Below are positions 1 to 64,000 of a stretch of DNA of 64,000 nucleotides, one piece after another (within the stretch, counting starts at the first letter, position 1; each line of letters opens with the position of its first letter). Both the position numbers and the translations under genes were made by a program. Source of the stretch: Rhodobiaceae bacterium. Lineage in GTDB: Bacteria; Pseudomonadota; Alphaproteobacteria; Parvibaculales; Parvibaculaceae. The notes under the pieces are model-generated. The model worked only from the letters and a program-made list of their open reading frames with translations, was not told the origin of the DNA and searched no databases. The stretch lies in contig CP030277.1 of assembly GCA_003330885.1 (NCBI GenBank), positions 558,001-622,000 on the forward strand, read 5' to 3'.

Positions 1-392
1 CGTTTACTGAGCTTGAGGGGTTTGGAAGCCGCCATGAGGAGACCGGCAACAATCAGGCCGATAGATTCAACGTAATAGAGGGGTGCTGACATAGCTGTCG
101 GAGAGGTTGGGAATATCTCTAAAAGATCGAGGAGATAGACACCGGCAAACCCGATGCTACAGAGGAACGCCAGACCGCCACCGAAGTGGGACCGCTTCCA
201 GGTGAGGACGACAGCAAATACGGAGGTCAGGATCAGGGCGGCCAGGAAAATGTTGAAGGTAAGAACAGCGGCAACCCCCAAATGTCCAAATTCTCTGTTC
301 TCGATCGGACCGCCGGGGATAAGGGAGCTCAGCAACGCGATGGAGACAATTAGAAGACCAGGGGTTAGGCCTTGTCGGAGGGAGAGGGACAT
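1..392 (-). CDS. Putative integral membrane protein (3' end outside window)
   Basis: An open frame on the minus strand starts at an ATG (complement of 390-392) and runs off the left edge with no stop, giving at least 130 residues. The translation begins MSLSLRQGLTPGLL and contains four strongly hydrophobic stretches, at roughly residues 10-25, 38-62, 72-90 and 108-122, so it is a polytopic inner-membrane protein. The next minus-strand gene ends at 409, 16 bp upstream, so the two are probably cotranscribed. I do not recognise a family. The C-terminus is missing from the window. Confidence 0.6.
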   Translation of the reverse strand, partial: MSLSLRQGLTPGLLIVSIALLSSLIPGGPIENREFGHLGVAAVLTFNIFLAALILTSVFAVVLTWKRSHFGGGLAFLCSIGFAGVYLLDLLEIFPTSPTAMSAPLYYVESIGLIVAGLLMAASKPLKLSK

Positions 393-408
393 TCTATTAG
401 CCTTTCGT

Positions 409-1002
409 CTATGGGCGATAGGGTTCTTCACGCAGAAGATGGGCAACCAGAAGCTTGAGCATCAGCAAGGGCGTGAACCACGCAATCTCGTGTGGCGCTC
501 CCCAGGCATAGATTTCCAGCAACATGCCGAGAGTGACCAGGAAGAGCGCGATAGAGCGCTGCAGGTAAAGCGGGAAGAGTAGGATCAGGACCGCAGCGCT
601 GATGAGGTAGCTAGGCATCGCAACCAAATAGACCAGGTCAATGTCGCGAAAGAGGATGGCAACAAGTCCGATATGTGCGACATGCAGCGCAACAAATCCA
701 AGATGGTTACGCCAAGTCTGTGTGGCCCGGTGGAACCAGCGTTTGGCTGACGACGTGGAATTGGTGACCACGCCTCCGACCATGTCAAACGCCAGAACGC
801 AAAAGAGCAGGACCTTCCACCAGGGCCAGGCAGGGAATGCTGCATCTGCATAGAAATAGGCGAGAAGTGTTGCAGCCCCGGGCAGCGCAAACTGCAAAAC
901 ATACTCAGCCCGTGTCGCACCAGGCCCAATGCCTTTGTCGACAGTTCCGAGGAATCCGCTTCTTGGTGGGGGATAGTTCCAATCGATGGGGGCGTTGGTC
1001 AT
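409..1002 (-). CDS. Putative integral membrane protein, 197 aa
   Basis: I place the start at the ATG of MTNAPIDWNYPP (complement of 1000-1002). The open frame continues upstream to 1221, but that extension overlaps the divergent TetR gene and reads as non-protein-like sequence. The product has about five hydrophobic helices (for example around residues 33-55, 58-75, 95-112, 118-140 and 145-170) and no soluble domain, so it is an inner-membrane protein. No family is recognised. It is followed 16 bp later by another membrane protein gene on the same strand. It diverges from a TetR regulator, with two palindromes between them, so control by that regulator is plausible. Confidence 0.65.
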   Translation of the reverse strand: MTNAPIDWNYPPPRSGFLGTVDKGIGPGATRAEYVLQFALPGAATLLAYFYADAAFPAWPWWKVLLFCVLAFDMVGGVVTNSTSSAKRWFHRATQTWRNHLGFVALHVAHIGLVAILFRDIDLVYLVAMPSYLISAAVLILLFPLYLQRSIALFLVTLGMLLEIYAWGAPHEIAWFTPLLMLKLLVAHLLREEPYRP

Positions 1003-1012
1003 TGTCGCACAT

Positions 1013-1034
1013 CTATTTAAATAGTCCAAGTGGA
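1013..1034. promoter_or_regulatory. Two adjacent palindromes in a divergent TetR promoter
   Basis: Between the membrane-protein gene (start 1002, minus) and the TetR gene (start 1094, plus) lie a perfect 12-bp palindrome CTATTTAAATAG (1013-1024) and directly next to it GTCCA-AG-TGGAC (1024-1034 region). TetR dimers commonly bind inverted repeats in such divergent regions. Assignment as the operator of this TetR is inference. Confidence 0.4.
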
Positions 1035-1093
1035 CGAAAATAGGATATGGTACAGGAAGAGTCAATGACGCGATTCCATGAGGCCGGAGATCA

Positions 1094-1669
1094 ATGCCGA
1101 AAATTGTGGACCACGAAGAATACCGGCGCACCATTGTGGAGAAGGCGACGCCTGTTTTCTCTGCGCATGGATTTAACGGGCTGGGCATGCGCCAGATCGC
1201 GCAGGAGCTCGGCATGTCCAAAAGTGCGCTCTACCACTATTTCCCTTCAAAGGACGAGCTGTTCGCTGCCTGTACCGAATTTGTCGTCGAGAGGGACGGG
1301 GCTCTGGTTGAGGCGGACATGACCGCTGCAACGACACGCGAAAAGACCGCAGTGCTGATGGAAGTGTTCGGGGAGATTGAGAAAGGCTTCCAGGGGGAGG
1401 CCTTTCTGCTTCTGGACTATATGCGCGGCAAATCACATCGCGAAGTCGCCCGCGACAAAAACATGAAGCTCGCGAACAAAAGATATCTGGAAATGATCGC
1501 GGCGATCGTCGGCAAAGCGGACGCGGCAAAGGTTCTGACATTTATGCTCGGTGCACTGATGCAGCGCTTGCTAGATGGAAGAAGGACGCGCCTGTCCGAT
1601 ATTGAGCTTTGGTTGCGGGAGACATTGGAAGCCCATGAAACGCTTAGGACGAAGAGAGAAAGCATATGA
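1094..1669 (+). CDS. TetR/AcrR family transcriptional regulator
   Basis: A 191-aa one-component regulator. The N-terminal DNA-binding domain is clear: residues 31-50 read GMRQIAQELGMSKSALYHYF, the typical TetR helix-turn-helix ending in YHYF, followed by SKDEL. Residues about 60-190 form the helical ligand-binding and dimerisation domain, which is poorly conserved between members, so the ligand cannot be read. The stop overlaps the start of the next gene by four bases (ATGA at 1666-1669), which indicates translational coupling to the conserved unknown downstream. It diverges from two membrane-protein genes and probably represses itself and one or both of them. Confidence 0.9.
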   Translation: MPKIVDHEEYRRTIVEKATPVFSAHGFNGLGMRQIAQELGMSKSALYHYFPSKDELFAACTEFVVERDGALVEADMTAATTREKTAVLMEVFGEIEKGFQGEAFLLLDYMRGKSHREVARDKNMKLANKRYLEMIAAIVGKADAAKVLTFMLGALMQRLLDGRRTRLSDIELWLRETLEAHETLRTKRESI

Positions 1670-2700
1670 TTCCAGATCTGAAGGCCATCAACGCACAGGC
1701 TGATCTGCACCATCAATACTTGCTGGGCCTTGAGCTGATGGTCTCGACTCGGGAGGGACCAGAGGCGGTGGGCGAATGGATGTTTAGGCTGTTCCGTCGC
1801 CAACACGAGGAAAAGTTTCTTTCAAGCTTCAAAAAGCTGGGGCTGGACGGTCTGCCTGATGCGGTCGCCTGTGCCAAGTATCATGTTCTCTCAAATAGCA
1901 TGGGCGGCGTGGCGGTAGAATATATGCCCGAGTCCGACAAGAAGGCCTGGGTCCGCTTCCGGTATCCGCGCTGGATGTATGATGGGGCTGTTGTCTGTGG
2001 TATTCCGGTTGAAGCCAGCCGGGGCTTTCTGAAGGGCTGGTACGCGCAAAATGGTGTCTCGCTGGAAAACCCGCGTCTGGGGTTTGTCTGTGTGTCCGAA
2101 GACATGACAGGGCAGTTTGGTTTTTGCGGCTATTTCAAAGAATATGACCACGATCTGAGTGAAGACGAACGACTTGCATTCGCGCCTGACGAACGCCCGC
2201 CTGCATATGACGCTGCCGAGCAGCCAACACCGCCTGACACTGAATGGTCTGAGGAGCGGCTCGCGAAAGCAAACCGCAATTATGCAATCGAGTATATTCG
2301 CAACGGTGTGCGCGAGCTGGTAGGGGTCCTCGGCGCGGACAGGGCATTGGAGCTGGGGCACCTGTCTGCCCGGCTGACCGGTCTCCACCACTACAAGACC
2401 ATGGCTGCGGCTATAGAGATCGATGAGGGTGGCCCAGAAAGCGCCGCCAATTTCCTGAGTGCTCTCTTTCAAGGCATGGGCGACGAGGCGAGGGTTGAAG
2501 CCCTCCGGAATGAAACTGGATTTGCTGTGCACCAGACGGGCTTGCGCATCGCGCGAGGCTTAGACGGTGTGGAGCGCGACCACCTTCTCTCCTGCTGGAT
2601 CGAAATATGGAAGGGCGCCATTGCTTCTCACCGGAAATTCATGAACGTCGAGGTTACGCATTCCAACGATGGCCTGACCTGGTTGGTCACGCTGGAATAG
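1666..2700 (+). CDS. Conserved protein of unknown function, TetR-coupled, 344 aa
   Basis: The start codon overlaps the stop of the TetR gene (ATGA), so the two proteins are made from one message. The 344-aa product is soluble, with no signal peptide or membrane segment. It is rich in aromatic residues and Cys, with segments such as RFRYPRWMYDG (about residues 97-107) and FCGYFKEYDHDLS (about 151-163), and has a helical C-terminal half. I do not recognise a named domain with confidence; a distant relation to hydrolase-like proteins of the L-2-amino-thiazoline-4-carboxylate hydrolase type is only a guess. Fixed coupling to a TetR gene suggests a role tied to that regulator's signal. Confidence 0.75.
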   Translation: MIPDLKAINAQADLHHQYLLGLELMVSTREGPEAVGEWMFRLFRRQHEEKFLSSFKKLGLDGLPDAVACAKYHVLSNSMGGVAVEYMPESDKKAWVRFRYPRWMYDGAVVCGIPVEASRGFLKGWYAQNGVSLENPRLGFVCVSEDMTGQFGFCGYFKEYDHDLSEDERLAFAPDERPPAYDAAEQPTPPDTEWSEERLAKANRNYAIEYIRNGVRELVGVLGADRALELGHLSARLTGLHHYKTMAAAIEIDEGGPESAANFLSALFQGMGDEARVEALRNETGFAVHQTGLRIARGLDGVERDHLLSCWIEIWKGAIASHRKFMNVEVTHSNDGLTWLVTLE

Positions 2701-2731
2701 ACCCTAGTTTGCGCGCGGGGCGTGTCGGTTT

Positions 2732-3856
2732 TTACTTCGGCATTTTCAAGGTGAATTCCTCGAAACCAAAATCCGCGCCATTGATGCGGAGCGAGAGACC
2801 TTGCTTCCCACCATAGTAGCGCCGCGTCGTGATGGGTTTGATCGGGTGTGTCTTCTCAATCACGACGCGCTCACCTGGCGCAAGCGTGACCTTCTTCCAT
2901 TTGAAAACTTTACCAACGCGCTCACCATTTGCCTTTTTGAAATGGACGAGATAGTCGATCACGAGGGATTGCGGCTTCTTGGACGTAGATCGCAAAGCAG
3001 CTGAAAACAGAAGGGAGTCGCCATATTGAACGGTCTTTGTGCCGATCGTGATGGTCGGTTCCTCGATCTCAGGCGCGCCCAATCCAAATGCATCAAGTGT
3101 TGCCTTGTGCCCTTGCTTAATGAGGGAGCGGCAGGCGTGACGGACCAGTTTTTCACGTGCCGGGCTGGCACCCTTCAGCCACTTTTTCGCAAGCTTCGCG
3201 ACAAGGTCCGGATGGTCTTTAGCAATGTCGTTGAGATGGTTGGCGACCGAGCGCCGCACATATTCTTCTTCGTCGTCGCGCAATGCCTCGAGCAGCGGCA
3301 GCATCGGAGATGGGTCTTCAATTAGCTGCGGAAGCTGCATGCCCCAGGGGAGGCGAGGCCGCGTGCCCTCCGATAGAAGACGTCGCACATGAAAATCAGG
3401 ATGCTCGACCCAGCCACTCATGAGGTTTAGGGCACGCTCCTGATCTTCAATGAGGAAATAGCGCACATCAAATTCTGACGAGAAGTGTCCGGTCATATCT
3501 TTGAGCAGTTCAAGCGAACCTTCAAAGTCATTTAGTCCATGCTGGCCAACCACCATGCCAAGCGGAAACATGCCCCAACCGGTAATCCCGTCCACGTCAC
3601 TCTGCTGGCCCTTTTCCGTTCCGCGGGGGTGGAGCATGGCACGAATGATCTTGGCGCGTTTTTTTGTCGCAGTGGGCAGTGCTTCATGCAGGTGGTCGGC
3701 GATCAATTGCGCCCGTTCTTTCAGTTCCAGGCCGTCCAACTCTGACAGAATTGATTTCTCAAAACCTTTGGGCTCAAACCCCTTCACATGAGCCTTTAGT
3801 TGAGCACTGATATGGCCGACCAGGTCAGCTGAGATTCTGTTCTTAAACGGTTCCAT
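2732..3856 (-). CDS. DNA alkylation repair protein, AlkD-like HEAT-repeat glycosylase family
   Basis: I start at the ATG of MEPFKNRISADLV (complement of 3854-3856), giving 374 aa; an upstream in-frame ATG at 3904 would overlap the preceding gene. Residues 1 to about 255 are helical repeats of the AlkD type, including FDVRYFLIEDQ, HPDFHVRRLLSEGTRPRLPW and EEYVRRSVANHLNDIAKDHP. Known members flip or grip alkylated bases, removing 3-methyladenine or 7-methylguanine. Residues about 260-374 form a separate beta-rich, Ig-like domain seen in a subset of the family. The gene lies 20 bp after a small ABM-domain gene on the same strand, probably as one operon. It converges on the unknown gene ending at 2700. 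Confidence 0.8.
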   Translation of the reverse strand: MEPFKNRISADLVGHISAQLKAHVKGFEPKGFEKSILSELDGLELKERAQLIADHLHEALPTATKKRAKIIRAMLHPRGTEKGQQSDVDGITGWGMFPLGMVVGQHGLNDFEGSLELLKDMTGHFSSEFDVRYFLIEDQERALNLMSGWVEHPDFHVRRLLSEGTRPRLPWGMQLPQLIEDPSPMLPLLEALRDDEEEYVRRSVANHLNDIAKDHPDLVAKLAKKWLKGASPAREKLVRHACRSLIKQGHKATLDAFGLGAPEIEEPTITIGTKTVQYGDSLLFSAALRSTSKKPQSLVIDYLVHFKKANGERVGKVFKWKKVTLAPGERVVIEKTHPIKPITTRRYYGGKQGLSLRINGADFGFEEFTLKMPK

Positions 3857-3876
3857 GCTTGTGAGTGGCCTTTGTG

Positions 3877-4197
3877 TCAGGGATAGGTGGCGAGGGACGC
3901 GCAAGTCTGCAGACCGCTGTCATTTGTATCATCCATCAAAATCTTTTTGAGATAGGCATGGCACGCTTCGGATGTCTTTTCCTTTTCCAGAACATCTGCA
4001 AGGTCTTCAGCGCTTCTGAACTGGATAATTTCAAGATAGCCCCCTGATTCCTTGCGAAGCAGCTCGCGTCGCAAAACGCCTGGCTGTTTTGAAACAAAGT
4101 CGCTCTGAAACTGGTCTGAAGCTTCGACAAATTCTTCCTCACTCACGCCTGGTGCGAGCGTGCTTGTAGCGAGCACGGTGATTATCTCGGTCAACAT
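3877..4197 (-). CDS. Small ABM-like (dimeric alpha-beta barrel) protein, 106 aa
   Basis: I choose the ATG at 4197 because it is preceded by a good ribosome-binding site (AAAGGAGCGA directly upstream). A longer frame to 4263 has no such signal. The product, MLTEIITVLATSTLAPGVSEEEF onward, has the length and pattern of dimeric alpha-beta barrel proteins related to antibiotic-biosynthesis monooxygenases: strand, helix, a VLRRELLRKESGGYLEIIQFRS strand pair, helix. No catalytic residue can be assigned. It is the first gene of a two-gene operon with the AlkD-like protein. A function in repair is possible only by association. Confidence 0.6.
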   Translation of the reverse strand: MLTEIITVLATSTLAPGVSEEEFVEASDQFQSDFVSKQPGVLRRELLRKESGGYLEIIQFRSAEDLADVLEKEKTSEACHAYLKKILMDDTNDSGLQTCASLATYP

Positions 4198-4412
4198 TCG
4201 CTCCTTTAAACGGTAATATCCGATGGGTTTGTCTGCGTAGTCCTTGTCTCCTGACACCGCCATGGCAGTAGTGCGCAGTTCACCCTTCCTTAACCTCGCG
4301 AGACCTAGTTTCGGCCGTCAAGTTTCAGGTGATATTTTGATTGTTCTATAGGCAGTTTGAAATGTCGGTCGGTCCGAAAACGTTGGCGTGGTATCTGTAA
4401 TACGGACGGGCA

Positions 4413-4952
4413 ATGCACAAAATGGCGGAACATTTTCTATCAGGAAACGAAGTTTCTTTTGGCACAGATGAGATCATCGTAAGCAAGACCAATCTGAAGG
4501 GACATATTACCTATTGTAATGATGTCTTTCTAAGGGTGAGCGGCTACACCGAGAAAGAGCTGTTGGGTCGGCCGCATAGCATCATTCGTCATCCAGACAT
4601 GCCCCGCTCTGTCTTCAAGCTTTTGTGGGACACGCTTCAGGCTGGGTCTGAGATCTTTGCCTATGTCAATAACCGGACCAAGAAGGGCGACAATTACTGG
4701 GTGCTTGCCCATGTGACGCCTAGTCGGGACGCGCGCGGAAGTATTATTGGATACCACTCCAATCGCCGCGTGCCTGACCGTGCTCTCGTGGAACAGACAA
4801 TTGCGCCGCTCTATGCAGACCTTTTGGCGGAAGAGGAGAGTCACGCCAACCGCAAAGCTGGAATGCAGGCTGCTTATCAGTCTTTGGTTGAAGTGCTCAA
4901 AGATGCTGGCATGGAATATGACGAGTTCATTGCCACGCTCTGTGCCGCCTAA
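4413..4952 (+). CDS. PAS-domain protein, Aer-like sensor module
   Basis: A 179-aa cytoplasmic protein consisting mainly of one PAS domain (about residues 18-125) of the Aer type: ITYCNDVFLRVSGYTEKELLG, HSIIRHPDMPRSVFKLLWDT and KKGDNYWVLAHVTPSRD are close to the PAS of energy-taxis receptors. The C-terminal 50 residues are helical and end without any HAMP or signalling domain. The start may be the first ATG (4413) or the second (4422). The gene lies 28 bp before a soluble methyl-accepting protein gene, so the usual PAS-HAMP-MCP receptor appears split into two polypeptides. Aer-type PAS domains bind FAD; the cofactor here is inferred. Confidence 0.85.
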   Translation: MHKMAEHFLSGNEVSFGTDEIIVSKTNLKGHITYCNDVFLRVSGYTEKELLGRPHSIIRHPDMPRSVFKLLWDTLQAGSEIFAYVNNRTKKGDNYWVLAHVTPSRDARGSIIGYHSNRRVPDRALVEQTIAPLYADLLAEEESHANRKAGMQAAYQSLVEVLKDAGMEYDEFIATLCAA

Positions 4953-4980
4953 CTCGTAATTCAATCGTAAGGTGAGTGAG

Positions 4981-6126
4981 ATGAGACGGAATTCAAACCC
5001 GAGCGCCAAAGCACTGGCAGTCTGCGAATCTGTCGCCAATGGGGACTTTGAACAGAGAATTATTGGGATAGATCCCCGCGATCGAAATGCAGATCTGTAC
5101 AACGCAATCAATCGCATGATTGACCGTGCCGATGCCTACGTTCGAGAGTCGACTGCCTGCCTGGACTATGTAAGTGAGCGAAAATATTTCAGACGCATTG
5201 CAGAAAGAGGCATGGTGGGTGGTTATGCCACGGCGACCAAGTCATTCAATAACGCCCTGGAGATAATGCAGGACCAGGTCGTGGGATTCTCTGAGACTGT
5301 TGGGGAGTTCAGGACGTCGATGGACAGTATTGTGAAAACCGTTACCTCAGCTGCCGCTGAGCTTGAAAGGTCGGCACATTCAATGCAACAGACAGCCAGA
5401 TCTACAAATCATAAGGCGGTAAATGTCACGAGTGCTGTTGAGAGCACATCTGAGAATGTTCAGACAATGGCATCTGCAGCGACACACCTTGCGGTCTCTG
5501 TTGAGGAAATCGAGCGGCAGGTTGAGCAGTCGCAGCATGTGGTCACAAGCGCGGCAAGCCAGGTGGAAAAAACCAGTGCGGAAGCTAAACGGCTCTCCGG
5601 CACCTCCCAAAAGATTGGTGAGGTCGTGCAATTGATTTCCGACGTTACCGCTCAAACGAACCTGCTCGCCCTTAATGCAACCATCGAAGCGGCACGGGCA
5701 GGCGAAGCGGGTAAAGGTTTTTCTGTTGTCGCTTCGGAAGTAAAAAACCTTGCGAACCAAACCGCGCAGGCGACGGAAGAAATTCGTGAGCAGGTCGCTG
5801 GCCTCCAGGATGTGACGCAGCTGGTCGTCACCGCTGTCCAAGGTGTCGGCACGACAATGGACGCGGTGACGGAAGCCTCAGAGTCGATATCCTCAGCCGT
5901 CAAGGAGCAGGAAACAGCAACTGCTGAAATCGGTCGAAGCGCGGAGCAGGCGGCGACGCAAACAGCCGAAGTTAGTCTGAATATCAAGCAGGTGGACGAG
6001 GGGGCCGAACAGTCTGTCGTCGCTGCAAATGAAGTGTTTGGCGCAGCTCGTGAATTGGGCGCACAAGCCCATGTTCTGCAAAGCCAGATCGAGGGCTTCC
6101 TGTCGGAAGTCAAAAAGGTAGTCTGA
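4981..6126 (+). CDS. Soluble methyl-accepting chemotaxis protein
   Basis: I choose the ATG at 4981 because AAGGTGAG lies five bases upstream; a GTG nine bases earlier is also in frame. The 381-aa product has no signal peptide or membrane helix. Residues 1 to about 90 contain a HAMP-like segment ([31 protein letters not shown]). From about residue 95 it is a long coiled-coil signalling domain with the conserved hairpin tip [20 protein letters not shown], which binds CheA and CheW. No C-terminal CheR/CheB docking pentapeptide is visible; the protein ends SEVKKVV. It probably acts with the PAS protein encoded just upstream, as a cytoplasmic redox or energy sensor. Confidence 0.93.
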
Positions 6127-6207
6127 GAACGTCGCCCTAAAGTCAGGTAATCCCTATCATTCGGAGCTGGGCTTGCTGCCTGGGGGTGCCTCGGGATAGA
6201 AGACCCT

Positions 6208-7215
6208 ATGAGCACGCAGCCAGAGCCCAGCCGTCGCTTTTCTGTGGCGCCGATGATGGAGTGGACCGATCGCCACGATCGGTTCTTCCTGCGGCTCATC
6301 TCGACTCACGCTCTTCTTTACACCGAAATGGTGACAGCGCCGGCCATCATTCATGGGAAGCGCGACTATCTGCTAGGCTTTGACGAGGCAGAGCACCCTG
6401 TTGCAATACAGCTCGGTGGCAGCGATCCAAAAGAACTGACCGAAGCCGCGCGCATAGCGGAAGGCTACGGCTATGACGAAATCAATCTGAATGTCGGCTG
6501 CCCGTCGGACCGCGTGCAGTCGGGCCGCTTCGGCGCCTGTCTCATGAAAGAGCCCGACCTTGTGGCTGAGTGCATTGCGGCAATGGCCAACGTGGTCAAC
6601 GTGCCGGTAACGGTGAAGTGCCGTATCGGCGTCGACGACCAAGACCCGCGAGAAGCATTGCCGACACTCATCGAAAAAGTACGCGATGCCGGATGTCGTA
6701 CCATCATCGTGCATGCGCGCAAGGCCTGGCTGGAAGGTCTCTCGCCCAAGCAAAACCGGACGGTTCCGCCGCTCGACTATGATCTTGTCTATGAGATGAA
6801 ACGGACCTATCCGGATCTGGAAATCTGCATCAATGGTGGGATCGCAACGCTCGACGAAACCGACGCGCATTTAAAGCACGTTGACGGTGTGATGATGGGG
6901 CGAATGGCTTACGAACGACCATATGTGTTGGCTGATGTTGATCGGCGATTTTATGGCAGCACGGCCCCAGCGCGAACGCGCCACGAGGTGATCGAGGCTT
7001 TCATGCCTTACATGGCGCGGCGTCTGGAGGAGGGTGTCACGCTTCATGCGATGACGCGGCATATTCTGGGGCTCTTTCAAGGACTGCCGGGCGCGCGCGC
7101 CTGGCGCCGGCACATCAGCGAGAATGCTTACAAAAAAGGGGCCGGCCTCGACGTTGTGATTGAAGCGGTCAAGAAGGTTCGCGAACCCGATTTAGAAACT
7201 CAACCGGCTGAATAA
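6208..7215 (+). CDS. dusA: tRNA-dihydrouridine synthase A
   Basis: A 335-aa flavoprotein that reduces uridine at D-loop positions 20/20a of tRNA with NADPH. The FMN-binding TIM barrel starts with FSVAPMMEWTDRH (residues 11-23). The catalytic cysteine is Cys98 in NLNVGCPSDRVQSGRFGACL, a sequence diagnostic for the DusA subgroup, and the barrel continues with VKCRIGVDD, IVHARKAWLEGL and MMGRMAY. Length matches the family. It stands alone on the plus strand after the chemotaxis pair and converges on the hydroxy-acid dehydrogenase gene, with only 20 bp between the two stops. Confidence 0.95.
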   Translation: MSTQPEPSRRFSVAPMMEWTDRHDRFFLRLISTHALLYTEMVTAPAIIHGKRDYLLGFDEAEHPVAIQLGGSDPKELTEAARIAEGYGYDEINLNVGCPSDRVQSGRFGACLMKEPDLVAECIAAMANVVNVPVTVKCRIGVDDQDPREALPTLIEKVRDAGCRTIIVHARKAWLEGLSPKQNRTVPPLDYDLVYEMKRTYPDLEICINGGIATLDETDAHLKHVDGVMMGRMAYERPYVLADVDRRFYGSTAPARTRHEVIEAFMPYMARRLEEGVTLHAMTRHILGLFQGLPGARAWRRHISENAYKKGAGLDVVIEAVKKVREPDLETQPAE

Positions 7216-7235
7216 GATGGGCCGGACGTTTCGTC

Positions 7236-8396
7236 TTAGCGGTCAAGCAGAGAGCTTGAAATTTCGCCTACTTGCGTAACGCCGGTCAATGCCATGGAGA
7301 CACGCATTTCCCCCGCCATTGTGCCAAGAAATTTCTCGAGCCCTGCTTGTCCTTGCGCGGCAACCGCATAGACCCAGGGCCTGCCGATAAGCGTCCCTTT
7401 GGCCCCAAGGGCGAGGGCTTTGATGACATCTTGTCCGCTGCGCACACCACCATCGACGAGGATCTCGGCACGATCACCTAGCGCTTCTACAACCCTTGGC
7501 AGCATGGCAATAGAGGATGACACACCATCCAACTGCCGTCCGCCATGGTTCGACACGATCACCGCATCTGCCCCCGCATCTGCGGCGGCGATGGCGTCTT
7601 CCGGACTCAGCACACCCTTGATGATGAGGTTGCCATCCCAGATGGAGCGCAGCCATTCAATGTCCTTCCAGGTGACAGATGCGTCGAGCTGGGCACCAAT
7701 CCAGGCGGCGAAATCTGCGGGCGTTGTGGCTTTAGGCACATATTCGGTCAGGTTCCCCAAGGTATGGGGACGCCCCTGCAGCCCAACATCCATGACCCAC
7801 CTGGGATGAGCGAGATAGGTGTCGATCGCGGCCCTTAGTTTTCCGTAAGTGTCGAGCTGGCCACTCATGCCGTTGCGCACATCACGGTAGCGCGCTCCGA
7901 CGACGGCAAGGTCGACAGTGAACACCAATGTCTTCACGCCGACAGACTTGGCGCGCTGCAAAAGTTCTTCAACGGCGCCGCGATCTTTCAACATATAGAG
8001 CTGAAACCAGAAGGAGATGCCGGACACTGCCGCCACTTCTTCAAGTGAACAGATACCAACGGTCGACAGACAGTAAGGAATGCCGAATTGGTCGGCCGCT
8101 TTTTTGGCTTGTGTTTCGCCGCGCCGCGCCATCATGCCGGCAAGGCCGACGGGTGCCAGAGCAACCGGCATCGACCATTCCTGATCAAATAGGCTCGTCG
8201 TTGTCGTTAGCTGCGAGACATCCCGCATGACCTGCTGCTTGAGCCGCAACCCTTCAAAATCGGTGACATTGGAAACCAGCGTGCGCTCCTGATAAGCCCC
8301 ACCATCCAGATAATCGAATATGAAACGGGGAAGGCGTTTTTCCGCCAACAATCGGTAATCTTCAGTCGAGGCTGGAGCGAGATTTAATGTTGGCAT
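7236..8396 (-). CDS. lldD: FMN-dependent alpha-hydroxy-acid dehydrogenase, L-lactate dehydrogenase type
   Basis: I start at the ATG of MPTLNLAPAS (complement of 8394-8396), preceded by AAGGAGACC; the frame runs to 8552 but that extension is not conserved-looking. The 386-aa enzyme is a TIM barrel of the glycolate oxidase/lactate dehydrogenase family. FDYLDGGAYQE (about 27-37), ALAPVGLAGMMAR (79-91) and the active-site VSNHGGRQLDG with catalytic His284 are present, followed by the FMN-phosphate site LVDGGVRSG and IGRPW. It oxidises a short 2-hydroxy acid, most likely L-lactate, passing electrons to the quinone pool. Mandelate or glycolate cannot be excluded. The neighbours give no further hint. 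Confidence 0.88.
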   Translation of the reverse strand: MPTLNLAPASTEDYRLLAEKRLPRFIFDYLDGGAYQERTLVSNVTDFEGLRLKQQVMRDVSQLTTTTSLFDQEWSMPVALAPVGLAGMMARRGETQAKKAADQFGIPYCLSTVGICSLEEVAAVSGISFWFQLYMLKDRGAVEELLQRAKSVGVKTLVFTVDLAVVGARYRDVRNGMSGQLDTYGKLRAAIDTYLAHPRWVMDVGLQGRPHTLGNLTEYVPKATTPADFAAWIGAQLDASVTWKDIEWLRSIWDGNLIIKGVLSPEDAIAAADAGADAVIVSNHGGRQLDGVSSSIAMLPRVVEALGDRAEILVDGGVRSGQDVIKALALGAKGTLIGRPWVYAVAAQGQAGLEKFLGTMAGEMRVSMALTGVTQVGEISSSLLDR

Positions 8397-8619
8397 CGCG
8401 GGTCTCCTTCTATGAACAAATCTAGCGGAGATATGGCGGCGAGACGAGTCCATGCGGTTTTGCTCGTCCGGCATTTTATAAGACCCGCAGAGACAATAGT
8501 TAGTGCGGTGTTCGGGCAAACGGTTCCTGGCAATACTGGTGTTTTGGGCCAATATCGGCTACCTGAGGACTAAATGCGCCGCACGAGGCTCACGCCCTGG
8601 TTACGTTGGAGATGGCATA

Positions 8620-9459
8620 ATGGAATTTATGGGGTTGGAGCTCGGCGAACTGCTCTTGTTTGCGGGCGCCTTGTTGGTCACCGGTGTCGTCGCAGGAATC
8701 TTGGCCGGGCTGCTTGGCGTCGGCGGCGGCATCGTGATTGTGCCTGTGCTCTTTCATATGTTTACCCTGATTGGCATCGACGAAAGCGTGCGCATGCATC
8801 TGGCTGTAGGCACCTCCCTTGGCACGATTATTCCGACATCCATCCGGTCGGTGCGTGCCCACCATAAAAAGGGCGCGGTTGATGTCGACCTGTTGAAGCG
8901 CTGGGCATTGCCCATGCTGATTGGTGTCGCAATTGGTACCGTCGTTGCTGCTTATGTGAACGGTGCAGCGCTGACCGCCATCTTTGCCACCGTCGCACTC
9001 CTGGTCGCCTTCAATATGGCCTTTGGCAAAGAAGAATGGCGTTTGGGCGACGAGCTGCCAGGATCTGCCGGGCAGGGGGCGATTGCCAGTTCCATCGGCG
9101 GCGTATCAGCCATGATGGGCATTGGCGGGGGAACCTTTGGCGTCACCATTATGACGCTCTTTGGCAAACCCATTCATCAGGCTGTGGCGACCTCTGCTGG
9201 CCTCGGCCTGCTGATCTCTGTACCGGGTGCGATTGGCTTCATGATATCCGGCATTGGTATTGAGGCACGCCCGCCTTTCAGTGTGGGTTATGTGAACCTG
9301 ATCGGTCTGGCCCTGATCGTGCCGGCAACGGTGCTCGCAGCTCCATGGGGTGCAAGGCTCGCGCATGCCATCAGCCGCAAGGCACTTGCGCGTGCCTTTG
9401 CGTTCTTCCTGCTGCTGACATCTCTTCGTATGTTCTATGGCCTTTTGAATGGGGGCTGA
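8620..9459 (+). CDS. TSUP family transporter (TauE/SafE type sulfite/sulfonate exporter family)
   Basis: I start at the ATG of MEFMGLELGELL, with TTGGAGA upstream; the frame opens earlier, at 8503, without support. The 279-aa protein has about eight membrane helices arranged as two related halves, each with a glycine-rich signature: GLLGVGGGIVIVPVLF near residue 30 and MMGIGGGTFGVTIM near residue 165. This is the pattern of TauE/SafE/YfcA proteins, which move sulfite, sulfoacetate or other small anions across the inner membrane. The substrate cannot be read from the sequence. The stop codon is shared with a hairpin that also spans the convergent phosphomannomutase stop. Confidence 0.9.
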   Translation: MEFMGLELGELLLFAGALLVTGVVAGILAGLLGVGGGIVIVPVLFHMFTLIGIDESVRMHLAVGTSLGTIIPTSIRSVRAHHKKGAVDVDLLKRWALPMLIGVAIGTVVAAYVNGAALTAIFATVALLVAFNMAFGKEEWRLGDELPGSAGQGAIASSIGGVSAMMGIGGGTFGVTIMTLFGKPIHQAVATSAGLGLLISVPGAIGFMISGIGIEARPPFSVGYVNLIGLALIVPATVLAAPWGARLAHAISRKALARAFAFFLLLTSLRMFYGLLNGG

Positions 9460-9475
9460 TCAGATTTTCTGATCA
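9457..9475. terminator. Perfect inverted repeat across two convergent stop codons
   Basis: TGATCAGA (9457-9464), a TTT loop and TCTGATCA (9468-9475) form a perfect 8-bp stem. The plus-strand stop TGA (9457-9459) and the minus-strand stop (complement of 9460-9462) both lie in its left arm. It may act as a shared, weak bidirectional terminator; no long T-run follows on either strand. Confidence 0.4.
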
Positions 9476-10959
9476 TACTCTCCAACGTCGGGCTCGTCGG
9501 CCAACATCGTGTCCAGTGCGTCAAACATGGCTTTCTTGTTCGCCTCTGACGCTGGGCTTTCAACCACCACAACAAGGCCAGGCTTGTTTGACGAAGCGCG
9601 GATAAGGCCCCAGGTGCCGTCTTCCACCGTCACGCGAACACCGTTGACGGTCACAACACTCCGAATGGACTGACCAATCAATTGATCGCCATTGTCCGCC
9701 ATGGCTTGAATGCGCGCGATGATCCGATCCACAACACCGTATTTTTTGTCGTCCGGACAGTGGGGCGACATGGTGGGCGACCCCCAGGTCTTTGGGAGCG
9801 CACGTTTAAGGTCGGCCATGCTTTGGTCCGGTGCCCGATCCAGCATATCGCAAATCGCAATGGCGGAAACGAGACCATCATCATAGCCGCGGCCAATTGG
9901 TGGATTGAAGAAATAGTGGCCACTCTTTTCAAAGCCGACCAGAGCGTCGAGTTCATGTGCACGGCGTTTAATGTAGGAATGACCCGTTTTCCAGTAGTCG
10001 GTCTTTGCGCCGTTTTCGATCAGGACCGGGTCGGTGAGGAAAAGGCCGGTTGATTTCACATCGACCACAAATTGTGCATCTGGCTGCGTGGCCGACAGAT
10101 CGCGGGCGAGCATCACGCCAACCTTGTCCGCGAAGATTTCTTCGCCCTCATTATCGACAACGCCGCAGCGGTCGCCATCACCGTCAAAAGCAAGGCCCAC
10201 ATCTGCACCGGTTTCGAGAACCTTGTCTCTCATGGCATGGAGCATTTCCATGTCTTCCGGGTTTGGATTGTAGCGGGGGAAAGTATGGTCCAGTTCACAA
10301 TCAAGCGGTATCACCTCAACGCCGATGCCTTCAAGAACCGCTGGGGCGAAGATGCCCGCGGTTCCATTGCCACAAGCAGCAACCACCTTCAGTTTGCGTT
10401 TGATCTTAGGACGGTCAGTGAGATCGGCGATATAGCGCTCCCGCATATCGGTCACATAGGTGTAGCTGCCGCCAGAGCGCGCCTGATAGGTGCCGTTCAG
10501 AACGATTTCGCGCAGCGCACTCATTTCGTCGGGTCCGAACGTGAGAGGACGCGCAGCCCCCATTTTAACGCCTGTCCAGCCGTTTTCGTTGTGGCTTGCT
10601 GTCACCATGGCAACAGCGGGCACGTCCAACGCGAACTGCGAGAAATAGGCAGTGGGGGAGAGGGCCAGACCGATATCGAACACTTCCGCACCAGCGGCCA
10701 TCAATCCATTCATCAGCGCCTGCTGGATTGAGCCGGAATAGGAACGGTAATCATGCCCAACAGAGATTCGGGGATCGACTTTCAGGTCGTGCAGCAAAGT
10801 CCCAAGGCCCATGCCCAGTGCCTGAATTCCGCGCAGATTGATCTCATCGGGAAAGAGCCAGCGGGCATCATATTCGCGAAACCCCTGTGGGGCGACGAGC
10901 GGAGCAGTTTCAAACTCTTCTGAATTTGGCGCGATAGAAGGGCTGGGCTTAGGCAACAT
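9460..10959 (-). CDS. manB: Phosphomannomutase/phosphoglucomutase
   Basis: A 499-aa alpha-D-phosphohexomutase that interconverts mannose-6-P and mannose-1-P (and often the glucose pair), feeding GDP-mannose and surface polysaccharide synthesis. All four signatures are visible: the phosphoserine loop TASHN with Ser122, the metal-binding loop DGDGDR (259-264), the sugar loop GFEKSGHYFF (about 342-351) and a C-terminal phosphate-binding region (RASSNKPGLVVV). Length is usual for the AlgC/ManB group. The gene is monocistronic, with a leader that carries two inverted repeats. The symbol is by homology; pgm activity is also possible. Confidence 0.92.
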   Translation of the reverse strand: MLPKPSPSIAPNSEEFETAPLVAPQGFREYDARWLFPDEINLRGIQALGMGLGTLLHDLKVDPRISVGHDYRSYSGSIQQALMNGLMAAGAEVFDIGLALSPTAYFSQFALDVPAVAMVTASHNENGWTGVKMGAARPLTFGPDEMSALREIVLNGTYQARSGGSYTYVTDMRERYIADLTDRPKIKRKLKVVAACGNGTAGIFAPAVLEGIGVEVIPLDCELDHTFPRYNPNPEDMEMLHAMRDKVLETGADVGLAFDGDGDRCGVVDNEGEEIFADKVGVMLARDLSATQPDAQFVVDVKSTGLFLTDPVLIENGAKTDYWKTGHSYIKRRAHELDALVGFEKSGHYFFNPPIGRGYDDGLVSAIAICDMLDRAPDQSMADLKRALPKTWGSPTMSPHCPDDKKYGVVDRIIARIQAMADNGDQLIGQSIRSVVTVNGVRVTVEDGTWGLIRASSNKPGLVVVVESPASEANKKAMFDALDTMLADEPDVGEYDQKI

Positions 10960-10972
10960 GCGAACTTGTCCT

Positions 10973-11007
10973 TTGCAGTCTGCAATTCCCGCTCAAAACG
11001 TGAGCGG
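10973..11007 (-). promoter_or_regulatory. Two inverted repeats in the leader of the phosphomannomutase gene
   Basis: TTGCAG-T-CTGCAA (10973-10985) and CCGCTCA-AAACG-TGAGCGG (10989-11007) are perfect inverted repeats 13 to 47 bp upstream of the minus-strand start at 10959. They could be regulator sites or a 5' UTR hairpin. The function is not known. Confidence 0.35.
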
Positions 11008-11093
11008 CGCTGGTCTTATACAAGTATTTAAGTAAAGGGTCTGCGAAATTGGTGCCAGCAGGACAGTAGGGTGCTCGCCGCCTGAGCCCATAC

Positions 11094-11789
11094 CTATTCT
11101 CGCAGGATCAGCCTGTCACCCGACAGCTCGACAGCATTCAGCTTGCCGAGAAAGCTCATCCCCAGGAGGGATTGGGAAAGCCCGGATTGAGAAACAGAGG
11201 CCCGAACACGGCGAACCGTAATTGAGCCGACGGAGATTTCGTCGATAGTGATCGGGGCAGCATAGGCCACACCGTTCGCTGTTTGGTATTGAAGGCGGTA
11301 GTCGAGCTCATCCAAATCAAAGCCGAGACGCTGGGCATCAAACGGGGTGAGCGCAACATGGCTGGCACCCGTATCAACCAGGAAGCGGACATGGGTGCCG
11401 TCAACTTTGGCATCAGCATAAAAATGCCCGTTGCCAGATCCCCCAAGGCTCACAACCCCATGCTGGGCCTGAACCGCTGGTGATGCCAACTGCTGCATGT
11501 CCGGAAGCGGGAGGGCACCGGTCAGGTCCTCGCGGTAGGCATAACCAATGACGAGGGTAAGCGCGATGGCGACCCAGCTCATTGCCTGCCGAAGCGCGAG
11601 TCCCGCATTCGCCCGCCAGCCTAAAAGGACACTGAGCGCGACACAGCCAAACAGACCAGCTGCAGCAAAGAGACCTGATGGGCCGACCAGCGGCGCAAAG
11701 AGCTGAGGCTGCGCTTGCATCAAAGCAAAGAGGGCAGCGGTCATCGCAAGCCCAGCCAACCCAACCCATGTCCAAGTATTCTTTCTCAT
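11094..11789 (-). CDS. Membrane-anchored retropepsin-like aspartic protease (TIGR02281-type)
   Basis: The likely product, MRKNTWTWVGLAG onward (231 aa), has three hydrophobic segments in its first 90 residues. They are followed by a C-terminal retropepsin fold whose catalytic motif FLVDTGASHVAL contains Asp139. A second strand (ITIDEISVGSITVRRV) and the LLGMSFLGKL flap-like motif match the clan AA aspartic proteases common in alphaproteobacteria; these single-domain enzymes act as homodimers. A longer start at 11837 adds 16 residues but overlaps the divergent regulatory region. The substrate is unknown. It diverges from a MarR gene. Confidence 0.85.
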   Translation of the reverse strand: MRKNTWTWVGLAGLAMTAALFALMQAQPQLFAPLVGPSGLFAAAGLFGCVALSVLLGWRANAGLALRQAMSWVAIALTLVIGYAYREDLTGALPLPDMQQLASPAVQAQHGVVSLGGSGNGHFYADAKVDGTHVRFLVDTGASHVALTPFDAQRLGFDLDELDYRLQYQTANGVAYAAPITIDEISVGSITVRRVRASVSQSGLSQSLLGMSFLGKLNAVELSGDRLILRE

Positions 11790-11875
11790 GAAGGAATTAT
11801 GGGCTCCGGTCTTTGCTGGAGAGTGAACATTTTTCATCAGTTTTGAGGCAGGTATCTGAAATTAGTTTTAAAAAG

Positions 11876-11902
11876 CTTGCAAGTGAAAGTATATTGCAAT
11901 AT
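11876..11902. promoter_or_regulatory. Candidate MarR operator with paired TTGCAA palindromes
   Basis: The 122-bp divergent region between the protease gene and the MarR gene holds CTTGCAAG (11876-11883) and the perfect 12-bp palindrome ATATTGCAATAT (11891-11902). Their TTGCAA cores start 17 bp apart, just upstream of the MarR start at 11912. MarR dimers bind such palindromes and usually autoregulate. The assignment is inference. Confidence 0.45.
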
Positions 11903-11911
11903 GTAGGAAAC

Positions 11912-12358
11912 ATGACAGATCAATCCTTCCCAGCTATCGCCCATCTGTTAAGGGCGCATACAATCGTTGAAGAGCGCCTGTCCGGCGAGCTGTCTGCTGT
12001 TCACGGCCTATCGCTCAATGAACTGCTATTGCTCATGTTTCTGGATGGGGCGACAGCTGGGCGGCTGAGCCGTGTGGAACTCGCCCGCTGCATGCACACA
12101 AGTGCATCAACCATCACGCGACAGGCTGCACCTTTGGAGAAACGAGGCCTGGTTGGGCGCGATGTAGATGCGCGCGACGCACGTCTCTCTTATGTGGTCT
12201 TGACGCCAACGGGACAGCAACTTGTCGAGGATGCCCGCGCAACATTCGAACGCTCGTCCAATGCCTTTTTCCGCGACCGCTGGACAGAAGATGAGATTGC
12301 CAGTCTCTCAGAGCTATTGGGCCGGCTAACGGTGAGCCTTCCAGGCTCGTTGATCTGA
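11912..12358 (+). CDS. MarR family transcriptional regulator
   Basis: I start at the ATG of MTDQSFPAIAHLLR because AGGAAAC lies directly upstream; the frame opens at 11813. The 148-aa protein has the MarR winged helix: ELARCMHTSASTITRQAAPLEKRGLVGR (about residues 55-82) is the recognition helix and DARDARLSYVVLTPTGQQL (about 85-103) is the wing. The flanking helices form the dimer interface. MarR proteins respond to small aromatic or oxidant ligands. The neighbours are a divergent protease and a downstream ABA4-like membrane protein, which begins 67 bp later and may be cotranscribed. Confidence 0.9.
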   Translation: MTDQSFPAIAHLLRAHTIVEERLSGELSAVHGLSLNELLLLMFLDGATAGRLSRVELARCMHTSASTITRQAAPLEKRGLVGRDVDARDARLSYVVLTPTGQQLVEDARATFERSSNAFFRDRWTEDEIASLSELLGRLTVSLPGSLI

Positions 12359-12425
12359 ACTCAAAGACCCATCATCACCCAAGCGGCGTTAGAAAGCTGC
12401 TTTATTCGCGAAGGCTCGTTCTGCC

Positions 12426-12857
12426 ATGGATTATGAAACCATCTTCTCTTCTGTCGGCATCCTCTCATTTGTTGGTTGGGGTGCGCTCATAGCGTCTCCG
12501 CTTAAGCCGCGGATCATGATACGTGTCGCACAGGCTGTGGGCATCTTGCTGGCCATTGCCTATGTGCTCCTTTTGGGAGCAGGCTGGGGTGTTGAGCCCG
12601 AGGTCGGTTATGGCTCCCTTGCTGGTGTCATGAAGGGCATGGCCGCTCCAAGCCATATGATGACAGGCTGGACACATTTCCTGGCGTTTGACTTGCTGAT
12701 CGGCTCTTGGATGGTCGGGAGGGCGCAGGCGTCAGAGATCAACCATTTGCTTATGGTCCCGTGTCTTGCCGTGACCTTTCTGTTCGGCCCTGCCGGGTTT
12801 CTGCTGTTTCTTGCCCTTGAAGCGGTCCATAAACGACGAACTGCCTCTACATCTTGA
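12426..12857 (+). CDS. ABA4-like (DUF4281) membrane protein
   Basis: A 143-aa protein with four membrane helices (about residues 5-25, 31-52, 83-100 and 112-132). It carries the family hallmarks GWTHFLAFDLLIGSWMVGR (about 80-98) and FLFGPAGFLLFLAL (about 118-131). Plant ABA4 is needed for neoxanthin formation; bacterial members are uncharacterised. Length fits the family. It lies 67 bp behind a MarR regulator on the same strand and 72 bp ahead of cobA. No carotenoid gene is seen in the window, so a pigment role is not supported by context. Confidence 0.75.
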   Translation: MDYETIFSSVGILSFVGWGALIASPLKPRIMIRVAQAVGILLAIAYVLLLGAGWGVEPEVGYGSLAGVMKGMAAPSHMMTGWTHFLAFDLLIGSWMVGRAQASEINHLLMVPCLAVTFLFGPAGFLLFLALEAVHKRRTASTS

Positions 12858-12929
12858 AAAAGAGGGGCATTTCGCTTATCTACAAGCCGCAAATGGACTT
12901 TCAAGTTTTCTACGAAGAAAATTGGTTAA

Positions 12930-13826
12930 ATGGCAGGATCAGACAAAATAGTGCCCCTCAAGGGGACCCGAGAAAAAGCGACCTCGCAAAAGGTCGCCGG
13001 TCTTGATTTGCCAACTTTCGAAGCAGGCTGGGTCTGGCTCGCAGGTGCCGGTCCAGGTGACCCTGGACTGCTGACGCTTCACACGGTCAACGCTCTGCAA
13101 CAGGCAGACGTGATCGTGCATGACGCGCTGGTCAGCGACGAGATTCTGGCGCTGGCATCGCCCGGTACTGAGAAATTCTATGCTGGTAAGCGCGGTGGGA
13201 AGCCGAGCGCCAAGCAGCGCGATATTTCAGCCAAACTCATTGAGCTCGCCCGACAAGGCAAACGCGTGCTGCGCCTCAAGGGCGGTGACCCATTCGTCTT
13301 TGGACGTGGCGGTGAAGAAGCCCTGAGCCTCGTTGAAGCGGGCATTCCGTTCCGGGTGATCCCCGGTGTTACGGCTGGCATTGGCGGGCTCGCCTATGCC
13401 GGCATTCCGGCGACGCACCGCGACACAAATCACGCGGTGACCTTTGTGACAGGTCACATGGCTGGTGGCGATGTGCCTGAGAACCTGGACTGGGCGGCCA
13501 TCGCGAAGGGTTCACCCGCCATCGTGCTCTATATGGCGTTGTCTCATCTCGACGCGATCATCAGGTTGCTGTTGGAGAATGGTCGGCTTTCAAGCGAACC
13601 TATTGCGTTCGTGCGCAATGCAAGCCTGCCCGATCAGGAAGTGTTGGAGGCAACACTTGGAACGGCGGTTGCTGAAATCGAACGCACAGAGTTTAAGGGT
13701 CCTGCCATCATCGCGATTGGTGAGATTGTTCGCATGCGCCAGAGTCTTGATTGGCTTGGCGCGTTAGACGGAAAAGTGTTGAATACCGATCCGCTCGGTA
13801 CACGCGCGGTAGAAGATACGGCCTAA
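12930..13826 (+). CDS. cobA: Uroporphyrinogen-III C-methyltransferase
   Basis: A 298-aa SAM-dependent enzyme that methylates uroporphyrinogen III at C2 and C7 to give precorrin-2, the branch point to cobalamin and siroheme. The N-terminal tetrapyrrole methylase motif VWLAGAGPGDPGLLT (35-49) and the SAM/substrate loop RLKGGDPFVFGRGGEE (115-130) are present, with PGVTAGIGGLAYAGIPATHR further on. There is no CysG-type oxidase/chelatase domain, so it is a stand-alone SUMT. The first 30 residues are extra relative to the core family. A cobT homologue lies just downstream, suggesting a link to B12 synthesis, although the two are separated by a minus-strand gene. Confidence 0.94.
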   Translation: MAGSDKIVPLKGTREKATSQKVAGLDLPTFEAGWVWLAGAGPGDPGLLTLHTVNALQQADVIVHDALVSDEILALASPGTEKFYAGKRGGKPSAKQRDISAKLIELARQGKRVLRLKGGDPFVFGRGGEEALSLVEAGIPFRVIPGVTAGIGGLAYAGIPATHRDTNHAVTFVTGHMAGGDVPENLDWAAIAKGSPAIVLYMALSHLDAIIRLLLENGRLSSEPIAFVRNASLPDQEVLEATLGTAVAEIERTEFKGPAIIAIGEIVRMRQSLDWLGALDGKVLNTDPLGTRAVEDTA

Positions 13827-13828
13827 AC

Positions 13829-14023
13829 CTATTCCGGTGCTACCAGGCCGACGTCGGCAAAGCGACCGTCCAGCTCACCCATAATCACATCACGCTCTTC
13901 GTGGCTATATTGGCTCCAGCCGCCAATTTCTTTCAGCGTACGTCCGCATCCACGGCAAAAGCCCAGCCGACCGTCGACAGCGCAGAGACGTTTGCAGGGG
14001 CTTTTAATGGGATCGGTCGACAT
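13829..14023 (-). CDS. DUF1289 small cysteine-rich protein
   Basis: A 64-aa protein starting MSTDPIKSPCKRLC (ATG is the complement of 14021-14023). It carries the DUF1289 cysteine pattern C-x3-C ... GFCRGCGRTLKEI, followed by W and a conserved acidic tail. The four cysteines probably bind an Fe-S cluster or zinc. The longer frame to 14350 overlaps cobT and is not supported. It is convergent with cobA (2 bp between stops) and divergent from cobT. The family function is unknown. Confidence 0.8.
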   Translation of the reverse strand: MSTDPIKSPCKRLCAVDGRLGFCRGCGRTLKEIGGWSQYSHEERDVIMGELDGRFADVGLVAPE

Positions 14024-14134
14024 TGGGTTCACTCTCTTCTCTGAGGGCGTGACCATACAAGGCAGTTCTTGATTTGGCCATTGGGCGCTGAACGCTCTAT
14101 ATAGCCCCACAAAAGTAAAAGTCAGGAGCCCCCG

Positions 14135-15106
14135 ATGGACCGTGCCGCAACCGGCCTGCCGTTTGATGATATTCGCCGATTGATTGAGGGGCCGCCGCTT
14201 CCCGACAATGAGGCCGCTGACAGCGTGCGGTCTCAGAGCGAAGCTGGCCTTGGTAAGCTTCAAGGTGTGGGGGAATGGCTGGCCGCCTGGCAGGGCCGCC
14301 AAAATCCCGCGATCACGCAGCCACTGGTCGCCGTTTTCGCGGCAAACCACAATATTCTCGACCAGGGTGTTGCGGATGAACCCATGTCGGCCACGCAGGA
14401 GCAGGTTGAGCTGATCGCTGCAGGTGGCGCTGCGGTCTCCCGTGCCGCCCTGCAGAGCAATGTAGGCCTCAAGGTCTTTGATTTAGCGCTCGATCTCCCA
14501 ACACCCGACATCACTCAGGAAGATGCACTGGACGAAGCAGCCTGTGCCGCCACCATGGCCTTTGGCATGGAAACCATCGCCGGTGGGGCAGATTTGCTGT
14601 GCGTGACCGACATAGGGGCAGGGAATCGCACGGTCGCTGCTGCTGTTGCTCTCGCTCTATTTGGCGGGACCGCTGAAGATTGGCTCGCCGGGGAACCAAC
14701 CGACACAAAGGGGCAGAACCAAAAACAGGCGGTGGAAAGCGCTGTCGCACGTCTTGAGGGCAATGTAAGAGACCCATTGGAAGTGCTCCGCCGTGTCGGC
14801 GGAAGGGAATTTGCAGCCATTGCTGGCGCCATTCTGGCCGCTCGGTATCAGAAGATCCCCGTCCTCCTTGATGGACCAGTTTCCGTCGCGGCAGCTGCAG
14901 TTCTAAGGGCATTGAACCCGGCAACAATCGCCCATTGTCGCGCGACCCATGCAGACGCCGACAGCGGTCATCAGCGCCTCTTGACGGAACTGGGGTTAGA
15001 ACCACTTCTTGATATCGGCCTGCAGGGCAGCAGTGGGTTGGGGTCAGTCTTGGCCATTGATCTGTGCAGATCTGCAGCCGTTGCTGTTCAGAAACCGGGC
15101 GCTTAG
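14135..15106 (+). CDS. cobT: Divergent nicotinate-nucleotide-dimethylbenzimidazole phosphoribosyltransferase
   Basis: A 323-aa CobT family protein. The known enzyme makes alpha-ribazole-5'-P from nicotinate mononucleotide and a lower-ligand base for cobalamin. Conserved segments are AVFAANHN (66-73), VGGREFAAIAGAILAARY (221-238), VLLDGPVSVAAAAVL (243-257) and LLTELGLEPLLDIGL (282-296). Two signatures are altered. The usual GEMGIGNTT reads TDIGAGNRT (158-166), and the C-terminal RLGEGSGAA-like motif holding the catalytic Glu reads QGSSGLGSV (297-305), with no Glu. It may be an active variant with other chemistry, or a non-catalytic relative. It is divergent from the DUF1289 gene and upstream of the acyl-CoA dehydrogenase pair. 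Confidence 0.8.
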   Translation: MDRAATGLPFDDIRRLIEGPPLPDNEAADSVRSQSEAGLGKLQGVGEWLAAWQGRQNPAITQPLVAVFAANHNILDQGVADEPMSATQEQVELIAAGGAAVSRAALQSNVGLKVFDLALDLPTPDITQEDALDEAACAATMAFGMETIAGGADLLCVTDIGAGNRTVAAAVALALFGGTAEDWLAGEPTDTKGQNQKQAVESAVARLEGNVRDPLEVLRRVGGREFAAIAGAILAARYQKIPVLLDGPVSVAAAAVLRALNPATIAHCRATHADADSGHQRLLTELGLEPLLDIGLQGSSGLGSVLAIDLCRSAAVAVQKPGA

Positions 15107-15206
15107 TTTCCTTGCAGATTGACAGTTTGTCAGTAAAATCCCGCCAAATCTAATCGCCGGAGACCCCCCTTCGGCATTTGGCAAGAATACCCAGGAGGTA
15201 CTTCCA

Positions 15207-16397
15207 ATGGACATGAGTTTCTCGTCAGCAGACCTGGCGTTTCGCGAAGAAGTTCGAAGCTTCATCGATGAAAACTATCCACGCATAACCAATACGCGGT
15301 CTCGTGGTGATATGAGCCGCGACGACATGCTTGCCTGGCACAAAATTCTCGCCAAAAAAGGCTGGGTCGCGCCGCATTGGCCTGCTGAACACGGCGGCTC
15401 CGGCTGGACGATCACGCAGCGCTACATCTGGAACGAAGAATGCGCACGCGCGGAAACGACGCCGCTGCTGCCTTTCGGGCTCTCCATGGTTGGCCCTGTG
15501 ATCTACACCTATGGCAATGAAGAACAGAAAAAGCGTTTCCTGCCAGGCATCTATAATGGTGAGGACTGGTGGTGCCAGGGCTACTCAGAACCTGGTGCGG
15601 GGTCTGACCTTGCGTCGCTCAAGACGAAAGCTGTTCGCGACGGCGATCATTACATCATCAATGGTCAGAAAACCTGGACAACCCTGGCGCAGTTCGCCGA
15701 CTGGATGTTCTGCCTGGCACGCACCGATCCCGATGCGAAGATGCAGGAAAGCATCTCCTTCTTCCTGATCGACATGAAGACCCCAGGCATCGAAGTGCGC
15801 CCTATCATCACGATGGACGGCGCGCACGAAGTCAACGAAGTCTATCTCGACAATGTCAAAGTCCCTGCTGAGAACATGATCGGCGAGGAAAACAAAGGCT
15901 GGACCTATGCCAAGTTCCTGCTCGGCAACGAGCGTTCAGGGATTGCAGGTGTTGCCCGCTCCAAAAAGGCAATCGAGCGTCTGCGCAATATCGCAGCCAG
16001 CGAGCTGATGGACGGCGAGCCGCTGATCAAAGATGGCGAATTTGGTCGGAAGATCGCAGAAGTCGAGATCGACCTCTCAGCGCTGGAAGTAACCGAACTG
16101 CGAACGCTGGCGGCTGAAAGCAAGGGGCAGGGACCTGGGCCTGAGAGCTCTATCCTTAAGATCAAGGGGACGGAAATCCAGCAGCGGATCACAGAACTGG
16201 CTCTAGAGGCCGTCGGCAACTACGCCCACGTATATGCGCCGCATGGTAAGGGCGAGGGCGACAATGCCTTCACACCCGGACCGGAATACTCCATCGGGGT
16301 GGCTCAGAACTATCAGAATATGCGGAAAACCTCGATCTATGGCGGATCGAACGAAATTCAGCATAACATTATTGCCAAAATGGTGTTGGGCCTCTAA
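15207..16397 (+). CDS. Acyl-CoA dehydrogenase, PimC-like large subunit
   Basis: A 396-aa FAD enzyme with the full acyl-CoA dehydrogenase layout. FAFREEVRSF-type N-terminal helices are followed by the FAD/substrate signature WWCQGYSEPGAGSDLASL (about 111-128), the NGQKTWTTLA strand, KGWTYAKFLLGNER in the C-terminal helical domain and the end SNEIQHNIIAKMVLGL. It closely resembles the large subunit of pimeloyl-CoA dehydrogenase (PimC). The medium-chain catalytic Glu site (YEGT in homotetramers) reads YGGS here, so the base must come from elsewhere or from the partner. AGGAGG precedes the ATG. The PimD-like partner follows after 102 bp containing a strong hairpin. Confidence 0.9.
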   Translation: MDMSFSSADLAFREEVRSFIDENYPRITNTRSRGDMSRDDMLAWHKILAKKGWVAPHWPAEHGGSGWTITQRYIWNEECARAETTPLLPFGLSMVGPVIYTYGNEEQKKRFLPGIYNGEDWWCQGYSEPGAGSDLASLKTKAVRDGDHYIINGQKTWTTLAQFADWMFCLARTDPDAKMQESISFFLIDMKTPGIEVRPIITMDGAHEVNEVYLDNVKVPAENMIGEENKGWTYAKFLLGNERSGIAGVARSKKAIERLRNIAASELMDGEPLIKDGEFGRKIAEVEIDLSALEVTELRTLAAESKGQGPGPESSILKIKGTEIQQRITELALEAVGNYAHVYAPHGKGEGDNAFTPGPEYSIGVAQNYQNMRKTSIYGGSNEIQHNIIAKMVLGL

Positions 16398-16422
16398 CAC
16401 ATAGGCCAATAGCCAATTAAAG

Positions 16423-16456
16423 GGTGTCGCTCGTGGAACCATCTGCGAGCGACACC
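16423..16456 (+). promoter_or_regulatory. Strong 11-bp hairpin between paired acyl-CoA dehydrogenase genes
   Basis: GGTGTCGCTCG (16423-16433) and CGAGCGACACC (16446-16456) form a perfect 11-bp stem with a 12-nt loop in the gap between the large- and small-subunit genes. No T-run follows on the plus strand (it is followed by TCAAAAAAAC), so it is more likely an mRNA-stability or processing element than a terminator. Confidence 0.5.
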
Positions 16457-16499
16457 TCAAAAAAACACAGCAGAACGACGACCGCAGGGACGAACCATC

Positions 16500-17630
16500 A
16501 TGGACTTTTCATTTACTGAAGAACAAACATTGCTGCGCAACACGGTGCAGAGCTTCCTTCAGGACAAATATGATTTCGACACACGCCGCAAGATTTCTGC
16601 GAGCGCGGACGGATGGAGCAAGGAAATCTGGGGTCAGTTCGCTGAACTCGGCCTTCTGGCAGCTCCTTTCTCTGAAGAACAGGGTGGCCTTGGCGGCGGT
16701 CCGATCGAAACAATGATCCTTATGGAAGAATTCGGTCGCAACCTTGTGATTGAGCCTTTCATGGAAACAGTCGTTATCTGCGGTGGTTTCCTCCGTGAAG
16801 CCGGCACAGCTGCACAACAGGAAGCGCATGTTCCCGGCATCATCGGTGGCGAGAATGTTTGGGCGTTCGGTTATGCGGAACCGCAGGGCCGCTACAATCT
16901 GGCAGACCTCGTGACCACGGCGAAAGCTGATGGCGATGGCTATGTCATCAATGGCTACAAAGCAGTTGTGCTGGGCGCTCCATGGGCAGACAAACTCATC
17001 ATTTCCGCTCGCACAAGCGGTGGTCAGCGCGATGCAGACGGTGTCTCGCTCTTCATCGTTGATAAGTCAGCCGCTGGTGTATCAACCCGCGACTACCCAA
17101 CAGTAGACGGTCGCCGCGCTTCCGAAATCACGCTGGAGAATGTGAAAGTCGGAGCAGACGCTGTGATTGGTGAAGTTGGCAAAGCATTGCCGCTCATCGA
17201 AAAAGTCACAGACCAGGCAATTGCAGCGCTCAGCGCTGAAGCTGCTGGTGGCATGAAAGAGCTGAACGACGCGACAGTCGAATATTGTAAGACCCGTAAG
17301 CAGTTCGGCGTGCCGATCGGCAAATTCCAGGTTCTGCAGCATCGCATGGTCGACATGTTCATGGCTTATGAGCAGTCCGTCTCCATGACCTACATGGTGA
17401 CCCTGAAACTGGGTGAGAGCGAAGAAGAGCGTCTCAAAGCAGCATCAGGCGCAAAGGTTCAGATCGGCAAAGCAGGTCGTTTTGTTGGTCAGCAAGCTGT
17501 TCAGCTGCATGGCGGCATGGGCATGACTGATGAGCTCAATGTCGGTCACTACTTCAAGCGCCTGACAATGATCGACACACAGTTCGGCAATGTAGACCAT
17601 CACCTGACACGCTATTCGTCAGCTGCCTAA
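16500..17630 (+). CDS. Acyl-CoA dehydrogenase, PimD-like small subunit
   Basis: A 376-aa acyl-CoA dehydrogenase of the small-subunit type. It has the N-terminal helices MDFSFTEEQTLLRNTV, EEQGGLGGGPIET near residue 60, AFGYAEPQGRYNLADL at the flavin site in place of the full TEPxAGSD motif, and RKQFGVPIGKFQVLQHRMVDM in the C-terminal helices. The end, TQFGNVDHHLTRYS, lacks the YEGT Glu. Such proteins pair with a PimC-like large subunit to form heteromeric enzymes for dicarboxylyl- or bulky acyl-CoA. It directly follows its likely partner and is closed by a clear terminator. Confidence 0.88.
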   Translation: MDFSFTEEQTLLRNTVQSFLQDKYDFDTRRKISASADGWSKEIWGQFAELGLLAAPFSEEQGGLGGGPIETMILMEEFGRNLVIEPFMETVVICGGFLREAGTAAQQEAHVPGIIGGENVWAFGYAEPQGRYNLADLVTTAKADGDGYVINGYKAVVLGAPWADKLIISARTSGGQRDADGVSLFIVDKSAAGVSTRDYPTVDGRRASEITLENVKVGADAVIGEVGKALPLIEKVTDQAIAALSAEAAGGMKELNDATVEYCKTRKQFGVPIGKFQVLQHRMVDMFMAYEQSVSMTYMVTLKLGESEEERLKAASGAKVQIGKAGRFVGQQAVQLHGGMGMTDELNVGHYFKRLTMIDTQFGNVDHHLTRYSSAA

Positions 17631-17652
17631 CGCAACTGACAGTTAGAACTTT

Positions 17653-17684
17653 AAAGCCGTGGGATCTCAGTCTCGCGGCTTTTT
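17653..17684 (+). terminator. Rho-independent terminator after the acyl-CoA dehydrogenase pair
   Basis: AAAGCCGTGGGA (17653-17664) pairs with TCTCGCGGCTTT (17671-17682), allowing two G-U pairs, with a 6-nt loop. The stem runs into TTTTT (17680-17684). It lies 22 bp after the stop at 17630 and ahead of the convergent kinase gene. Confidence 0.85.
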
Positions 17685-17695
17685 CTATGCCCGCC

Positions 17696-19171
17696 TCAAG
17701 GATAGGCTTTTGATAGCCGGTTGATTGAATCTGGGCTTGCTGGCAGCACGCGGTTGCGAGGGAACAGGACATTGGCACGCGTGCCCACACCCAATTCGCT
17801 CTCAAGCGTGAAGCGCCCGCCATGGGCTTCCGCGAGGCCCTTCACGATACTCAACCCAAGTCCAGTGCCAGAACCTGGTCGGGACACGCCTTCCTTGCCC
17901 TGGCCGAAGGTCTCCAGAACTTTTTCCAGCTCGTCCTCAGCGATCCCTGGTCCCTCGTCATGGACGCCAATGCAGAAGGATCCGTCAGATCCATAGTCGG
18001 CGACGATGTGAACCCGGCTGCCGCTTGGGGCAAACTTCACCGCATTGGTGAGAAGATTTAGCCAAATTTGCCGGATCGCGCGTTTGTCCGCATGTAGTTC
18101 TGGAAGCAACCGACTAAACCGTCGTTCGATCTTGATATCGTTGACGCTGGCCCGCAGATCCAAAAGCTTGTGGCAATCGTCAGCTATGATGGAGAGATCG
18201 ACCCGCTCTTCAAAAATCGAGTATTGCCCAGCCTCAATTTTGGATAGGTCGAGAATATCATTGATGAGTGCAAGGAGATGCCGACCGCTGGAATGAATGT
18301 CTCCGGAATATTGATGGTATTTTTTGTTCTCGAGCGGACCGAAAACCTCTCGGCTGATCACTTCCGAAAATCCGATGATGGCATTCAGCGGTGTGCGAAG
18401 TTCGTGACTCATGTTTGCGAGAAACTGAGATTTGGCGCGGCTTGCATCCTCTGCAGCTGCCCGTGCCTCATCGGATTTTTTCTTTGCGTGAGAGAGTGCT
18501 TCAATGAGTTCAGTTTTTTCGATCGACATTTCAATCATGGTCCGCGCCGATCGGTTGATGCGAACAGCGTGCGCCGACATGGACCCAAAGAACATGCAAT
18601 ATGCGATAGCCATGCCCCAATAAACCGGCTCAGGATGACCAAGCAGGCTCGTCAGCATGAAGACGGAATTGATGCCGGCGGCACCGAAGAAATTTGGAAG
18701 GTAGGCGGAATTCAAAAGTGTGACGGGCGCAAGTGATATCGCAATGATTGCAAGCAGATAGAAATTGTTGAGCAGAACACCGTCTGCCCAGAATAGTACG
18801 ACGCTAGAAGCCCACATGCCGCTATAGAAGACAGAACAAAGAACCAGTCTCGCGGCCCATATGCGTTTCTGCTGAACAGCAAGGGGCGAGTGTTCCGATG
18901 CTTTCAGGAAAGCGCGGGCATTTGCGGAGTTAATCACCTGAGCGAGGGTAGCGGCCACGACCCAACCCAGAACGATCTGCCACGCGTTCCAAAACAGAAA
19001 AGTGGGTGCAAGGACAAAGACCATTGGAAGGTTTTGCTTGTAGCCCTCCGCATGCGTCGTCGCGAGTTGCCGCATAAGCTGCTGGACGACCGGAACATGC
19101 CGCTCGTCGACCGGCCAAAGACCAGTCCACCAGTTCAGCAATGTACTCATTGTCCCAGAGCCCCCCGGCAT
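17696..19171 (-). CDS. Membrane sensor histidine kinase, PleC/DivJ-like core
   Basis: A 491-aa hybrid-free kinase. Residues about 48-205 contain around six hydrophobic helices forming a membrane sensor domain, followed by a coiled coil (214-246). The dimerisation box FLANMSHELRTPLNAIIGFSE holds the phospho-acceptor His256 and is typical of the PleC/DivJ/PdhS group. The ATPase domain has N376 (LLTNAVKF), DEGPGI (405-410) and GTGLGL (435-440). The start at 19171 has AGAGG seven bases upstream. No response regulator is adjacent; if PleC-like, it would act on a DivK-type receiver elsewhere. It converges on the terminator of the acyl-CoA dehydrogenase operon. Confidence 0.92.
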   Translation of the reverse strand: MPGGSGTMSTLLNWWTGLWPVDERHVPVVQQLMRQLATTHAEGYKQNLPMVFVLAPTFLFWNAWQIVLGWVVAATLAQVINSANARAFLKASEHSPLAVQQKRIWAARLVLCSVFYSGMWASSVVLFWADGVLLNNFYLLAIIAISLAPVTLLNSAYLPNFFGAAGINSVFMLTSLLGHPEPVYWGMAIAYCMFFGSMSAHAVRINRSARTMIEMSIEKTELIEALSHAKKKSDEARAAAEDASRAKSQFLANMSHELRTPLNAIIGFSEVISREVFGPLENKKYHQYSGDIHSSGRHLLALINDILDLSKIEAGQYSIFEERVDLSIIADDCHKLLDLRASVNDIKIERRFSRLLPELHADKRAIRQIWLNLLTNAVKFAPSGSRVHIVADYGSDGSFCIGVHDEGPGIAEDELEKVLETFGQGKEGVSRPGSGTGLGLSIVKGLAEAHGGRFTLESELGVGTRANVLFPRNRVLPASPDSINRLSKAYP

Positions 19172-19399
19172 GACAGGACCTCTAAACAGGCGATCCCGGA
19201 CTTCAACAGCGCGGAGCCTCGGCCAAAAGTGTTAAAAACCACTTCGGGAGTTTGGTTAAAAAACTTTTGGCGGGGCAGAAAACCGGTGGAAAACCGGGCC
19301 TGTTTCGTGCTGATCTAAGGACAGTTGCCACTTAAGCCTATAAAATAAAACAATAATTTCCGCATGGCGCGGATGGAACGCGGGGACACAAATAGATCC

Positions 19400-20200
19400 A
19401 TGTCAGATCCACTTATTTTCGAAAAAGACGGCCACGTCGTCACTCTCACCATCAACCGGCCCGAAAGTCGTAATCCTTTAGGTGAGGCAGAAGACGCTGA
19501 TAACTTCACGGAAGCGGCGCGACGCATCAATGAAGATATGGATGTCCGCTGTGTAATCCTGACCGGTGCCGGTTCTGCTTTCTCTGCAGGCGGCAATGTT
19601 AAGGCGATGCGTGAGAAGGGCGGGGGCTTCGGCGGTCCAGGCGTGCAGATTGCAGATCGCTACCGCAATGGCATTCACCGCATCGTCAAATCAATCTGGA
19701 ACATGCAGGTTCCGGTGATCGCCGCCGTTAACGGCCCGGCAATTGGTCTTGGCAATGACGTGGCTTGCATGTGTGACACACGCATCGCTTCGGACAAGGC
19801 TAAGTTTGGCGTGACCTTCCTCAAAATCGGTCTCGTACCAGGAGACGGCGGCGCCTGGCTGCTGCCAAAGATCATCGGCATGGCCCGCGCGTCGGAACTC
19901 TTTTTCACGGGCGACGTGATCAGCGCTGAGAAAGCAGAAAACTGGGGCCTTGTGTCAGAGGTCGTTCCTCATGACGAATTGATGGCCCGGGCAAACGAGC
20001 TGGCAGCGCGCATCTGTGGTCAGTCCCCAAATGTGCTTCGCATGACCAAGCGCCTGATGCGCGAAGGCATGTTGAACTCCTATGACACGGTTATGGAAAT
20101 GTCGGCCAATATGCAGGCTCTGGCGCATCACACAGACGACCACAGAGAGGCGCTCGACGCCTTCTTTGAGAAGCGTGCACCTTCCTATACGGGCCAATAG
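19400..20200 (+). CDS. Enoyl-CoA hydratase/isomerase family (crotonase) protein
   Basis: I start at MSDPLIFEKDGHVVTL (19400); an upstream ATG at 19364 is possible. The 266-aa protein has the crotonase fold: AFSAGGNVKAM for the first oxyanion-hole strand and GPAIGLGNDVACMCDTRIAS for the second. The two hydratase glutamates are not conserved. The first is Asp (GNDVA) and the second position is Phe in FGVTFLKIGLVPGDGG. The Asp in PGDGG resembles the acid used by isomerase-type members such as PaaG. The reaction may thus be isomerisation or hydrolysis rather than hydration. It is followed by a terminator. Confidence 0.88.
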   Translation: MSDPLIFEKDGHVVTLTINRPESRNPLGEAEDADNFTEAARRINEDMDVRCVILTGAGSAFSAGGNVKAMREKGGGFGGPGVQIADRYRNGIHRIVKSIWNMQVPVIAAVNGPAIGLGNDVACMCDTRIASDKAKFGVTFLKIGLVPGDGGAWLLPKIIGMARASELFFTGDVISAEKAENWGLVSEVVPHDELMARANELAARICGQSPNVLRMTKRLMREGMLNSYDTVMEMSANMQALAHHTDDHREALDAFFEKRAPSYTGQ

Positions 20201-20231
20201 GAAAAATACGTAGGGAAACCGGTCGGTTGAG

Positions 20232-20264
20232 AGGCGGTGCTGAACATATATGCACCGCCTTTTT
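20232..20264 (+). terminator. Rho-independent terminator after the crotonase gene
   Basis: AGGCGGTGC (20232-20240) and GCACCGCCT (20252-20260) form a perfect 9-bp GC-rich stem with an 11-nt loop, followed by a T-run to 20264. It lies 31 bp after the stop at 20200. Confidence 0.88.
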
Positions 20265-20358
20265 GCCCGTTTTTGCAGAGGCTTTTCGTTGCTGAATGGA
20301 CCCTCAGCCATTAAAGTCCGGTCAAATTCAAAATCCACAATATTCAGGGAGAAATTCC

Positions 20359-20655
20359 ATGGGCGTGATTGGCGTTGTAGCGACATTGAAAGTACAGGCA
20401 GGCAAAGAAGCTGATTTCGAAGCGACCTTCAAAGATCTGCGGGACAAAGTTCAGTCCAATGAAGACGGCAATCTTCAGTACGACCTCACCCGGTCTAAAG
20501 CTGATGCGCAGACCTATGTGATCATGGAGAAATACGCATCCCAGGAAGCGCTCGAAGCGCACGGTCAGACAGAATATTTCAAGGCTGCTGGTCCTGCACT
20601 CGGCGCTGTTCTCGCTGGCGCGCCTGACATTCAGTATCTCGACATCCTCGACTAA
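20359..20655 (+). CDS. Antibiotic biosynthesis monooxygenase (ABM/YgiN-like) domain protein
   Basis: I start at MGVIGVVATLKVQAG, with AGGGAGAA just upstream. The 98-aa product is a complete ABM domain: beta strand VIGVVATLKV, helix EADFEATFKDLRDKV, strand GNLQYDLTRS, strand QTYVIMEKY and the conserved SQEALEAHGQTEYFKA helix with His. Such dimers act on quinols or as small cofactor-free oxygenases. It lies 28 bp ahead of an acyl-CoA dehydrogenase gene and shares its operon. The substrate is unknown. Confidence 0.85.
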   Translation: MGVIGVVATLKVQAGKEADFEATFKDLRDKVQSNEDGNLQYDLTRSKADAQTYVIMEKYASQEALEAHGQTEYFKAAGPALGAVLAGAPDIQYLDILD

Positions 20656-20683
20656 TTCCAGTCAGTCTTAGTAGGAGACATTT

Positions 20684-21892
20684 ATGGACCTTTCTTTTAG
20701 TCCAGAAGACGAAGCCTTCCGCAAGGAAGTGAAAGACTTCATCGCAGAACACTACACGGATGATATTCGTGACCAGGTATCGCGATCGAAGAACGGCTAT
20801 ATCGACAAGCATCTGCACGTGAAATGGCAGAAGTCACTGGCGAAAAAAGGTTGGGCGACCCCTAACTGGCCAGTCGAGCATGGCGGCCCAGGCTTCACCG
20901 CAACGCAGAAATACATCTTCGATGTTGAAATGAGTGGGGCTCACGTGCCGCACACAGTGCCTTTTGGCATTACCATGGTTGCGCCTGTCATCATGAAGTT
21001 CGGCACAGAGGAGCAGAAGAAAAAGTTCCTGCCCGACATTCAGGAAACAAACGTCTGGTGGTGCCAGGGCTATTCTGAACCAGGTTCCGGGTCGGACCTT
21101 GCTTCCTTGCAGATGAAAGCTGAAAACAAAGGCGATCATTATGTGCTGAACGGTTCCAAGATCTGGACGTCGGTAGCACAGCATGCAGATTGGATCTTCT
21201 GTCTTGTGCGCACGTCCAATGAGGGCAAGCGTCAGGAAGGTATTTCCTTCGTACTCGTGCCGATGGACAGCCCCGGCGTGAAGGTTGAACCCATCGTCTG
21301 TCTTGATGGGTCACCTGCACCACACCAGGAAGTGAACCAGGTCTTCTTCGATGATGTGAAGATTCCGATTGAGAATCGCATTGGTGAAGAGAACAAGGGC
21401 TGGACCTATGCGAAGTACCTGCTCGAGTTCGAACGCGGCAACGCTTATTCGCCGGGCCTTTACCACTCGCTTCAGAATATCCGTAAGATTGCAGCCGACA
21501 CCGACATTGACGGTGGCAAGCTGATCGATCAGCCCGAATTCAAAGCCAAGGTCTCTGACATTGAGAACCAGGTTCGCGCAATGGAATTCACGGAACTGCG
21601 GATCTTCTCTGCACTTTCAACCGGCGGCAATGTCGGACCTGAAAGCTCCCTCCTGAAATGCCGCGGCACAGAGCTGCAGCAGGCCTGTACGGAACTGGCG
21701 CTGGAAGCAGTGGGGTCTTACGCACAGCCTTATGTTGAGGACACGCTGATTCAGTCCAATGAACCAGATGTGGGCCCGTCATACGCGAAGGTCATCGCGC
21801 CTTACTATTTCTCTGTTCGTAAGACCTCGATCTTTGCGGGCTCGAATGAAGTACAGCGCAACATCATGGCGAAAGCAGTGTTGGGCCTCTAA
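20684..21892 (+). CDS. Acyl-CoA dehydrogenase, second PimC-like large subunit
   Basis: A 402-aa paralogue of the gene at 15207. It shares WWCQGYSEPGSGSDLASL, NGSKIWTSVAQHADWIFCL, GEENKGWTYAKYLLEFERG and SNEVQRNIMAKAVLGL. The canonical Glu position (YEGT) reads FAGS. Unlike its paralogue it has no small-subunit partner next to it; it is preceded by an ABM-domain protein and closed by a terminator. It may form a homomer, or share the PimD-like subunit encoded 3 kb upstream. AGGAGAC precedes the ATG. Confidence 0.9.
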   Translation: MDLSFSPEDEAFRKEVKDFIAEHYTDDIRDQVSRSKNGYIDKHLHVKWQKSLAKKGWATPNWPVEHGGPGFTATQKYIFDVEMSGAHVPHTVPFGITMVAPVIMKFGTEEQKKKFLPDIQETNVWWCQGYSEPGSGSDLASLQMKAENKGDHYVLNGSKIWTSVAQHADWIFCLVRTSNEGKRQEGISFVLVPMDSPGVKVEPIVCLDGSPAPHQEVNQVFFDDVKIPIENRIGEENKGWTYAKYLLEFERGNAYSPGLYHSLQNIRKIAADTDIDGGKLIDQPEFKAKVSDIENQVRAMEFTELRIFSALSTGGNVGPESSLLKCRGTELQQACTELALEAVGSYAQPYVEDTLIQSNEPDVGPSYAKVIAPYYFSVRKTSIFAGSNEVQRNIMAKAVLGL

Positions 21893-21921
21893 GGCACTCC
21901 ACAATCGCTGACAAGAATTAG

Positions 21922-21952
21922 GGGAGTGGATTTCGATCCGCTCCCTTTTTTT
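21922..21952 (+). terminator. Rho-independent terminator after the second PimC-like gene
   Basis: GGGAGTGGA (21922-21930) pairs with TCCGCTCCC (21937-21945), with one G-U pair and a 6-nt loop, and is followed by seven T residues (21946-21952). Confidence 0.9.
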
Positions 21953-22037
21953 GATGAACTGCCACCTGCTCTGGACGGACACAAACCTTGGAGCTACCCT
22001 CAGATTATTGCGTATTTGAGGGAGGTGAAGGGACAAT

Positions 22038-22481
22038 ATGGATCTTCTCAATCAAGACAAACATACATGGGAACGCTACACGGGCACGTCCCTAGGTCGG
22101 ACAGTTGATTATTCGGGCACAATTCTGGGCTTCCACGATGATGCCCATGTAGATGTGCTCTATCGATGGGCGCCCAATGCCTATTGCCATTTTCATCGCC
22201 ACTTCGCACCAGCTTCTTCAATCGTGCTGGAAGGTGAGTTCCATGTCTACGACTATGTTGACGGCAAAGAAGTTGGCCATCGTATCCGTCAGGTCGGTGA
22301 CTATTCGCACACGTCCGGAATCGAAGACCATATCGAGCAGGGTGGTCCGGAAGGGGCGCTGGTAATATTCAGTCTCTATGCGCCTGACGGGGTGCTGACA
22401 CAAAGATTGGATGACGACGGGTCGGTGATGCAGACTGTTACTCTCGATGCATTGAAAACGAAACACACCGCACTTCTCTGA
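22038..22481 (+). CDS. Cupin-domain protein
   Basis: A 147-aa protein with a single cupin barrel. Motif 1 is NAYCHFHRHFAPASSIVLEGEF split around H-x-H (about residues 49-70), with a glycine and Glu at the expected spacing. Motif 2 is near RQVGDYSHTSGIEDH. The histidines probably hold Fe or Zn. Related small cupins include ChrR-type sensors and dioxygenases; which applies here cannot be told. GGAGG and AAGGGA lie upstream of the ATG. The next gene (GNAT) follows after 64 bp and may be cotranscribed. Confidence 0.75.
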   Translation: MDLLNQDKHTWERYTGTSLGRTVDYSGTILGFHDDAHVDVLYRWAPNAYCHFHRHFAPASSIVLEGEFHVYDYVDGKEVGHRIRQVGDYSHTSGIEDHIEQGGPEGALVIFSLYAPDGVLTQRLDDDGSVMQTVTLDALKTKHTALL

Positions 22482-22545
22482 CAGCATTTTCTCCCAGGAA
22501 ACTAAGGGCGAATATTGGGAGGGCATCTCCGGATGGGAGTGACAC

Positions 22546-23028
22546 GTGTCCGTGCATGACGTGAATATCCGAAAAGCCGAAGAGACGGATGTTCCGGCTC
22601 TGGCCCGTGTCTGGAATGACAGCTGGCACGCAGGGCACGCACATCTGCAACCGGAGGCCGCCAAACACCGTGATCTTCCCTATTTCGAAGCCCGTGTCGG
22701 TTCCAACATCGACCGAATGATTGTGGCGGAAGAGGAAGGAGAGATCCTCGGTTTCTCCGGATGGGAAGGTGATGGGATTGGGCAGGTGTTCGTGCTGCCA
22801 TCCCACTTCGGGAAGCAGGTGGCACCACGGCTGCTTGCGACCGTCGAAGCCATCCTCAGGGCAGAAGGACACACAACCATCTGGCTACACTGCGCAGAAG
22901 GAAATGACCGTGCACGGGCATTCTACGAAAAACATGGCTGGTCGGTGACGCGCACTTTTGATTATGAGATCGGAACGCACAAGGGACCGATTCTCGATCG
23001 CGCCTGGCATATGGAGAAGACCTTCTAG
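22546..23028 (+). CDS. GNAT family N-acetyltransferase
   Basis: A 160-aa enzyme translated from a GTG at 22546 with GGGAG seven bases upstream. It begins VNIRKAEETDVPALARVWNDSW, then RMIVAEEEGEILGFSGWEGD (strand 4). The acetyl-CoA site IGQVFVLPSHFGKQVAPRLLATVEA shows the Q/R-x-x-G/A pyrophosphate loop, and the end is WLHCAEGNDRARAFYEKHGW, the hallmark GNAT C-terminus. The acceptor is unknown. It follows the cupin gene. Confidence 0.9.
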   Translation: MSVHDVNIRKAEETDVPALARVWNDSWHAGHAHLQPEAAKHRDLPYFEARVGSNIDRMIVAEEEGEILGFSGWEGDGIGQVFVLPSHFGKQVAPRLLATVEAILRAEGHTTIWLHCAEGNDRARAFYEKHGWSVTRTFDYEIGTHKGPILDRAWHMEKTF

Positions 23029-23055
23029 CCAACTGCGTGCGTCGTTCTCTTAATC

Positions 23056-23097
23056 ACCGTTCATTTGCGTTGTTCTTATTCTACAAAATTGAACGGT
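23056..23097. promoter_or_regulatory. Inverted repeat upstream of the sulfurtransferase gene
   Basis: ACCGTTCA (23056-23063) and TGAACGGT (23090-23097) are perfect inverted copies separated by 26 bp in the 131-bp gap before the sulfurtransferase gene. A third TGAACG lies near 23122. Spaced half-sites of this kind suggest a dimeric regulator or a looped site; no regulator is assigned. Confidence 0.35.
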
Positions 23098-23159
23098 AGA
23101 ATGTGCTTCAATGTGAAAAACTGAACGCGTAAGCGGTATCAAAAACTGGGAGACACTAC

Positions 23160-24032
23160 ATGGGCTTTGCACATCCGGAATATCTGATCTCCGCTGATGA
23201 ACTTGCCGGTAAACTGGGCAACGACAATCTGCGCTTGTTTGATGTGTCCTTTTATCTCAAGCCCAATCCGAAAGGTGGGATGATCCCAACATCAGGACAG
23301 GCGGTATATGACAAAGAACATATTCCGGGTGCTGCGTTCCTCAATCAGTATGCCCAACTGACCGACAAGAACAGTCCGGTGGGCTTTACCCGGCTTCCAG
23401 ATGATGAGCTCATCCAGGCTTTCGCGGATGCCGGGATAAGTGAGGACAGTGACGTTGTCTTCTATTCAACCAGCATGACCATGTGGTCGACCCGTGCCTG
23501 GTGGTTGCTGAATTATTGTGGCCACAAAAAAGCGGCCATTCTCGACGGCGGATTGAAAGCCTGGAAAGCGGCAGGCCTTGAACTGTCGACGGAACCAGCG
23601 AGCTACGCTGCAGCAGAATGGTCATCATCCGCTCTCCGTGAGCATTTTGCCGACAAAGAAGATGTGGTTGCTGCCATCGACAATGTCGGTATCTGCACCG
23701 TGAATGCGCTCTCGCCAGAAGTCTATGCGGGGACTGGCGATCACCACTATGGCCGACGCGGGCATATCCCAAACAGCATCAATGTTTTCTATGACACACT
23801 CTTGGAAAATGAAAAGTTCCGGGCACCAGCGGAGATTAAACAATCACTATCTGAAGCGGGACTGTTGGATGACCGACCTGTCATTGCCTATTGCGGTGGC
23901 GGTATCTCCGCCACCATCGATGCTTTCGCTTGCCTCATGTCAGGAAAAACCAATGTGGCAGTTTATGACGGCTCCATGGGTGAGTGGGTGAGAGATGCCT
24001 CACTTCCGCTCGTTGAGGGCAGCAAGCCATGA
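23160..24032 (+). CDS. Sulfurtransferase with tandem rhodanese domains (SseA-type)
   Basis: A 290-aa enzyme with two rhodanese folds. The N-terminal one (about 8-145) is inactive, with VVFYSTSMTMWSTRAWWLL in place of a Cys loop. The C-terminal one (about 165-285) carries the active Cys245 in AYCGGGISATIDAF. The six-residue loop CGGGIS resembles 3-mercaptopyruvate sulfurtransferases (CG-x-G-V/I-T/S) rather than thiosulfate rhodaneses (CRxGV). It moves sulfane sulfur from mercaptopyruvate or a related donor to cyanide or thiols. Monocistronic; it converges on the ABC transporter gene. Confidence 0.88.
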   Translation: MGFAHPEYLISADELAGKLGNDNLRLFDVSFYLKPNPKGGMIPTSGQAVYDKEHIPGAAFLNQYAQLTDKNSPVGFTRLPDDELIQAFADAGISEDSDVVFYSTSMTMWSTRAWWLLNYCGHKKAAILDGGLKAWKAAGLELSTEPASYAAAEWSSSALREHFADKEDVVAAIDNVGICTVNALSPEVYAGTGDHHYGRRGHIPNSINVFYDTLLENEKFRAPAEIKQSLSEAGLLDDRPVIAYCGGGISATIDAFACLMSGKTNVAVYDGSMGEWVRDASLPLVEGSKP

Positions 24033-24090
24033 GACACCATGCGCGATGAACCCGGGCTCTGCATTCCGGTTCACTAGCTGTGCGTTTCCA

Positions 24091-26028
24091 TCAGCTTTCT
24101 CTTTGATTTACGCCCTGGAGTAGCCGCTTGAGGGGCTGAAGAAGAGCCGGACGCTTAATCTCCCGCTTGCCATAGGCTTGCGTGATCCGATCAAATACGA
24201 TGGCGAGCGCCACAATGGCAATGCCCGCTGTGAGGCCCTGGCCAACATCCAGCCGCTGAATGCCGAGCAGGACCTGTTCGCCAAGGCCCCGCGCGCCAAT
24301 CATCGAAGCGATTACCACCATGGAAAGCGCCATCATGATGGTCTGATTGATGCCCGCCATAATGTTGGGAAGAGCAAGCGGCATCTCAATGTCCACAAGC
24401 TGCTGCCAGCGTTCCGCACCAAGGTCGGCGGCGACTTCTGTATACGCATCAGCGACTAGGCGAATGCCAAGGTCCGTTAGACGAATAAGCGGCGGCGTCG
24501 CATAGATGACCGTAGCGAAGACAGCAGGCACTTTGCCGAGACCAAAGAGCATCAATGCCGGGATGAGATAGACAAAACTCGGCAGGGTCTGCATGGCATC
24601 CAGAACGGGCAAAGAGAAGCGTCGCACGCGCGGAAGTTTGGCAAGCATCACGCCGAATGGAATGCCAATCACCAGGGCGAGCAGCACAGAGACGGTCGTC
24701 AGCGCCAATGTCTGCATAGCGAGGTCCCAAAGCCCCAATACCCCAACAGAGAAGAGCGCGAGAGTGAACCCGACCGGCGCCCAAAGACTTCCCGTGGCAT
24801 GCCAGCCGACGACCGCGGCAATGGCAAGCACCAGCCACCAGGGCAGTACTTGCAGGCCGTCTTCCATAAGAAGAATGAGTTTCAGGACCTGATTGCCTGC
24901 AGCTTCAAAGAGACCGCCATAGTTGGCGACAAAGCCCTCGATCCACTCATTGACCCAGGCTGAGATGGGAAAACGCCATTCCTGGGGAAAGGAGGATGCT
25001 TCTGTTTCTCTGCGCTCGCCCACAATACGCGCAGCAATTTCCGGTGAGACCCATTTGCGCCAAACGTCGGGGCGGGTCTCCAGGAAGTTCTGAGCTGCGT
25101 CCCGTGTTGTTGCTTCCTTGTTGGCGTTGAGGTAGGCAAGCGCCTCGCTCGCCATGGCGGAGGTGGTTTTATACTGCTTGAGAAAGGCGACGACTTGCGG
25201 CGCCTCGGCGGCAAATTTCGTATTCACCCCAATGGAGACTTCTGTCGTTGGATAGGCGGTGGGTGGCGCATTGTCAGGGTCGTCGCTGAAGGCTTCCCAC
25301 GCTTCTCTTGAATAGGGCGGCTCCTCCAGCATCACCATGTCATAGCTGCCGAGCACCCATGTTGGGCCCCAATGGTAGGCGACAATAGGCTGGCCGCGCG
25401 TATAGGCAGAAGCAATGGCGGCAGCAAGCGACGACGCGGCGCCTGGGCGGAAATTGGTAAAGGTTTCATCCAAGCCATAGGCGCGAAGTTTTGCGTTGTT
25501 CAACAGCTCGCACTGCCAGCCCAGAATGCAATTATAGAAGCGCCCCTTCGTGGGCTCTTCCGGATCGGTGAAGAGGGAGGCATAGCGGGGCAGGTCGTAG
25601 ACAGACTTGAGCTCAGGCGCTGCCGCTTCGATGCCCCGGTCCGGATCGCCTTCCACCAGATAGCGCGGCACATACCAGCCCTGAACCGCATCGGGGAAAT
25701 TGATGCCAAGATCAATCACGTCGCCGCGCTCAAGGGCGGCCGTCCAGGGTTCCACGAGATTGTCCCGCCAGACTTCCATGAGCACGTCAATATCGCCGCG
25801 CCCAAGGCCCGTCACCAGCGGCAGGGTGGAACCTGGAATGGCATCAGTCTCACAGCCATAGCCTTCTTCAAGGATGATCCGCGCCACCTCATTGTGAAAG
25901 GCGGCGGAATCCCAATCGAGCCCCCCAAACATGATCGGGCGGTCAATGTCGCAGGTTTCGGCATGTGCTGAAGGTGTGAGCCAGACGAGGCTGACAATGA
26001 GAAGGCTGAAAAGTCGGAGAAAAGAGAT
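24091..26028 (-). CDS. Glycine betaine/proline ABC transporter, substrate-binding protein fused to permease (OpuA-like)
   Basis: The N-terminal half is an OpuAC-type binding protein (mature ETCDIDRPIMFGGLDWDS; GSTLPLVTGLGRGDIDVLMEVW; YHWGPTWVLGSYDM). The C-terminal half is a ProW/OpuAB permease with six helices and the EAA loop EVAADLGAERWQQLVDIEMPLALP. The first ATG (25932) lies inside the mature binding domain. In-frame sequence upstream to a TAG at 26035-26037 encodes a clear signal peptide (FLRLFSLLIVSLVWLTPSAHA) but has no ATG, GTG or TTG; the best candidate is ATC at 26026-26028. So the gene uses a rare start, has lost it, or the base is misread. No ATPase gene is adjacent. Confidence 0.85.
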   Translation of the reverse strand: MSFLRLFSLLIVSLVWLTPSAHAETCDIDRPIMFGGLDWDSAAFHNEVARIILEEGYGCETDAIPGSTLPLVTGLGRGDIDVLMEVWRDNLVEPWTAALERGDVIDLGINFPDAVQGWYVPRYLVEGDPDRGIEAAAPELKSVYDLPRYASLFTDPEEPTKGRFYNCILGWQCELLNNAKLRAYGLDETFTNFRPGAASSLAAAIASAYTRGQPIVAYHWGPTWVLGSYDMVMLEEPPYSREAWEAFSDDPDNAPPTAYPTTEVSIGVNTKFAAEAPQVVAFLKQYKTTSAMASEALAYLNANKEATTRDAAQNFLETRPDVWRKWVSPEIAARIVGERRETEASSFPQEWRFPISAWVNEWIEGFVANYGGLFEAAGNQVLKLILLMEDGLQVLPWWLVLAIAAVVGWHATGSLWAPVGFTLALFSVGVLGLWDLAMQTLALTTVSVLLALVIGIPFGVMLAKLPRVRRFSLPVLDAMQTLPSFVYLIPALMLFGLGKVPAVFATVIYATPPLIRLTDLGIRLVADAYTEVAADLGAERWQQLVDIEMPLALPNIMAGINQTIMMALSMVVIASMIGARGLGEQVLLGIQRLDVGQGLTAGIAIVALAIVFDRITQAYGKREIKRPALLQPLKRLLQGVNQRES

Positions 26029-26185
26029 GGGAGCCTACAGAGGTTATGGAAAGGTCCCCGATTGTAGAGGCCCAGCAGATGCGGTCAAACCGGTTCGAAA
26101 ATCAGCAGGCATCTCCCGTTAGCTAGATCATACCGCTTGAGCGATCTGCGGGAACCGAAGTGCCACAGCGAATCTTCCTACCGCC

Positions 26186-27934
26186 CTAATAGCCAATCGC
26201 CGTGTCGTCGTACCCGCGCGTATCATCTGGTGCGCCGATAAGCGTGCCATCTTCCTCCACCAGGATCACTTCAAGCCGCCCGAGTTCCCAATCGAAGAAC
26301 GGGTAGATGACGGGCATGTGCCCGCGAACAACCAGCCCCACCAAGGTGACAACGTCGGGATTGCCCCGTTCCATCAGAATGACATCCGGCAGCCATTGTG
26401 CGTGTGATTTCCGCGCATCAACCGCTTGCTGTGCGCTCATGCCAAAATCGATCACATTGAGAATGGATTGGAACACCGAGGTGATGATGGTGGAGCCGCC
26501 CGGTGATCCCACAACCATGAAAAGGTCGCCGTCTTGCTCGACAATCGTCGGTGACATGGAAGACAGCATTCGCTTTTCAGGCTGGATCGCATTTTCTTCT
26601 GCGCCCACAAGGCCAAACTGGTTCGGGTGACCGGGCTTGATAGAGAAGTCATCCATCTCATTATTGAGGAAGAAACCGGCTCCCTTCACAACAAGCTTAG
26701 AGCCAAACATGCCATTCAGCGTCGTGGTGACCGACACTGCATTACCTTGCTTGTCGACGATCGAATAATGCGTTGTCTCAACACTCTCGATCACCTCCAC
26801 CGTGCCGGGTTTTACGTCTTCGCTGGGCGTAGCGCTTTCCATATCAATACTCGCCATACGCGCGCTCACGAATTCCTCGCCGGTGAGGCGGGGAATGTCG
26901 ACCTCGACAAAATCCGGATCCCCGAGATAGGTCGCGCGATCCGCATAGACGCGCCGTGCCAGTTCGGTCATCAGATGAATATGGTCTGTTGAATTATGGC
27001 CCATAGCCGCCACGTCATAGGCCTCAACCCCTTTGAGAAGCTGGACAAGAGCGATGCCGCCCGAAGAGGGCGGTGGCATGGAGATAATTCGGTGGCCGCG
27101 ATAGGTGCCAATAATGGGGTCGCGCCACACAGATCGATAATCTGACAGGTCTTCACGGGTGATGAGACCACCGCCCGCTTCCATCTCATCGACGATCAGC
27201 TCTGCGGTGGTACCCTCATAAAAACCAGCACGCCCCGCGTCGCGAATGCGGGTGAGCGTGGCGGCGAGGTCAGGCTGGGCGATTTCTTCGCCCGCCGCCC
27301 ATGGCGTGTCTTTGAGGGCTGCAGGGGTGAATCGGTTGACCTTAGAAAAGGTGTTGCGGAAGCGATTGAGTGAACCCGCGCCCTTCGGCGTCAGGACATA
27401 GCCTTCGCTGGCGAGTGTGATGGCAGGTTGTACCAGCTCCGCAAAGGGAAGCGTACCAAAGCGTTCATGGACTTCCACCATGCCGTCAACAGTGCCAGGA
27501 ACACCGACGGCAAGGGGACCAGTGAGGCTGAGACCTGGAACAACATTGCCTTCTCCGTCCAGATACATGTCCCGATGGGCGGACTTGGGCGCCCGTTCGC
27601 GATAGTCCAATGTGCCGGTGGCGCCATCTGCCTGCCGGTAGACCAGAAAGCCGCCGCCGCCAATATTGCCCGCCTGTGGGTAAACAACGGCAAGAGCGAA
27701 CTGCACCGCAACCGCCGCGTCAAACGCATTGCCACCTTGCTTTAGAACATCAATGCCAACCTGGCTCGCCAGCGCATGGGCGCTAACGACCATGCCGTTC
27801 TGGCCTCGTACTTCGCCCTCGCGTTCAAACACCGCCGCCCGTTTGTTCCAATAGAAATCCTGATGGACGAACAGAGCGCCAAATATCAGAACCGCCAGCA
27901 GTGTAAGGAGAGAAAGGCCAATTTTTTTGAGCAA
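26186..27934 (-). CDS. ggt: Gamma-glutamyltransferase
   Basis: I place the start at the TTG of LLKKIGLSLLTLLAVLIF (complement of 27932-27934), with AGGACC seven bases upstream. There is no ATG before the conserved region, and the longest frame starts at a TTG inside the preceding terminator. The 582-aa product has an N-terminal membrane anchor and the Ntn-hydrolase fold. It is expected to cleave itself before the nucleophile Thr387 in ESVETTHYSIVD, and has GNIGGGGFLVYR early and MSSMSPTIV and VGSPGGSTIITSV late. It transfers or hydrolyses the gamma-glutamyl group of glutathione in the periplasm. Alone on the minus strand. Confidence 0.92.
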   Translation of the reverse strand: MLKKIGLSLLTLLAVLIFGALFVHQDFYWNKRAAVFEREGEVRGQNGMVVSAHALASQVGIDVLKQGGNAFDAAVAVQFALAVVYPQAGNIGGGGFLVYRQADGATGTLDYRERAPKSAHRDMYLDGEGNVVPGLSLTGPLAVGVPGTVDGMVEVHERFGTLPFAELVQPAITLASEGYVLTPKGAGSLNRFRNTFSKVNRFTPAALKDTPWAAGEEIAQPDLAATLTRIRDAGRAGFYEGTTAELIVDEMEAGGGLITREDLSDYRSVWRDPIIGTYRGHRIISMPPPSSGGIALVQLLKGVEAYDVAAMGHNSTDHIHLMTELARRVYADRATYLGDPDFVEVDIPRLTGEEFVSARMASIDMESATPSEDVKPGTVEVIESVETTHYSIVDKQGNAVSVTTTLNGMFGSKLVVKGAGFFLNNEMDDFSIKPGHPNQFGLVGAEENAIQPEKRMLSSMSPTIVEQDGDLFMVVGSPGGSTIITSVFQSILNVIDFGMSAQQAVDARKSHAQWLPDVILMERGNPDVVTLVGLVVRGHMPVIYPFFDWELGRLEVILVEEDGTLIGAPDDTRGYDDTAIGY

Positions 27935-28022
27935 GGGATTAGGTCCTGTTCTTGGTGTTCTTTTCTGGAGCCGACTATGAAACGGGAGTGCGGGAGAGAC
28001 AAGCTGGTGGCTCGGCGGGCAC

Positions 28023-28051
28023 AAAAAAAGGGGAGCGCAGGCTCCCCTTTT
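28023..28051 (-). terminator. Rho-independent terminator after the SDR gene
   Basis: AAAAGGGGAGC (28026-28036) and GCTCCCCTTTT (28041-28051) form a perfect 11-bp stem with a GCAG loop. Read on the minus strand it is followed by a run of seven T residues (28029-28023), 25 bp past the SDR stop. Confidence 0.92.
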
Positions 28052-28075
28052 AAAACGTTTGAAAAAGCGTGAGGC

Positions 28076-28978
28076 TTACTTGCCGGATGCTTTTTCGAAG
28101 AATTTGCCGGTCTGCTCGCCGCCCATGAAGAAGGCTTTGGCGTTCGACATGTCTGCGATTTTGTCGAAGTTTTCGGCAACGTCTTCAGCTGTGAGGCCGT
28201 CACGTCCGAGATACATGCCATCAGACTCCATGATCTTCGCAACAGAGAAGACGCCAGCGCCTGCGCACATAATCGTGCCGGTTGGAGCATCTTCGGAAAC
28301 GAGATACATCGCAGCAGGTGTCACGCTTTCAGGTGTGAGCATCTGTTCGGCTTCAGGTGGCATCAGATTTTTTGTCATCCGTGTGTAGGCAACAGGGGCG
28401 AGCGCGTTGCAACGGATATTGTCTTTCTGGCCTTCAAGCTTCAGCGTGTTGATGAAACCAACAACGCCAAGCTTGCCAGCGCCATAATTGGTCTGGCCGA
28501 AGTTGCCGTAGAGGCCGGAAGAAGAAGACGTGACCATGATGCGGCCATAGCCCTGTTCCTTCATGATTGGGAACACAGCTTTGGTTGGCTTCACGGTGCC
28601 GAACAGGTGAACGTCGATCACCATCTGGAAGTCGCCCATCTCCATTTTCACGAAGCTCTTGTCGCGAAGAATGCCGGCATTGTTGATCAGAATGTCGATG
28701 CGACCGAACTCGTCCATGGTCTGAGAGACCATGTTGGCAACGCCAGCATCATCAGTGACAGAAGAACCGTTGGCGATGGCTTCACCACCAGCTGCTTTGA
28801 TTTCTGCAACCACAGCGTCAGCAGCGGCTGAAGACCCATCAGACCCGTCAACAGAACCGCCCAGATCGTTCACAACGACCTTTGCGCCGCGCTTGGCAAG
28901 ATCCAAAGCATGCGAACGGCCAAGGCCCCCGCCTGCGCCGGTAACGATGGCTACTTTGCCTTCAAAGCTAATGCTCAT
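28076..28978 (-). CDS. Short-chain dehydrogenase, MFE2-type 3-hydroxyacyl-CoA dehydrogenase-like
   Basis: A 300-aa NAD(P)-dependent oxidoreductase. Its Rossmann motif is TGAGGGLGRSHALDLAKRGAK split around 13-20, with NDLGGSVDG at 37-45, INNAGILRD at 98-106 and the catalytic S152/Y165/K169 in SSSSGLYGNFGQTNYGAGKLG. The sequence LGGSVDG plus the GRSHAL helix is typical of the dehydrogenase half of peroxisomal multifunctional enzyme 2, so a 3-hydroxyacyl-CoA or steroid-type substrate is likely. The C-terminal extension (about 250-300) is longer than in simple SDRs. AAGGAGA precedes the ATG. Monocistronic with its own terminator. Confidence 0.9.
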   Translation of the reverse strand: MSISFEGKVAIVTGAGGGLGRSHALDLAKRGAKVVVNDLGGSVDGSDGSSAAADAVVAEIKAAGGEAIANGSSVTDDAGVANMVSQTMDEFGRIDILINNAGILRDKSFVKMEMGDFQMVIDVHLFGTVKPTKAVFPIMKEQGYGRIMVTSSSSGLYGNFGQTNYGAGKLGVVGFINTLKLEGQKDNIRCNALAPVAYTRMTKNLMPPEAEQMLTPESVTPAAMYLVSEDAPTGTIMCAGAGVFSVAKIMESDGMYLGRDGLTAEDVAENFDKIADMSNAKAFFMGGEQTGKFFEKASGK

Positions 28979-29219
28979 GTCTGACTGTCTCCTTGTGAGA
29001 TGTTTCTTATGAATATGCGAGCGGCGCGTCCAGATTGAACAAAAGCCCCTCCGCCCGCAGATTTACGGGAAATTTGGCGCTCTTTGTGCCCGAGCGGGCT
29101 CCAAGGGTCAAGCCAAGGGTATGACGGGTAAAAAGGGTGAGATTTCAAGGCTTTGTAGTTGCCGTGGGAATGCCTGCCCTTAAGATGCGGGGGTTTGTTT
29201 AGCGGTATTTGGGGGCTTC

Positions 29220-30479
29220 ATGACGATTTACGCGGCGCAGAGCGCCTTGGGACTGCTGGTGCTGACCGCGCTCGCATGGGCGATCAGCGAAGACAGGACC
29301 AGGCTCTCCTGGCGTTTGATCGCCACTGGCCTGGGTCTGCAAGTGCTCATTGCGCTCATCCTCACCAAAGTGCCGCTCGCCCGTGAGGCGCTGATTGCGC
29401 TGAATGGTGTTGTTGACACATTGATGGCAGCAACCAATGAAGGCACCTCATTTGTGTTTGGCTATGTTGGCGGCGGCGATGCACCCTTCGATATTGCCAA
29501 TCCGCAAAACGCTTTTGTCTTGGGGTTTCAGGCGCTGCCATTGGTGCTGGTTGTGTCGGCCTTGTCGGCGCTCCTCTGGTACTGGCGGATTCTGCCCTGG
29601 GTCACCAAAGGCTTTGCGCTGGCGCTGCAGCGATCTTTCAACCTCGGCGGAGCTGTGGGCTTTGGCACAGCGGCCAACGTGTTTTTGGGCATGGTGGAGT
29701 CGCCGCTGCTTATTCGGCCCTACATGGCACGCCTCACACGCTCCGAACTTTTCATCCTGATGACGGTCGGGCTTGCCACCGTCGCGGGAACGGTGATCGT
29801 GCTTTATGCCTTTGTGCTCTCGTCCATCCTTGAAGGCGCCATGGGACAAATTCTGACAGCTTCGCTTATCTCACTGCCAGCAGCTGTGCTGGTCGCCAAG
29901 CTGATGGTGCCCGGCAGCGTCGACGAAGCACCGACGGACGGTGAGGTGAGCGCAGAAGACCTGGGCTATCAAAGCAGCATGGACGCAGTGACCCGAGGCA
30001 CGCTCGATGGGCTTGCCTTGTTCCTGAATATCCTGGCCATGCTTCTGGTGCTCGTTGCGCTGGTCGCGCTCGCCAATATCCTGCTGGGCCTCTTCCCCAG
30101 TGTCGGTGATGCGCCGCTGACACTTCAACGCATCTTCGGCTGGCTCTTTGCGCCATTGGTTTTTCTGATGGGTGTGCCTTGGGGTGAGGCGGCAGTCGCG
30201 GGCCAGCTTATGGGAACTAAGACCATCCTCAACGAATTCCTGGCCTATGTGAGCCTGACCCAGACGCCGGTGGAAGACCTATCTGAGCGCTCCCGCCTGA
30301 TCATGGTCTATGGGCTCTGCGGGTTCGCCAATCTAGGCTCTGTCGGCATTATGATCGGGGGGCTGTCCGCCATTGTGCCGGAGCGTCGCCCGGAAATTAC
30401 ATCACTGGCCATGAAAGCGCTTGTAGGGGGAACCCTCGCTGCTGCCATGACCGGTGCCACCATCGGAATGATCTCGTAA
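29220..30479 (+). CDS. Concentrative nucleoside transporter (CNT/NupC family)
   Basis: A 419-aa inner-membrane symporter with about ten hydrophobic segments. CNT landmarks are GTAANVFLGMVESPLLIRPYM (about 156-176, the G-x-x-E-S-P nucleoside/cation site), TRSELFILMTVGLATVAGTV, TKTILNEFLAYVSL (about 336-349, N-E-F) and CGFANLGSVGIMIGGLSAI (about 379-397). It imports nucleosides with H+ or Na+. The 240-bp gap upstream, shared with the divergent SDR gene, contains a GCCCG-AG-CGGGC palindrome (29088-29099) and a CCAAGGGT direct repeat (29101, 29113). A glutathione transferase gene follows after 18 bp. Confidence 0.92.
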   Translation: MTIYAAQSALGLLVLTALAWAISEDRTRLSWRLIATGLGLQVLIALILTKVPLAREALIALNGVVDTLMAATNEGTSFVFGYVGGGDAPFDIANPQNAFVLGFQALPLVLVVSALSALLWYWRILPWVTKGFALALQRSFNLGGAVGFGTAANVFLGMVESPLLIRPYMARLTRSELFILMTVGLATVAGTVIVLYAFVLSSILEGAMGQILTASLISLPAAVLVAKLMVPGSVDEAPTDGEVSAEDLGYQSSMDAVTRGTLDGLALFLNILAMLLVLVALVALANILLGLFPSVGDAPLTLQRIFGWLFAPLVFLMGVPWGEAAVAGQLMGTKTILNEFLAYVSLTQTPVEDLSERSRLIMVYGLCGFANLGSVGIMIGGLSAIVPERRPEITSLAMKALVGGTLAAAMTGATIGMIS

Positions 30480-30497
30480 CCCAAAAAGGAACCACCC

Positions 30498-31106
30498 ATG
30501 AAAATCTATGACGACACACGCGCACCCAATCCGCGGCGCGTCCGCATCTACCTGGCGGAGAAGGGCATCGACGTTCCGCTGGAACAAACACCGGTGATGG
30601 AACGCGCAAACAGGACTGAGGCGTTTAAAGAAAAGAACGCGCTCCAGCAGATACCTGTTCTGGAGCTGGATGATGGCACCTGTATCGCGGAGAGCCTTGC
30701 AATCTGCCGCTACTTCGAAGCAGCAAATCCTGAGAACCCACTGTTCGGATCAACACCGCTTGAGCAGGCGCAGGTTGAGATGTGGAACCGCCGGATTGAG
30801 TTTCAGCTGCTTGGCACAGTGGGTGCATATTGGCGCCATTGCCATCCACTGACAGCGGCTCTTGGTGGACAGATCAAGGAAGCTGGAGAAGCCGGCAAGA
30901 AACGCGCTGAGTTCATTCTGAATTGGCTGAACGAAGACCTCGCAGGCCGTGACTATTTTGCCGGTGACAGCTTTACGGTGGCAGACATCACGGCGCTCTG
31001 TGTCATCGACTTTGCGACCTTTGTCGGCATCCCTATTCCTGAAGATGCAGCCAACCTCAAAGCCTGGCATGAGCGTGTCTCCGCACGACCGAGTGCGACT
31101 GCCTGA
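30498..31106 (+). CDS. Glutathione S-transferase family protein
   Basis: A 202-aa two-domain protein. The thioredoxin-like N-terminal domain (1-80) begins MKIYDDTRAPNPRRVRIYL and has QIPVLELDDGTCIAESLAI with the cis-Pro and the E-S pair that bind the glutathione gamma-glutamyl group. The all-helical C-terminal domain (about 90-202) contains FTVADITALCVIDFATFVG with the conserved N-capping Asp. The catalytic Ser/Tyr/Cys position near residue 10 is not obvious (APNPRR), as in several bacterial GST classes. It lies 18 bp after the nucleoside transporter with AAAAAGGA before the ATG, so it is likely cotranscribed. Confidence 0.92.
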   Translation: MKIYDDTRAPNPRRVRIYLAEKGIDVPLEQTPVMERANRTEAFKEKNALQQIPVLELDDGTCIAESLAICRYFEAANPENPLFGSTPLEQAQVEMWNRRIEFQLLGTVGAYWRHCHPLTAALGGQIKEAGEAGKKRAEFILNWLNEDLAGRDYFAGDSFTVADITALCVIDFATFVGIPIPEDAANLKAWHERVSARPSATA

Positions 31107-31409
31107 TGGTTTTTTTGAGGGGAAAGTTGAGAGGGGCGAAGGCGGTGGCCGGGGGTACATTCAGACACCGCCTTGCCCCCTCAGGACCCAACCAGATAAC
31201 GCATGACAATCTAGCCAGGGCATTCAGGCCGCCGTTCCCAGCGGTTGAAATGAAGATGACAAGATTCACCTGAACAGTTCCTGAACTAGATGAACAGGTT
31301 TCGGTCATCCCGAAATAAACGAATTTCTGGCAGTTTTCAGTGGTTTTTGGCGGGTCGTAAATTTGTGTTACTGTTTTGCGGCAAGATTTGAGGGTCGAGG
31401 GGAGACGTA
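31107..31409. other. Intergenic region with a 9-bp inverted repeat
   Basis: This 303-bp gap separates the GST gene from the GPH symporter gene. AAGGCGGTG (31139-31147) and CACCGCCTT (31166-31174) form a perfect 9-bp stem with an 18-nt loop and no T-run, possibly a weak terminator. The right half is AT-richer and presumably holds the symporter promoter. I found no convincing gene; the minus-strand frame across it overlaps both neighbours. Confidence 0.4.
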
Positions 31410-32891
31410 ATGTCGGCAATAGATCACACAGGGGAATCAGAAAGCGGCTCGCAAGACAGGGTCCCCTTTGGGCATCTGGTCGCCTACGCGCAAATGACCT
31501 TGCCCCTCGCTGTGATTGGTCTGCCCATCGCCATTTACATCCCCGCATTTTATAGCGGGACACTTGGGTTGAACCTTGCCGCGGTCGGTGTGGTCCTCAT
31601 GCTGGCGCGTTTCTCTGACGTGATCACTGATCCGCTGATTGGACGCATGAGTGACCGGACGCGAGGCAGTTTTGGTCGCCGCCGACCTTGGATCGCCCTG
31701 GGCGTGCCGCTCATGGCGCTGTCCGCCTTCATGTTGTTTGTGCCAAGTGAACCAGTGTCGCTAGGATATTTGTTTCTCTGGATCTCAGCGATTTACCTCG
31801 GCTTCACGCTGATCACCATCCCCTATGGCGCCTGGGGCGCGGAGCTTTCGACCGACTATCGCGAACGTAGCCGCATTACTGGCGCGAGAGAGGTCTTCCT
31901 GCTGATTGGTCTGATCTCAGCCATCCTTATTCCTGTCGTGTGGGCCATTGTATCAGGCGCCGAAACGCAAGAAGGCGAACTAAATTCTGTTTCCAAAGAG
32001 GCGATGGCATCTCTCGGATGGATGGTGATCCTCCTATTGCCTCTCTGCGCGGCGATCCTGTTCTGGAAAATCCGGGAGCCCGCACCGCAGACGACGCAAA
32101 CAATTTCGTTGGCGGATGGTCTAAAAGCCATCATGCGTAATGGTCCATTTCGCCGCGTCCTGATCTCTACAATGGTGAGCGCATTGGCCGGATCATTGAA
32201 CGCTGCGGTGGCGATCCTGTTTTACGATCATGTGTTGAAACTGGGCGAAGCAGGTTTTGTGCTCATCCTCGTACTCTTTGGCACTGCGGCGCTCGGCTCC
32301 CCATTCTGGGTATCGCTGGGCAACAAGATGGGCAAGCATCGCGCGCTTTGCGTTGCTGTGTTCCTGTCAATGCTCGCATTCAGCTCGGTGCCGCTGGTTG
32401 TCTACTTCATCGTTCCCGTGTCGCCTGACTTTACCTTTGTCGCGATGTTCCTGATCACAATGGTGCAAGGCTTTGCCTTTGGCGCGGGGGCGATTTTGGG
32501 TGCTTCAATGCTCGCTGACGTTGTTGACTTGGACATGATGCGTTCGGGCGAACACCGCACCGGTCTCCTGTTTGCGTTCCTGGGGTTTGCACGGAAGTTC
32601 TTTGAAGCCGCAGGTGTTGGCATTGCGCTGCCGCTCATCGCGTTCCTGGGATTTGATCCCCAGGCGGAGGCGCAAACCGAAAGCGGGACGTTTGGCATTG
32701 TGATGGTCTATTGCCTGCTGCCTCTTGGCCTTTGGACCATCTCCGCCTTGGTGATTTGGAACTTCCCGATCACGGCCGAGCGCCTGACGCGCATCAGAGA
32801 AGCCTATGCGCGCCGCGCGGTAAGGCGGGGTGATGCAGAGCAGGGATCAGTCATTCCAGGCGTAACTGTGCAGCCGCTACCAGCGGACTAA
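31410..32891 (+). CDS. MFS transporter, glycoside-pentoside-hexuronide (GPH) cation symporter family
   Basis: A 493-aa protein with 12 predicted membrane helices. The loop 2-3 signature DPLIGRMSDRTRGSFGRRRPWI (within about 70-92) and the helix 5 region IPYGAWGAELSTDYRERSRITG identify the GPH family, which imports sugars or sulfonated and other organic acids with H+ or Na+. The substrate is unknown. The last six codons and the stop lie in the first copy of a 67-bp tandem duplication. Because the duplication starts within the gene but includes the stop, the protein end is unchanged. Confidence 0.9.
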   Translation: MSAIDHTGESESGSQDRVPFGHLVAYAQMTLPLAVIGLPIAIYIPAFYSGTLGLNLAAVGVVLMLARFSDVITDPLIGRMSDRTRGSFGRRRPWIALGVPLMALSAFMLFVPSEPVSLGYLFLWISAIYLGFTLITIPYGAWGAELSTDYRERSRITGAREVFLLIGLISAILIPVVWAIVSGAETQEGELNSVSKEAMASLGWMVILLLPLCAAILFWKIREPAPQTTQTISLADGLKAIMRNGPFRRVLISTMVSALAGSLNAAVAILFYDHVLKLGEAGFVLILVLFGTAALGSPFWVSLGNKMGKHRALCVAVFLSMLAFSSVPLVVYFIVPVSPDFTFVAMFLITMVQGFAFGAGAILGASMLADVVDLDMMRSGEHRTGLLFAFLGFARKFFEAAGVGIALPLIAFLGFDPQAEAQTESGTFGIVMVYCLLPLGLWTISALVIWNFPITAERLTRIREAYARRAVRRGDAEQGSVIPGVTVQPLPAD

Positions 32892-33001
32892 GGCTCAGGC
32901 GGTGATCAACAAGGATGAAACCCAGAAAGTCGCCGTGCAGCCGCTACCAGCGGACTAAGGCTCAGGCGGTGATCAACAAGGATGAAACCCAGAAAGTCGC
33001 C
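32868..33001. repeat. Perfect 67-bp tandem duplication across two convergent gene ends
   Basis: Bases 32868-32934 are repeated exactly at 32935-33001 (both begin GTGCAGCCGCTACCAGCGGA and end AAAGTCGCC). The unit contains the last codons and stop of the GPH symporter and, on the other strand, the last codons and stop of the HXXEE gene. The symporter uses the stop in copy 1 and the HXXEE gene uses the stop in copy 2, so neither protein is altered. Before duplication the two stops would have been about 3 bp apart. Complete identity suggests a recent event. Confidence 0.95.
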
Positions 33002-33468
33002 GTGATGATGATTGGCAAACTCACGACGGCCAGACCCACTGTCAAGCTAAGCGAACGCTGACTGAGCATGTTTTCTCGTGTCGCCTGACGCAGCAATAGT
33101 GAGCAGACCGGCAGGTTTATGAACAGCGCAGTACCGAGGCCTGGCACATAACCACCTGTTATGAAGGCGGCAGGGACATGGGGAATAAAAACATTCGCCA
33201 GGTAGATAGACGTAACGAAGCAGACCAGCCAGGTCTTGGTCCGCGAGGGCGTCCCGACAGACCCGGCGATGATGAGGGCCACCGACGCGAGGCTGACCAG
33301 CAGAAGGGCGACCTCAATCACTGGCAAGGCTGGTATTTCCAATGAAATGCCAAAGCGTTGCTGCAGTACCGTGCCGACGTGACCGTAAAGAGGAAGGGTC
33401 GCCCATTCTTCGAAATTGTGAAGGATCGTCGCAGGGATGAGAAGCCAGCGCAGAGTGGTGTAAGTCAT
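32962..33468 (-). CDS. HXXEE domain membrane protein
   Basis: A 168-aa protein with about five hydrophobic helices. The family-defining motif His-x-x-Glu-Glu is seen as HNFEEW at residues 18-23 in the first helix (IPATILHNFEEWATLP). The function of the family is unknown. It is the last gene of a minus-strand operon (thioesterase, LLM oxidoreductase, HXXEE), 18 bp after the LLM stop. Its stop lies in copy 2 of the 67-bp tandem repeat. Confidence 0.82.
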   Translation of the reverse strand: MTYTTLRWLLIPATILHNFEEWATLPLYGHVGTVLQQRFGISLEIPALPVIEVALLLVSLASVALIIAGSVGTPSRTKTWLVCFVTSIYLANVFIPHVPAAFITGGYVPGLGTALFINLPVCSLLLRQATRENMLSQRSLSLTVGLAVVSLPIIITATFWVSSLLITA

Positions 33469-33486
33469 CTCGCTGGCTCTCCCGCT

Positions 33487-34524
33487 TTAAGCGTGCGCTA
33501 CCTCGAAGGCTTGCGCCAGCAACTGATAGGAACGCTTCCGGGCTTCATGGTCTGGTGTGATGGTCAGGATGACAAAGTCATCGACACCATATTCCGCGCC
33601 CATCTGAAGAAGACGTCCCCGCACCTGTTCTGGTGTGCCGGTAATGCTGCGCTGCTTCACGCTCTGCAGCATCTGTACTTCGTCGGGACGGAGCGGAAAG
33701 GCGAGTGCGTCATCAAGCGACTTAAACGGCCCTGCCTTGTTTTGCAGGAGATGGAGAACCCACAGGTTCCGTGAAGCGGACTGGCGCTCGGCTTCTTCCT
33801 CCGTGTCAGCCACCATGACGGACACGCCGATCGACCCGCGTGGCTGCGAGGTAATGCCGGACGGTCGAAAGCTGTTGCGGTAAATCTCGAGTGGCGAGGG
33901 TCCAGCATCCTGATTGATGAAATGGGCGAAACAATACGGCATGCCAAACTGGGCCGCATAGGCCGCACCATCTGAGCTTGAACCCAGCATCCATAGATCA
34001 GGCATGCCCGGTCCGCGTGGAACCGCGTGGATGCCCTGATAGGGATGATCGACAGGTAGACCGCCCGCGTCGCCTTTGAGGCCCTGTGCGTCTTCCAGGA
34101 ATTGCTGCAGCAACTGAACCTGCTGCGGGAATACATCAATCCCATAAGCTTGAGGTCCCGGCTGAAGTGCGCGGCTGGTCTTCTGATCGGAACCCGGTGC
34201 GCGTCCAAGGCCCAGGTCGATGCGATCAGGGTAGAGGGCGTGCAGCACCCGAAAAGTTTCGGCAACTTTCAGCGGGCTGTAATGAGGCAGCATGACACCA
34301 CCAGACCCTACGCGAATGGTATTCGTCGCCGCCGCTATAGCGCCGATCATGATTTCAGGGGCAGAGCCTGCGAAAGAGGAACCGCTATGGTGCTCAGCAA
34401 CCCAATAACGTTGGTAGCCAGCAGCTTCGCAGGCGCGCGCAAGATCGATCGTCTCCTGCAGCGCTTGCGCGCCGGTGCCACCTTCGCGGATGGGGGATTG
34501 ATCGAGAGCGCTGAGCGTTACCAT
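33487..34524 (-). CDS. LLM class flavin-dependent oxidoreductase (luciferase-like)
   Basis: A 345-aa TIM-barrel protein starting MVTLSALDQSPIREGGTG (ATG complement of 34522-34524, with a GGTAGG upstream); an ATG three codons earlier is possible. Features include YWVAEHHSGSSFAGSAPEIMIGAI (split around 40-64), VGSGGVMLPHYSPLKVAE, the flavin-site DLGLGRAPG and WMLGSSSDGA. This is the MsnO8-like subgroup of bacterial luciferase relatives, which use FMNH2 from a separate reductase to oxygenate an unknown substrate. It is in an operon with a hotdog thioesterase upstream and an HXXEE protein downstream. Confidence 0.9.
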   Translation of the reverse strand: MVTLSALDQSPIREGGTGAQALQETIDLARACEAAGYQRYWVAEHHSGSSFAGSAPEIMIGAIAAATNTIRVGSGGVMLPHYSPLKVAETFRVLHALYPDRIDLGLGRAPGSDQKTSRALQPGPQAYGIDVFPQQVQLLQQFLEDAQGLKGDAGGLPVDHPYQGIHAVPRGPGMPDLWMLGSSSDGAAYAAQFGMPYCFAHFINQDAGPSPLEIYRNSFRPSGITSQPRGSIGVSVMVADTEEEAERQSASRNLWVLHLLQNKAGPFKSLDDALAFPLRPDEVQMLQSVKQRSITGTPEQVRGRLLQMGAEYGVDDFVILTITPDHEARKRSYQLLAQAFEVAHA

Positions 34525-34551
34525 GAGACGCATCCTACCATGTGTTTGGGG

Positions 34552-34968
34552 CTATTTCCGGATGCGTTTGATCACACCGCTAAAGTTCAAAAGCGTGTCA
34601 TCGCCGCAAATTACCTGACCCCGTACGAAGATCATGGAGCGGGTATTGCGAACGACTTCGCCGGTGGCTTCGATCAAGTTGCCTGAGCCGACAGCGGAAA
34701 TAAACTCTGAGTTGAAGGAGACGGTAACGCCGGGTCCATCCAGCACATCACCCGCCAGAGCGAACAGCGCGTAATCGGCAAATGTCATCAGCGACCCACC
34801 ATGCAGGAAGCCGCCACCATTGCAGTGATGGGGGAGGGCTTCAAACGCACACTTGATGGAGCCATCTTCCATCTTCTTGAAGAAATAGGGCCCGGCATAG
34901 TCTTCAAAAGGGTCCGTTCCCCCTTCCCAGGCCTGATACCCTTCAAGCCGTCCAGTAGGTGCGTTCAT
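34552..34968 (-). CDS. PaaI/hotdog-fold acyl-CoA thioesterase
   Basis: A 138-aa single hotdog domain. The motif HHCNGGGFLHGGSLMTFADYALF (split around 47-69) has the H-G-G and the acidic D on the central helix (FADYALF) of PaaI-type thioesterases, and VTVSFNSEFISAV is the long strand. It hydrolyses short or aromatic acyl-CoA to free CoA. AAGGA lies nine bases before the ATG at 34968. First gene of the three-gene minus operon. Confidence 0.88.
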   Translation of the reverse strand: MNAPTGRLEGYQAWEGGTDPFEDYAGPYFFKKMEDGSIKCAFEALPHHCNGGGFLHGGSLMTFADYALFALAGDVLDGPGVTVSFNSEFISAVGSGNLIEATGEVVRNTRSMIFVRGQVICGDDTLLNFSGVIKRIRK

Positions 34969-35114
34969 GATCTGACATCCTTCTTTTTTGTTTTGTCTCA
35001 GTTCGCGCGTGGAAAAGCCACCGAAATGGCCTCATTTTGCCCCAGAAATGGCGGTCTTGGCCTCTATTTAGGTCTTCATTAGGAGAATTCCAACAGAATA
35101 GATGGACGATAGTA

Positions 35115-35675
35115 ATGAAGGCGGCGGCGAAGATGGGGCTCCCCGAGAAAACTGATGTTGTGTCTGCTTACTCCAGCGAGGTTTTGGAACTTCGCAGGAA
35201 GGTTGGCAATGACCAGATAAAACCGGTTGAGGTTTCCGTATTGGAGGCAGGCCCGCTCCGCGAGATGCATGACTTCTGGAACAAGGCGCGAGATGGCATG
35301 CCAATGCCCTGTTCGTCCTGTATTGACCCTGTTGCTCTTCCAAAACGACTGTCACAAGTGTTTGTCATCGCTGTCGAGCACGAACCATTGCGCTTTCGCT
35401 TTCGCATTATGGGCGAAGACGTCATCAACGCGTTTGGCGTAAATGTCTGTGGGCAAGAAGTTTCTACCATCGAGTCTCACGGTCTTCCGACAGGCAAGCT
35501 GCTTCACGAGACATATGCATGGGTAGTAGACCAGAGAAAACCTATTGCTATGGCTGGTCCCAATGGTGCGCTTCAAGACGGTTTCAAACGCCATGAAATG
35601 ATCTATCTGCCATTTTCCAATGGTGGGTGCCAGATCACCAATATCCTGGGCGCATCCGTCTACTATCGCACCTGA
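35115..35675 (+). CDS. PAS_5-type PAS-domain protein
   Basis: I start at MKAAAKMGLPEK (35115); MGLPEKTDV at 35133 is an alternative. The 186-aa protein has one PAS_5-type domain (about 55-180): LREMHDFWNKARDGMPMPCSSCIDPVALPKRL in split form, then FVIAVEHEPLRFRFRIMGEDVINAFG, the usual start of this alphaproteobacterial family in which residue spacing and the W/R/P pattern are conserved. No output domain is present. The ligand and partner are unknown. It stands between a divergent thioesterase gene and an acyl-CoA dehydrogenase gene. Confidence 0.72.
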   Translation: MKAAAKMGLPEKTDVVSAYSSEVLELRRKVGNDQIKPVEVSVLEAGPLREMHDFWNKARDGMPMPCSSCIDPVALPKRLSQVFVIAVEHEPLRFRFRIMGEDVINAFGVNVCGQEVSTIESHGLPTGKLLHETYAWVVDQRKPIAMAGPNGALQDGFKRHEMIYLPFSNGGCQITNILGASVYYRT

Positions 35676-35682
35676 GCGACTT

Positions 35683-35706
35683 GCGGGCCCATGTTTTGAC
35701 GCCCGC
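35683..35706. promoter_or_regulatory. GCGGGC/GCCCGC hairpin before an acyl-CoA dehydrogenase gene
   Basis: GCGGGC (35683-35688) and GCCCGC (35701-35706) form a 6-bp stem with a 12-nt loop just after the PAS_5 gene stop. It may end that transcript weakly; no T-run follows. Confidence 0.3.
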
Positions 35707-35761
35707 TAGCTCCATGGCCTAAAGTCCCGCAACTTTTGCAACCAGACCTAGCGGGGAACGC

Positions 35762-36916
35762 ATGGCCCTTGATCTCGAAACACGCGATCAACTTTTGTCC
35801 ACTATTCGACGGTTTGTCGACGAACGGCTCCGACCCATTGAAGATCAAGTGTCGGAAAACGACGAAGTACCTGAAGAGATCGTTCAGGAAATGCGTGACC
35901 TGGGCCTTTTCGGCATTTCAATCCCGACCGAATATGGCGGGCTTGGCCTCACCATGGAGGAGGAGTGCCTGCTTCTTTTCGAACTGGGACGAACATCTCC
36001 AGCATTCCGCTCCGTCATTGGGACGAATGTCGGTATCGGGTCCCAGGGCATTGTCATGCATGGTCGCCAGGATCAGAAAGAAGAGTGGCTTCCAAAGCTT
36101 GCAACAGGCGAAGCCATTGCAAGTTTTGCACTGACAGAGCCGGAGGCGGGATCAGACGCGGCATCGCTTAAGACAACAGCGATCCGTGATGGTGACCACT
36201 ACATCGTGAATGGCACGAAGCGCTATATCACCAATGCAGCGAAAGCGAGCATGTTCACCTTGATGGCGCGGACCGATCCGGACACGCCTGGCGCTAAGGG
36301 TGTCTCAGCATTTGTCTGTCCCGCCGATGCGCCGGGTATTTCGCTCGGCAAATCAGAGAAAAAGATGGGCCAGCAGGGCGCGCATATTTGCGATGTCATT
36401 TTTGACAATGCCCGTATCCCAGCCAGTTGTCTGCTCGGCGACGAGGAAGGCAAGGGCTTTGTCACGGCCATGCAAGTGCTCGAACGTGGACGCCTTCACA
36501 TTTCGGCAGTCTGTGTTGGCGTGGCAGAACGACTTATCGAAGATGCCACAAAATATGCGGCGGAACGGAAGCAGTTCGGACAGCCTATCGGCAATCATCA
36601 GCTGGTGCAGGCCATGCTCGCAGACTGCAAGACCGAAGCTTATGCGGCGCGCTGCATGGTGATGGACGCCTCCAAGCGTCGTGATGCGGGTGAAGATGTA
36701 GGAACCGAGTCGTCCTGCTGTAAATATTTCGCCTCAGAGATGGTTGGCCGCGTCGCAGACAAAGCGGTGCAGATTTTTGGTGGCGCTGGGTATGTCGCTG
36801 ACTATGGTGTTGAGCGTTTCTACCGGGACGTTCGTATCTTCCGGATCTACGAAGGCACCAGCCAGATCCAGCAGATGATTATTGGCCGTAACATGGTTCG
36901 CGAAGCATCTGCTTAA
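35762..36916 (+). CDS. Acyl-CoA dehydrogenase (homotetrameric type)
   Basis: A 384-aa enzyme that desaturates acyl-CoA at C2-C3 and passes electrons to ETF. It has EYGGLGLTMEEECLLLFELG near 59-78, FALTEPEAGSDAASLKTT near 121-138, the NGTKRYITNA strand, RKQFGQPIGNHQLVQAML, KAVQIFGGAGY and the C-terminal RIYEGTSQIQ. The last contains Glu364, the catalytic base of medium- and short-chain enzymes, which is missing from the three PimC/PimD-like proteins in this window. Alone in its transcription unit. Confidence 0.93.
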   Translation: MALDLETRDQLLSTIRRFVDERLRPIEDQVSENDEVPEEIVQEMRDLGLFGISIPTEYGGLGLTMEEECLLLFELGRTSPAFRSVIGTNVGIGSQGIVMHGRQDQKEEWLPKLATGEAIASFALTEPEAGSDAASLKTTAIRDGDHYIVNGTKRYITNAAKASMFTLMARTDPDTPGAKGVSAFVCPADAPGISLGKSEKKMGQQGAHICDVIFDNARIPASCLLGDEEGKGFVTAMQVLERGRLHISAVCVGVAERLIEDATKYAAERKQFGQPIGNHQLVQAMLADCKTEAYAARCMVMDASKRRDAGEDVGTESSCCKYFASEMVGRVADKAVQIFGGAGYVADYGVERFYRDVRIFRIYEGTSQIQQMIIGRNMVREASA

Positions 36917-37042
36917 GGCTTGGGGAAACGAGAGCCTGCAAAATGCTCATCCAAGGGCTATGCCGAAAACGTGTAAACAATCCAGCTGGAGCTGTTCTAA
37001 TATTTTCACAGGTATGAACGGCTCCAATGGAGAGAAGCTCTT

Positions 37043-37657
37043 ATGACGGCTAAGGCTCTCAAAACTCTCGTTAAAGACATTCGCAATTGTCGGGTGTGCC
37101 TTGAAGAAGGCGGCAAAAAGCCGCTTCCTCACGAGCCTCGGCCCGTCTTGCAGGTGTCAACGAAGGCACGCATCTGCATCGTGGGACAGGCGCCCGGCAC
37201 GCGCGTTCATGCATCGGGCGTACCTTTTGATGATCCAAGTGGGGACAGGCTGCGTGATTGGTTGGGCATGGATCGTGACACGTTCTACGACGACACCAAA
37301 CTCGCCATCGTGCCTATGGGCTTCTGCTTCCCTGGTCTGGATGCCAAAGGTGGCGATCTGCCGCCGCGAAAAGAATGTGCACCGCTTTGGCGGGAAAAAC
37401 TCTTTGATGCGCTACCCAACATGGAACTGACGCTGGTAATCGGTCAGTACGCCCAAGCCTACCATCTCGGCAAAACCAAGAAGAAAAACCTGACAGAGAC
37501 GGTTGAGCATTGGCGTGACTATATGCCAACGCACTTGCCGCTGCCGCACCCCTCCTGGCGGAACAATGTCTGGTTGAAGAAGAACCCCTGGTTCGAAACC
37601 GACCTGCTGCCAGTGCTGCGAAAAGAGGTCAAAAGACTTCTGAAAAAGAGCGCTTGA
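37043..37657 (+). CDS. Uracil-DNA glycosylase superfamily protein
   Basis: A 204-aa protein of the UDG fold. It begins with a CRVC pair (residues 16-19), then ARICIVGQAPGTRVHASGVPF (motif 1, GQAPG at 48-52), DRLRDWLGMD, VPMGFCFPG with KKxC-like cysteines downstream (PRKECAPLW) and motif 2 PLPHPSWRNNVW near the C-terminus. The cysteines could hold an Fe-S cluster, as in family 4 and 5 enzymes. It probably excises uracil or a related deaminated base. Only 4 bp separate it from the lipoprotein lipase gene downstream. Confidence 0.85.
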   Translation: MTAKALKTLVKDIRNCRVCLEEGGKKPLPHEPRPVLQVSTKARICIVGQAPGTRVHASGVPFDDPSGDRLRDWLGMDRDTFYDDTKLAIVPMGFCFPGLDAKGGDLPPRKECAPLWREKLFDALPNMELTLVIGQYAQAYHLGKTKKKNLTETVEHWRDYMPTHLPLPHPSWRNNVWLKKNPWFETDLLPVLRKEVKRLLKKSA

Positions 37658-37661
37658 CGAG

Positions 37662-38588
37662 ATGAGGTTCTGGATCGCCGCATTTCTCCTGCTCGCGGCC
37701 TGTGCGCCACAAACGCTCACCGTTGGAACGCCTGTTCGGTCAGCAGCGCTCGTTGCCGACACACTCATCATGGAAGACGCTGCGCGCCTACCTCTCCGGG
37801 TTTGGGCGACAGCGGAACCAAAAGCGATCATTCTTGGCGTCCATGGGTTCAACGATTATTCCCGCGCTTTTGAGATGCCAGGTCCCTGGTTTGCTGAGCG
37901 CGGCGTCACCTTCTATGCCTATGACCAGAGGGGCTTTGGCAGGGCCCCCGGTCATGGAAAGTGGGCGGGCACGGACGCGCTTACGCGCGATCTCAGAACG
38001 TCAATCAATCTTCTGAAAGATCGCCATCCAGAAACACCTCTCTTCGTACTTGGAACAAGCATGGGGGGTGCAGTGACACTTGCCGCTATCGGGGACGGCG
38101 GACTTAATGTTGATGGGGTCATTCTGGTGGCACCTGCCGTGTGGGGATGGACCACTCTGAACCCGCTCTATCGCAGTACGCTTTGGTTGGCGGCCCACAC
38201 GGCGCCGGACTACACCCTGACAGGGGAAGGGCTGGAGCGATGGCCCTCAGACAACATTGAGATGCTGCGTGCCTTTTCCCGCGATCCGCTCGTAATCAAA
38301 GAGACGCGGATCGACGCTATTTACGGATTGGTGGAATTGATGGAAGCTGCCTATCTCTCCATCGAGCAAATCAAGCACCCAACGCTTCTGCTCTATGGCG
38401 ACAAAGACGAAATTATTCCCCACGGACCGGTCAATGATATTCGAGGGCGGTTTAGCAATGAGCTGACCACAAAAGACTATCCGGATGGATGGCACATGCT
38501 ACTGCGCGACCTGCAACGGGAAGTGGTCTGGCAAGACATTGATGGCTGGTTGACGCAAGTCGAGACGGCGCCAAACACTTCCTATTGA
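37662..38588 (+). CDS. Lipoprotein alpha/beta hydrolase, monoacylglycerol lipase-like
   Basis: A 308-aa hydrolase with a lipoprotein signal peptide (MRFWIAAFLLLAAC; lipobox Cys14), so it is membrane-anchored at the periplasm. The domain (about 40-300) matches serine aminopeptidase S33/monoacylglycerol lipase. ILGVHGFNDYSRAF is the oxyanion loop, YAYDQRGFGRAPG follows, the nucleophile is Ser133 in LGTSMGGAVTL, LYGDKDEIIP carries the Asp, and DGWHMLLRD carries the His. It likely cleaves mono-acylglycerides. It follows the UDG gene by 4 bp and overlaps the convergent patatin gene by 7 bp. Confidence 0.9.
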   Translation: MRFWIAAFLLLAACAPQTLTVGTPVRSAALVADTLIMEDAARLPLRVWATAEPKAIILGVHGFNDYSRAFEMPGPWFAERGVTFYAYDQRGFGRAPGHGKWAGTDALTRDLRTSINLLKDRHPETPLFVLGTSMGGAVTLAAIGDGGLNVDGVILVAPAVWGWTTLNPLYRSTLWLAAHTAPDYTLTGEGLERWPSDNIEMLRAFSRDPLVIKETRIDAIYGLVELMEAAYLSIEQIKHPTLLLYGDKDEIIPHGPVNDIRGRFSNELTTKDYPDGWHMLLRDLQREVVWQDIDGWLTQVETAPNTSY

Positions 38589-41023
38589 GTATCGGTCGCC
38601 TCTCCGGCAAGCAGGGCATCTGTCCTGTCAGAGAGGGCGCGCAGCAGTTCTGAGCTCTTTGTCAGGTGCTCAGCCTCATTCTTGAGGATGGCCCGGAAGA
38701 GTCGGCTTTTGATCGCCTCTTCATTGATCGAGACTGTCTGTAGTCCAGATGAGGCGGCATCAACCACAAAGTCGACCAAACGCTCAGCAGCGTGCAGGCG
38801 TCCCCAGACATAATCATGCTCGCGTGCTTCGCGGCTGAAGAAGGCACCAAAGTGACCGAGCTCCCGCCCTCTGAGGGCCGTGCGGGTCCCGGAGGTCTCA
38901 AGCGCTGTGCAGTCTTGTGGGCTAATGCGCGCAACCAGAACGGTATCCACATCATCAAGCGGCTGCCATCGCAGAAGTGGGAAGGTCAGCACATCAAAGA
39001 ACGGGAAACTGAGATAGGCGAGGATCAGCTCTTTGCGTGTTTCGTCCGGAAGGAAATTCACGATCATGATCGAGAACTCATCATCCAGCAGCGTGTCCAC
39101 TTCAACCAATGACAGCGCATTGCGCATTTCAGAAAGGAGCGGATCCAGTTCTTCCGGCGATGCTTTTCCGCCTGTATTGGCAAGCAGTTTTCCGGCTTTA
39201 TCGTGAATCTCAGACTTAAAGAAAGAGCACACATCCCGCCGCTGCAACCGCTCTAGCGCTCTATAGAGAACGCCTTTGAATTCGTCTAGCCCATGACTGT
39301 CGAGAGGCGTATCTGACTGATCTGATCTCGCGTAGAGCTCGTTGAGACGCCGGATCACAAATCTCAAGCGGCGTTGGCGGAAGCCCACATCAAAACGTCT
39401 AAGGAACGTCACCCATCGGGCTGTACTTGGCGAAAACTCATCGGTCCTGTCGCCCGTTTCAAACTCGACGGGGAAAATTCCTTCCGCCCGTGCCCAGTCT
39501 TCAACCGACCTGGCAAGCGCTGCCCGTGCGCTTGGTTGCGCGACCTGAGGGGCGAGATCCGCCAGCATGTCAGAGATCCAGCTCAGAACCGACAGGACCT
39601 TGGTTTGAATATAGCCGTCATAAGCGTAGCCCGCGTCGCGAGCCGCATGCCCATTTGCCGTCTGACGCAACTGCGCCAGTTGGTGCGGTGTCGGGTGCAA
39701 CGGGACGCCATCTGGCAGAATGCCGGTGATAGCGCGCTGAATATGCGGTCGGGTGGCTTTCAGCACCTCCTGATAGAGGTGGACTTGCTGGCTGATCTCG
39801 TTGATCTCAGCAAGCTCATCGCGCACGGGCTCGGTACGTGGGATGTCTGACAGGGAAGCCCGCAACGTCTGGAAGAACCCTGGCGCCGCACCGCCCCGTT
39901 CAATTTCACCACTTTCGGGATCGGGGTCGATATAGATCACCCGCCGGTCCACCTCGCGGTAGGCAGGACGGTCTGACAAGACAGACACAGCTTCTGCAAA
40001 GGGCTTGTTGTTCAGAACGCTGCCATCGATGAAGGAGCTCGTAAGCGGGTTGTGCCCAATGTCGATCATCGCTTTGAAACTTCGCGCGATAAACCGGTCG
40101 CGCGTCAGCCATTCCTCACCGCGTTGGTTCAAAATTCGATCTACTTCATTGATCTGTGCAGGCGGAAACGCGCCAGGAAAGGAAGATGTTGCCCGCGCGG
40201 CGAAAACAAGACCTGGAATGTGGCTCGCATCAAACTGGCTTTGCACGTCACCATCAGAATGCTGCAGATAGTCAAACCGCAAGACGTGCCGGTGCTCACG
40301 CTCAGAGACGATGGGCGGATCGTGCAGCGGAATGGTTTGCTCATAGCCATAGAAGTCCGTGACGCTCACGAACAGATTGAGCTCTTGTCCCGTTGGCAGA
40401 AGGCTTGCCCGGCGCGATTTTGGGTCCCCCATGGCGTGGCAGGCATCAAGCAACATGTCGGTCATGAGATGGCCTGAGAAGGGGGGCTCAAACCATCTTG
40501 ACCGCATGAAGGTGGAGAGCTTTTCACGCATCTCGAGTTCCGGCGCGATCTTCTTCAACCACCGATCGTTAATGTCCCAAAAGAGGGGGCGAAGGAACGC
40601 CTTGCTCCACTTGCCGGCAATGGTTTCCGGGTCCATCAGCGCGGTGATGTCGGCTTTCTCAAGCCACATATGTCGATGAGCATCAAGCGGCAGATCGTGA
40701 GCAAGGGCTCGGGCGAGCATGACGCCATTGATACCTCCGGCGGACGCCCCGGCGATAACATCAACAAACACACGCAGATCGAGTTCTTGCCCGATTTCCT
40801 GCAGGAGTTCGAAATAGACACTCTCCGTATCTGTTTCGCGCTCGGGATCATCATTAACGTTGAGGTAGGTTTCGTCAGGCCGGTCTGCCGGATCGCTAAT
40901 CTGGTGATAGAGCGCTGAGGCACGAATGAGCTTCTGGAACTCCTTCGTCACCCCATGCATATAGACAGCCAACGACACACCGCCGTAGCACACCAGGGCC
41001 AGTCTAAGTTCTTTTTCCTTCAT
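38582..41023 (-). CDS. Large patatin-like phospholipase, 813 aa
   Basis: The N-terminal patatin domain (about 1-390) has LALVCYGGVSLAVYMHGV for the oxyanion loop, GASAGG with nucleophile Ser94, and SFIDGSVLNNKPF with Asp333 of the Ser-Asp dyad. The remaining 420 residues are mostly helical with no recognised domain and are characteristic of a long subfamily sometimes annotated DUF3376. There is no signal peptide, so the enzyme is cytoplasmic or peripheral. It hydrolyses phospholipid acyl chains. Its 3' end overlaps the lipase gene by 7 bp. A CGGTT/AACCG inverted repeat (41089-41105) lies upstream. Confidence 0.9.
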   Translation of the reverse strand: MKEKELRLALVCYGGVSLAVYMHGVTKEFQKLIRASALYHQISDPADRPDETYLNVNDDPERETDTESVYFELLQEIGQELDLRVFVDVIAGASAGGINGVMLARALAHDLPLDAHRHMWLEKADITALMDPETIAGKWSKAFLRPLFWDINDRWLKKIAPELEMREKLSTFMRSRWFEPPFSGHLMTDMLLDACHAMGDPKSRRASLLPTGQELNLFVSVTDFYGYEQTIPLHDPPIVSEREHRHVLRFDYLQHSDGDVQSQFDASHIPGLVFAARATSSFPGAFPPAQINEVDRILNQRGEEWLTRDRFIARSFKAMIDIGHNPLTSSFIDGSVLNNKPFAEAVSVLSDRPAYREVDRRVIYIDPDPESGEIERGGAAPGFFQTLRASLSDIPRTEPVRDELAEINEISQQVHLYQEVLKATRPHIQRAITGILPDGVPLHPTPHQLAQLRQTANGHAARDAGYAYDGYIQTKVLSVLSWISDMLADLAPQVAQPSARAALARSVEDWARAEGIFPVEFETGDRTDEFSPSTARWVTFLRRFDVGFRQRRLRFVIRRLNELYARSDQSDTPLDSHGLDEFKGVLYRALERLQRRDVCSFFKSEIHDKAGKLLANTGGKASPEELDPLLSEMRNALSLVEVDTLLDDEFSIMIVNFLPDETRKELILAYLSFPFFDVLTFPLLRWQPLDDVDTVLVARISPQDCTALETSGTRTALRGRELGHFGAFFSREAREHDYVWGRLHAAERLVDFVVDAASSGLQTVSINEEAIKSRLFRAILKNEAEHLTKSSELLRALSDRTDALLAGEATDTQ

Positions 41024-41134
41024 GGCCCTTTATTGGTCCAGACTCTTAAAAGTTGAAACCAGACTATCTCTTTTTGGTGTCTGACGCACGGTTACACGTA
41101 AACCGCATCACCAAATTTTGAGCTCTTATTGGGA

Positions 41135-41548
41135 TCATGAACCCATCGGGACGAGGCGCACTGTCGACATGCCTTTTGCGATGACAGTGCCGTCCGGTGT
41201 CGTCAACCGTCCTTCGACAAAAGCTGTTTTTCGCCCGAGCCGTTCGATCCAGGCTTCTGCGTGGACGAGACCGGGATGCGCTGCAGCATAAAATGCAATT
41301 TTGATGTCGAGCGACAGAGGCAGCAGCTTTGCATCCGTCTTTGCGATCAGCGCCTGTGCCATAGCGGCATCAATCCAGCCGGTAACAAACCCACCCTGCA
41401 CAATGTTGCCTGAATGGCACTGAGAGGGTTTGGCTTCAAACTCCAGAGCAACACGACCTTCATCAGCATCAACGGAGAGGGTCCGGACCAAGCCCATCGT
41501 CTCCATGAGCGTGTTTTTTTCTGGAGCATTTTTTTGCGTGTCTGTCAT
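41135..41548 (-). CDS. PaaI family hotdog thioesterase
   Basis: A 137-aa protein starting MTDTQKNAPEKNTLMETMG (ATG complement of 41546-41548); a start 14 codons upstream is possible. Hotdog signatures are QCHSGNIVQGGFVTGWIDAAMAQAL (split around 45-69) with the Q-G-G-F and Asp-Ala helix, then SLDIKIAFYAAAHPGLVHAE and RKTAFVEGRLTTPDG. It hydrolyses acyl-CoA. It diverges from a class III CoA-transferase gene, with an inverted repeat between them. Confidence 0.85.
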   Translation of the reverse strand: MTDTQKNAPEKNTLMETMGLVRTLSVDADEGRVALEFEAKPSQCHSGNIVQGGFVTGWIDAAMAQALIAKTDAKLLPLSLDIKIAFYAAAHPGLVHAEAWIERLGRKTAFVEGRLTTPDGTVIAKGMSTVRLVPMGS

Positions 41549-41623
41549 TAGGTTCCCAGTGCGGCTTAATGTGAATATGGATGGCCGCAAGAATGCAGAT
41601 ACGGTCCTTTAGCGCAACCGTGA

Positions 41624-41640
41624 TTGGCGTGCGACGCCAA
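41624..41640. promoter_or_regulatory. Inverted repeat in the thioesterase/CoA-transferase divergent promoter
   Basis: TTGGCGT-GCG-ACGCCAA (41624-41640) is a perfect 7-bp inverted repeat, 42 bp before the CoA-transferase start and 76 bp from the thioesterase start. It is a candidate operator for both genes. The regulator is unknown. Confidence 0.4.
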
Positions 41641-41681
41641 ATTGGCCAGAATGGCTCCATAACAACTAGGAAGGTGGTCAC

Positions 41682-42872
41682 ATGCCAGGTGCATTGGACG
41701 GGGTGAGAATTGTAGATCTGACGACGATGATATCAGGACCCATCGCCACCATGATGCTGGCGGACCAGGGGGCAGATGTCATCAAGGTTGAGCCGAAGAC
41801 GGGTGATCTGGTGCGGGTTTTAGGGCCTGCAAAGGGCGACCGCACGGCGACGTTCCTTGCGGCGAACCGAAACAAGCGCTCTCTCGTCTTGGATTTGAAA
41901 AGTGCTGAGGGCCTTGAGGCTCTGAAAAAGCTAGTACGCACCGCAGACGTCGTGGTTCAGAATTTCAGGCCGGGCGCGGCTGAGCGCATGGGGATCGGCG
42001 AAGCAGATCTGCGGAAGGAACAACCAAATCTGATCTATGTTTCGATCTCGGGATTTGGGGAAACGGGCCCTTATGCCAAAAAACGTGTTTACGATCCGGT
42101 GATCCAGGCGCTCTCCGGTCTGGCAGCCATTCAGGCAGACCGGGACACTGGCCGTCCGCGCATGATCCGCACCATCATTCCCGACAAGCTGACGGCCGTC
42201 ACCGCAGCGCAGGCAATCACTGCCGCGTTGTTTGCGAGGGAACGGACGGGTGAGGGGCAACACATCAAACTCTCTATGCTCGATGCCATGATCGCTTTCC
42301 TGTGGGCAGAAGGTCTGGTGGCTCTTACTTTTCCGGGCGGGGAGAAGCATGCAGCCCGGGCGCAGCTGTCGCAGGATTTGATCTACAAAACCCAGGATGG
42401 GTACATCACCGTTGGAGCCGTCTCGGACGATGAATGGAAAGGCCTATGCGCCGCGCTGGATCAGCCACAATGGCTAGAGGATGAGCGTTTCAACACGCCA
42501 AGCGGGCGGGTCGTGAATGCGCCTGCACGATTATCGCTCACGCAGGAGGTTCTGCAGCACAAGACAAGTGCCGAATGGCTGAGTGTGCTCGATGCTAATC
42601 AGGTTCCTTGTGCGCCAATCCTGGACCGCACAACACTGCTGGATCATCCACAGATCGAAGCCAACGAGATTATCAAGACTCACGAAGAAGAGGATCTGGG
42701 CTCCTTCCGCCTGCCGCGTCCGGCGGCCCGGTTTAGCGCGACCCAGGCAGGTATACAGCGTCAGGCACCCCATCTCGGTGAGCACACCGAGCAGCTGCTC
42801 GCGGAGCTAGGGTATGACGAGGAATCGGTATCTGACTTTGTCGCAGCAGCTGGCCTCGCCCCGCATGGTTAA
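41682..42872 (+). CDS. CaiB/BaiF family class III CoA-transferase
   Basis: A 396-aa enzyme with the interlocked-dimer class III fold. It starts PGALDGVRIVDLTTMISGPIATMMLADQGADVIKVEPKTGD (split), the universal N-terminus; then GDRTATFLAANRNKRSLVLDL, VVVQNFRPGAAERMG and GEGQHIKLSMLDAMIAFLW, in which the Asp of SMLD is the residue that forms the aspartyl-CoA thioester. Members move CoA between carboxylic acids; substrates cannot be told. AGGAAGGTGG lies upstream. The last codons overlap a palindrome with a CtrA-like motif. Confidence 0.92.
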   Translation: MPGALDGVRIVDLTTMISGPIATMMLADQGADVIKVEPKTGDLVRVLGPAKGDRTATFLAANRNKRSLVLDLKSAEGLEALKKLVRTADVVVQNFRPGAAERMGIGEADLRKEQPNLIYVSISGFGETGPYAKKRVYDPVIQALSGLAAIQADRDTGRPRMIRTIIPDKLTAVTAAQAITAALFARERTGEGQHIKLSMLDAMIAFLWAEGLVALTFPGGEKHAARAQLSQDLIYKTQDGYITVGAVSDDEWKGLCAALDQPQWLEDERFNTPSGRVVNAPARLSLTQEVLQHKTSAEWLSVLDANQVPCAPILDRTTLLDHPQIEANEIIKTHEEEDLGSFRLPRPAARFSATQAGIQRQAPHLGEHTEQLLAELGYDEESVSDFVAAAGLAPHG

Positions 42873-42883
42873 CCATAAGTTAC
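42865..42883. promoter_or_regulatory. Palindrome and CtrA-like motif overlapping the CoA-transferase stop
   Basis: ATGGTTAACCAT (42865-42876) is a perfect 12-bp palindrome, and TTAACCATAAGTTAC (42869-42883) matches the alphaproteobacterial CtrA box TTAA-N7-TTAA with one mismatch. It lies about 80-90 bp upstream of the next gene pair, a sensible place for a promoter. CtrA control is inference. Confidence 0.4.
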
Positions 42884-42962
42884 GATTTTCAGCGAGCGTT
42901 CCATTCTCGTGGTAAATTTGCCCTCTGGGGAAGGAAGCTGCCGAGTATGAGCAGCGCCTGAG

Positions 42963-43700
42963 TTGAGTTTGGGGGCTGGTGATTTGTTTCCAGCAGTACT
43001 GAGTAGGATTTTTCTGATCTTTCTAGCGATCATGGTTTTGGTCGCCTTCCTGCTCCAATGGGAGCAGCAGTTACGGCTGAAATTTCTCGGCATCGCCGTT
43101 GATTCCGATACGCTTTCTTTTGAAGTCGCGAACTATGGGACCTCCTATGTCGGGAAAACCGACTATGTGGGGAGCATCGCGTTCCTGTCGCCAGATCAGA
43201 AATCTGTGTCGCTCTTTAAGGGGGCAATTGATCTCATTCCACCCTCAAGGTCTGTGACTGCGTCCCTTAGCTTCGACGCACCAATTGTACCGCCCACAAT
43301 GGCGCCAACAGAAACTTCTGTTACCCAGCTCTGCCTCTACACACGTGGACGCCTCTATTTCGACACCCATTTCCACAAGGTCTATTTTCGCCACCGCACA
43401 AGCGAAACATCAAATCGCGCGGTTGAGCAGCTGCCGGATCTGGAGATTGCAGAATACAAGCACGTCTTCTTTGGCCGGCCACCTTGTACCTTCGTTGGGT
43501 CAGGGAACTATTTTTCCTATGAAATCAACGCCGCCAATATTGAATGCAAATCGATTGGCGAAGTGAACGAGACCGTCTGTCATACCGAAGGGGTAGTGAA
43601 GTCGACCCTGGAGGGCATTTTTGATCCGGTCCAGACATCTGTAGATTTCAATTTCCCTGAACGCCGAACAGTTCGTCCTCAATCTCTTCTGAGAAATTAG
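42963..43700 (+). CDS. Conserved hypothetical protein with one N-terminal membrane helix, 245 aa
   Basis: The frame opens with a TTG at 42963 and a weak ribosome-binding context; TTG at 42984 is an alternative. One hydrophobic helix (about residues 10-29, VLSRIFLIFLAIMVLVAFLL in the family sense) anchors a 210-residue domain that is beta-rich and contains several cysteines (for example LCLYTRG, RPPCTFVG, ANIECKS, ETVCHTE). No known domain is recognised. The topology suggests a periplasmic globular part. It precedes a DUF3047 gene by 74 bp and is probably in the same operon. Confidence 0.55.
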   Translation: MSLGAGDLFPAVLSRIFLIFLAIMVLVAFLLQWEQQLRLKFLGIAVDSDTLSFEVANYGTSYVGKTDYVGSIAFLSPDQKSVSLFKGAIDLIPPSRSVTASLSFDAPIVPPTMAPTETSVTQLCLYTRGRLYFDTHFHKVYFRHRTSETSNRAVEQLPDLEIAEYKHVFFGRPPCTFVGSGNYFSYEINAANIECKSIGEVNETVCHTEGVVKSTLEGIFDPVQTSVDFNFPERRTVRPQSLLRN

Positions 43701-43774
43701 GACCGGTCCGCAGCCTGCGATTGTCTTCCATAAGCCATCCAAGTATGGCAGCGTCTCTCCAAGGAGGACGATGA

Positions 43775-44950
43775 ATGGCGGAAAAAGCAAGTGGACTGGG
43801 CGCACTGTCGACGCTGACGAGATTCGCGGTCCCGCGCCTCGGGCGCTATCTGGTGAACGGCAATGCAGTAGTGCAAAGCGCGTCGCTCAAAAGCCAGATG
43901 ACGCCAGTCTTGGCAACCGAAAGTGACAAGTCGGTCTTGGATGCGTCGTTCCATGTGCTGCCGGCTGAAGGCGGAGAGTGGACAGACACCGGCATCTCTG
44001 TCGCAACAGGTGATGAAGTTACTTTGCTGGCGCAGGGCGTCTTCTGGATGTCCAAGCCCTTGGATATAAGACTACCGCCGAGTGCTGCTTTGTGGGCCCG
44101 GATAGGGGACGGCAATGTTTTCAAAGTGCCCTCCAATGCGGCCACTTTCGTTGCAGAAGGGTCCGGTCGTCTGTCCCTGATCGCAGCAGGCCCCGGTGTC
44201 TGGGAAAACCAGCAAGGCGAGTTTTTGGGCGGAAAGGTGCCTGCCGGGCCGCAAGGAGAACTGGATGTCGCAGTCCTGAAGTTTAAGGGGAACGCCGCTG
44301 ACGCACTCAGGGATCTGGCTGAAAAAGCAGAAAAGCCGCTTGCTGACCTGCTGATAGACGGTGTCAACCGTCTCGACGACGCAGCCACCCCGCCGGAAGG
44401 ATGGCACTACCTCTGGCGACTGGGTGAGGGTGAATTATATCAGGCCGCCGAGAAGCAGGAAGATGCGTGCATCCACTGCACCACCCATGAAGATGTTGGG
44501 ATTTTGCAGATCCCTGCAGAACGACCACTGACAGACACCCTGACGCTCAATTGGGACTGGATTGCTCACCAGCTGCCATCCACACTGCCGGAGGACATTG
44601 AGCCCACCCATGACTATCTTTCCATCGCCGTTGAGTTCGATAATGGACTGGATTTGACCTACATGTGGTCGGCGGCACTGGCTGAGGACACGATTTTTCA
44701 ATGCCCCCTCGCCTGGTGGGATGAGCGCGAGACCCACTGGGTCATCCGGACCAAAAAGGACGTTGGAAAATGGCTCTCAGAGGAGCGGTCGATCCGGAAA
44801 GACTATGAGCAAGCCATCGGAGGGGAAGTGCCCGCAAAGGTGGTGCAGGTCTGGCTGATCGCCAATTCGCTGTTCCAACGAGGCACCGGCAAATGCGACT
44901 ACCGCGCCATCCGCCTGGTAGATGGCAATGATGTACTGGATCTGTGTTAG
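43775..44950 (+). CDS. DUF3047 protein with an N-terminal lectin-like domain
   Basis: A 391-aa protein; AAGGAGGACG precedes the ATG. Residues about 65-175 (GDEVTLLAQGVFWMSK, LWARIGDGNVFKVP, GRLSLIAAGPGVWEN) resemble the PA-IL/LecA-like galactose-lectin fold in pattern. Residues about 200-391 are DUF3047: WDWIAHQLPSTLPEDI, DYLSIAVEFDNGLDLTYMWS, THWVIRTKKDVG and WLIANSLFQRGTGKCDYRAI. No signal peptide is clear at the N-terminus. The function is unknown; the combination suggests carbohydrate binding. It follows the TM-anchored unknown. The stop lies 3 bp from the convergent gph stop. Confidence 0.7.
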   Translation: MAEKASGLGALSTLTRFAVPRLGRYLVNGNAVVQSASLKSQMTPVLATESDKSVLDASFHVLPAEGGEWTDTGISVATGDEVTLLAQGVFWMSKPLDIRLPPSAALWARIGDGNVFKVPSNAATFVAEGSGRLSLIAAGPGVWENQQGEFLGGKVPAGPQGELDVAVLKFKGNAADALRDLAEKAEKPLADLLIDGVNRLDDAATPPEGWHYLWRLGEGELYQAAEKQEDACIHCTTHEDVGILQIPAERPLTDTLTLNWDWIAHQLPSTLPEDIEPTHDYLSIAVEFDNGLDLTYMWSAALAEDTIFQCPLAWWDERETHWVIRTKKDVGKWLSEERSIRKDYEQAIGGEVPAKVVQVWLIANSLFQRGTGKCDYRAIRLVDGNDVLDLC

Positions 44951-44953
44951 CGA

Positions 44954-45634
44954 TCAAAAATGGTCGGGCCGGAGCGTTTTAAGCGCCGTGGGCAAGGCGT
45001 CGTAATGGTCGATTAGATGATCGGCCCCGAGATCCAGGGCTGGAATGTCTGTATAGCCAAAAGTCACACAGACGGAGGGGATCGAAGCTGCCTCCGCCGC
45101 TCTGATATCTGGACTGCTATCACCCACCATGACGGCCCCACCGACATCTCCACCCAAGCGCGAAACGGCCTCGGTCAGGTGAAGCGGATCGGGTTTCCTC
45201 ACATCAAGTGTGTCGCCACCAACCACAACCGGGAAGAAATGCGCAATTTCCAGGACATCCAGCAATTGGTGGGTCAGCCGCTCAGCCTTGTTTGTGCAGA
45301 CTGCAAGACCTATTTCGCGCGCGCGGAGTGCTTCAAGCTGATCTAGAACACCGGGAAAGAGCACCGTATGGTCGGCAATATGGTCTCCGTAATAGTCGAG
45401 GAATTCCTCGAACAGCCCATCGAGCTGGGTTTCATCGGCCGGCGCGCCGGTCGCCGCGAAGGCCCGTTCCATAATTTTTCGGGCACCTGCTCCCACCATG
45501 GGGCGCATTTGATCACCGGGGACGGGCGCCCGTCCATGGCGTTCCAGCAACACATTCATGGTGTGGCAGAGGTCGAGTGCCGTGTCGGCAAGGGTGCCAT
45601 CGAGATCAAACAGGACGACTGCAGAGGAACTCAT
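44954..45634 (-). CDS. gph: Phosphoglycolate phosphatase, HAD family
   Basis: I start at MSSSAVVLFDLDGTLADTALDL (ATG complement of 45632-45634), the usual N-terminus; the frame runs to 45748. The 226-aa enzyme has all HAD motifs: nucleophile Asp10 and acid Asp12 in FDLDGTL, Thr/Ser in AVCTNKAERL, Lys in VRKPDPLHL and Asp pair in MVGDSSPDIRAA. The cap domain carries the Gph-type helices. It removes phosphate from 2-phosphoglycolate formed during DNA repair or oxygenation. Convergent with the DUF3047 gene. Confidence 0.9.
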   Translation of the reverse strand: MSSSAVVLFDLDGTLADTALDLCHTMNVLLERHGRAPVPGDQMRPMVGAGARKIMERAFAATGAPADETQLDGLFEEFLDYYGDHIADHTVLFPGVLDQLEALRAREIGLAVCTNKAERLTHQLLDVLEIAHFFPVVVGGDTLDVRKPDPLHLTEAVSRLGGDVGGAVMVGDSSPDIRAAEAASIPSVCVTFGYTDIPALDLGADHLIDHYDALPTALKTLRPDHF

Positions 45635-45944
45635 GAGGTGAAGCCAATCGGTTGGAGCATTTTCAAAAAAAAGTTGCAGACTTTTATGGTTCGAAAATGC
45701 GACGGAAAAAAGATCGGAGCGTTTCTCGCGATTTGCCGGATGTGGCAAACATTCTGAAAAACATGCTTTGTGGATAAGTCATAAAGGGATTCAATTCCAA
45801 CCACTTATTGTCGCAACCGGACTCAAGTTCTGACGGACGCAAACGCTCATAGATTGGATGAGGATAACTTGCTCTTGCCTTCCCGGTGTTGAATCAAAAC
45901 CTGAACCTGTTGATTCAATCTCTTAAAGAACGCGTCTAGTGAGT
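45635..45944. other. AT-rich intergenic region with a DnaA box and clustered GANTC sites
   Basis: This 310-bp gap separates gph from the DUF2817 gene, both on the minus strand. It holds a perfect DnaA box TGTGGATAA (45769-45777, complement TTATCCACA) and four GANTC sites (45788, 45820, 45891, 45912), the target of the alphaproteobacterial methylase CcrM, where about one would be expected. It also has a 9-bp inverted repeat TTGAATCAA/TTGATTCAA (45889-45897 and 45910-45918) that contains two of the GANTC sites. No gene is seen. It could be a cell-cycle-controlled promoter. A replication origin is less likely because no second good DnaA box or origin gene is near. Confidence 0.45.
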
Positions 45945-47081
45945 CTAATCCGCTGCGTCAGCGCCGCGCCATTCAGCAAGTCCGGCAAGGGTCTGTGTAT
46001 AGGTCACTCGTGCATTGCCAATGACAGTCTCTCTAAAGCTCTGACGATCCGGCGCATAATCCTCTCGAATTTCGGCGAGGTAAGACGTGGCCTCCGGGGC
46101 ATCCAGTCCGCCTTCAAACCGGAGCCATCGCTCCAGCATGGAGACACGAAGCGCTTCGGCTGCGTTGGACTTAGGGCTGGAAGATCGGAACTCCACCACG
46201 GCACCTGCAAAGGTTGCGCGGGTGGATAAGGCCTCCTCAATTCCCCAAAAGAGAATCCCGTTTCGAGTTGGACGTTTTGACCCCCACAATTGATCCACGT
46301 GGGCGGCATTCAAGGTATCGCGCCCCCACCATCGCTCGGCTTGGGTGCGGCCCACCGACCTTGGCTGAGAAAAATTGAGGAAAATGAGCTCCCCATCTCC
46401 TACAGGTCCGGTGTGCCAGTCGATAAAGGCAACCTGACGGGCAGAGGCGAGATCACGCTCTACAATCGCCTTAAGGTTTGCGGTGGACCATTCCAGAGAC
46501 GTTCCACCAAAGTGAAACCCATCCGGATGAGTGTACTGCCCGCGGCTGATAGCGTCTTCCAGGGCCCATTGGCCGTGTTTGGCAATCAGACGGGCCCCCT
46601 CATTTAGAAGGCGTCGGATCGCTTTCTCGTCAATATGCTTGGGGCAGAGTAAGGGGTGTACCTGGTCATAGAGCGGGTTTTCCGGATGGGGGACACCATG
46701 ATCCAGCCAGTTGCGATTGAGGTCGACATTGTTCTCGGTGCCCCTCAGGCACCAGGCAAAGCCGAACGGATTAACCGCATGGACCATGAGGACAGCAACA
46801 CCCGGAGGCAGCCAGGTCGGCCCACGGCCATGGATCCAGTCTAGCTGGGCGGCCGATCCGGCAAATCCCTCTGCACCGTGGGTGCCACATGTGTTGAGGA
46901 GGACTGCGCTGGCATCTCTTGGGCCAAACCAGGCCGTGTCCATAGAGAGCGTCTCGTCTGCCGGTCCCTTTGCATGCGGGTTCACGAAGTGCTGCACATC
47001 TCCACCAGCTGCTTGAGCGGCTTCCACGAAGCGATCTCGAGCGGTTGTGTACCTGTCAGAAAATGCAGCTGTCTCAGTCAT
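45945..47081 (-). CDS. DUF2817 M14-like metallopeptidase family protein
   Basis: A 378-aa soluble protein. VLLNTCGTHGAEGFAGSAAQLDWI (split around 61-84) carries the zinc-type H-x-x-E pattern of M14 relatives. NPFGFAWCLRGTENNVDLNRNWLDH (about 104-128) carries the N-x-N-R-N substrate-binding motif of carboxypeptidase-like enzymes. AFIDWHTGPVGDGELIF supplies the third zinc ligand. It probably cleaves or deacylates small amide substrates; the true activity is unknown. The start at 47081 is MTETAAFSDRY. Alone on the minus strand and divergent from gabD. Confidence 0.85.
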   Translation of the reverse strand: MTETAAFSDRYTTARDRFVEAAQAAGGDVQHFVNPHAKGPADETLSMDTAWFGPRDASAVLLNTCGTHGAEGFAGSAAQLDWIHGRGPTWLPPGVAVLMVHAVNPFGFAWCLRGTENNVDLNRNWLDHGVPHPENPLYDQVHPLLCPKHIDEKAIRRLLNEGARLIAKHGQWALEDAISRGQYTHPDGFHFGGTSLEWSTANLKAIVERDLASARQVAFIDWHTGPVGDGELIFLNFSQPRSVGRTQAERWWGRDTLNAAHVDQLWGSKRPTRNGILFWGIEEALSTRATFAGAVVEFRSSSPKSNAAEALRVSMLERWLRFEGGLDAPEATSYLAEIREDYAPDRQSFRETVIGNARVTYTQTLAGLAEWRGADAAD

Positions 47082-47122
47082 TGAGGCTCATGGTCCCCCC
47101 ATTGGGCCCCCGTGTCGATTGG

Positions 47123-47163
47123 TTTGTGTCGAATATTTTGTGTCGAATAGGTCCATGCATGGA
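47123..47163. promoter_or_regulatory. Direct repeat and palindrome in the gabD/DUF2817 divergent region
   Basis: TTTGTGTCGAATA occurs at 47123-47135 and again at 47137-47149 (period 14 bp), and a perfect palindrome TCCATGCATGGA follows at 47152-47163. A degenerate copy, CGTGTCGATT, lies at 47111. These sit in the 176-bp gap between the DUF2817 and gabD starts and look like regulator sites. Confidence 0.4.
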
Positions 47164-47257
47164 GACAGGCCCTTGATGCATCCGCAACAGAATGCGCAAG
47201 ATGGCGCGAATAGGGACCCGCAATGGTCCACTGATATGACCAAGAGGACCAGTCCAC

Positions 47258-48706
47258 ATGAACCTTCGCGACCCCAATCTCCTGCGCACGCTTTGCTACA
47301 TTGATGGGAGCTGGACCGGACAGGGTGCTGACAAGACAGCAGTCACCAATCCGGCAACGGGCGAGCTGATCGCGGAAGTGCCTGTTCTGGGTAAAACTGA
47401 GACAGAAGAGGCCATTGACGCGGCCTATGACGCCGGGCCTGCCTGGGCTGCACGAACCGCAAAGGAACGCAGCACCATCTTGCGGCGGTGGTTCGATTTG
47501 ATGATGGAGAACGCCGACGATTTGGCGTTGATACTTACAAGCGAGCAGGGCAAACCGCTGGTCGAAGCCAAGGGTGAAATCACGTATGCGGCGTCATTTC
47601 TGGAGTTCTATGCCGAAGAGGCCAAACGCATTCACGGCAGTATTGTTCCCGCTCCCTCGGACGACCGCCAGATCGTTGTCCTGAAGCAGCCAGTGGGCGT
47701 CGTCGCCTCGATCACACCATGGAACTTCCCAGCTGCCATGATCACCCGAAAAGTCGGGCCTGCTCTTGCCGCTGGTTGCACTGTCGTCGCGAAGCCAGCA
47801 ACGCAAACACCCTTGTCGGCCTTCGCCATGGCTGAGCTCGCGGAGCGGGCCGGAGTGCCCAAAGGGGTATTCTCGGTGCTTACGGGTAAGTCCGGAGAGA
47901 TCGGAGGCGAGCTCACCTCAAATCCCAAGGTCAGAAAACTCACCTTTACCGGGTCAACGGAAGTTGGCCGCCTTTTGATGGAGCAGGGTGCATCCACCAT
48001 CAAAAAAATGTCCATGGAACTTGGCGGCAACGCGCCCTTCATTGTGTTTGATGATGCTGATGTCGATGCTGCGGTAGAGGGCGGGCTCGCGGCTAAATAT
48101 CGCAACACCGGTCAGACCTGCATTTGCACAAACCGGTTCCTGGTGCATGCCAATGTCTATGATCAGTTTGTCGGGAAACTCGCCGCCAAAGCGGCGGAGC
48201 TGAAGGTGGGCAATGGCCTGGAAGAAGGCGTCGGCCAGGGACCGCTCATTGATATGGCAGGGGTCGAGAAAGTCGAAGAACATGTGTCCGATGCGGTCGA
48301 GAAGGGGGCGCGGCTCCTGACTGGTGGCAAACGTCATTCGCTGGGCGGGACTTTCTATGAGCCGACGGTTCTGGCTGATGTCACAACGGAGATGAAAATC
48401 GCCAGTGAAGAGACATTTGGCCCTGTTGCGCCCGTCTTCCGCTTTGAAACGGAAGAAGAAGCCATCAAATTGGCAAATGACACACCTTTTGGTCTTGCGG
48501 CCTATTTCTATGCCCGCGATATTGGCCGCTGCTGGCGAGTCGCCGCCGCCCTCGAATATGGGCTGGTCGGCGTGAATGCAGGGATCATCTCCACAGAGGT
48601 GGCCCCGTTCGGCGGGTGGAAGGAATCAGGCGTCGGTCGCGAAGGCGGCCAGTGGGGCATCGAGGAATTCCTTGAGATCAAATATGTCGCGATGGCCGGT
48701 CTCTGA
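47258..48706 (+). CDS. gabD: NAD(P)-dependent succinate-semialdehyde dehydrogenase
   Basis: A 482-aa aldehyde dehydrogenase. ITPWNFPAAMITRKVGPALAAG (split around 152-173) binds the cofactor, FTGSTEVGR (230-238) is the Rossmann turn, MELGGNAP holds Glu255 and GQTCICTNR holds the catalytic Cys288, whose C-x-C pattern is typical of GabD. The N-terminus DPNLLRTLCYIDGSW and the end GIEEFLEIKYVAMAGL also match GabD. It oxidises succinate semialdehyde to succinate, ending GABA or putrescine breakdown. The rpiA gene follows after 27 bp in the same direction. Confidence 0.93.
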   Translation: MNLRDPNLLRTLCYIDGSWTGQGADKTAVTNPATGELIAEVPVLGKTETEEAIDAAYDAGPAWAARTAKERSTILRRWFDLMMENADDLALILTSEQGKPLVEAKGEITYAASFLEFYAEEAKRIHGSIVPAPSDDRQIVVLKQPVGVVASITPWNFPAAMITRKVGPALAAGCTVVAKPATQTPLSAFAMAELAERAGVPKGVFSVLTGKSGEIGGELTSNPKVRKLTFTGSTEVGRLLMEQGASTIKKMSMELGGNAPFIVFDDADVDAAVEGGLAAKYRNTGQTCICTNRFLVHANVYDQFVGKLAAKAAELKVGNGLEEGVGQGPLIDMAGVEKVEEHVSDAVEKGARLLTGGKRHSLGGTFYEPTVLADVTTEMKIASEETFGPVAPVFRFETEEEAIKLANDTPFGLAAYFYARDIGRCWRVAAALEYGLVGVNAGIISTEVAPFGGWKESGVGREGGQWGIEEFLEIKYVAMAGL

Positions 48707-48733
48707 TCTGCCTCGCAGAGAGGCGAAGGCGGG

Positions 48734-49432
48734 ATGAGCGCAGACGACCAGAAGAAACGATCAGCGGAACGCGCGCTCGATTTTATTGAGGATGGTATGA
48801 AGCTCGGCCTCGGTACGGGCTCTACTGCGGAACATCTTGTGAGGCTTCTGGGCGAAAAGGTTGCAAGTGGGCTCCGCGTCGTCTGCGTACCGACCTCAGA
48901 TCGCACCGCGGCGTTGGCCGAGGAACTGGGCATCCCCCTTACCACACTGTCTGACACGCCACATCTCGATATCACCATTGATGGCGCTGACGAGTTTGAT
49001 GCGCAGTTGCGGCTGGTGAAAGGCGGCGGGGGCGCCTTGTTGCGGGAGAAAATTGTGGCAACCGCGTCCGACCGCATGATTGTGATCACTGACGCCTCCA
49101 AACAGGTTGAAACGCTGGGCGCGTTTCCGTTCCCCATTGAAGTCATCCCGTTTGGATGTCGCACGACGGAAGAGAAGATCAAGCGCGTCGCCGCGGACTT
49201 TGGATGCACTGGTGCAATTGAGCGTCGGGCCGATGAATATGGTGAGCCGTTTCTCACCGACAGCGAAAATTTCATCTATGACTGCAAATTCGGCGCAATT
49301 CCTGACCCGGACGGGCTGGAAAAGGCGCTGAATCTGATCCCGGGTGTTGTCGATAACGGATTTTTTATCGGGATTGCGAATGTGGCTATTGTCGGAACTG
49401 ACGACGGCACACATCTGGTAGAGCCGAAATAA
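48734..49432 (+). CDS. rpiA: Ribose-5-phosphate isomerase A
   Basis: A 232-aa enzyme interconverting ribose-5-P and ribulose-5-P. The phosphate loop GLGTGSTAEHLVRLL (27-41), DITIDGADEFD (about 77-87) with catalytic Asp residues, and KGGGGALLREKIVA (about 95-108) with the catalytic Glu are all present; the end, GIANVAIVGTDDG, is usual. Length matches the family. It lies between gabD and gor on the same strand, with 27 and 59 bp gaps, so the three may be one operon supplying precursors and NADPH-linked redox balance. Confidence 0.95.
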   Translation: MSADDQKKRSAERALDFIEDGMKLGLGTGSTAEHLVRLLGEKVASGLRVVCVPTSDRTAALAEELGIPLTTLSDTPHLDITIDGADEFDAQLRLVKGGGGALLREKIVATASDRMIVITDASKQVETLGAFPFPIEVIPFGCRTTEEKIKRVAADFGCTGAIERRADEYGEPFLTDSENFIYDCKFGAIPDPDGLEKALNLIPGVVDNGFFIGIANVAIVGTDDGTHLVEPK

Positions 49433-49491
49433 GGTTACGTCTGCGTCTGAACGATCCGGAAAAATAAACAAGAGCGTGAAGGGACTGCGCC

Positions 49492-50883
49492 ATGTCTGAG
49501 ACAAAATTTGACTATGATCTATTCGTGATCGGCGCAGGGTCGGGCGGTGTCAGAGCAGCCCGCATGTCTGCATCACATGGCGCAAAGGTCGCGGTGGCCG
49601 AAGAATATCGCGTTGGCGGTACCTGTGTCATTCGCGGCTGCGTTCCCAAAAAGCTCTTTGTCTATGCAAGCCAGTTCCAGGAAGAGTTTGAAGACGCGGC
49701 AGGCTTCGGCTGGACGGTGCCGGAAGCGAGTTTTGATTGGACAACGCTCCGCGACAACAAAGACAAAGAGATTGACCGGCTTAATCAGATTTACATCCGT
49801 AATCTCAACAATTCGGGCGTTGAAATCATCGATAGCCGGGCGGTCCTGAAAGACGCCCATACAGTCCACCTGGTGGCCGAAGACCGCGATGTAACCGCAG
49901 ACAAGATTTTGATCGCCACGGGTGCAACCGCAAATGTGGACGAGAGCCTGAAGGGACGCGAACACGCCATTACCTCCAATGAAGCATTCCATTTGGATGA
50001 ATTGCCCAAGAAGGTGATTGTTGCGGGCGGTGGATATATCTCCGTTGAGTTCGCAGGTATTTTCAATGGTCTTGGCCTTGAGACGACGCTGCTTTATCGC
50101 GGCGAAGAAATTCTGCGCGGCTTTGACGATGATTTACGTGCCACCCTTCATGAAGAGATGGAAAAAAAGGGCATTCGGGTGATCACCGGTACCGTCTTCA
50201 CCGAAATTGAAAAGTCAGGGGACGGCTACAAAGCGCATCTGAGCAACGGCGAGGTTTTGGACACCGGTCTCGTCATGTTTGCGATTGGTCGTGACCCCAA
50301 CACCAGGGGTCTGGGCCTGGAAGAAGTTGGCATCAAGACGGGTCGTAAAGGCGAAATCATCGTCGACAAATATTCTCAGACGAATGTGGAAAACATTTAC
50401 GCTGTGGGCGATGTTACCGACCGCGCAAACCTGACTCCGATCGCGATCCGCGAAGGCGCAGCCTTCGCCGAGACCGTGTTTAACAATAACCCCCAAGCCG
50501 TGGATCACTCCATCATTCCGACAGCCGTATTCTCCCAGCCCGAGATTGGGACTGTGGGGCTCACAGAAGAACAGGCCCGTGCGGAGTTCTCTGAGATTGA
50601 TATCTACAAATCAAAGTTCAGAGCCATGAAACACACTCTATCTGGTCGCGACGAACAGACTATGATGAAAATCATCGTCGATGCCGCGACGGATAAAGTT
50701 GTGGGCTGTCACATAATCGGTCCGCACTCAGGTGAGATGATCCAGGCCATCGGCATCGCCGTCACCATGGGCGCTACAAAAGCCCAGTTTGATATGACTG
50801 TCGCGGTGCATCCAACGGCGGCGGAAGAACTGGTCACCATGAAAGAGAAATGGGTCGCCCCAGAACTAAAAGCGGCTGATTAA
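49492..50883 (+). CDS. gor: Glutathione-disulfide reductase
   Basis: A 463-aa flavoprotein that reduces GSSG with NADPH. FAD motif GAGSGGVRAARM (14-25), redox disulfide GGTCVIRGCVPKKLF with Cys45 and Cys50, the NADPH Rossmann segment VIVAGGGYISVEFAGIFNGLG (split), GDVTDRANLTPIAIREG and the C-terminal catalytic AVHPTAAEE with His are all seen. The CVIRGCVPKK loop is the plant/alphaproteobacterial glutathione reductase form rather than trypanothione or mercuric reductase. The stop overlaps the convergent TetR stop by 4 bp. With ggt and a GST in the window it shows a glutathione-based economy. Confidence 0.95.
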   Translation: MSETKFDYDLFVIGAGSGGVRAARMSASHGAKVAVAEEYRVGGTCVIRGCVPKKLFVYASQFQEEFEDAAGFGWTVPEASFDWTTLRDNKDKEIDRLNQIYIRNLNNSGVEIIDSRAVLKDAHTVHLVAEDRDVTADKILIATGATANVDESLKGREHAITSNEAFHLDELPKKVIVAGGGYISVEFAGIFNGLGLETTLLYRGEEILRGFDDDLRATLHEEMEKKGIRVITGTVFTEIEKSGDGYKAHLSNGEVLDTGLVMFAIGRDPNTRGLGLEEVGIKTGRKGEIIVDKYSQTNVENIYAVGDVTDRANLTPIAIREGAAFAETVFNNNPQAVDHSIIPTAVFSQPEIGTVGLTEEQARAEFSEIDIYKSKFRAMKHTLSGRDEQTMMKIIVDAATDKVVGCHIIGPHSGEMIQAIGIAVTMGATKAQFDMTVAVHPTAAEELVTMKEKWVAPELKAAD

Positions 50884-51482
50884 TCTGCTTGCTGCAGGCC
50901 GCGGAGCACTTCTCTAAGTAGCCCTTTGGCGAACGTTTCATCGAGCGGCAGGTGCCCGATCAGCACGCGATAGAAGAGCGGGCCATAAATCATGTCGAGG
51001 GCGATCTCGATATCCGCATCCGCACGAATGTCTCCGGCAGCAATCGAGCGGGTCAAAAGGTCATGTCCTTCAACGCGGCTTTTCAGGATCACCTGATTGC
51101 GGAACCCTTTGGCAATTTCACTATCTTGCTCCGCTGCTGCAAGCATAAGCCGAACCTGGCTACCTCGTTTGGTCGCGAATTTTTCGACCACCTTGAGAAG
51201 CTGTCGCTCCAGATCTGCCAAGGGAGAAGCGGTTTCCTGAACATTAGTTTGCGCTGTGTCCGCTTCCATAAGGGTGGCCATGGCAAGCGCCTGGGCATTC
51301 GGCCAGGATCGGTAAATCGTGGGCTTTCCCACTTTCGCGCGGGCCGCAACGGCCTCCATCGTCACGGCTGATATGCCGCCTTCTTCTAGAAGACCCGCTG
51401 CCGCATCCAGGATTGCTCGACGTGCAGCCTCGCTGCGAGGTCGCCCGCGTTTTGGTTTTTCGCTCTTGACTCTGTCAATCAT
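50880..51482 (-). CDS. TetR/AcrR family transcriptional regulator
   Basis: A 200-aa regulator. After a basic N-terminus (KPKRGRPRSEAARRAILDAA) the helix-turn-helix reads VTMEAVAARAKVGKPTIYRSWPNAQAL (about 40-66). The C-terminal part is the TetR_C-type helical domain of the AefR/YbiH-like group. It diverges from a VOC-family gene across only 50 bp that contain the palindrome TACGT-A-ACGTA, its probable operator. The stop overlaps that of gor (TTAA at 50880-50883). Confidence 0.92.
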   Translation of the reverse strand: MIDRVKSEKPKRGRPRSEAARRAILDAAAGLLEEGGISAVTMEAVAARAKVGKPTIYRSWPNAQALAMATLMEADTAQTNVQETASPLADLERQLLKVVEKFATKRGSQVRLMLAAAEQDSEIAKGFRNQVILKSRVEGHDLLTRSIAAGDIRADADIEIALDMIYGPLFYRVLIGHLPLDETFAKGLLREVLRGLQQAD

Positions 51483-51492
51483 TATGAAACAC

Positions 51493-51503
51493 TACGTAAC
51501 GTA
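51493..51503. promoter_or_regulatory. Probable TetR operator in the TetR/VOC divergent promoter
   Basis: TACGT-A-ACGTA (51493-51503) is a perfect odd-centred inverted repeat in the 50-bp gap between the TetR start (51482) and the VOC start (51533). In this position it would overlap both promoters. A related core, CGTTACGTA, appears at 59457-59465, upstream of an oxidoreductase operon. Confidence 0.55.
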
Positions 51504-51532
51504 ATTAAATGGTTCTGGCAAGGAGAACAATC

Positions 51533-51985
51533 ATGACCAATGTCACCACCCACGGTCTGATGCCCTATATCGCGGTTCGAAACGGTGCAGCGGCAATCGA
51601 CTTCTACACCCGAGCCTTTGGCGCGGTTGAAAAATATCGTCTCGAAGATCCGGCTGATGGGCGAATTGGACATGCTGAACTGGCACTGGGCGGGTCGACG
51701 CTGATGCTGTCCGACGAATACCCGGATTTTGGTGCCATATCGCCGGAAACTCTCGGTGGATCACCGGTTAAGCTGCATATCTATGTAGACGATGTGGACA
51801 GCGTTTTCGCTGGCGCCATTGAGGCAGGTGGCGTGGAACTCCGCCCGGTCAAAGACCAGTTTTTTGGCGATAGGAGCGGCATGTTGCAAGACCCATTTGG
51901 TCATACTTGGTTCGTTGCAACCCAGACCGAGGATGTTTCACCAGCCGAAATGCAGAAGCGCTGGGCTGAGGGAATGGCTGGATAA
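51533..51985 (+). CDS. VOC family protein (glyoxalase/bleomycin-resistance/dioxygenase fold), PhnB-like
   Basis: I start at MTNVTTHGLMPYIAVRNG (51533), with AAGGAGAA eight bases upstream. The 150-aa product has two beta-alpha-beta-beta-beta modules: AAIDFYTRAFGAVEKYRL and RIGHAELALGGSTLMLSDE in the first, and VKLHIYVDDVDSVFAGAIEAGG, DRSGMLQDPFGHTWFVATQ in the second. The G-H-A-E and F-G-H-x-W elements are typical of PhnB/YdhR-like VOC proteins with one metal site. Its substrate is unknown. It is likely regulated by the divergent TetR. Confidence 0.88.
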   Translation: MTNVTTHGLMPYIAVRNGAAAIDFYTRAFGAVEKYRLEDPADGRIGHAELALGGSTLMLSDEYPDFGAISPETLGGSPVKLHIYVDDVDSVFAGAIEAGGVELRPVKDQFFGDRSGMLQDPFGHTWFVATQTEDVSPAEMQKRWAEGMAG

Positions 51986-52187
51986 GCATTTCACAGGCAG
52001 GTGAACGCGATTGAATTGCCCAAAGGAACTAACCATCTCAAGCACTTAGCCTTTTCATTGGAACTGATTGGGCCTATAACATCCCGCCTTCCGAGCACAC
52101 CCTCCTAAATCCCGCGATTTGCGTGGAGTGGATGGATTGATGCGAGGGAAGGTTTGCGAATAAGTGCTTTATTACAAGAGGTTAGCC

Positions 52188-53588
52188 ATGCCAGACGGCA
52201 GCGCATCGAAAAATTGGTCCCCTACAAGCTGGAGAGAGAAGCCTATTCTCCAGGTCCCGACCTATCCAGATGCAGCTGTGGTGTCTGACGTAGAAGCGAC
52301 CCTTGCGAAATCGCCTCCGCTCGTCTTTGCAGGCGAAGCCCGAAACCTGAAGAAGGATTTGGCCGAAGTTTGTGAAGGGCGTGCGTTCCTGCTGCAGGGT
52401 GGTGATTGCGCTGAAAGCTTCGCTGAATTCCACCCAGACAATATTCGTGACACTTTCCGCGTGCTGTTGCAGATGGCGGTGGTGCTGACCTATGCCGCAG
52501 CGGTACCCGTTGTGAAAGTGGGACGGATTGCCGGACAGTTTGCAAAGCCCCGCTCGTCGGACAATGAAACGATTGGTGATGTGACGCTTCCAAGCTACCG
52601 CGGGGACATCATCAACGGCATCGAGTTTACAGAAGAAGCGCGTATTCCTGATCCGCGCCGTCAGCTGCAGGCCTACAGCCAGTCAGCAGCGTCTCTCAAT
52701 CTCATCCGGGCTTTCGCGACAGGCGGATATGCGGACCTCGACTATGTGCATCGCTGGACACTCGGCTTTGTTGGAGAAGGCGAGGGCAAGAAGCGCTACG
52801 AAGACGTGGCGCAGCGTATCACTGAAGCGCTCGACTTCATGCGGGCCTGCGGCATTGATGCGAACACCGTGCCGCAGCTGCAGACAACGTCGTTCTACAC
52901 GAGCCACGAAGCTTTGCTGCTGGGCTATGAGCAGGCGATGACCCGCGTCGATTCAACCTCCGGCGACTGGTACGACACGTCAGCTCATATGCTCTGGATT
53001 GGCGATCGCACGCGCCAGGCGGACCATGCCCATGTGGAATTCTGCCGGGGTGTCAAAAACCCGATCGGCATGAAGTGCGGCCCCTCGATGGAGCCCGACG
53101 ATCTGCTCCGCCTGATCGATGCGCTGAACCCGGAGAATGAAGCCGGACGCTTGACGCTTATCTGCCGCTTCGGCGCGGAGAATGTTGAAAAGCATCTCCC
53201 AACGCTCATTCAGGCGGTCGAGAAAGAAGGTCGCAAGGTTGTCTGGTCTTGTGACCCGATGCACGGCAACACGATCAAGGCCTCAACCGGCTACAAGACC
53301 CGCCCTGTTGACCGGGTGCTTGCGGAAGTGCAGCAATTCATGAGTGTGCACCGCGATCTTGGAACCCATGCAGGTGGCGTTCATTTCGAGATGACTGGCC
53401 AGAACGTGACCGAATGTTTGGGCGGGGCTCAGGCCATCGGCGAAGAGGATCTGTCGGATCGCTACCACACCCATTGCGATCCGCGCCTGAATGCCAGTCA
53501 GTCGCTGGAGCTTGCCTTCATGATCTCCGAAGGCTTGAAAAAAGAGCGTGACAGCCGTACGCCGGAAAACAAGGTGGTTTCCATCTGA
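52188..53588 (+). CDS. aroF: Class II 3-deoxy-7-phosphoheptulonate synthase
   Basis: A 466-aa enzyme that joins phosphoenolpyruvate and erythrose-4-P in the first step of aromatic amino acid synthesis. I start at [19 protein letters not shown] with AAGAGG upstream. Plant-type (class II) motifs are [52 protein letters not shown]-like (as [17 protein letters not shown]), [22 protein letters not shown] and [18 protein letters not shown]. The metal Cys/His/Glu/Asp are in these. The 200-bp leader showed no aromatic-rich leader peptide. Followed by a strong terminator. The symbol varies by genome (aroF/aroG/aroH). Confidence 0.94.
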
Positions 53589-53610
53589 CGGCAAGCGAGT
53601 GATTTAGAAG

Positions 53611-53644
53611 AGGCGGGCCCAGTCCAGACTGGCCCGCCTTTTTT
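53611..53644 (+). terminator. Rho-independent terminator after the DAHP synthase gene
   Basis: AGGCGGGCC (53611-53619) and GGCCCGCCT (53631-53639) form a perfect 9-bp stem, extended by AGT/ACT across one bulged C. The T-run continues to 53644. It ends immediately before the stop of the convergent methyltransferase gene (53646). Confidence 0.93.
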
Positions 53645-53645
53645 G

Positions 53646-54668
53646 TTAGCAGCAGCTATTGCCGTCTTCTTCGTCGCCAAAGATGACGAAATGTCCCGCA
53701 TAAGCACCGCTGCGCAGCCGGTCGGCATCTGAGCCGCTGACTTTTGTCCGGGTACCGCGCTCATATGTCAGGCCCGTTTCATCAGTGACCTGTTCCCAGG
53801 GGCCTGTATAGATAACGTCCATCTCTTCTTCGTCAGAGGTCGCAAGAGCAGGCTTGTGAGCCACATAGGTTGCGGACCGATATTCAATCGCTTCGACAAC
53901 CTGCCAGGGCGTCTGCTCAAGCTTGTCGAGCCTCACGCCCGCGAAACCAGCCTCAGAAAGCGCGTCGGCAAAGCCTTTCTCAGTGAGCGCGCCGCTAATG
54001 CAGCCACTCCAGAGGTCTGGATCATTTTTGAGATGTTCAGGCGAGTCCTTGTCAGAAACAATGTCTGAAATCGCAATACGCCCACCAGGCTTCAGTACCC
54101 GGAAGATTTCGCGAAACAGTTGAGGTTTTTCTTCGTCAGACACGAGATTGAGTACGCAGTTAGAAACCACCACGTCGATGCTGTCACTGGCAATGAGAGG
54201 TTGTGTCTGTCGACTTGTGGCGAGATGTGCCTCAAGGTTTTTATAGTCAGCGGCAGATTTTGCAGGCCGTGCGCTGAGCCAATGATCCAATGCATCGAGA
54301 TCCGTCTTTAGATCCTGGACCCGTCCATGACGAAACTCGATATTGTCATAGCCGAGCTGTTCCGCGACGGTGGGCTGTGCGCTTCTGGAGAGCTCGAGCA
54401 TGTCGTCATTCACGTCAACGCCGATGACTTTGCCCTCAGGTCCTACAATCTGTGCGGCGATAAAGCAGATCTTGCCGCCCCCTGCGCCAAGGTCCAAAAC
54501 CGTTTCGCCAGACCGCACATAGGTAGACGGATCCCCGCAGCCATAGTCTCTGTCCAGGACTTCCTGTGGAATGATCTTCAGATATTTCGGGTCATAGTCG
54601 ACCGGACAACAAAGCGCTTCTTCCCGTTCGAAAGCCGCCGCCGAATAACGTTCTTTCACTGATTGCAT
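53646..54668 (-). CDS. ArsM-like arsenite S-adenosylmethyltransferase family protein
   Basis: A 340-aa SAM methyltransferase. SAM motif I is VLDLGAGGGKICFIAAQIVG (58-77). The ArsM-type cysteines are placed as in arsenite methyltransferases: Cys44 (DYGCGDP), Cys171 (SNCVLNLV) and Cys223 (SGCISGAL), the last two in segments closely matching ArsM. In addition there is an N-terminal vicinal pair Cys20-Cys21 (ALCCPVDY) and a C-terminal pair ending the protein (NSCC). This longer type is probably the arsenosugar-pathway group. No ars regulator or transporter is adjacent. It stands alone on the minus strand, downstream of the oxidoreductase operon. Confidence 0.78.
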   Translation of the reverse strand: MQSVKERYSAAAFEREEALCCPVDYDPKYLKIIPQEVLDRDYGCGDPSTYVRSGETVLDLGAGGGKICFIAAQIVGPEGKVIGVDVNDDMLELSRSAQPTVAEQLGYDNIEFRHGRVQDLKTDLDALDHWLSARPAKSAADYKNLEAHLATSRQTQPLIASDSIDVVVSNCVLNLVSDEEKPQLFREIFRVLKPGGRIAISDIVSDKDSPEHLKNDPDLWSGCISGALTEKGFADALSEAGFAGVRLDKLEQTPWQVVEAIEYRSATYVAHKPALATSDEEEMDVIYTGPWEQVTDETGLTYERGTRTKVSGSDADRLRSGAYAGHFVIFGDEEDGNSCC

Positions 54669-54758
54669 GATCGCGCCCTCATATCGTGAATGTCTTGAGA
54701 CTTTTTCACAGACAGGAAGGAAGCGGTACTGAAGGAAATTGAACTTTTCGTGAGTAAA

Positions 54759-55772
54759 TCAACTCACTTTGACAAGCCGCCGCCCGAAGTTTTCGCCTTC
54801 AAACAATCCAGCGAAAGCAGTCGGTGCAGTTTCCAGACCGTCGCTAATGTCTTCGGTATAGATCAGCTTGCCTTGCATAATCCAGCCGCCCATTTCAGCC
54901 TGGGCATCGCGGAACTGCTTGAAATAGTCAAACACAACAAGCCCTTCCATCCGCAAACGGTGGGTGATGAAGCGCAGCGTGTTGCGAATGCCACGAGGCT
55001 CCGCCTTGTTATATTCCGATACGGCACCAGAGATGATGATCCTTGCACGCTCATTTGTATTGGCAATGGCTGCATCCAGCATCTCGCCGCCCACATTGTC
55101 GAAATAGATGTCAACCCCATCTGGGCAGGCGCCTTTGATGGCATCCTCCAGATTGGCCACTTCCTTGTAGTTGATGCAGGCATCAAATCCGAGCTCGCCG
55201 GTGACGTAAGCGCATTTCTCTTTGGAGCCAGCGATGCCAACGGTGCGGCACCCCTTCATTTTTGCGATCTGACCAGCCGTGGCACCGACGGGGCCAGCTG
55301 CAGAAGAAATCAGAACTGTTTCGCCTTCTTTGGGCTGGCCTAAATCCTGAAGGCCAAAATAGGAGGTGAGGCCGGGAATGCCGAGCACGCCGATGGCCGC
55401 GGTGACACGGAGTGGCCCCTGGAACATAGAGGCATCAAGCTTCGCCAGTCCTCGACCGTTAGAAAGCGCATGGGATTGCCAGCCAAAGCCGCCAGTGACC
55501 AGATCGCCAACAGCGAACTTCTCATTGTTTGACTGAACGACCTCGCCCACCATCGCTCCTTCGATGACTTCTCCAACCTGCAGGGCCGCGGCGTAGCTGT
55601 CAGCAGAAAGGCGTGACCGCATGCCTGGATCAATGGAGATGTACTTCGCCTGTATGAGAAGTTCATGCTCACCCGGATCAGCAATTTCGACCTCCTCCAA
55701 CCGAAAGTTTTCAGGAGCGGGTTTTCCCTCAGGTCGGGATGCAAGCACCCAGCGTTGGTTCGTCGTCGGCAC
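54759..55772 (-). CDS. NADP-dependent oxidoreductase, MDR superfamily (CurA/leukotriene B4 dehydrogenase type), copy 1
   Basis: I start at a GTG (complement of 55770-55772; MPTTNQRWVLASRPEG) because GGAGG lies eight bases upstream. A longer ATG frame to 55832 lacks this. The 337-aa enzyme is a zinc-free medium-chain reductase: YISIDPGMRSRL near the N-terminus, SSAAGPVGATAGQIAKMKGC for the NADPH loop, DIYFDNVGGEMLDAA and GLFEGENFGRRLVKVS at the end. Family members reduce the double bond of enones and alkenals. Last gene of a four-gene minus operon with two paralogues and a sulfatase. Confidence 0.9.
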   Translation of the reverse strand: MPTTNQRWVLASRPEGKPAPENFRLEEVEIADPGEHELLIQAKYISIDPGMRSRLSADSYAAALQVGEVIEGAMVGEVVQSNNEKFAVGDLVTGGFGWQSHALSNGRGLAKLDASMFQGPLRVTAAIGVLGIPGLTSYFGLQDLGQPKEGETVLISSAAGPVGATAGQIAKMKGCRTVGIAGSKEKCAYVTGELGFDACINYKEVANLEDAIKGACPDGVDIYFDNVGGEMLDAAIANTNERARIIISGAVSEYNKAEPRGIRNTLRFITHRLRMEGLVVFDYFKQFRDAQAEMGGWIMQGKLIYTEDISDGLETAPTAFAGLFEGENFGRRLVKVS

Positions 55773-55794
55773 AGTCGTTTCCTCCAAAAGACAA

Positions 55795-55816
55795 CCCGGC
55801 AGCAGATGCCGCCGGG
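55795..55816 (-). promoter_or_regulatory. Intercistronic hairpin before oxidoreductase copy 1
   Basis: CCCGGC (55795-55800) and GCCGGG (55811-55816) form a 6-bp GC stem in the 85-bp gap between the two MDR genes, 22 bp upstream of the GTG start. It may affect relative expression or mRNA stability. Confidence 0.3.
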
Positions 55817-55857
55817 CCATAAATTTTAGCAATGGGGATGGCGAAAAGCCAGCCGGG

Positions 55858-56883
55858 TTATGCAGACGGATCGTTGCTGATCTTCACGAGCATCTTGCCG
55901 AAATTAGCACCAGAGAAGAGATTGAGGAATGCCTTAGGCGCGTTCTCAATACCTTCTTCTACAGTTTGCTCGGTCTTCATCTTGCCGCTGCCAATGAGCT
56001 TCGCCATTTCAGCATAGAAGTCCGGAATAATGTCGAGATGGTTGGAGACGATGAAGCCTTCAAGCTTCAGGCTCTTGCCGACAATCTGAATGAGATTGTT
56101 CGGACCGGGACGCGGCTCTTTGTCATTGTACTGCTCGATCATGCCGCAAAGTGCTGCGCGTCCATGCGGATTCATATAGTTGATGGCCGCCTGCAGATGT
56201 GCCCCACCGACATTTTCGAAATAGACATCAATGCCTTTCGGGAACGCATCTCGGACGGCAGCATCAAGATCGCCACAGGTCTTGTAGTTGATCGCTTTGT
56301 CGATGCCGGCCACGTCTTCAAGCCATTTGCACTTATCGTCAGACCCAGCAGAACCCACCACATAGCAGCCATGCGCTTTCGCAAGCTGGCAGACCACAGC
56401 ACCCACAGCACCTGAGGCTGCTGAGACGAAGACATTCTCGCCGTCTTTCAGGCCAGCGACTTTGAAGAGGCCAGCATAGGCTGTCATGCCAGGCATGCCG
56501 AGCGTGCCAAGGTTTGCTTCAATGGGCCCCATGGCAGGGTCGATCTTGTTCACCATGGCTCCATCGGTCACATAAAGCTCGCGCCAACCATTCATGGAAT
56601 TCACATAGTCGCCAACGGCAAAGTTTTCATTATTGGACTCGATGACCTTACCTATGCAGCCGCCATCCATGGTTTCGCCAATCTGGAACGGAGGCACATA
56701 GCTTTCCCGGTCCATCATGCGACCGCGCATATAGGGGTCGACGGACATCCAGAGGTTCTGAACGAGAAACTCGCCAGCGCCGGGTGCCGCAACCGCCACC
56801 TCGGCGATCTGGAAATCACTGTCTTTTGGCTCGCCATCTGGCCGTGCAGCCAGCTGAACCTCTTTGCTGATCATGTTTGACAT
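55858..56883 (-). CDS. NADP-dependent oxidoreductase, MDR superfamily, copy 2
   Basis: A 341-aa paralogue with AACAGGAGACAG before the ATG. It has NLWMSVDPYMRGRMMDRESYVPPF (split around 44-67), VSAASGAVGAVVCQLAKAHGC (NADPH loop), VGSAGSDDKCKWLEDV, DVYFENVGGAHLQAAINYMNPHGRAALCGMIEQYN (split) and ALNLFSGANFGKMLVKI-like C-terminus. The conserved YMRGRM motif is closest to CurA-like and prostaglandin reductase enzymes. It reduces alpha,beta-unsaturated ketones or aldehydes with NADPH. It lies 37 bp downstream of the sulfatase gene in the same operon. Confidence 0.92.
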   Translation of the reverse strand: MSNMISKEVQLAARPDGEPKDSDFQIAEVAVAAPGAGEFLVQNLWMSVDPYMRGRMMDRESYVPPFQIGETMDGGCIGKVIESNNENFAVGDYVNSMNGWRELYVTDGAMVNKIDPAMGPIEANLGTLGMPGMTAYAGLFKVAGLKDGENVFVSAASGAVGAVVCQLAKAHGCYVVGSAGSDDKCKWLEDVAGIDKAINYKTCGDLDAAVRDAFPKGIDVYFENVGGAHLQAAINYMNPHGRAALCGMIEQYNDKEPRPGPNNLIQIVGKSLKLEGFIVSNHLDIIPDFYAEMAKLIGSGKMKTEQTVEEGIENAPKAFLNLFSGANFGKMLVKISNDPSA

Positions 56884-56920
56884 ATCTGTCTCCTGTTAGG
56901 TTGGTAATTAGTTGGTTTGT

Positions 56921-58348
56921 TCAGTTTCTTGGATCTGTATCCCAGGGAATGACGTCTGCGGTCTCTACCATCCAGGTAAGGACATGGTCTTTCATGTCCC
57001 TGATTCTTGTTTGGTGCGTTGGATCTTTGATGAGGTTGTGCTCCTCCAACGGGTCGTGGGTCCGGTCGTAGAACTCATCACTCTCATACAATCGATAAAT
57101 GTAGGTCCAGTCCTGGCTCCGAGCGGAAATAGCTTTGCCGGCAAAAGTAGGGTCTTCCTGTTGCAGGCCGGCCTTTAGGTCATAAGGAAAGTCGGCCTGT
57201 TCAACGAGATCGGCTTCATCTCTCGTGTAGCCCCCCTCTGAAAAAGCAAGCTCACGGTGGGGCGTTGTCGGGTCGGCAAGAACCGGTTTGAGGCTCTTGC
57301 CGAAATGGGTGTGGTTCGCCTCAATCCCTGCATAGTCGAGCAGGGTGGGGAGAAGATCGACCATCTCCACCATGGTCTCCGCCGTGCCGCCTTCTGAGAC
57401 GCCAGGCCCGCCAATAATGAGCGGATTGCGCACCAGGCAATCGTCCAGCCCACTGGTCCACTTTTCCACCTGATCAAAGTCGCCTGCATATTCGCCATGG
57501 TCCGTGAAGAAGAGCGTCATCGTATCGTCAGCCTGACCGCTGGTTTTCAGCGCATCCATCAGCCGCCCGAATTGGGCGTCAATGCGCGAAATCATGCCGT
57601 AATAGGTGGCGACAATCTCTTTCCATTCATCGTCACTAAGGCGGTCACGACCATGGGTCTCTTTGAGCTTCTGCATGAACCGGGGTTTTGTCGATAGGTC
57701 TGCCTGCGCGCGCCTGGGCATGTCCGCACGATCATGCAGACTGAAAAAGGGTTCTTCCACTTCAAAAGGCAGGTGTGGAAAAATCTGAGCGATGAACAGA
57801 ACCCATGGGGCCTCGGGCGCATTTTCCAGCCATTGAATGGCGGTCTGTAGATTGGCTTCATCAAGATCAAGGAATGGTCCGTCACCGGTTCCATCCTTGC
57901 CTTTGCGTTCGCCATGATAGAAAGCCCGCGCGAGCGCACCCTCGCGCGGTGTTTTGTCAAATTCAAAAAACATGGAGGGGTAGGTGGTGAAGCCGTGAAA
58001 GTCAGTACTTTCCTCAAGTACGCCCGGCGCAAATGTATCGCCGCGGGCACCTGCCCAGGCCACATTGTACCCGCCATCCTTCAGGAGCTTCAGGAGATTG
58101 GGTTCCCAAGGCTTAATGAGATGGGTGAGAGTCCGGTGGCCCCGCACATGCGGATACCAGCCGGTGAACATGGAGACCCGGCTCGGGCTGCAGACGGAGT
58201 TTTGAGAGAAGGCGTTGGTGAACTTCACACCCTGATCCGCAAACGCATCCAAATGAGGCGTTTGCACAACCGTGTTGCCAAACGCACCGACGCAATCGGC
58301 GCGTAGCTGGTCCGGCATAAAGATCAGGAAATTGGGTCGGGCGCTCAC
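56921..58348 (-). CDS. Sulfatase (formylglycine type)
   Basis: A 475-aa alkaline-phosphatase-superfamily sulfatase without a signal peptide, hence cytoplasmic. N-terminal metal site FLIFMPDQLRADCVG (Asp13, Gln14), modification motif VCSPSRVSMFTG with Cys53 converted to formylglycine in the C-x-P-x-R context, and LFFTDHGEYAGDF with the second metal Asp-His pair are all present. It cleaves an organic sulfate ester, phosphonate or related group. An anaerobic or FGE-type maturase must act from elsewhere, as none is in the window. It sits between MDR copies 2 and 3, with 10 and 37 bp gaps. Confidence 0.92.
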   Translation of the reverse strand: MSARPNFLIFMPDQLRADCVGAFGNTVVQTPHLDAFADQGVKFTNAFSQNSVCSPSRVSMFTGWYPHVRGHRTLTHLIKPWEPNLLKLLKDGGYNVAWAGARGDTFAPGVLEESTDFHGFTTYPSMFFEFDKTPREGALARAFYHGERKGKDGTGDGPFLDLDEANLQTAIQWLENAPEAPWVLFIAQIFPHLPFEVEEPFFSLHDRADMPRRAQADLSTKPRFMQKLKETHGRDRLSDDEWKEIVATYYGMISRIDAQFGRLMDALKTSGQADDTMTLFFTDHGEYAGDFDQVEKWTSGLDDCLVRNPLIIGGPGVSEGGTAETMVEMVDLLPTLLDYAGIEANHTHFGKSLKPVLADPTTPHRELAFSEGGYTRDEADLVEQADFPYDLKAGLQQEDPTFAGKAISARSQDWTYIYRLYESDEFYDRTHDPLEEHNLIKDPTHQTRIRDMKDHVLTWMVETADVIPWDTDPRN

Positions 58349-58358
58349 GTGAACTTGC

Positions 58359-59372
58359 CTAGATCACTTTGACCATGCGTTTGCCACGGTTCTCACCGGC
58401 AAGAAGACCAATCAATGCTGCGGGCGTATTCTCAAGCCCGTCAATAATGTCTTCCTGCACCTTGATCTTGCCTTCAGCAACCCAGCCTTCCAGGTCTTTG
58501 AGCGCCTTTTCCCGTTCATTGGGGAAGTCGGACATGATGAAGCCGCGCAGGTTCAGGCGCTTGGTGACGATGAGGCCGGGAACACCACGCGGACCAGCAG
58601 AGGGTGGCGCACCATCATATTGCGAGACGGCACCGCAACAGGCGATCCGCCCGAAATTGTTCATGCGGAAGAGGGCCGCTTCCAGAATGTCGCCGCCAAC
58701 ATTGTCGAAATAAACGTCAATGCCCTGCGGCGCGACGGCTTTCAGAGCTTTGAAGACTGGCTCGGTCTTGTAATTCACCGTTGCATCGAAGCCAAGCTCG
58801 TCTTTCAGCCATTGGCATTTCTCGTCCGAGCCGGCAATGCCGATCACGGTGCAATCAGGGACAGCGGCTTTAGCGATCTGACCGACCAGCGTCCCGACAG
58901 AACCAGCGGCGGCGGAGACAAGAATGGTCTCACCTGCTTTTGGCGTCGCACAGTTCAAAAGGCCGAAATAGGCGGTGAGCCCGGCAACGCCATAAACGCT
59001 CAAAAGATGCGTCTTTGGCTCCATCGAAGGCACCTTCTGAGCGGCCTTCGCAGGAACCACAGCATAATCCTGCCAGCCGGTGTCGGCGAAGACGAGGTCA
59101 CCAGCCGAGAAGTCGGACGACTTGCTCTCAATTACCTCTGCAATGGCACCGCCAGCCATCACCTGGCCCGATTCCACCGCGTCGCGATAGGTCGCGCCCT
59201 GCATCCATGCCCGGTTTGCAGCATCAAGGGAGATATAATGGGTCCGCAGCAGAAGAGTGCCCTCATCTGAGAGAGTGGGCACCGTTGTTTCAGCCATCTT
59301 GAAGTGTTCTGAACCAAGCTTGTCCTTGGGTGTTTCCACCAGCAGGATCTGGCGATTTGCTGTCTCAGCCAT
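58359..59372 (-). CDS. NADP-dependent oxidoreductase, MDR superfamily, copy 3
   Basis: A 337-aa paralogue starting MAETANRQILLVETPKDKLG (ATG complement of 59370-59372), with GGGGAG upstream; the frame opens at 59453. It shows HYISLDAANRAWMQGATYRDAV, VSAAAGSVGTLVGQIAKAAVPDC, IGIAGSDEKCQWLKDELGF, DVYFDNVGGDILEAALFRMN and a LLAGENRGKRMVKVI end. The usual SVDPYMRGR stretch is changed to SLDAANRAWM, so substrate binding may differ from the other two copies. First gene of the four-gene operon; palindromic motifs lie upstream. Confidence 0.92.
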   Translation of the reverse strand: MAETANRQILLVETPKDKLGSEHFKMAETTVPTLSDEGTLLLRTHYISLDAANRAWMQGATYRDAVESGQVMAGGAIAEVIESKSSDFSAGDLVFADTGWQDYAVVPAKAAQKVPSMEPKTHLLSVYGVAGLTAYFGLLNCATPKAGETILVSAAAGSVGTLVGQIAKAAVPDCTVIGIAGSDEKCQWLKDELGFDATVNYKTEPVFKALKAVAPQGIDVYFDNVGGDILEAALFRMNNFGRIACCGAVSQYDGAPPSAGPRGVPGLIVTKRLNLRGFIMSDFPNEREKALKDLEGWVAEGKIKVQEDIIDGLENTPAALIGLLAGENRGKRMVKVI

Positions 59373-59456
59373 CCTATTTCTCCCCATTTTTAATGTTTGT
59401 TGCCGCCAGCATATAGACAGGGAGGGGGGGATGCACCACCTGTAAAACCCCATATT

Positions 59457-59496
59457 CGTTACGTAATTTGTGGTCCCTATTGTTCATGTACGAACA
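59457..59496. promoter_or_regulatory. Two palindromic motifs between the oxidoreductase operon and nadE
   Basis: The 180-bp divergent gap holds TTACGTAA (59459-59466) within CGTTACGTAA, which shares the core CGTTACGTA with the TetR operator candidate at 51493. TGTTC-ATGTAC-GAACA (59481-59496) is a second inverted repeat. Both are about 90-120 bp upstream of the oxidoreductase start and are candidate operators. Confidence 0.4.
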
Positions 59497-59552
59497 GCAA
59501 GCTAGAAACACGTCTCCAATCTGACAGAGAGTTGAGTCTGAAGCCTTTACCC

Positions 59553-61214
59553 ATGACCGATCAGTTGAAAATAGGCCTCGCCCAGTTGAACCCAACCGTG
59601 GGCGATATTGCAGGCAATATGGCGAAAGCCCGATCCGCGCGCGCTGATGCAGCGGTAGAGGGTGCGGATTTGGTCATGTTTCCCGAGCTCTTTCTGATCG
59701 GCTACCCGCCGGAAGACCTGGTCTTGAAGCCCTCATTCCAGTTGGCCGTGGACGAGGCACTGGCGGAGCTCGCGAAAGACACCGCCGATGGTGGCCCTGG
59801 ATACCTCATAGGTGCACCGTCTCGCGAAGAGACGGGCCTCCACAATTCCATGGTTCTGATCGACGGCGGTGAGATCGTTGGGAAGCGCCATAAGGTTCAT
59901 TTGCCAAACTATGGCGTGTTTGATGAGCCTCGTGTCTTCGCTGCGGGCAGCATGCCCGGGCCATTGCCCTTCAGAGGCGTGCGCTTAGGGGTGCCGGTCT
60001 GCGAAGACATCTGGTTTGAAGATGTGACCGAATGTCTGGAAGAAACCGGCGCTGAGATCCTTCTTGTTCCAAATGGCTCGCCCTTTGATACGCAGAAGCA
60101 CGACGCGCGCATGCAGCACTGTGTTGCGCGGATCAACGAGTCCGGATTGCCACTTGTCTATCTCAATCAGATCGGCGGACAGGACGAACTGGTGTTTGAT
60201 GGAGCCTCCTTCGTCTTGAACAGCGATCTGTCTTTAGCGTCGCAAATGCCCGCCTGGAAAGAAAACGTCCTGGTCACCACCTGGTCCCGCGAAGGGGCTG
60301 GCTGGGTCTGCGCTGCAGAAGCCTCGGCGCAAATCCCTGATGGGGATGAAGCGATTTACAATGCCTGTGTGTTGGGCCTCCGCGACTATGTCACCAAGAA
60401 CCGGTTTCCGGGCGTGGTGCTCGGCCTTTCCGGTGGCGTCGACTCCGCTATCTGCGCTGCCATGGCGGTGGACGCGCTGGGCGCGGATAAAGTTCACTGC
60501 GTCATGTTGCCGTATAAATACACAGCCGACGAAAGCGTGAGCGACGCGGAGCAATGTGCAGCAGCGCTCGGTGTGCGTTATGACAGCGTGCCCATTGAAG
60601 GGCCGGTGAAGGGCTTCCTGGAAGCGCTTGATCCCATGTTTGCTGATACACAGTCAGACACGACGGAGGAAAACCTTCAGTCGCGAACCCGTGGCACCAT
60701 CCTCATGGCACTGTCCAACAAATTTGGCAGCATGGTCGTGACAACGGGCAACAAGTCGGAAGTCTCCGTCGGCTATGCCACGCTCTATGGCGACATGAAT
60801 GGTGGCTACAATCCGATCAAGGATCTCTACAAGCTTCAGGTGTTCGCGCTCTGTCGCTGGCGGAATGCAAACAAGCCGTCGATCGGCCTCGGACCGGAGG
60901 GCGAAGTGATCCCGGTCAACATCATCACGAAACCCCCCTCGGCTGAGCTGCGTGAAGACCAGAAGGACGAAGACTCGTTACCGCCTTATGAGGTGCTTGA
61001 TGACATTCTCGAATGTCTGGTTGAGAAGGAAATGCCCTTCGCAGACATTGTTGCGCGGGGGCATGACCGAGATCTTGTAAAACGCATTGAGCATCTGCTC
61101 TATATTGCCGAGTACAAGCGCAGACAGGCAGCGCCTGGCGTGAAGATCACGTCGCGTAATTTCGGGCGGGACCGCCGCTACCCCATCACCAACGGTTATC
61201 GCGACGCGCGGTAA
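59553..61214 (+). CDS. nadE: Glutamine-dependent NAD+ synthetase
   Basis: I start at MTDQLKIGLAQLNPTVGD (59553); the frame opens at 59397 but that part is not protein-like. The 553-aa enzyme has an N-terminal nitrilase-type glutaminase domain (1 to about 260) with catalytic Glu45 (MFPELFL), a Lys in GKRHKVHLPN and Cys in VPVCEDIWF. The C-terminal ATP-pyrophosphatase domain has the P-loop LGLSGGVDSAICAAMAVDALG and TTGNKSEVSVGYATLYGDMNGG, and the end is RRYPITNGYR. It amidates deamido-NAD+ using glutamine ammonia. The gltX gene follows after 8 bp. Confidence 0.95.
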   Translation: MTDQLKIGLAQLNPTVGDIAGNMAKARSARADAAVEGADLVMFPELFLIGYPPEDLVLKPSFQLAVDEALAELAKDTADGGPGYLIGAPSREETGLHNSMVLIDGGEIVGKRHKVHLPNYGVFDEPRVFAAGSMPGPLPFRGVRLGVPVCEDIWFEDVTECLEETGAEILLVPNGSPFDTQKHDARMQHCVARINESGLPLVYLNQIGGQDELVFDGASFVLNSDLSLASQMPAWKENVLVTTWSREGAGWVCAAEASAQIPDGDEAIYNACVLGLRDYVTKNRFPGVVLGLSGGVDSAICAAMAVDALGADKVHCVMLPYKYTADESVSDAEQCAAALGVRYDSVPIEGPVKGFLEALDPMFADTQSDTTEENLQSRTRGTILMALSNKFGSMVVTTGNKSEVSVGYATLYGDMNGGYNPIKDLYKLQVFALCRWRNANKPSIGLGPEGEVIPVNIITKPPSAELREDQKDEDSLPPYEVLDDILECLVEKEMPFADIVARGHDRDLVKRIEHLLYIAEYKRRQAAPGVKITSRNFGRDRRYPITNGYRDAR

Positions 61215-61222
61215 GGAACATC

Positions 61223-62569
61223 ATGACTGCATGTCTTAGATTTGCGCCGAGCCCTACGGGCACCATCCATGTCGGCAATGTGCGCACGGCCTTGTTCAAC
61301 TGGCTGCTTGCAAAGAAGGAAGGCGGCACCTTCATACTGCGCCTGGATGATACGGATACAGAACGCTCCACCCAGGAATATGCCGACAAGATCGTTGCGG
61401 ATATGGCCTGGCTCGGCCTGATGCACGACAAGACATTTCGCCAGTCAGACCGGTTTGATCGCTATGCGGAGACGGTTGAAAAGCTGAAAGCCGAGGGACG
61501 CCTCTATCCGTGCTATGAAACCCCGGATGAGCTGGATCGCAAACGCAAACGCCAGTTGGGTCGCAAGCTTCCGCCAGTCTATGACCGCGCGGCACTCAAT
61601 CTGACAGATGAAGAGAAAGCAGCTTTCGAAGCAGAAGGTCGTCAGCCCCATTGGCGTTTCAAGCTCGACCCGGAAGTGGTTGAATTCAATGATCTCTTTC
61701 TGGGGCCGGTCAAGGTCGACACGAAGAGCCTGTCTGACCCCATTCTCATTCGCGGCGACGGGTCTTACCTCTATACGCTCCCAAGCGTGGTTGACGACAT
61801 CGATATGGAAATCACCCACATCGTTCGTGGCGAAGACCACGTGACCAATACCGGTGCGCAGGTTCAGGTGTTCCGGGCGCTGGGCGCAGAACCGCCCCGC
61901 TTTGGGCATCACTCGCTCCTGTTGAATGAAGAAGGCCAGCCGCTTTCCAAACGACTGCGCGGTGAATATTCAATCGGAGCACTCCGCGATGCCGGATTTG
62001 AACCCATGGCCGTCACCTCTTTCCTGGCGAAACTCGGCACCTCGGACGCGGCGGTCGCACGATCTGATCTGCAATTGCTGGCCGATGAGTTTGACCCGGG
62101 TGAAGTGGGCCGCTCCGGTCACCGGTTTGATATGAAGGAGCTGGAGCGCGTCAATGCAGCCCTTATGCATATGACACCCTTCGCCGATGTTGCTGACAGG
62201 CTGTCAGAGCGCGGTATAGACGGTGGGGCGGAGTTCTGGGACGCGGTACGTCCTAACCTCACTCTCTTTGACGGGGTGGCTGAATGGTGGCACGTCGCTC
62301 ACGGTCCGGTTGAGCCGGTTATCGAAGCCGACGATGCTGGATTCATCACGGCAGCAGCGGCTGCTCTGCCCGCTGAGCCCTGGGATGAAACCACCTGGAA
62401 GACCTGGACAACCACACTCAAGGAAGAGACTGGCCGCAAAGGCAAGGGGCTCTTCATGCCACTCAGACTGGCGCTCACCGGCCTTCGCCATGGACCTGAG
62501 CTCGCAAACCTGCTACCTCTTCTCGGGCGCGAGCGGGCTTTGGCTCGTTTGGGCGGACAAAAGGCTTGA
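61223..62569 (+). CDS. gltX: Glutamyl-tRNA synthetase
   Basis: A 448-aa class I aminoacyl-tRNA synthetase. HIGH motif is FAPSPTGTIHVGNVRTALFN (split at 7-26), followed by RLDDTDTERS, DIDMEITHIVRGEDHVTNT and a KMSKS-like loop reading PLSKRLRG. The anticodon-binding domain is short but present. Alphaproteobacteria often carry two GluRS; the KMSKS variant and the 448-aa length fit the second type. Without an asparaginyl/glutaminyl synthetase in view, whether it charges tRNA-Glu or both acceptors is not known. It is 8 bp after nadE, and a leader ORF and cimA follow. Confidence 0.94.
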   Translation: MTACLRFAPSPTGTIHVGNVRTALFNWLLAKKEGGTFILRLDDTDTERSTQEYADKIVADMAWLGLMHDKTFRQSDRFDRYAETVEKLKAEGRLYPCYETPDELDRKRKRQLGRKLPPVYDRAALNLTDEEKAAFEAEGRQPHWRFKLDPEVVEFNDLFLGPVKVDTKSLSDPILIRGDGSYLYTLPSVVDDIDMEITHIVRGEDHVTNTGAQVQVFRALGAEPPRFGHHSLLLNEEGQPLSKRLRGEYSIGALRDAGFEPMAVTSFLAKLGTSDAAVARSDLQLLADEFDPGEVGRSGHRFDMKELERVNAALMHMTPFADVADRLSERGIDGGAEFWDAVRPNLTLFDGVAEWWHVAHGPVEPVIEADDAGFITAAAAALPAEPWDETTWKTWTTTLKEETGRKGKGLFMPLRLALTGLRHGPELANLLPLLGRERALARLGGQKA

Positions 62570-62598
62570 ATTTAGGCATTAACGGCGAGACCGATCCG

Positions 62599-62649
62599 AT
62601 GAATATCATCAACGCGATCATTATTAAGGGTCTGATTATCAGCGGCTAA
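62599..62649 (+). CDS. Putative isoleucine-rich leader peptide of cimA (16 aa)
   Basis: An ATG at 62599, eight bases after a GAGA sequence, opens a 16-codon frame encoding MNIINAIIIKGLIISG, ending in TAA at 62647-62649. Seven of the sixteen residues are Ile (codons ATC or ATT). It lies 29 bp after gltX and 115 bp before cimA, an enzyme of isoleucine synthesis. Ile-rich leaders control ilv operons by ribosome stalling. Translation of this frame is inferred from composition and location. Confidence 0.65.
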   Translation: MNIINAIIIKGLIISG

Positions 62650-62657
62650 TAGCATTG

Positions 62658-62743
62658 GCCGCCGCCGTTCGAGCACGTTTTCTTCAGAAATCCAGACGTA
62701 AAGAACCGGCCGGCGGCAACGCAGGAACGGACGGCATGTTTTT
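62658..62743 (+). promoter_or_regulatory. Putative transcription attenuator between the leader ORF and cimA
   Basis: Three segments follow the leader stop by nine bases. A (62658-62670, GCCGCCGCCGTTC) can pair with B (62703-62717, GAACCGGCCGGCGGC) over 13 bp with two bulges. B (62706-62712, CCGGCCG) can instead pair with C (62728-62734, CGGACGG) with one mismatch, a hairpin followed four bases later by five T residues (62739-62743). A can also pair with C. Such exclusive pairing fits an attenuator in which a ribosome at the leader stop covers A. The folding is read by eye. Confidence 0.55.
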
Positions 62744-62764
62744 GCCGAAACTTGGAACAAGAAA

Positions 62765-64000
62765 ATGAGCAAAGAACGGCTTTACCTCTTCGACACGACA
62801 TTGCGCGACGGCGCGCAGACGCAAGGCGTCGACTTCTCTGTCGAGGACAAAAAGCTCATTGCGAGCCTTCTGGACAAGCTCGGGCTCGACTATGTCGAAG
62901 GCGGTTACCCCGGGGCTAACCCCACGGATACGGATTTCTTCTCCACCGATCCCGGGCTGAAGCACGCGACCTTTACCGCGTTTGGCATGACCAAACGGGC
63001 AGGGCGGTCTGCGGATAATGACCCGGGCCTTGCTGCCATTCTCGACAGCTCAGCCTCGGCGGTATGCCTTGTCGCCAAAAGCTGGGATTTCCATGTGGAT
63101 GTGGCGCTGGGCATCACCAATGACGAAAACCTGGAGACCATCACAGACAGCGTACGTGCGATTGTCGCGCGGGGCCGCGAGGCCATGATCGACTGCGAGC
63201 ACTTCTTCGATGGCTATAAGGCAAACCCGGACTACGCACGCGCCTGCGTAAAGGCGGCGCTTGACGAAGGCGCACGCTGGGCGATCCTCTGTGACACGAA
63301 TGGCGGCACGCTGCCCAACGAGGTGGAACAGATCGTGACGGATCTCACGAAGGACTTCCCTGGAGACCGGCTTGGCATTCATTGTCACAATGACACAGAG
63401 AACGCTGTGGCAAACACACTTGCTGCGGTGCGCGCCGGCGTACGTCAGGTGCAGGGTACCTTGAATGGATTGGGCGAGCGCTGCGGCAACGCCAATATGG
63501 TCTCGCTCATCCCAACTTTCCTCTTGAAGCCGGAATATGCGGATCGCTTTGAAATCGGCGTCACGGAAGAGCAGCTCAAAGACATCACCCATGTGTCACG
63601 CACACTGGATGAATTGCTGAACCGCGCACCGGATCGATACGCGCCCTATGTTGGTGAGAGCGCCTTTGCATCAAAGGCGGGCATTCACGTATCAGCCATC
63701 ATGAAAAACCCGGCGACTTACGAACATGTGGAGCCGGAGAGTGTGGGTAATAAACGCCACATCTCTGTCTCAGATCAGTCTGGCCGTTCGAACGTTCTAG
63801 CTCAGCTTGAGGCTGCGGGCATCGATGTGGACAGCAAAGACTCGCGTATCAACCGTTTGCTTGATGAAGTAAAAGAGCGGGAATATCTCGGCTACTCCTA
63901 TGACGGCGCTGAGGCATCCTTTGAGCTTCTTGCGCGCCGCATGCTGGGGCAGGTCCCGGAATATTTCACCGTCAACTCATTCCGCGTGCTTATCGAGCGT
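62765..64000 (+). CDS. cimA: Citramalate synthase (3' end outside window)
   Basis: The frame starts at ATG 62765 (GGAA nine bases upstream) and stays open to the window end, giving 412 of the usual 520-540 residues. The HMGL-like catalytic barrel begins LYLFDTTLRDGAQTQGVDF with the metal Asp and the CimA-specific R-D-G-A-Q-T. It continues YVEGGYPGANPTDTDFF, LCDTNGGTLPNEV, IHCHNDTENAVANTLAAV with the metal His pair, QGTLNGLGERCGNANM and SAFASKAGIHVSA. It condenses pyruvate and acetyl-CoA to (R)-citramalate, giving 2-ketobutyrate for isoleucine without threonine. The C-terminal regulatory domain, which senses Ile, is cut off. Confidence 0.94.
   Translation, partial: MSKERLYLFDTTLRDGAQTQGVDFSVEDKKLIASLLDKLGLDYVEGGYPGANPTDTDFFSTDPGLKHATFTAFGMTKRAGRSADNDPGLAAILDSSASAVCLVAKSWDFHVDVALGITNDENLETITDSVRAIVARGREAMIDCEHFFDGYKANPDYARACVKAALDEGARWAILCDTNGGTLPNEVEQIVTDLTKDFPGDRLGIHCHNDTENAVANTLAAVRAGVRQVQGTLNGLGERCGNANMVSLIPTFLLKPEYADRFEIGVTEEQLKDITHVSRTLDELLNRAPDRYAPYVGESAFASKAGIHVSAIMKNPATYEHVEPESVGNKRHISVSDQSGRSNVLAQLEAAGIDVDSKDSRINRLLDEVKEREYLGYSYDGAEASFELLARRMLGQVPEYFTVNSFRVLIER

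Follow-up and report, generated by a model that had tools for sequence, protein, structure and literature searches.

In the window (the whole 64-kb stretch of DNA that was analysed), a 67-bp unit is perfectly doubled in tandem over the ends of two convergent genes, a transporter gene (GPH) on the plus strand and a gene for an HXXEE-motif protein on the minus strand. The two copies are exact, a relative carries a single copy, the proteins are unchanged and the duplication endpoints have 3 bp in common. We consider it highly probable that a recent, spontaneous and neutral tandem duplication took place at a GTG microhomology and was kept as no protein changed. The features of the locus are listed below.

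31410..32891, plus strand: MFS_2/GPH-type transporter gene (GPH), 493 aa, intact, stop TAA at 32889-32891 in copy 1
32868..32934, no strand: copy 1 of the 67-bp unit, with the last 24 nt of GPH (VQPLPAD plus TAA), a gap of 3 bp, then a dead repeat of the terminal 40 nt of HXXEE
32892..32961, no strand: spacer between the two stops, now 70 bp; 3 bp in the single-copy relative G001
32935..33001, no strand: copy 2 of the 67-bp unit, with a dead repeat of the terminal 24 nt of GPH, a gap of 3 bp, then the genuine terminal 40 nt of HXXEE
32962..33468, minus strand: HXXEE-motif protein gene (HXXEE), 168 aa, intact, stop at 32962-32964 (TCA on the plus strand) in copy 2
33002..33004, no strand: GTG, third occurrence of the first three bases of the unit, the 3-bp microhomology at the duplication endpoints
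33487..34533, minus strand: luciferase-like monooxygenase gene (LLM); in the five genomes of the genus that lack HXXEE here, it and GPH converge directly

A sequence-only reading had described the locus as a perfect 67-bp tandem duplication over two convergent gene ends, with the stops of both genes inside the unit, and the coordinates bear out both points. The copies are adjacent and head-to-tail, identical at all 67 positions, and the match run at period 67 extends to 70 bases instead of 67 because the first three bases of the unit, GTG, recur directly after the second copy. With equal base frequencies, exact tandem copies of 67 bp are expected by chance about 3e-36 times per 64 kb. The repeat is the only exact one in the window with a unit of 14-1500 bp; one further, inexact array was found by TRF (14 bp, 2.8 copies, 84% matches, 47112-47150). 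Searching the genome with the unit at E up to 10 gave eight hits, namely the two adjacent copies and six matches of 14-21 bp with E of at least 0.2, and thus no copy elsewhere. A dispersed intergenic repeat element (REP-like) was rejected, since the genome holds no further copies of the unit. A 30-base core of the unit had no exact match among viral contigs, a collection that may leave out the window's own genome.

The family names given by the same reading also hold. The plus-strand gene matches MFS_2 (PF13347, E 1.7e-79), "GPH symporter" being that reading's label, and the minus-strand gene matches HXXEE (PF13787, E 8.3e-15). Each gene uses its own proximal copy of the unit, leaving both proteins unchanged as had been claimed: GPH has 493 aa and the end VTVQPLPAD in the window and in the relatives G001, G002 and G003, and HXXEE has 168 aa in both the window and G001. 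A scan of genome contigs with the HXXEE protein, a weak negative, found no relative.

We compared seven genomes of the genus (G000, the window's genome, to G006), sister species with one genome per species. A single copy, or a variable number of copies, had been predicted for sister strains, and G001, the one relative in which these two genes were found side by side (estimated contamination 6%), has the single-copy arrangement. Its convergent GPH and HXXEE genes share one unit, GPH ending at L003:2091 and the HXXEE stop beginning at 2095, with a gap of 3 bp. Against the window, G001 aligns in two blocks offset by exactly 67, and the MAFFT alignment contains one internal gap, of 67 columns, at the repeat; its unit is identical to that of the window at 45 of 67 positions. 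In all five of G002-G006, HXXEE is absent at the locus and the GPH and LLM ORFs converge directly with a 4-nt overlap. No tandem repeat was found at the locus in G001-G006, either exact (unit 10-500) or near (at least 75%, unit 30-500). Because G001 is single-copy and G002-G006 show no repeat, the most likely course is that the G000 lineage acquired the second copy. The putative single-copy ancestor rests on one direct outgroup (G001) together with five genomes that have the GPH end and no HXXEE there. A link between the duplication and the arrival of the HXXEE gene was rejected, as G001 has HXXEE with one unit.

The HXXEE gene itself is distributed patchily. It lies between GPH and LLM (32962-33487) in G000 and G001, both with the same altered LLM tail (EVAHA), and is missing at the locus from G003, the genome nearest to G000, and from G002 and G004-G006. 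An HXXEE-family match is present somewhere in each of the seven genomes. Between G000 and G001 the HXXEE proteins are only 60% identical, and the GPH proteins 95%. Such a distribution suggests that the gene was lost, or that alleles were exchanged by recombination.

Among the genomes compared, G003 is the nearest relative of G000, with DNA identities of 87.4% in GPH and 87.5% in LLM; the corresponding values are 82.3% and 80.0% for G001, and 82.8% and 82.9% for G002. The two copies of the unit differ at 0 of 67 positions, which sets an upper 95% bound of about 4.4% on their divergence. Because this bound is below the 12.6% that separates G000 from G003 over the adjacent GPH gene, the duplication would be recent on the genus scale, unless conversion keeps the copies alike. 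The earlier claim of recency is thereby supported.

We propose that one spontaneous 67-bp tandem duplication arose recently in this lineage and was joined at the 3-bp GTG microhomology, the route being possibly replication slippage, template switching or illegitimate recombination. It would persist since it spans a gene boundary and so alters no protein, which makes it presumably neutral. The probability that endpoints share at least three bases by chance is about 0.05, and at least five about 0.005; a 3-bp microhomology is only mildly beyond chance, so that microhomology is favoured and not proved. The base preceding the first GTG is T in G000, G in G003 and C in both G001 and G002, and the base preceding the second GTG is C. 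An ancestor with AACCGTG, as in G001 and G002, would have had 5 bp in common at the endpoints, CCGTG, although the nearest relative, G003, differs from this state.

The event resembles spontaneous short tandem duplications in its exact head-to-tail copy, in its occurrence in one lineage and not in the relatives examined, and possibly in the few bases common to the two endpoints. In the available part of a Salmonella chemostat study (PMC3411829), whose candidates were picked for long junction homology, five of eight tested duplications were verified, with homology of at least 11 bp, whereas only 3 bp are sure here. The available part of a study of E. coli mutation-accumulation lines (PMC10292909) reports tandem duplications as rare among structural variants, with none in 67 wild-type lines and one in 37 mutS-deletion lines; this rarity counts against the proposed explanation.

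To place the locus among others, we surveyed exact tandem repeats with units of 14-1500 bp in 2.864 Mb from five genomes. G000 contributed 864 kb (the window and 40 stretches of 20 kb), G002 contributed 800 kb, and G003, G015 and G047 gave 400 kb each. Gene ends were taken from a greedy choice of ORFs of at least 80 aa, with no gene caller. After merging the rows of one array, in which an 18-bp row of G002 was joined with an overlapping 23-bp array and eight rows in one G047 ORF became one locus, 11 loci remained. All six loci with units not divisible by three (67, 76, 23, 17, 17 and 29 bp) lie outside or across ORF ends. The five with units divisible by three comprise three inside ORFs (78 bp, 15 bp and the G047 ORF array) and two not inside (18 and 354 bp); all three loci inside ORFs thus have such units. 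Segments of 67 bp fall wholly inside ORFs in 84-86% of cases across the survey samples (84% in the G000 sample), and against random placement the six non-triplet loci give about 0.16 to the sixth power, near 2e-5 (hand calculation, with loci taken as independent and the 67-bp figure used for all). Within the table itself, the contrast of 0/6 with 3/5 inside ORFs has a probability of 10/165, about 0.06 by hand calculation, and is only suggestive.

Because of this placement (6/6 and 3/3), the survival of duplications where proteins stay untouched is a general pattern in the survey, and it is what one would expect to remain once purifying selection has acted on genuine duplications. It agrees with frame-filtered tandem repeats in bacterial genomes, with non-triplet units only outside or across gene ends and triplet units also inside genes, and we see no substantive difference from them. 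Among the literature matches listed, nothing concerned such placement, which is no claim of its absence from print.

Other repeats were also observed. A second exact doubling in G000, of 76 bp (L057:16219-16372; G000:C1:2461219-2461372), covers the stop of a putative TetR-like regulator gene, as read from its translation. It also takes in the beginning of the next ORF, which is co-directional, has 60 aa and is a gene only possibly. Searched at E 0.001, the six other genomes of the genus gave no match to the DNA around this doubling. At L051:8971-9501, a minus-strand ORF has internal repeats, including an exact in-frame tandem unit of 78 bp; these presumably resemble the repeats of lysine/alanine-rich histone-H1-like proteins. 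Some 4.4 kb at L031:15168-19600 contain a 282-bp repeat whose copies are approximate, at most 92% alike, and may encode a repeated-domain surface protein.

Several other explanations were weighed against a recent neutral event. The doubling might have been selected for a function, separating colliding transcription units or giving each mRNA a new 3' tail. It did widen the gap between the stops from 3 to 70 bp, and on the plus strand RNA spanning the two copies has a slightly better fold than shuffled sequence, with z -1.49 and 15 of 200 shuffles doing as well; one copy gives z -0.92. But the single-copy plus strand of G001 folds about as well (z -1.28, the other strand giving -0.83), and the minus strand in the window shows no advantage over shuffled sequence (z 0.62 and 0.64). 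In 32700-33600 neither promoter-like nor terminator-like sites were found, and an intrinsic (bidirectional) terminator, sought there by a consensus scan for a G+C-rich stem followed by a T run, was rejected with 0 sites. Rfam returned no family at gathering score, only two weak snoRNA hits of 18-19 bits against thresholds of 50 and 90, and a structured RNA was rejected on the absence of a family and the unremarkable folding. The relatives examined also do without the repeat at this locus. None of these results points to a function, and we regard a selected one as very unlikely. A further idea, even less probable in our judgement, is mutual antisense control in trans between the GPH and HXXEE mRNAs, created in one step by the doubling. 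With the two gene tails duplicated as one piece, a GPH mRNA running through copy 1 and an HXXEE mRNA running through copy 2 would carry perfectly complementary 67-nt stretches, and their pairing would need no overlap of the two transcripts on the DNA.

The repeat could alternatively be, as the earlier reading allowed, an artefact of assembly, in which contigs whose ends overlap by about 70 bp were put together unmerged or a polishing error doubled the unit. Among the exact tandem loci of the G000 sample, three have units over 30 bp, and two of these merely double a unit, one of 67 and one of 76 bp; in G002 (800 kb) and G003 (400 kb) no unit over 30 bp was seen, which counts in favour of an artefact. 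Yet G000 is one contig, 100% complete with 0.1% contamination; long reads easily span the 137-bp array; and the doublings differ in length, so that no single k-mer size accounts for both. Furthermore, neither breaks an ORF of at least 80 aa, although 84% of 67-bp segments in the G000 sample lie inside such ORFs, and this sparing of ORFs speaks against an artefact because selection does not filter artefacts. We judge an artefact unlikely, albeit the least unlikely of these alternatives. An old duplication, its copies kept identical by gene conversion and one of them lost in G001, draws some support from the readiness with which tandem 67-bp copies exchange or delete. It would need an event before the split of G000 and G001, continual homogenisation and a precise loss, and one recent gain is simpler; its probability appears slight, on a par with that of antisense control.

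A recent neutral duplication does not depend on the convergent arrangement. The earlier suggestion that harmlessness may explain the persistence is supported, both proteins being intact, with one refinement: convergence is unneeded, and the survey contains co-directional cases. Several non-coding loci, such as the 17-bp ones in G002 and that of 18 bp in G003, sit between co-directional ORFs or at their ends. By geometry alone, a duplication over any gene boundary, in the order A-a-i-b-a-i-b-B, spares both genes A and B; all that sets convergent ends apart is that promoter and ribosome site stay uninvolved as well.

In summary, the 67-bp doubling is probably an ordinary mutation, recent and neutral. 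By itself it carries little weight, and it offers a clean worked example of how tandem duplications come to be seen where no protein changes. The tempting reading that convergent ends shelter the repeat is refined accordingly: the protection comes from any gene boundary, of which two convergent ends are just one case.
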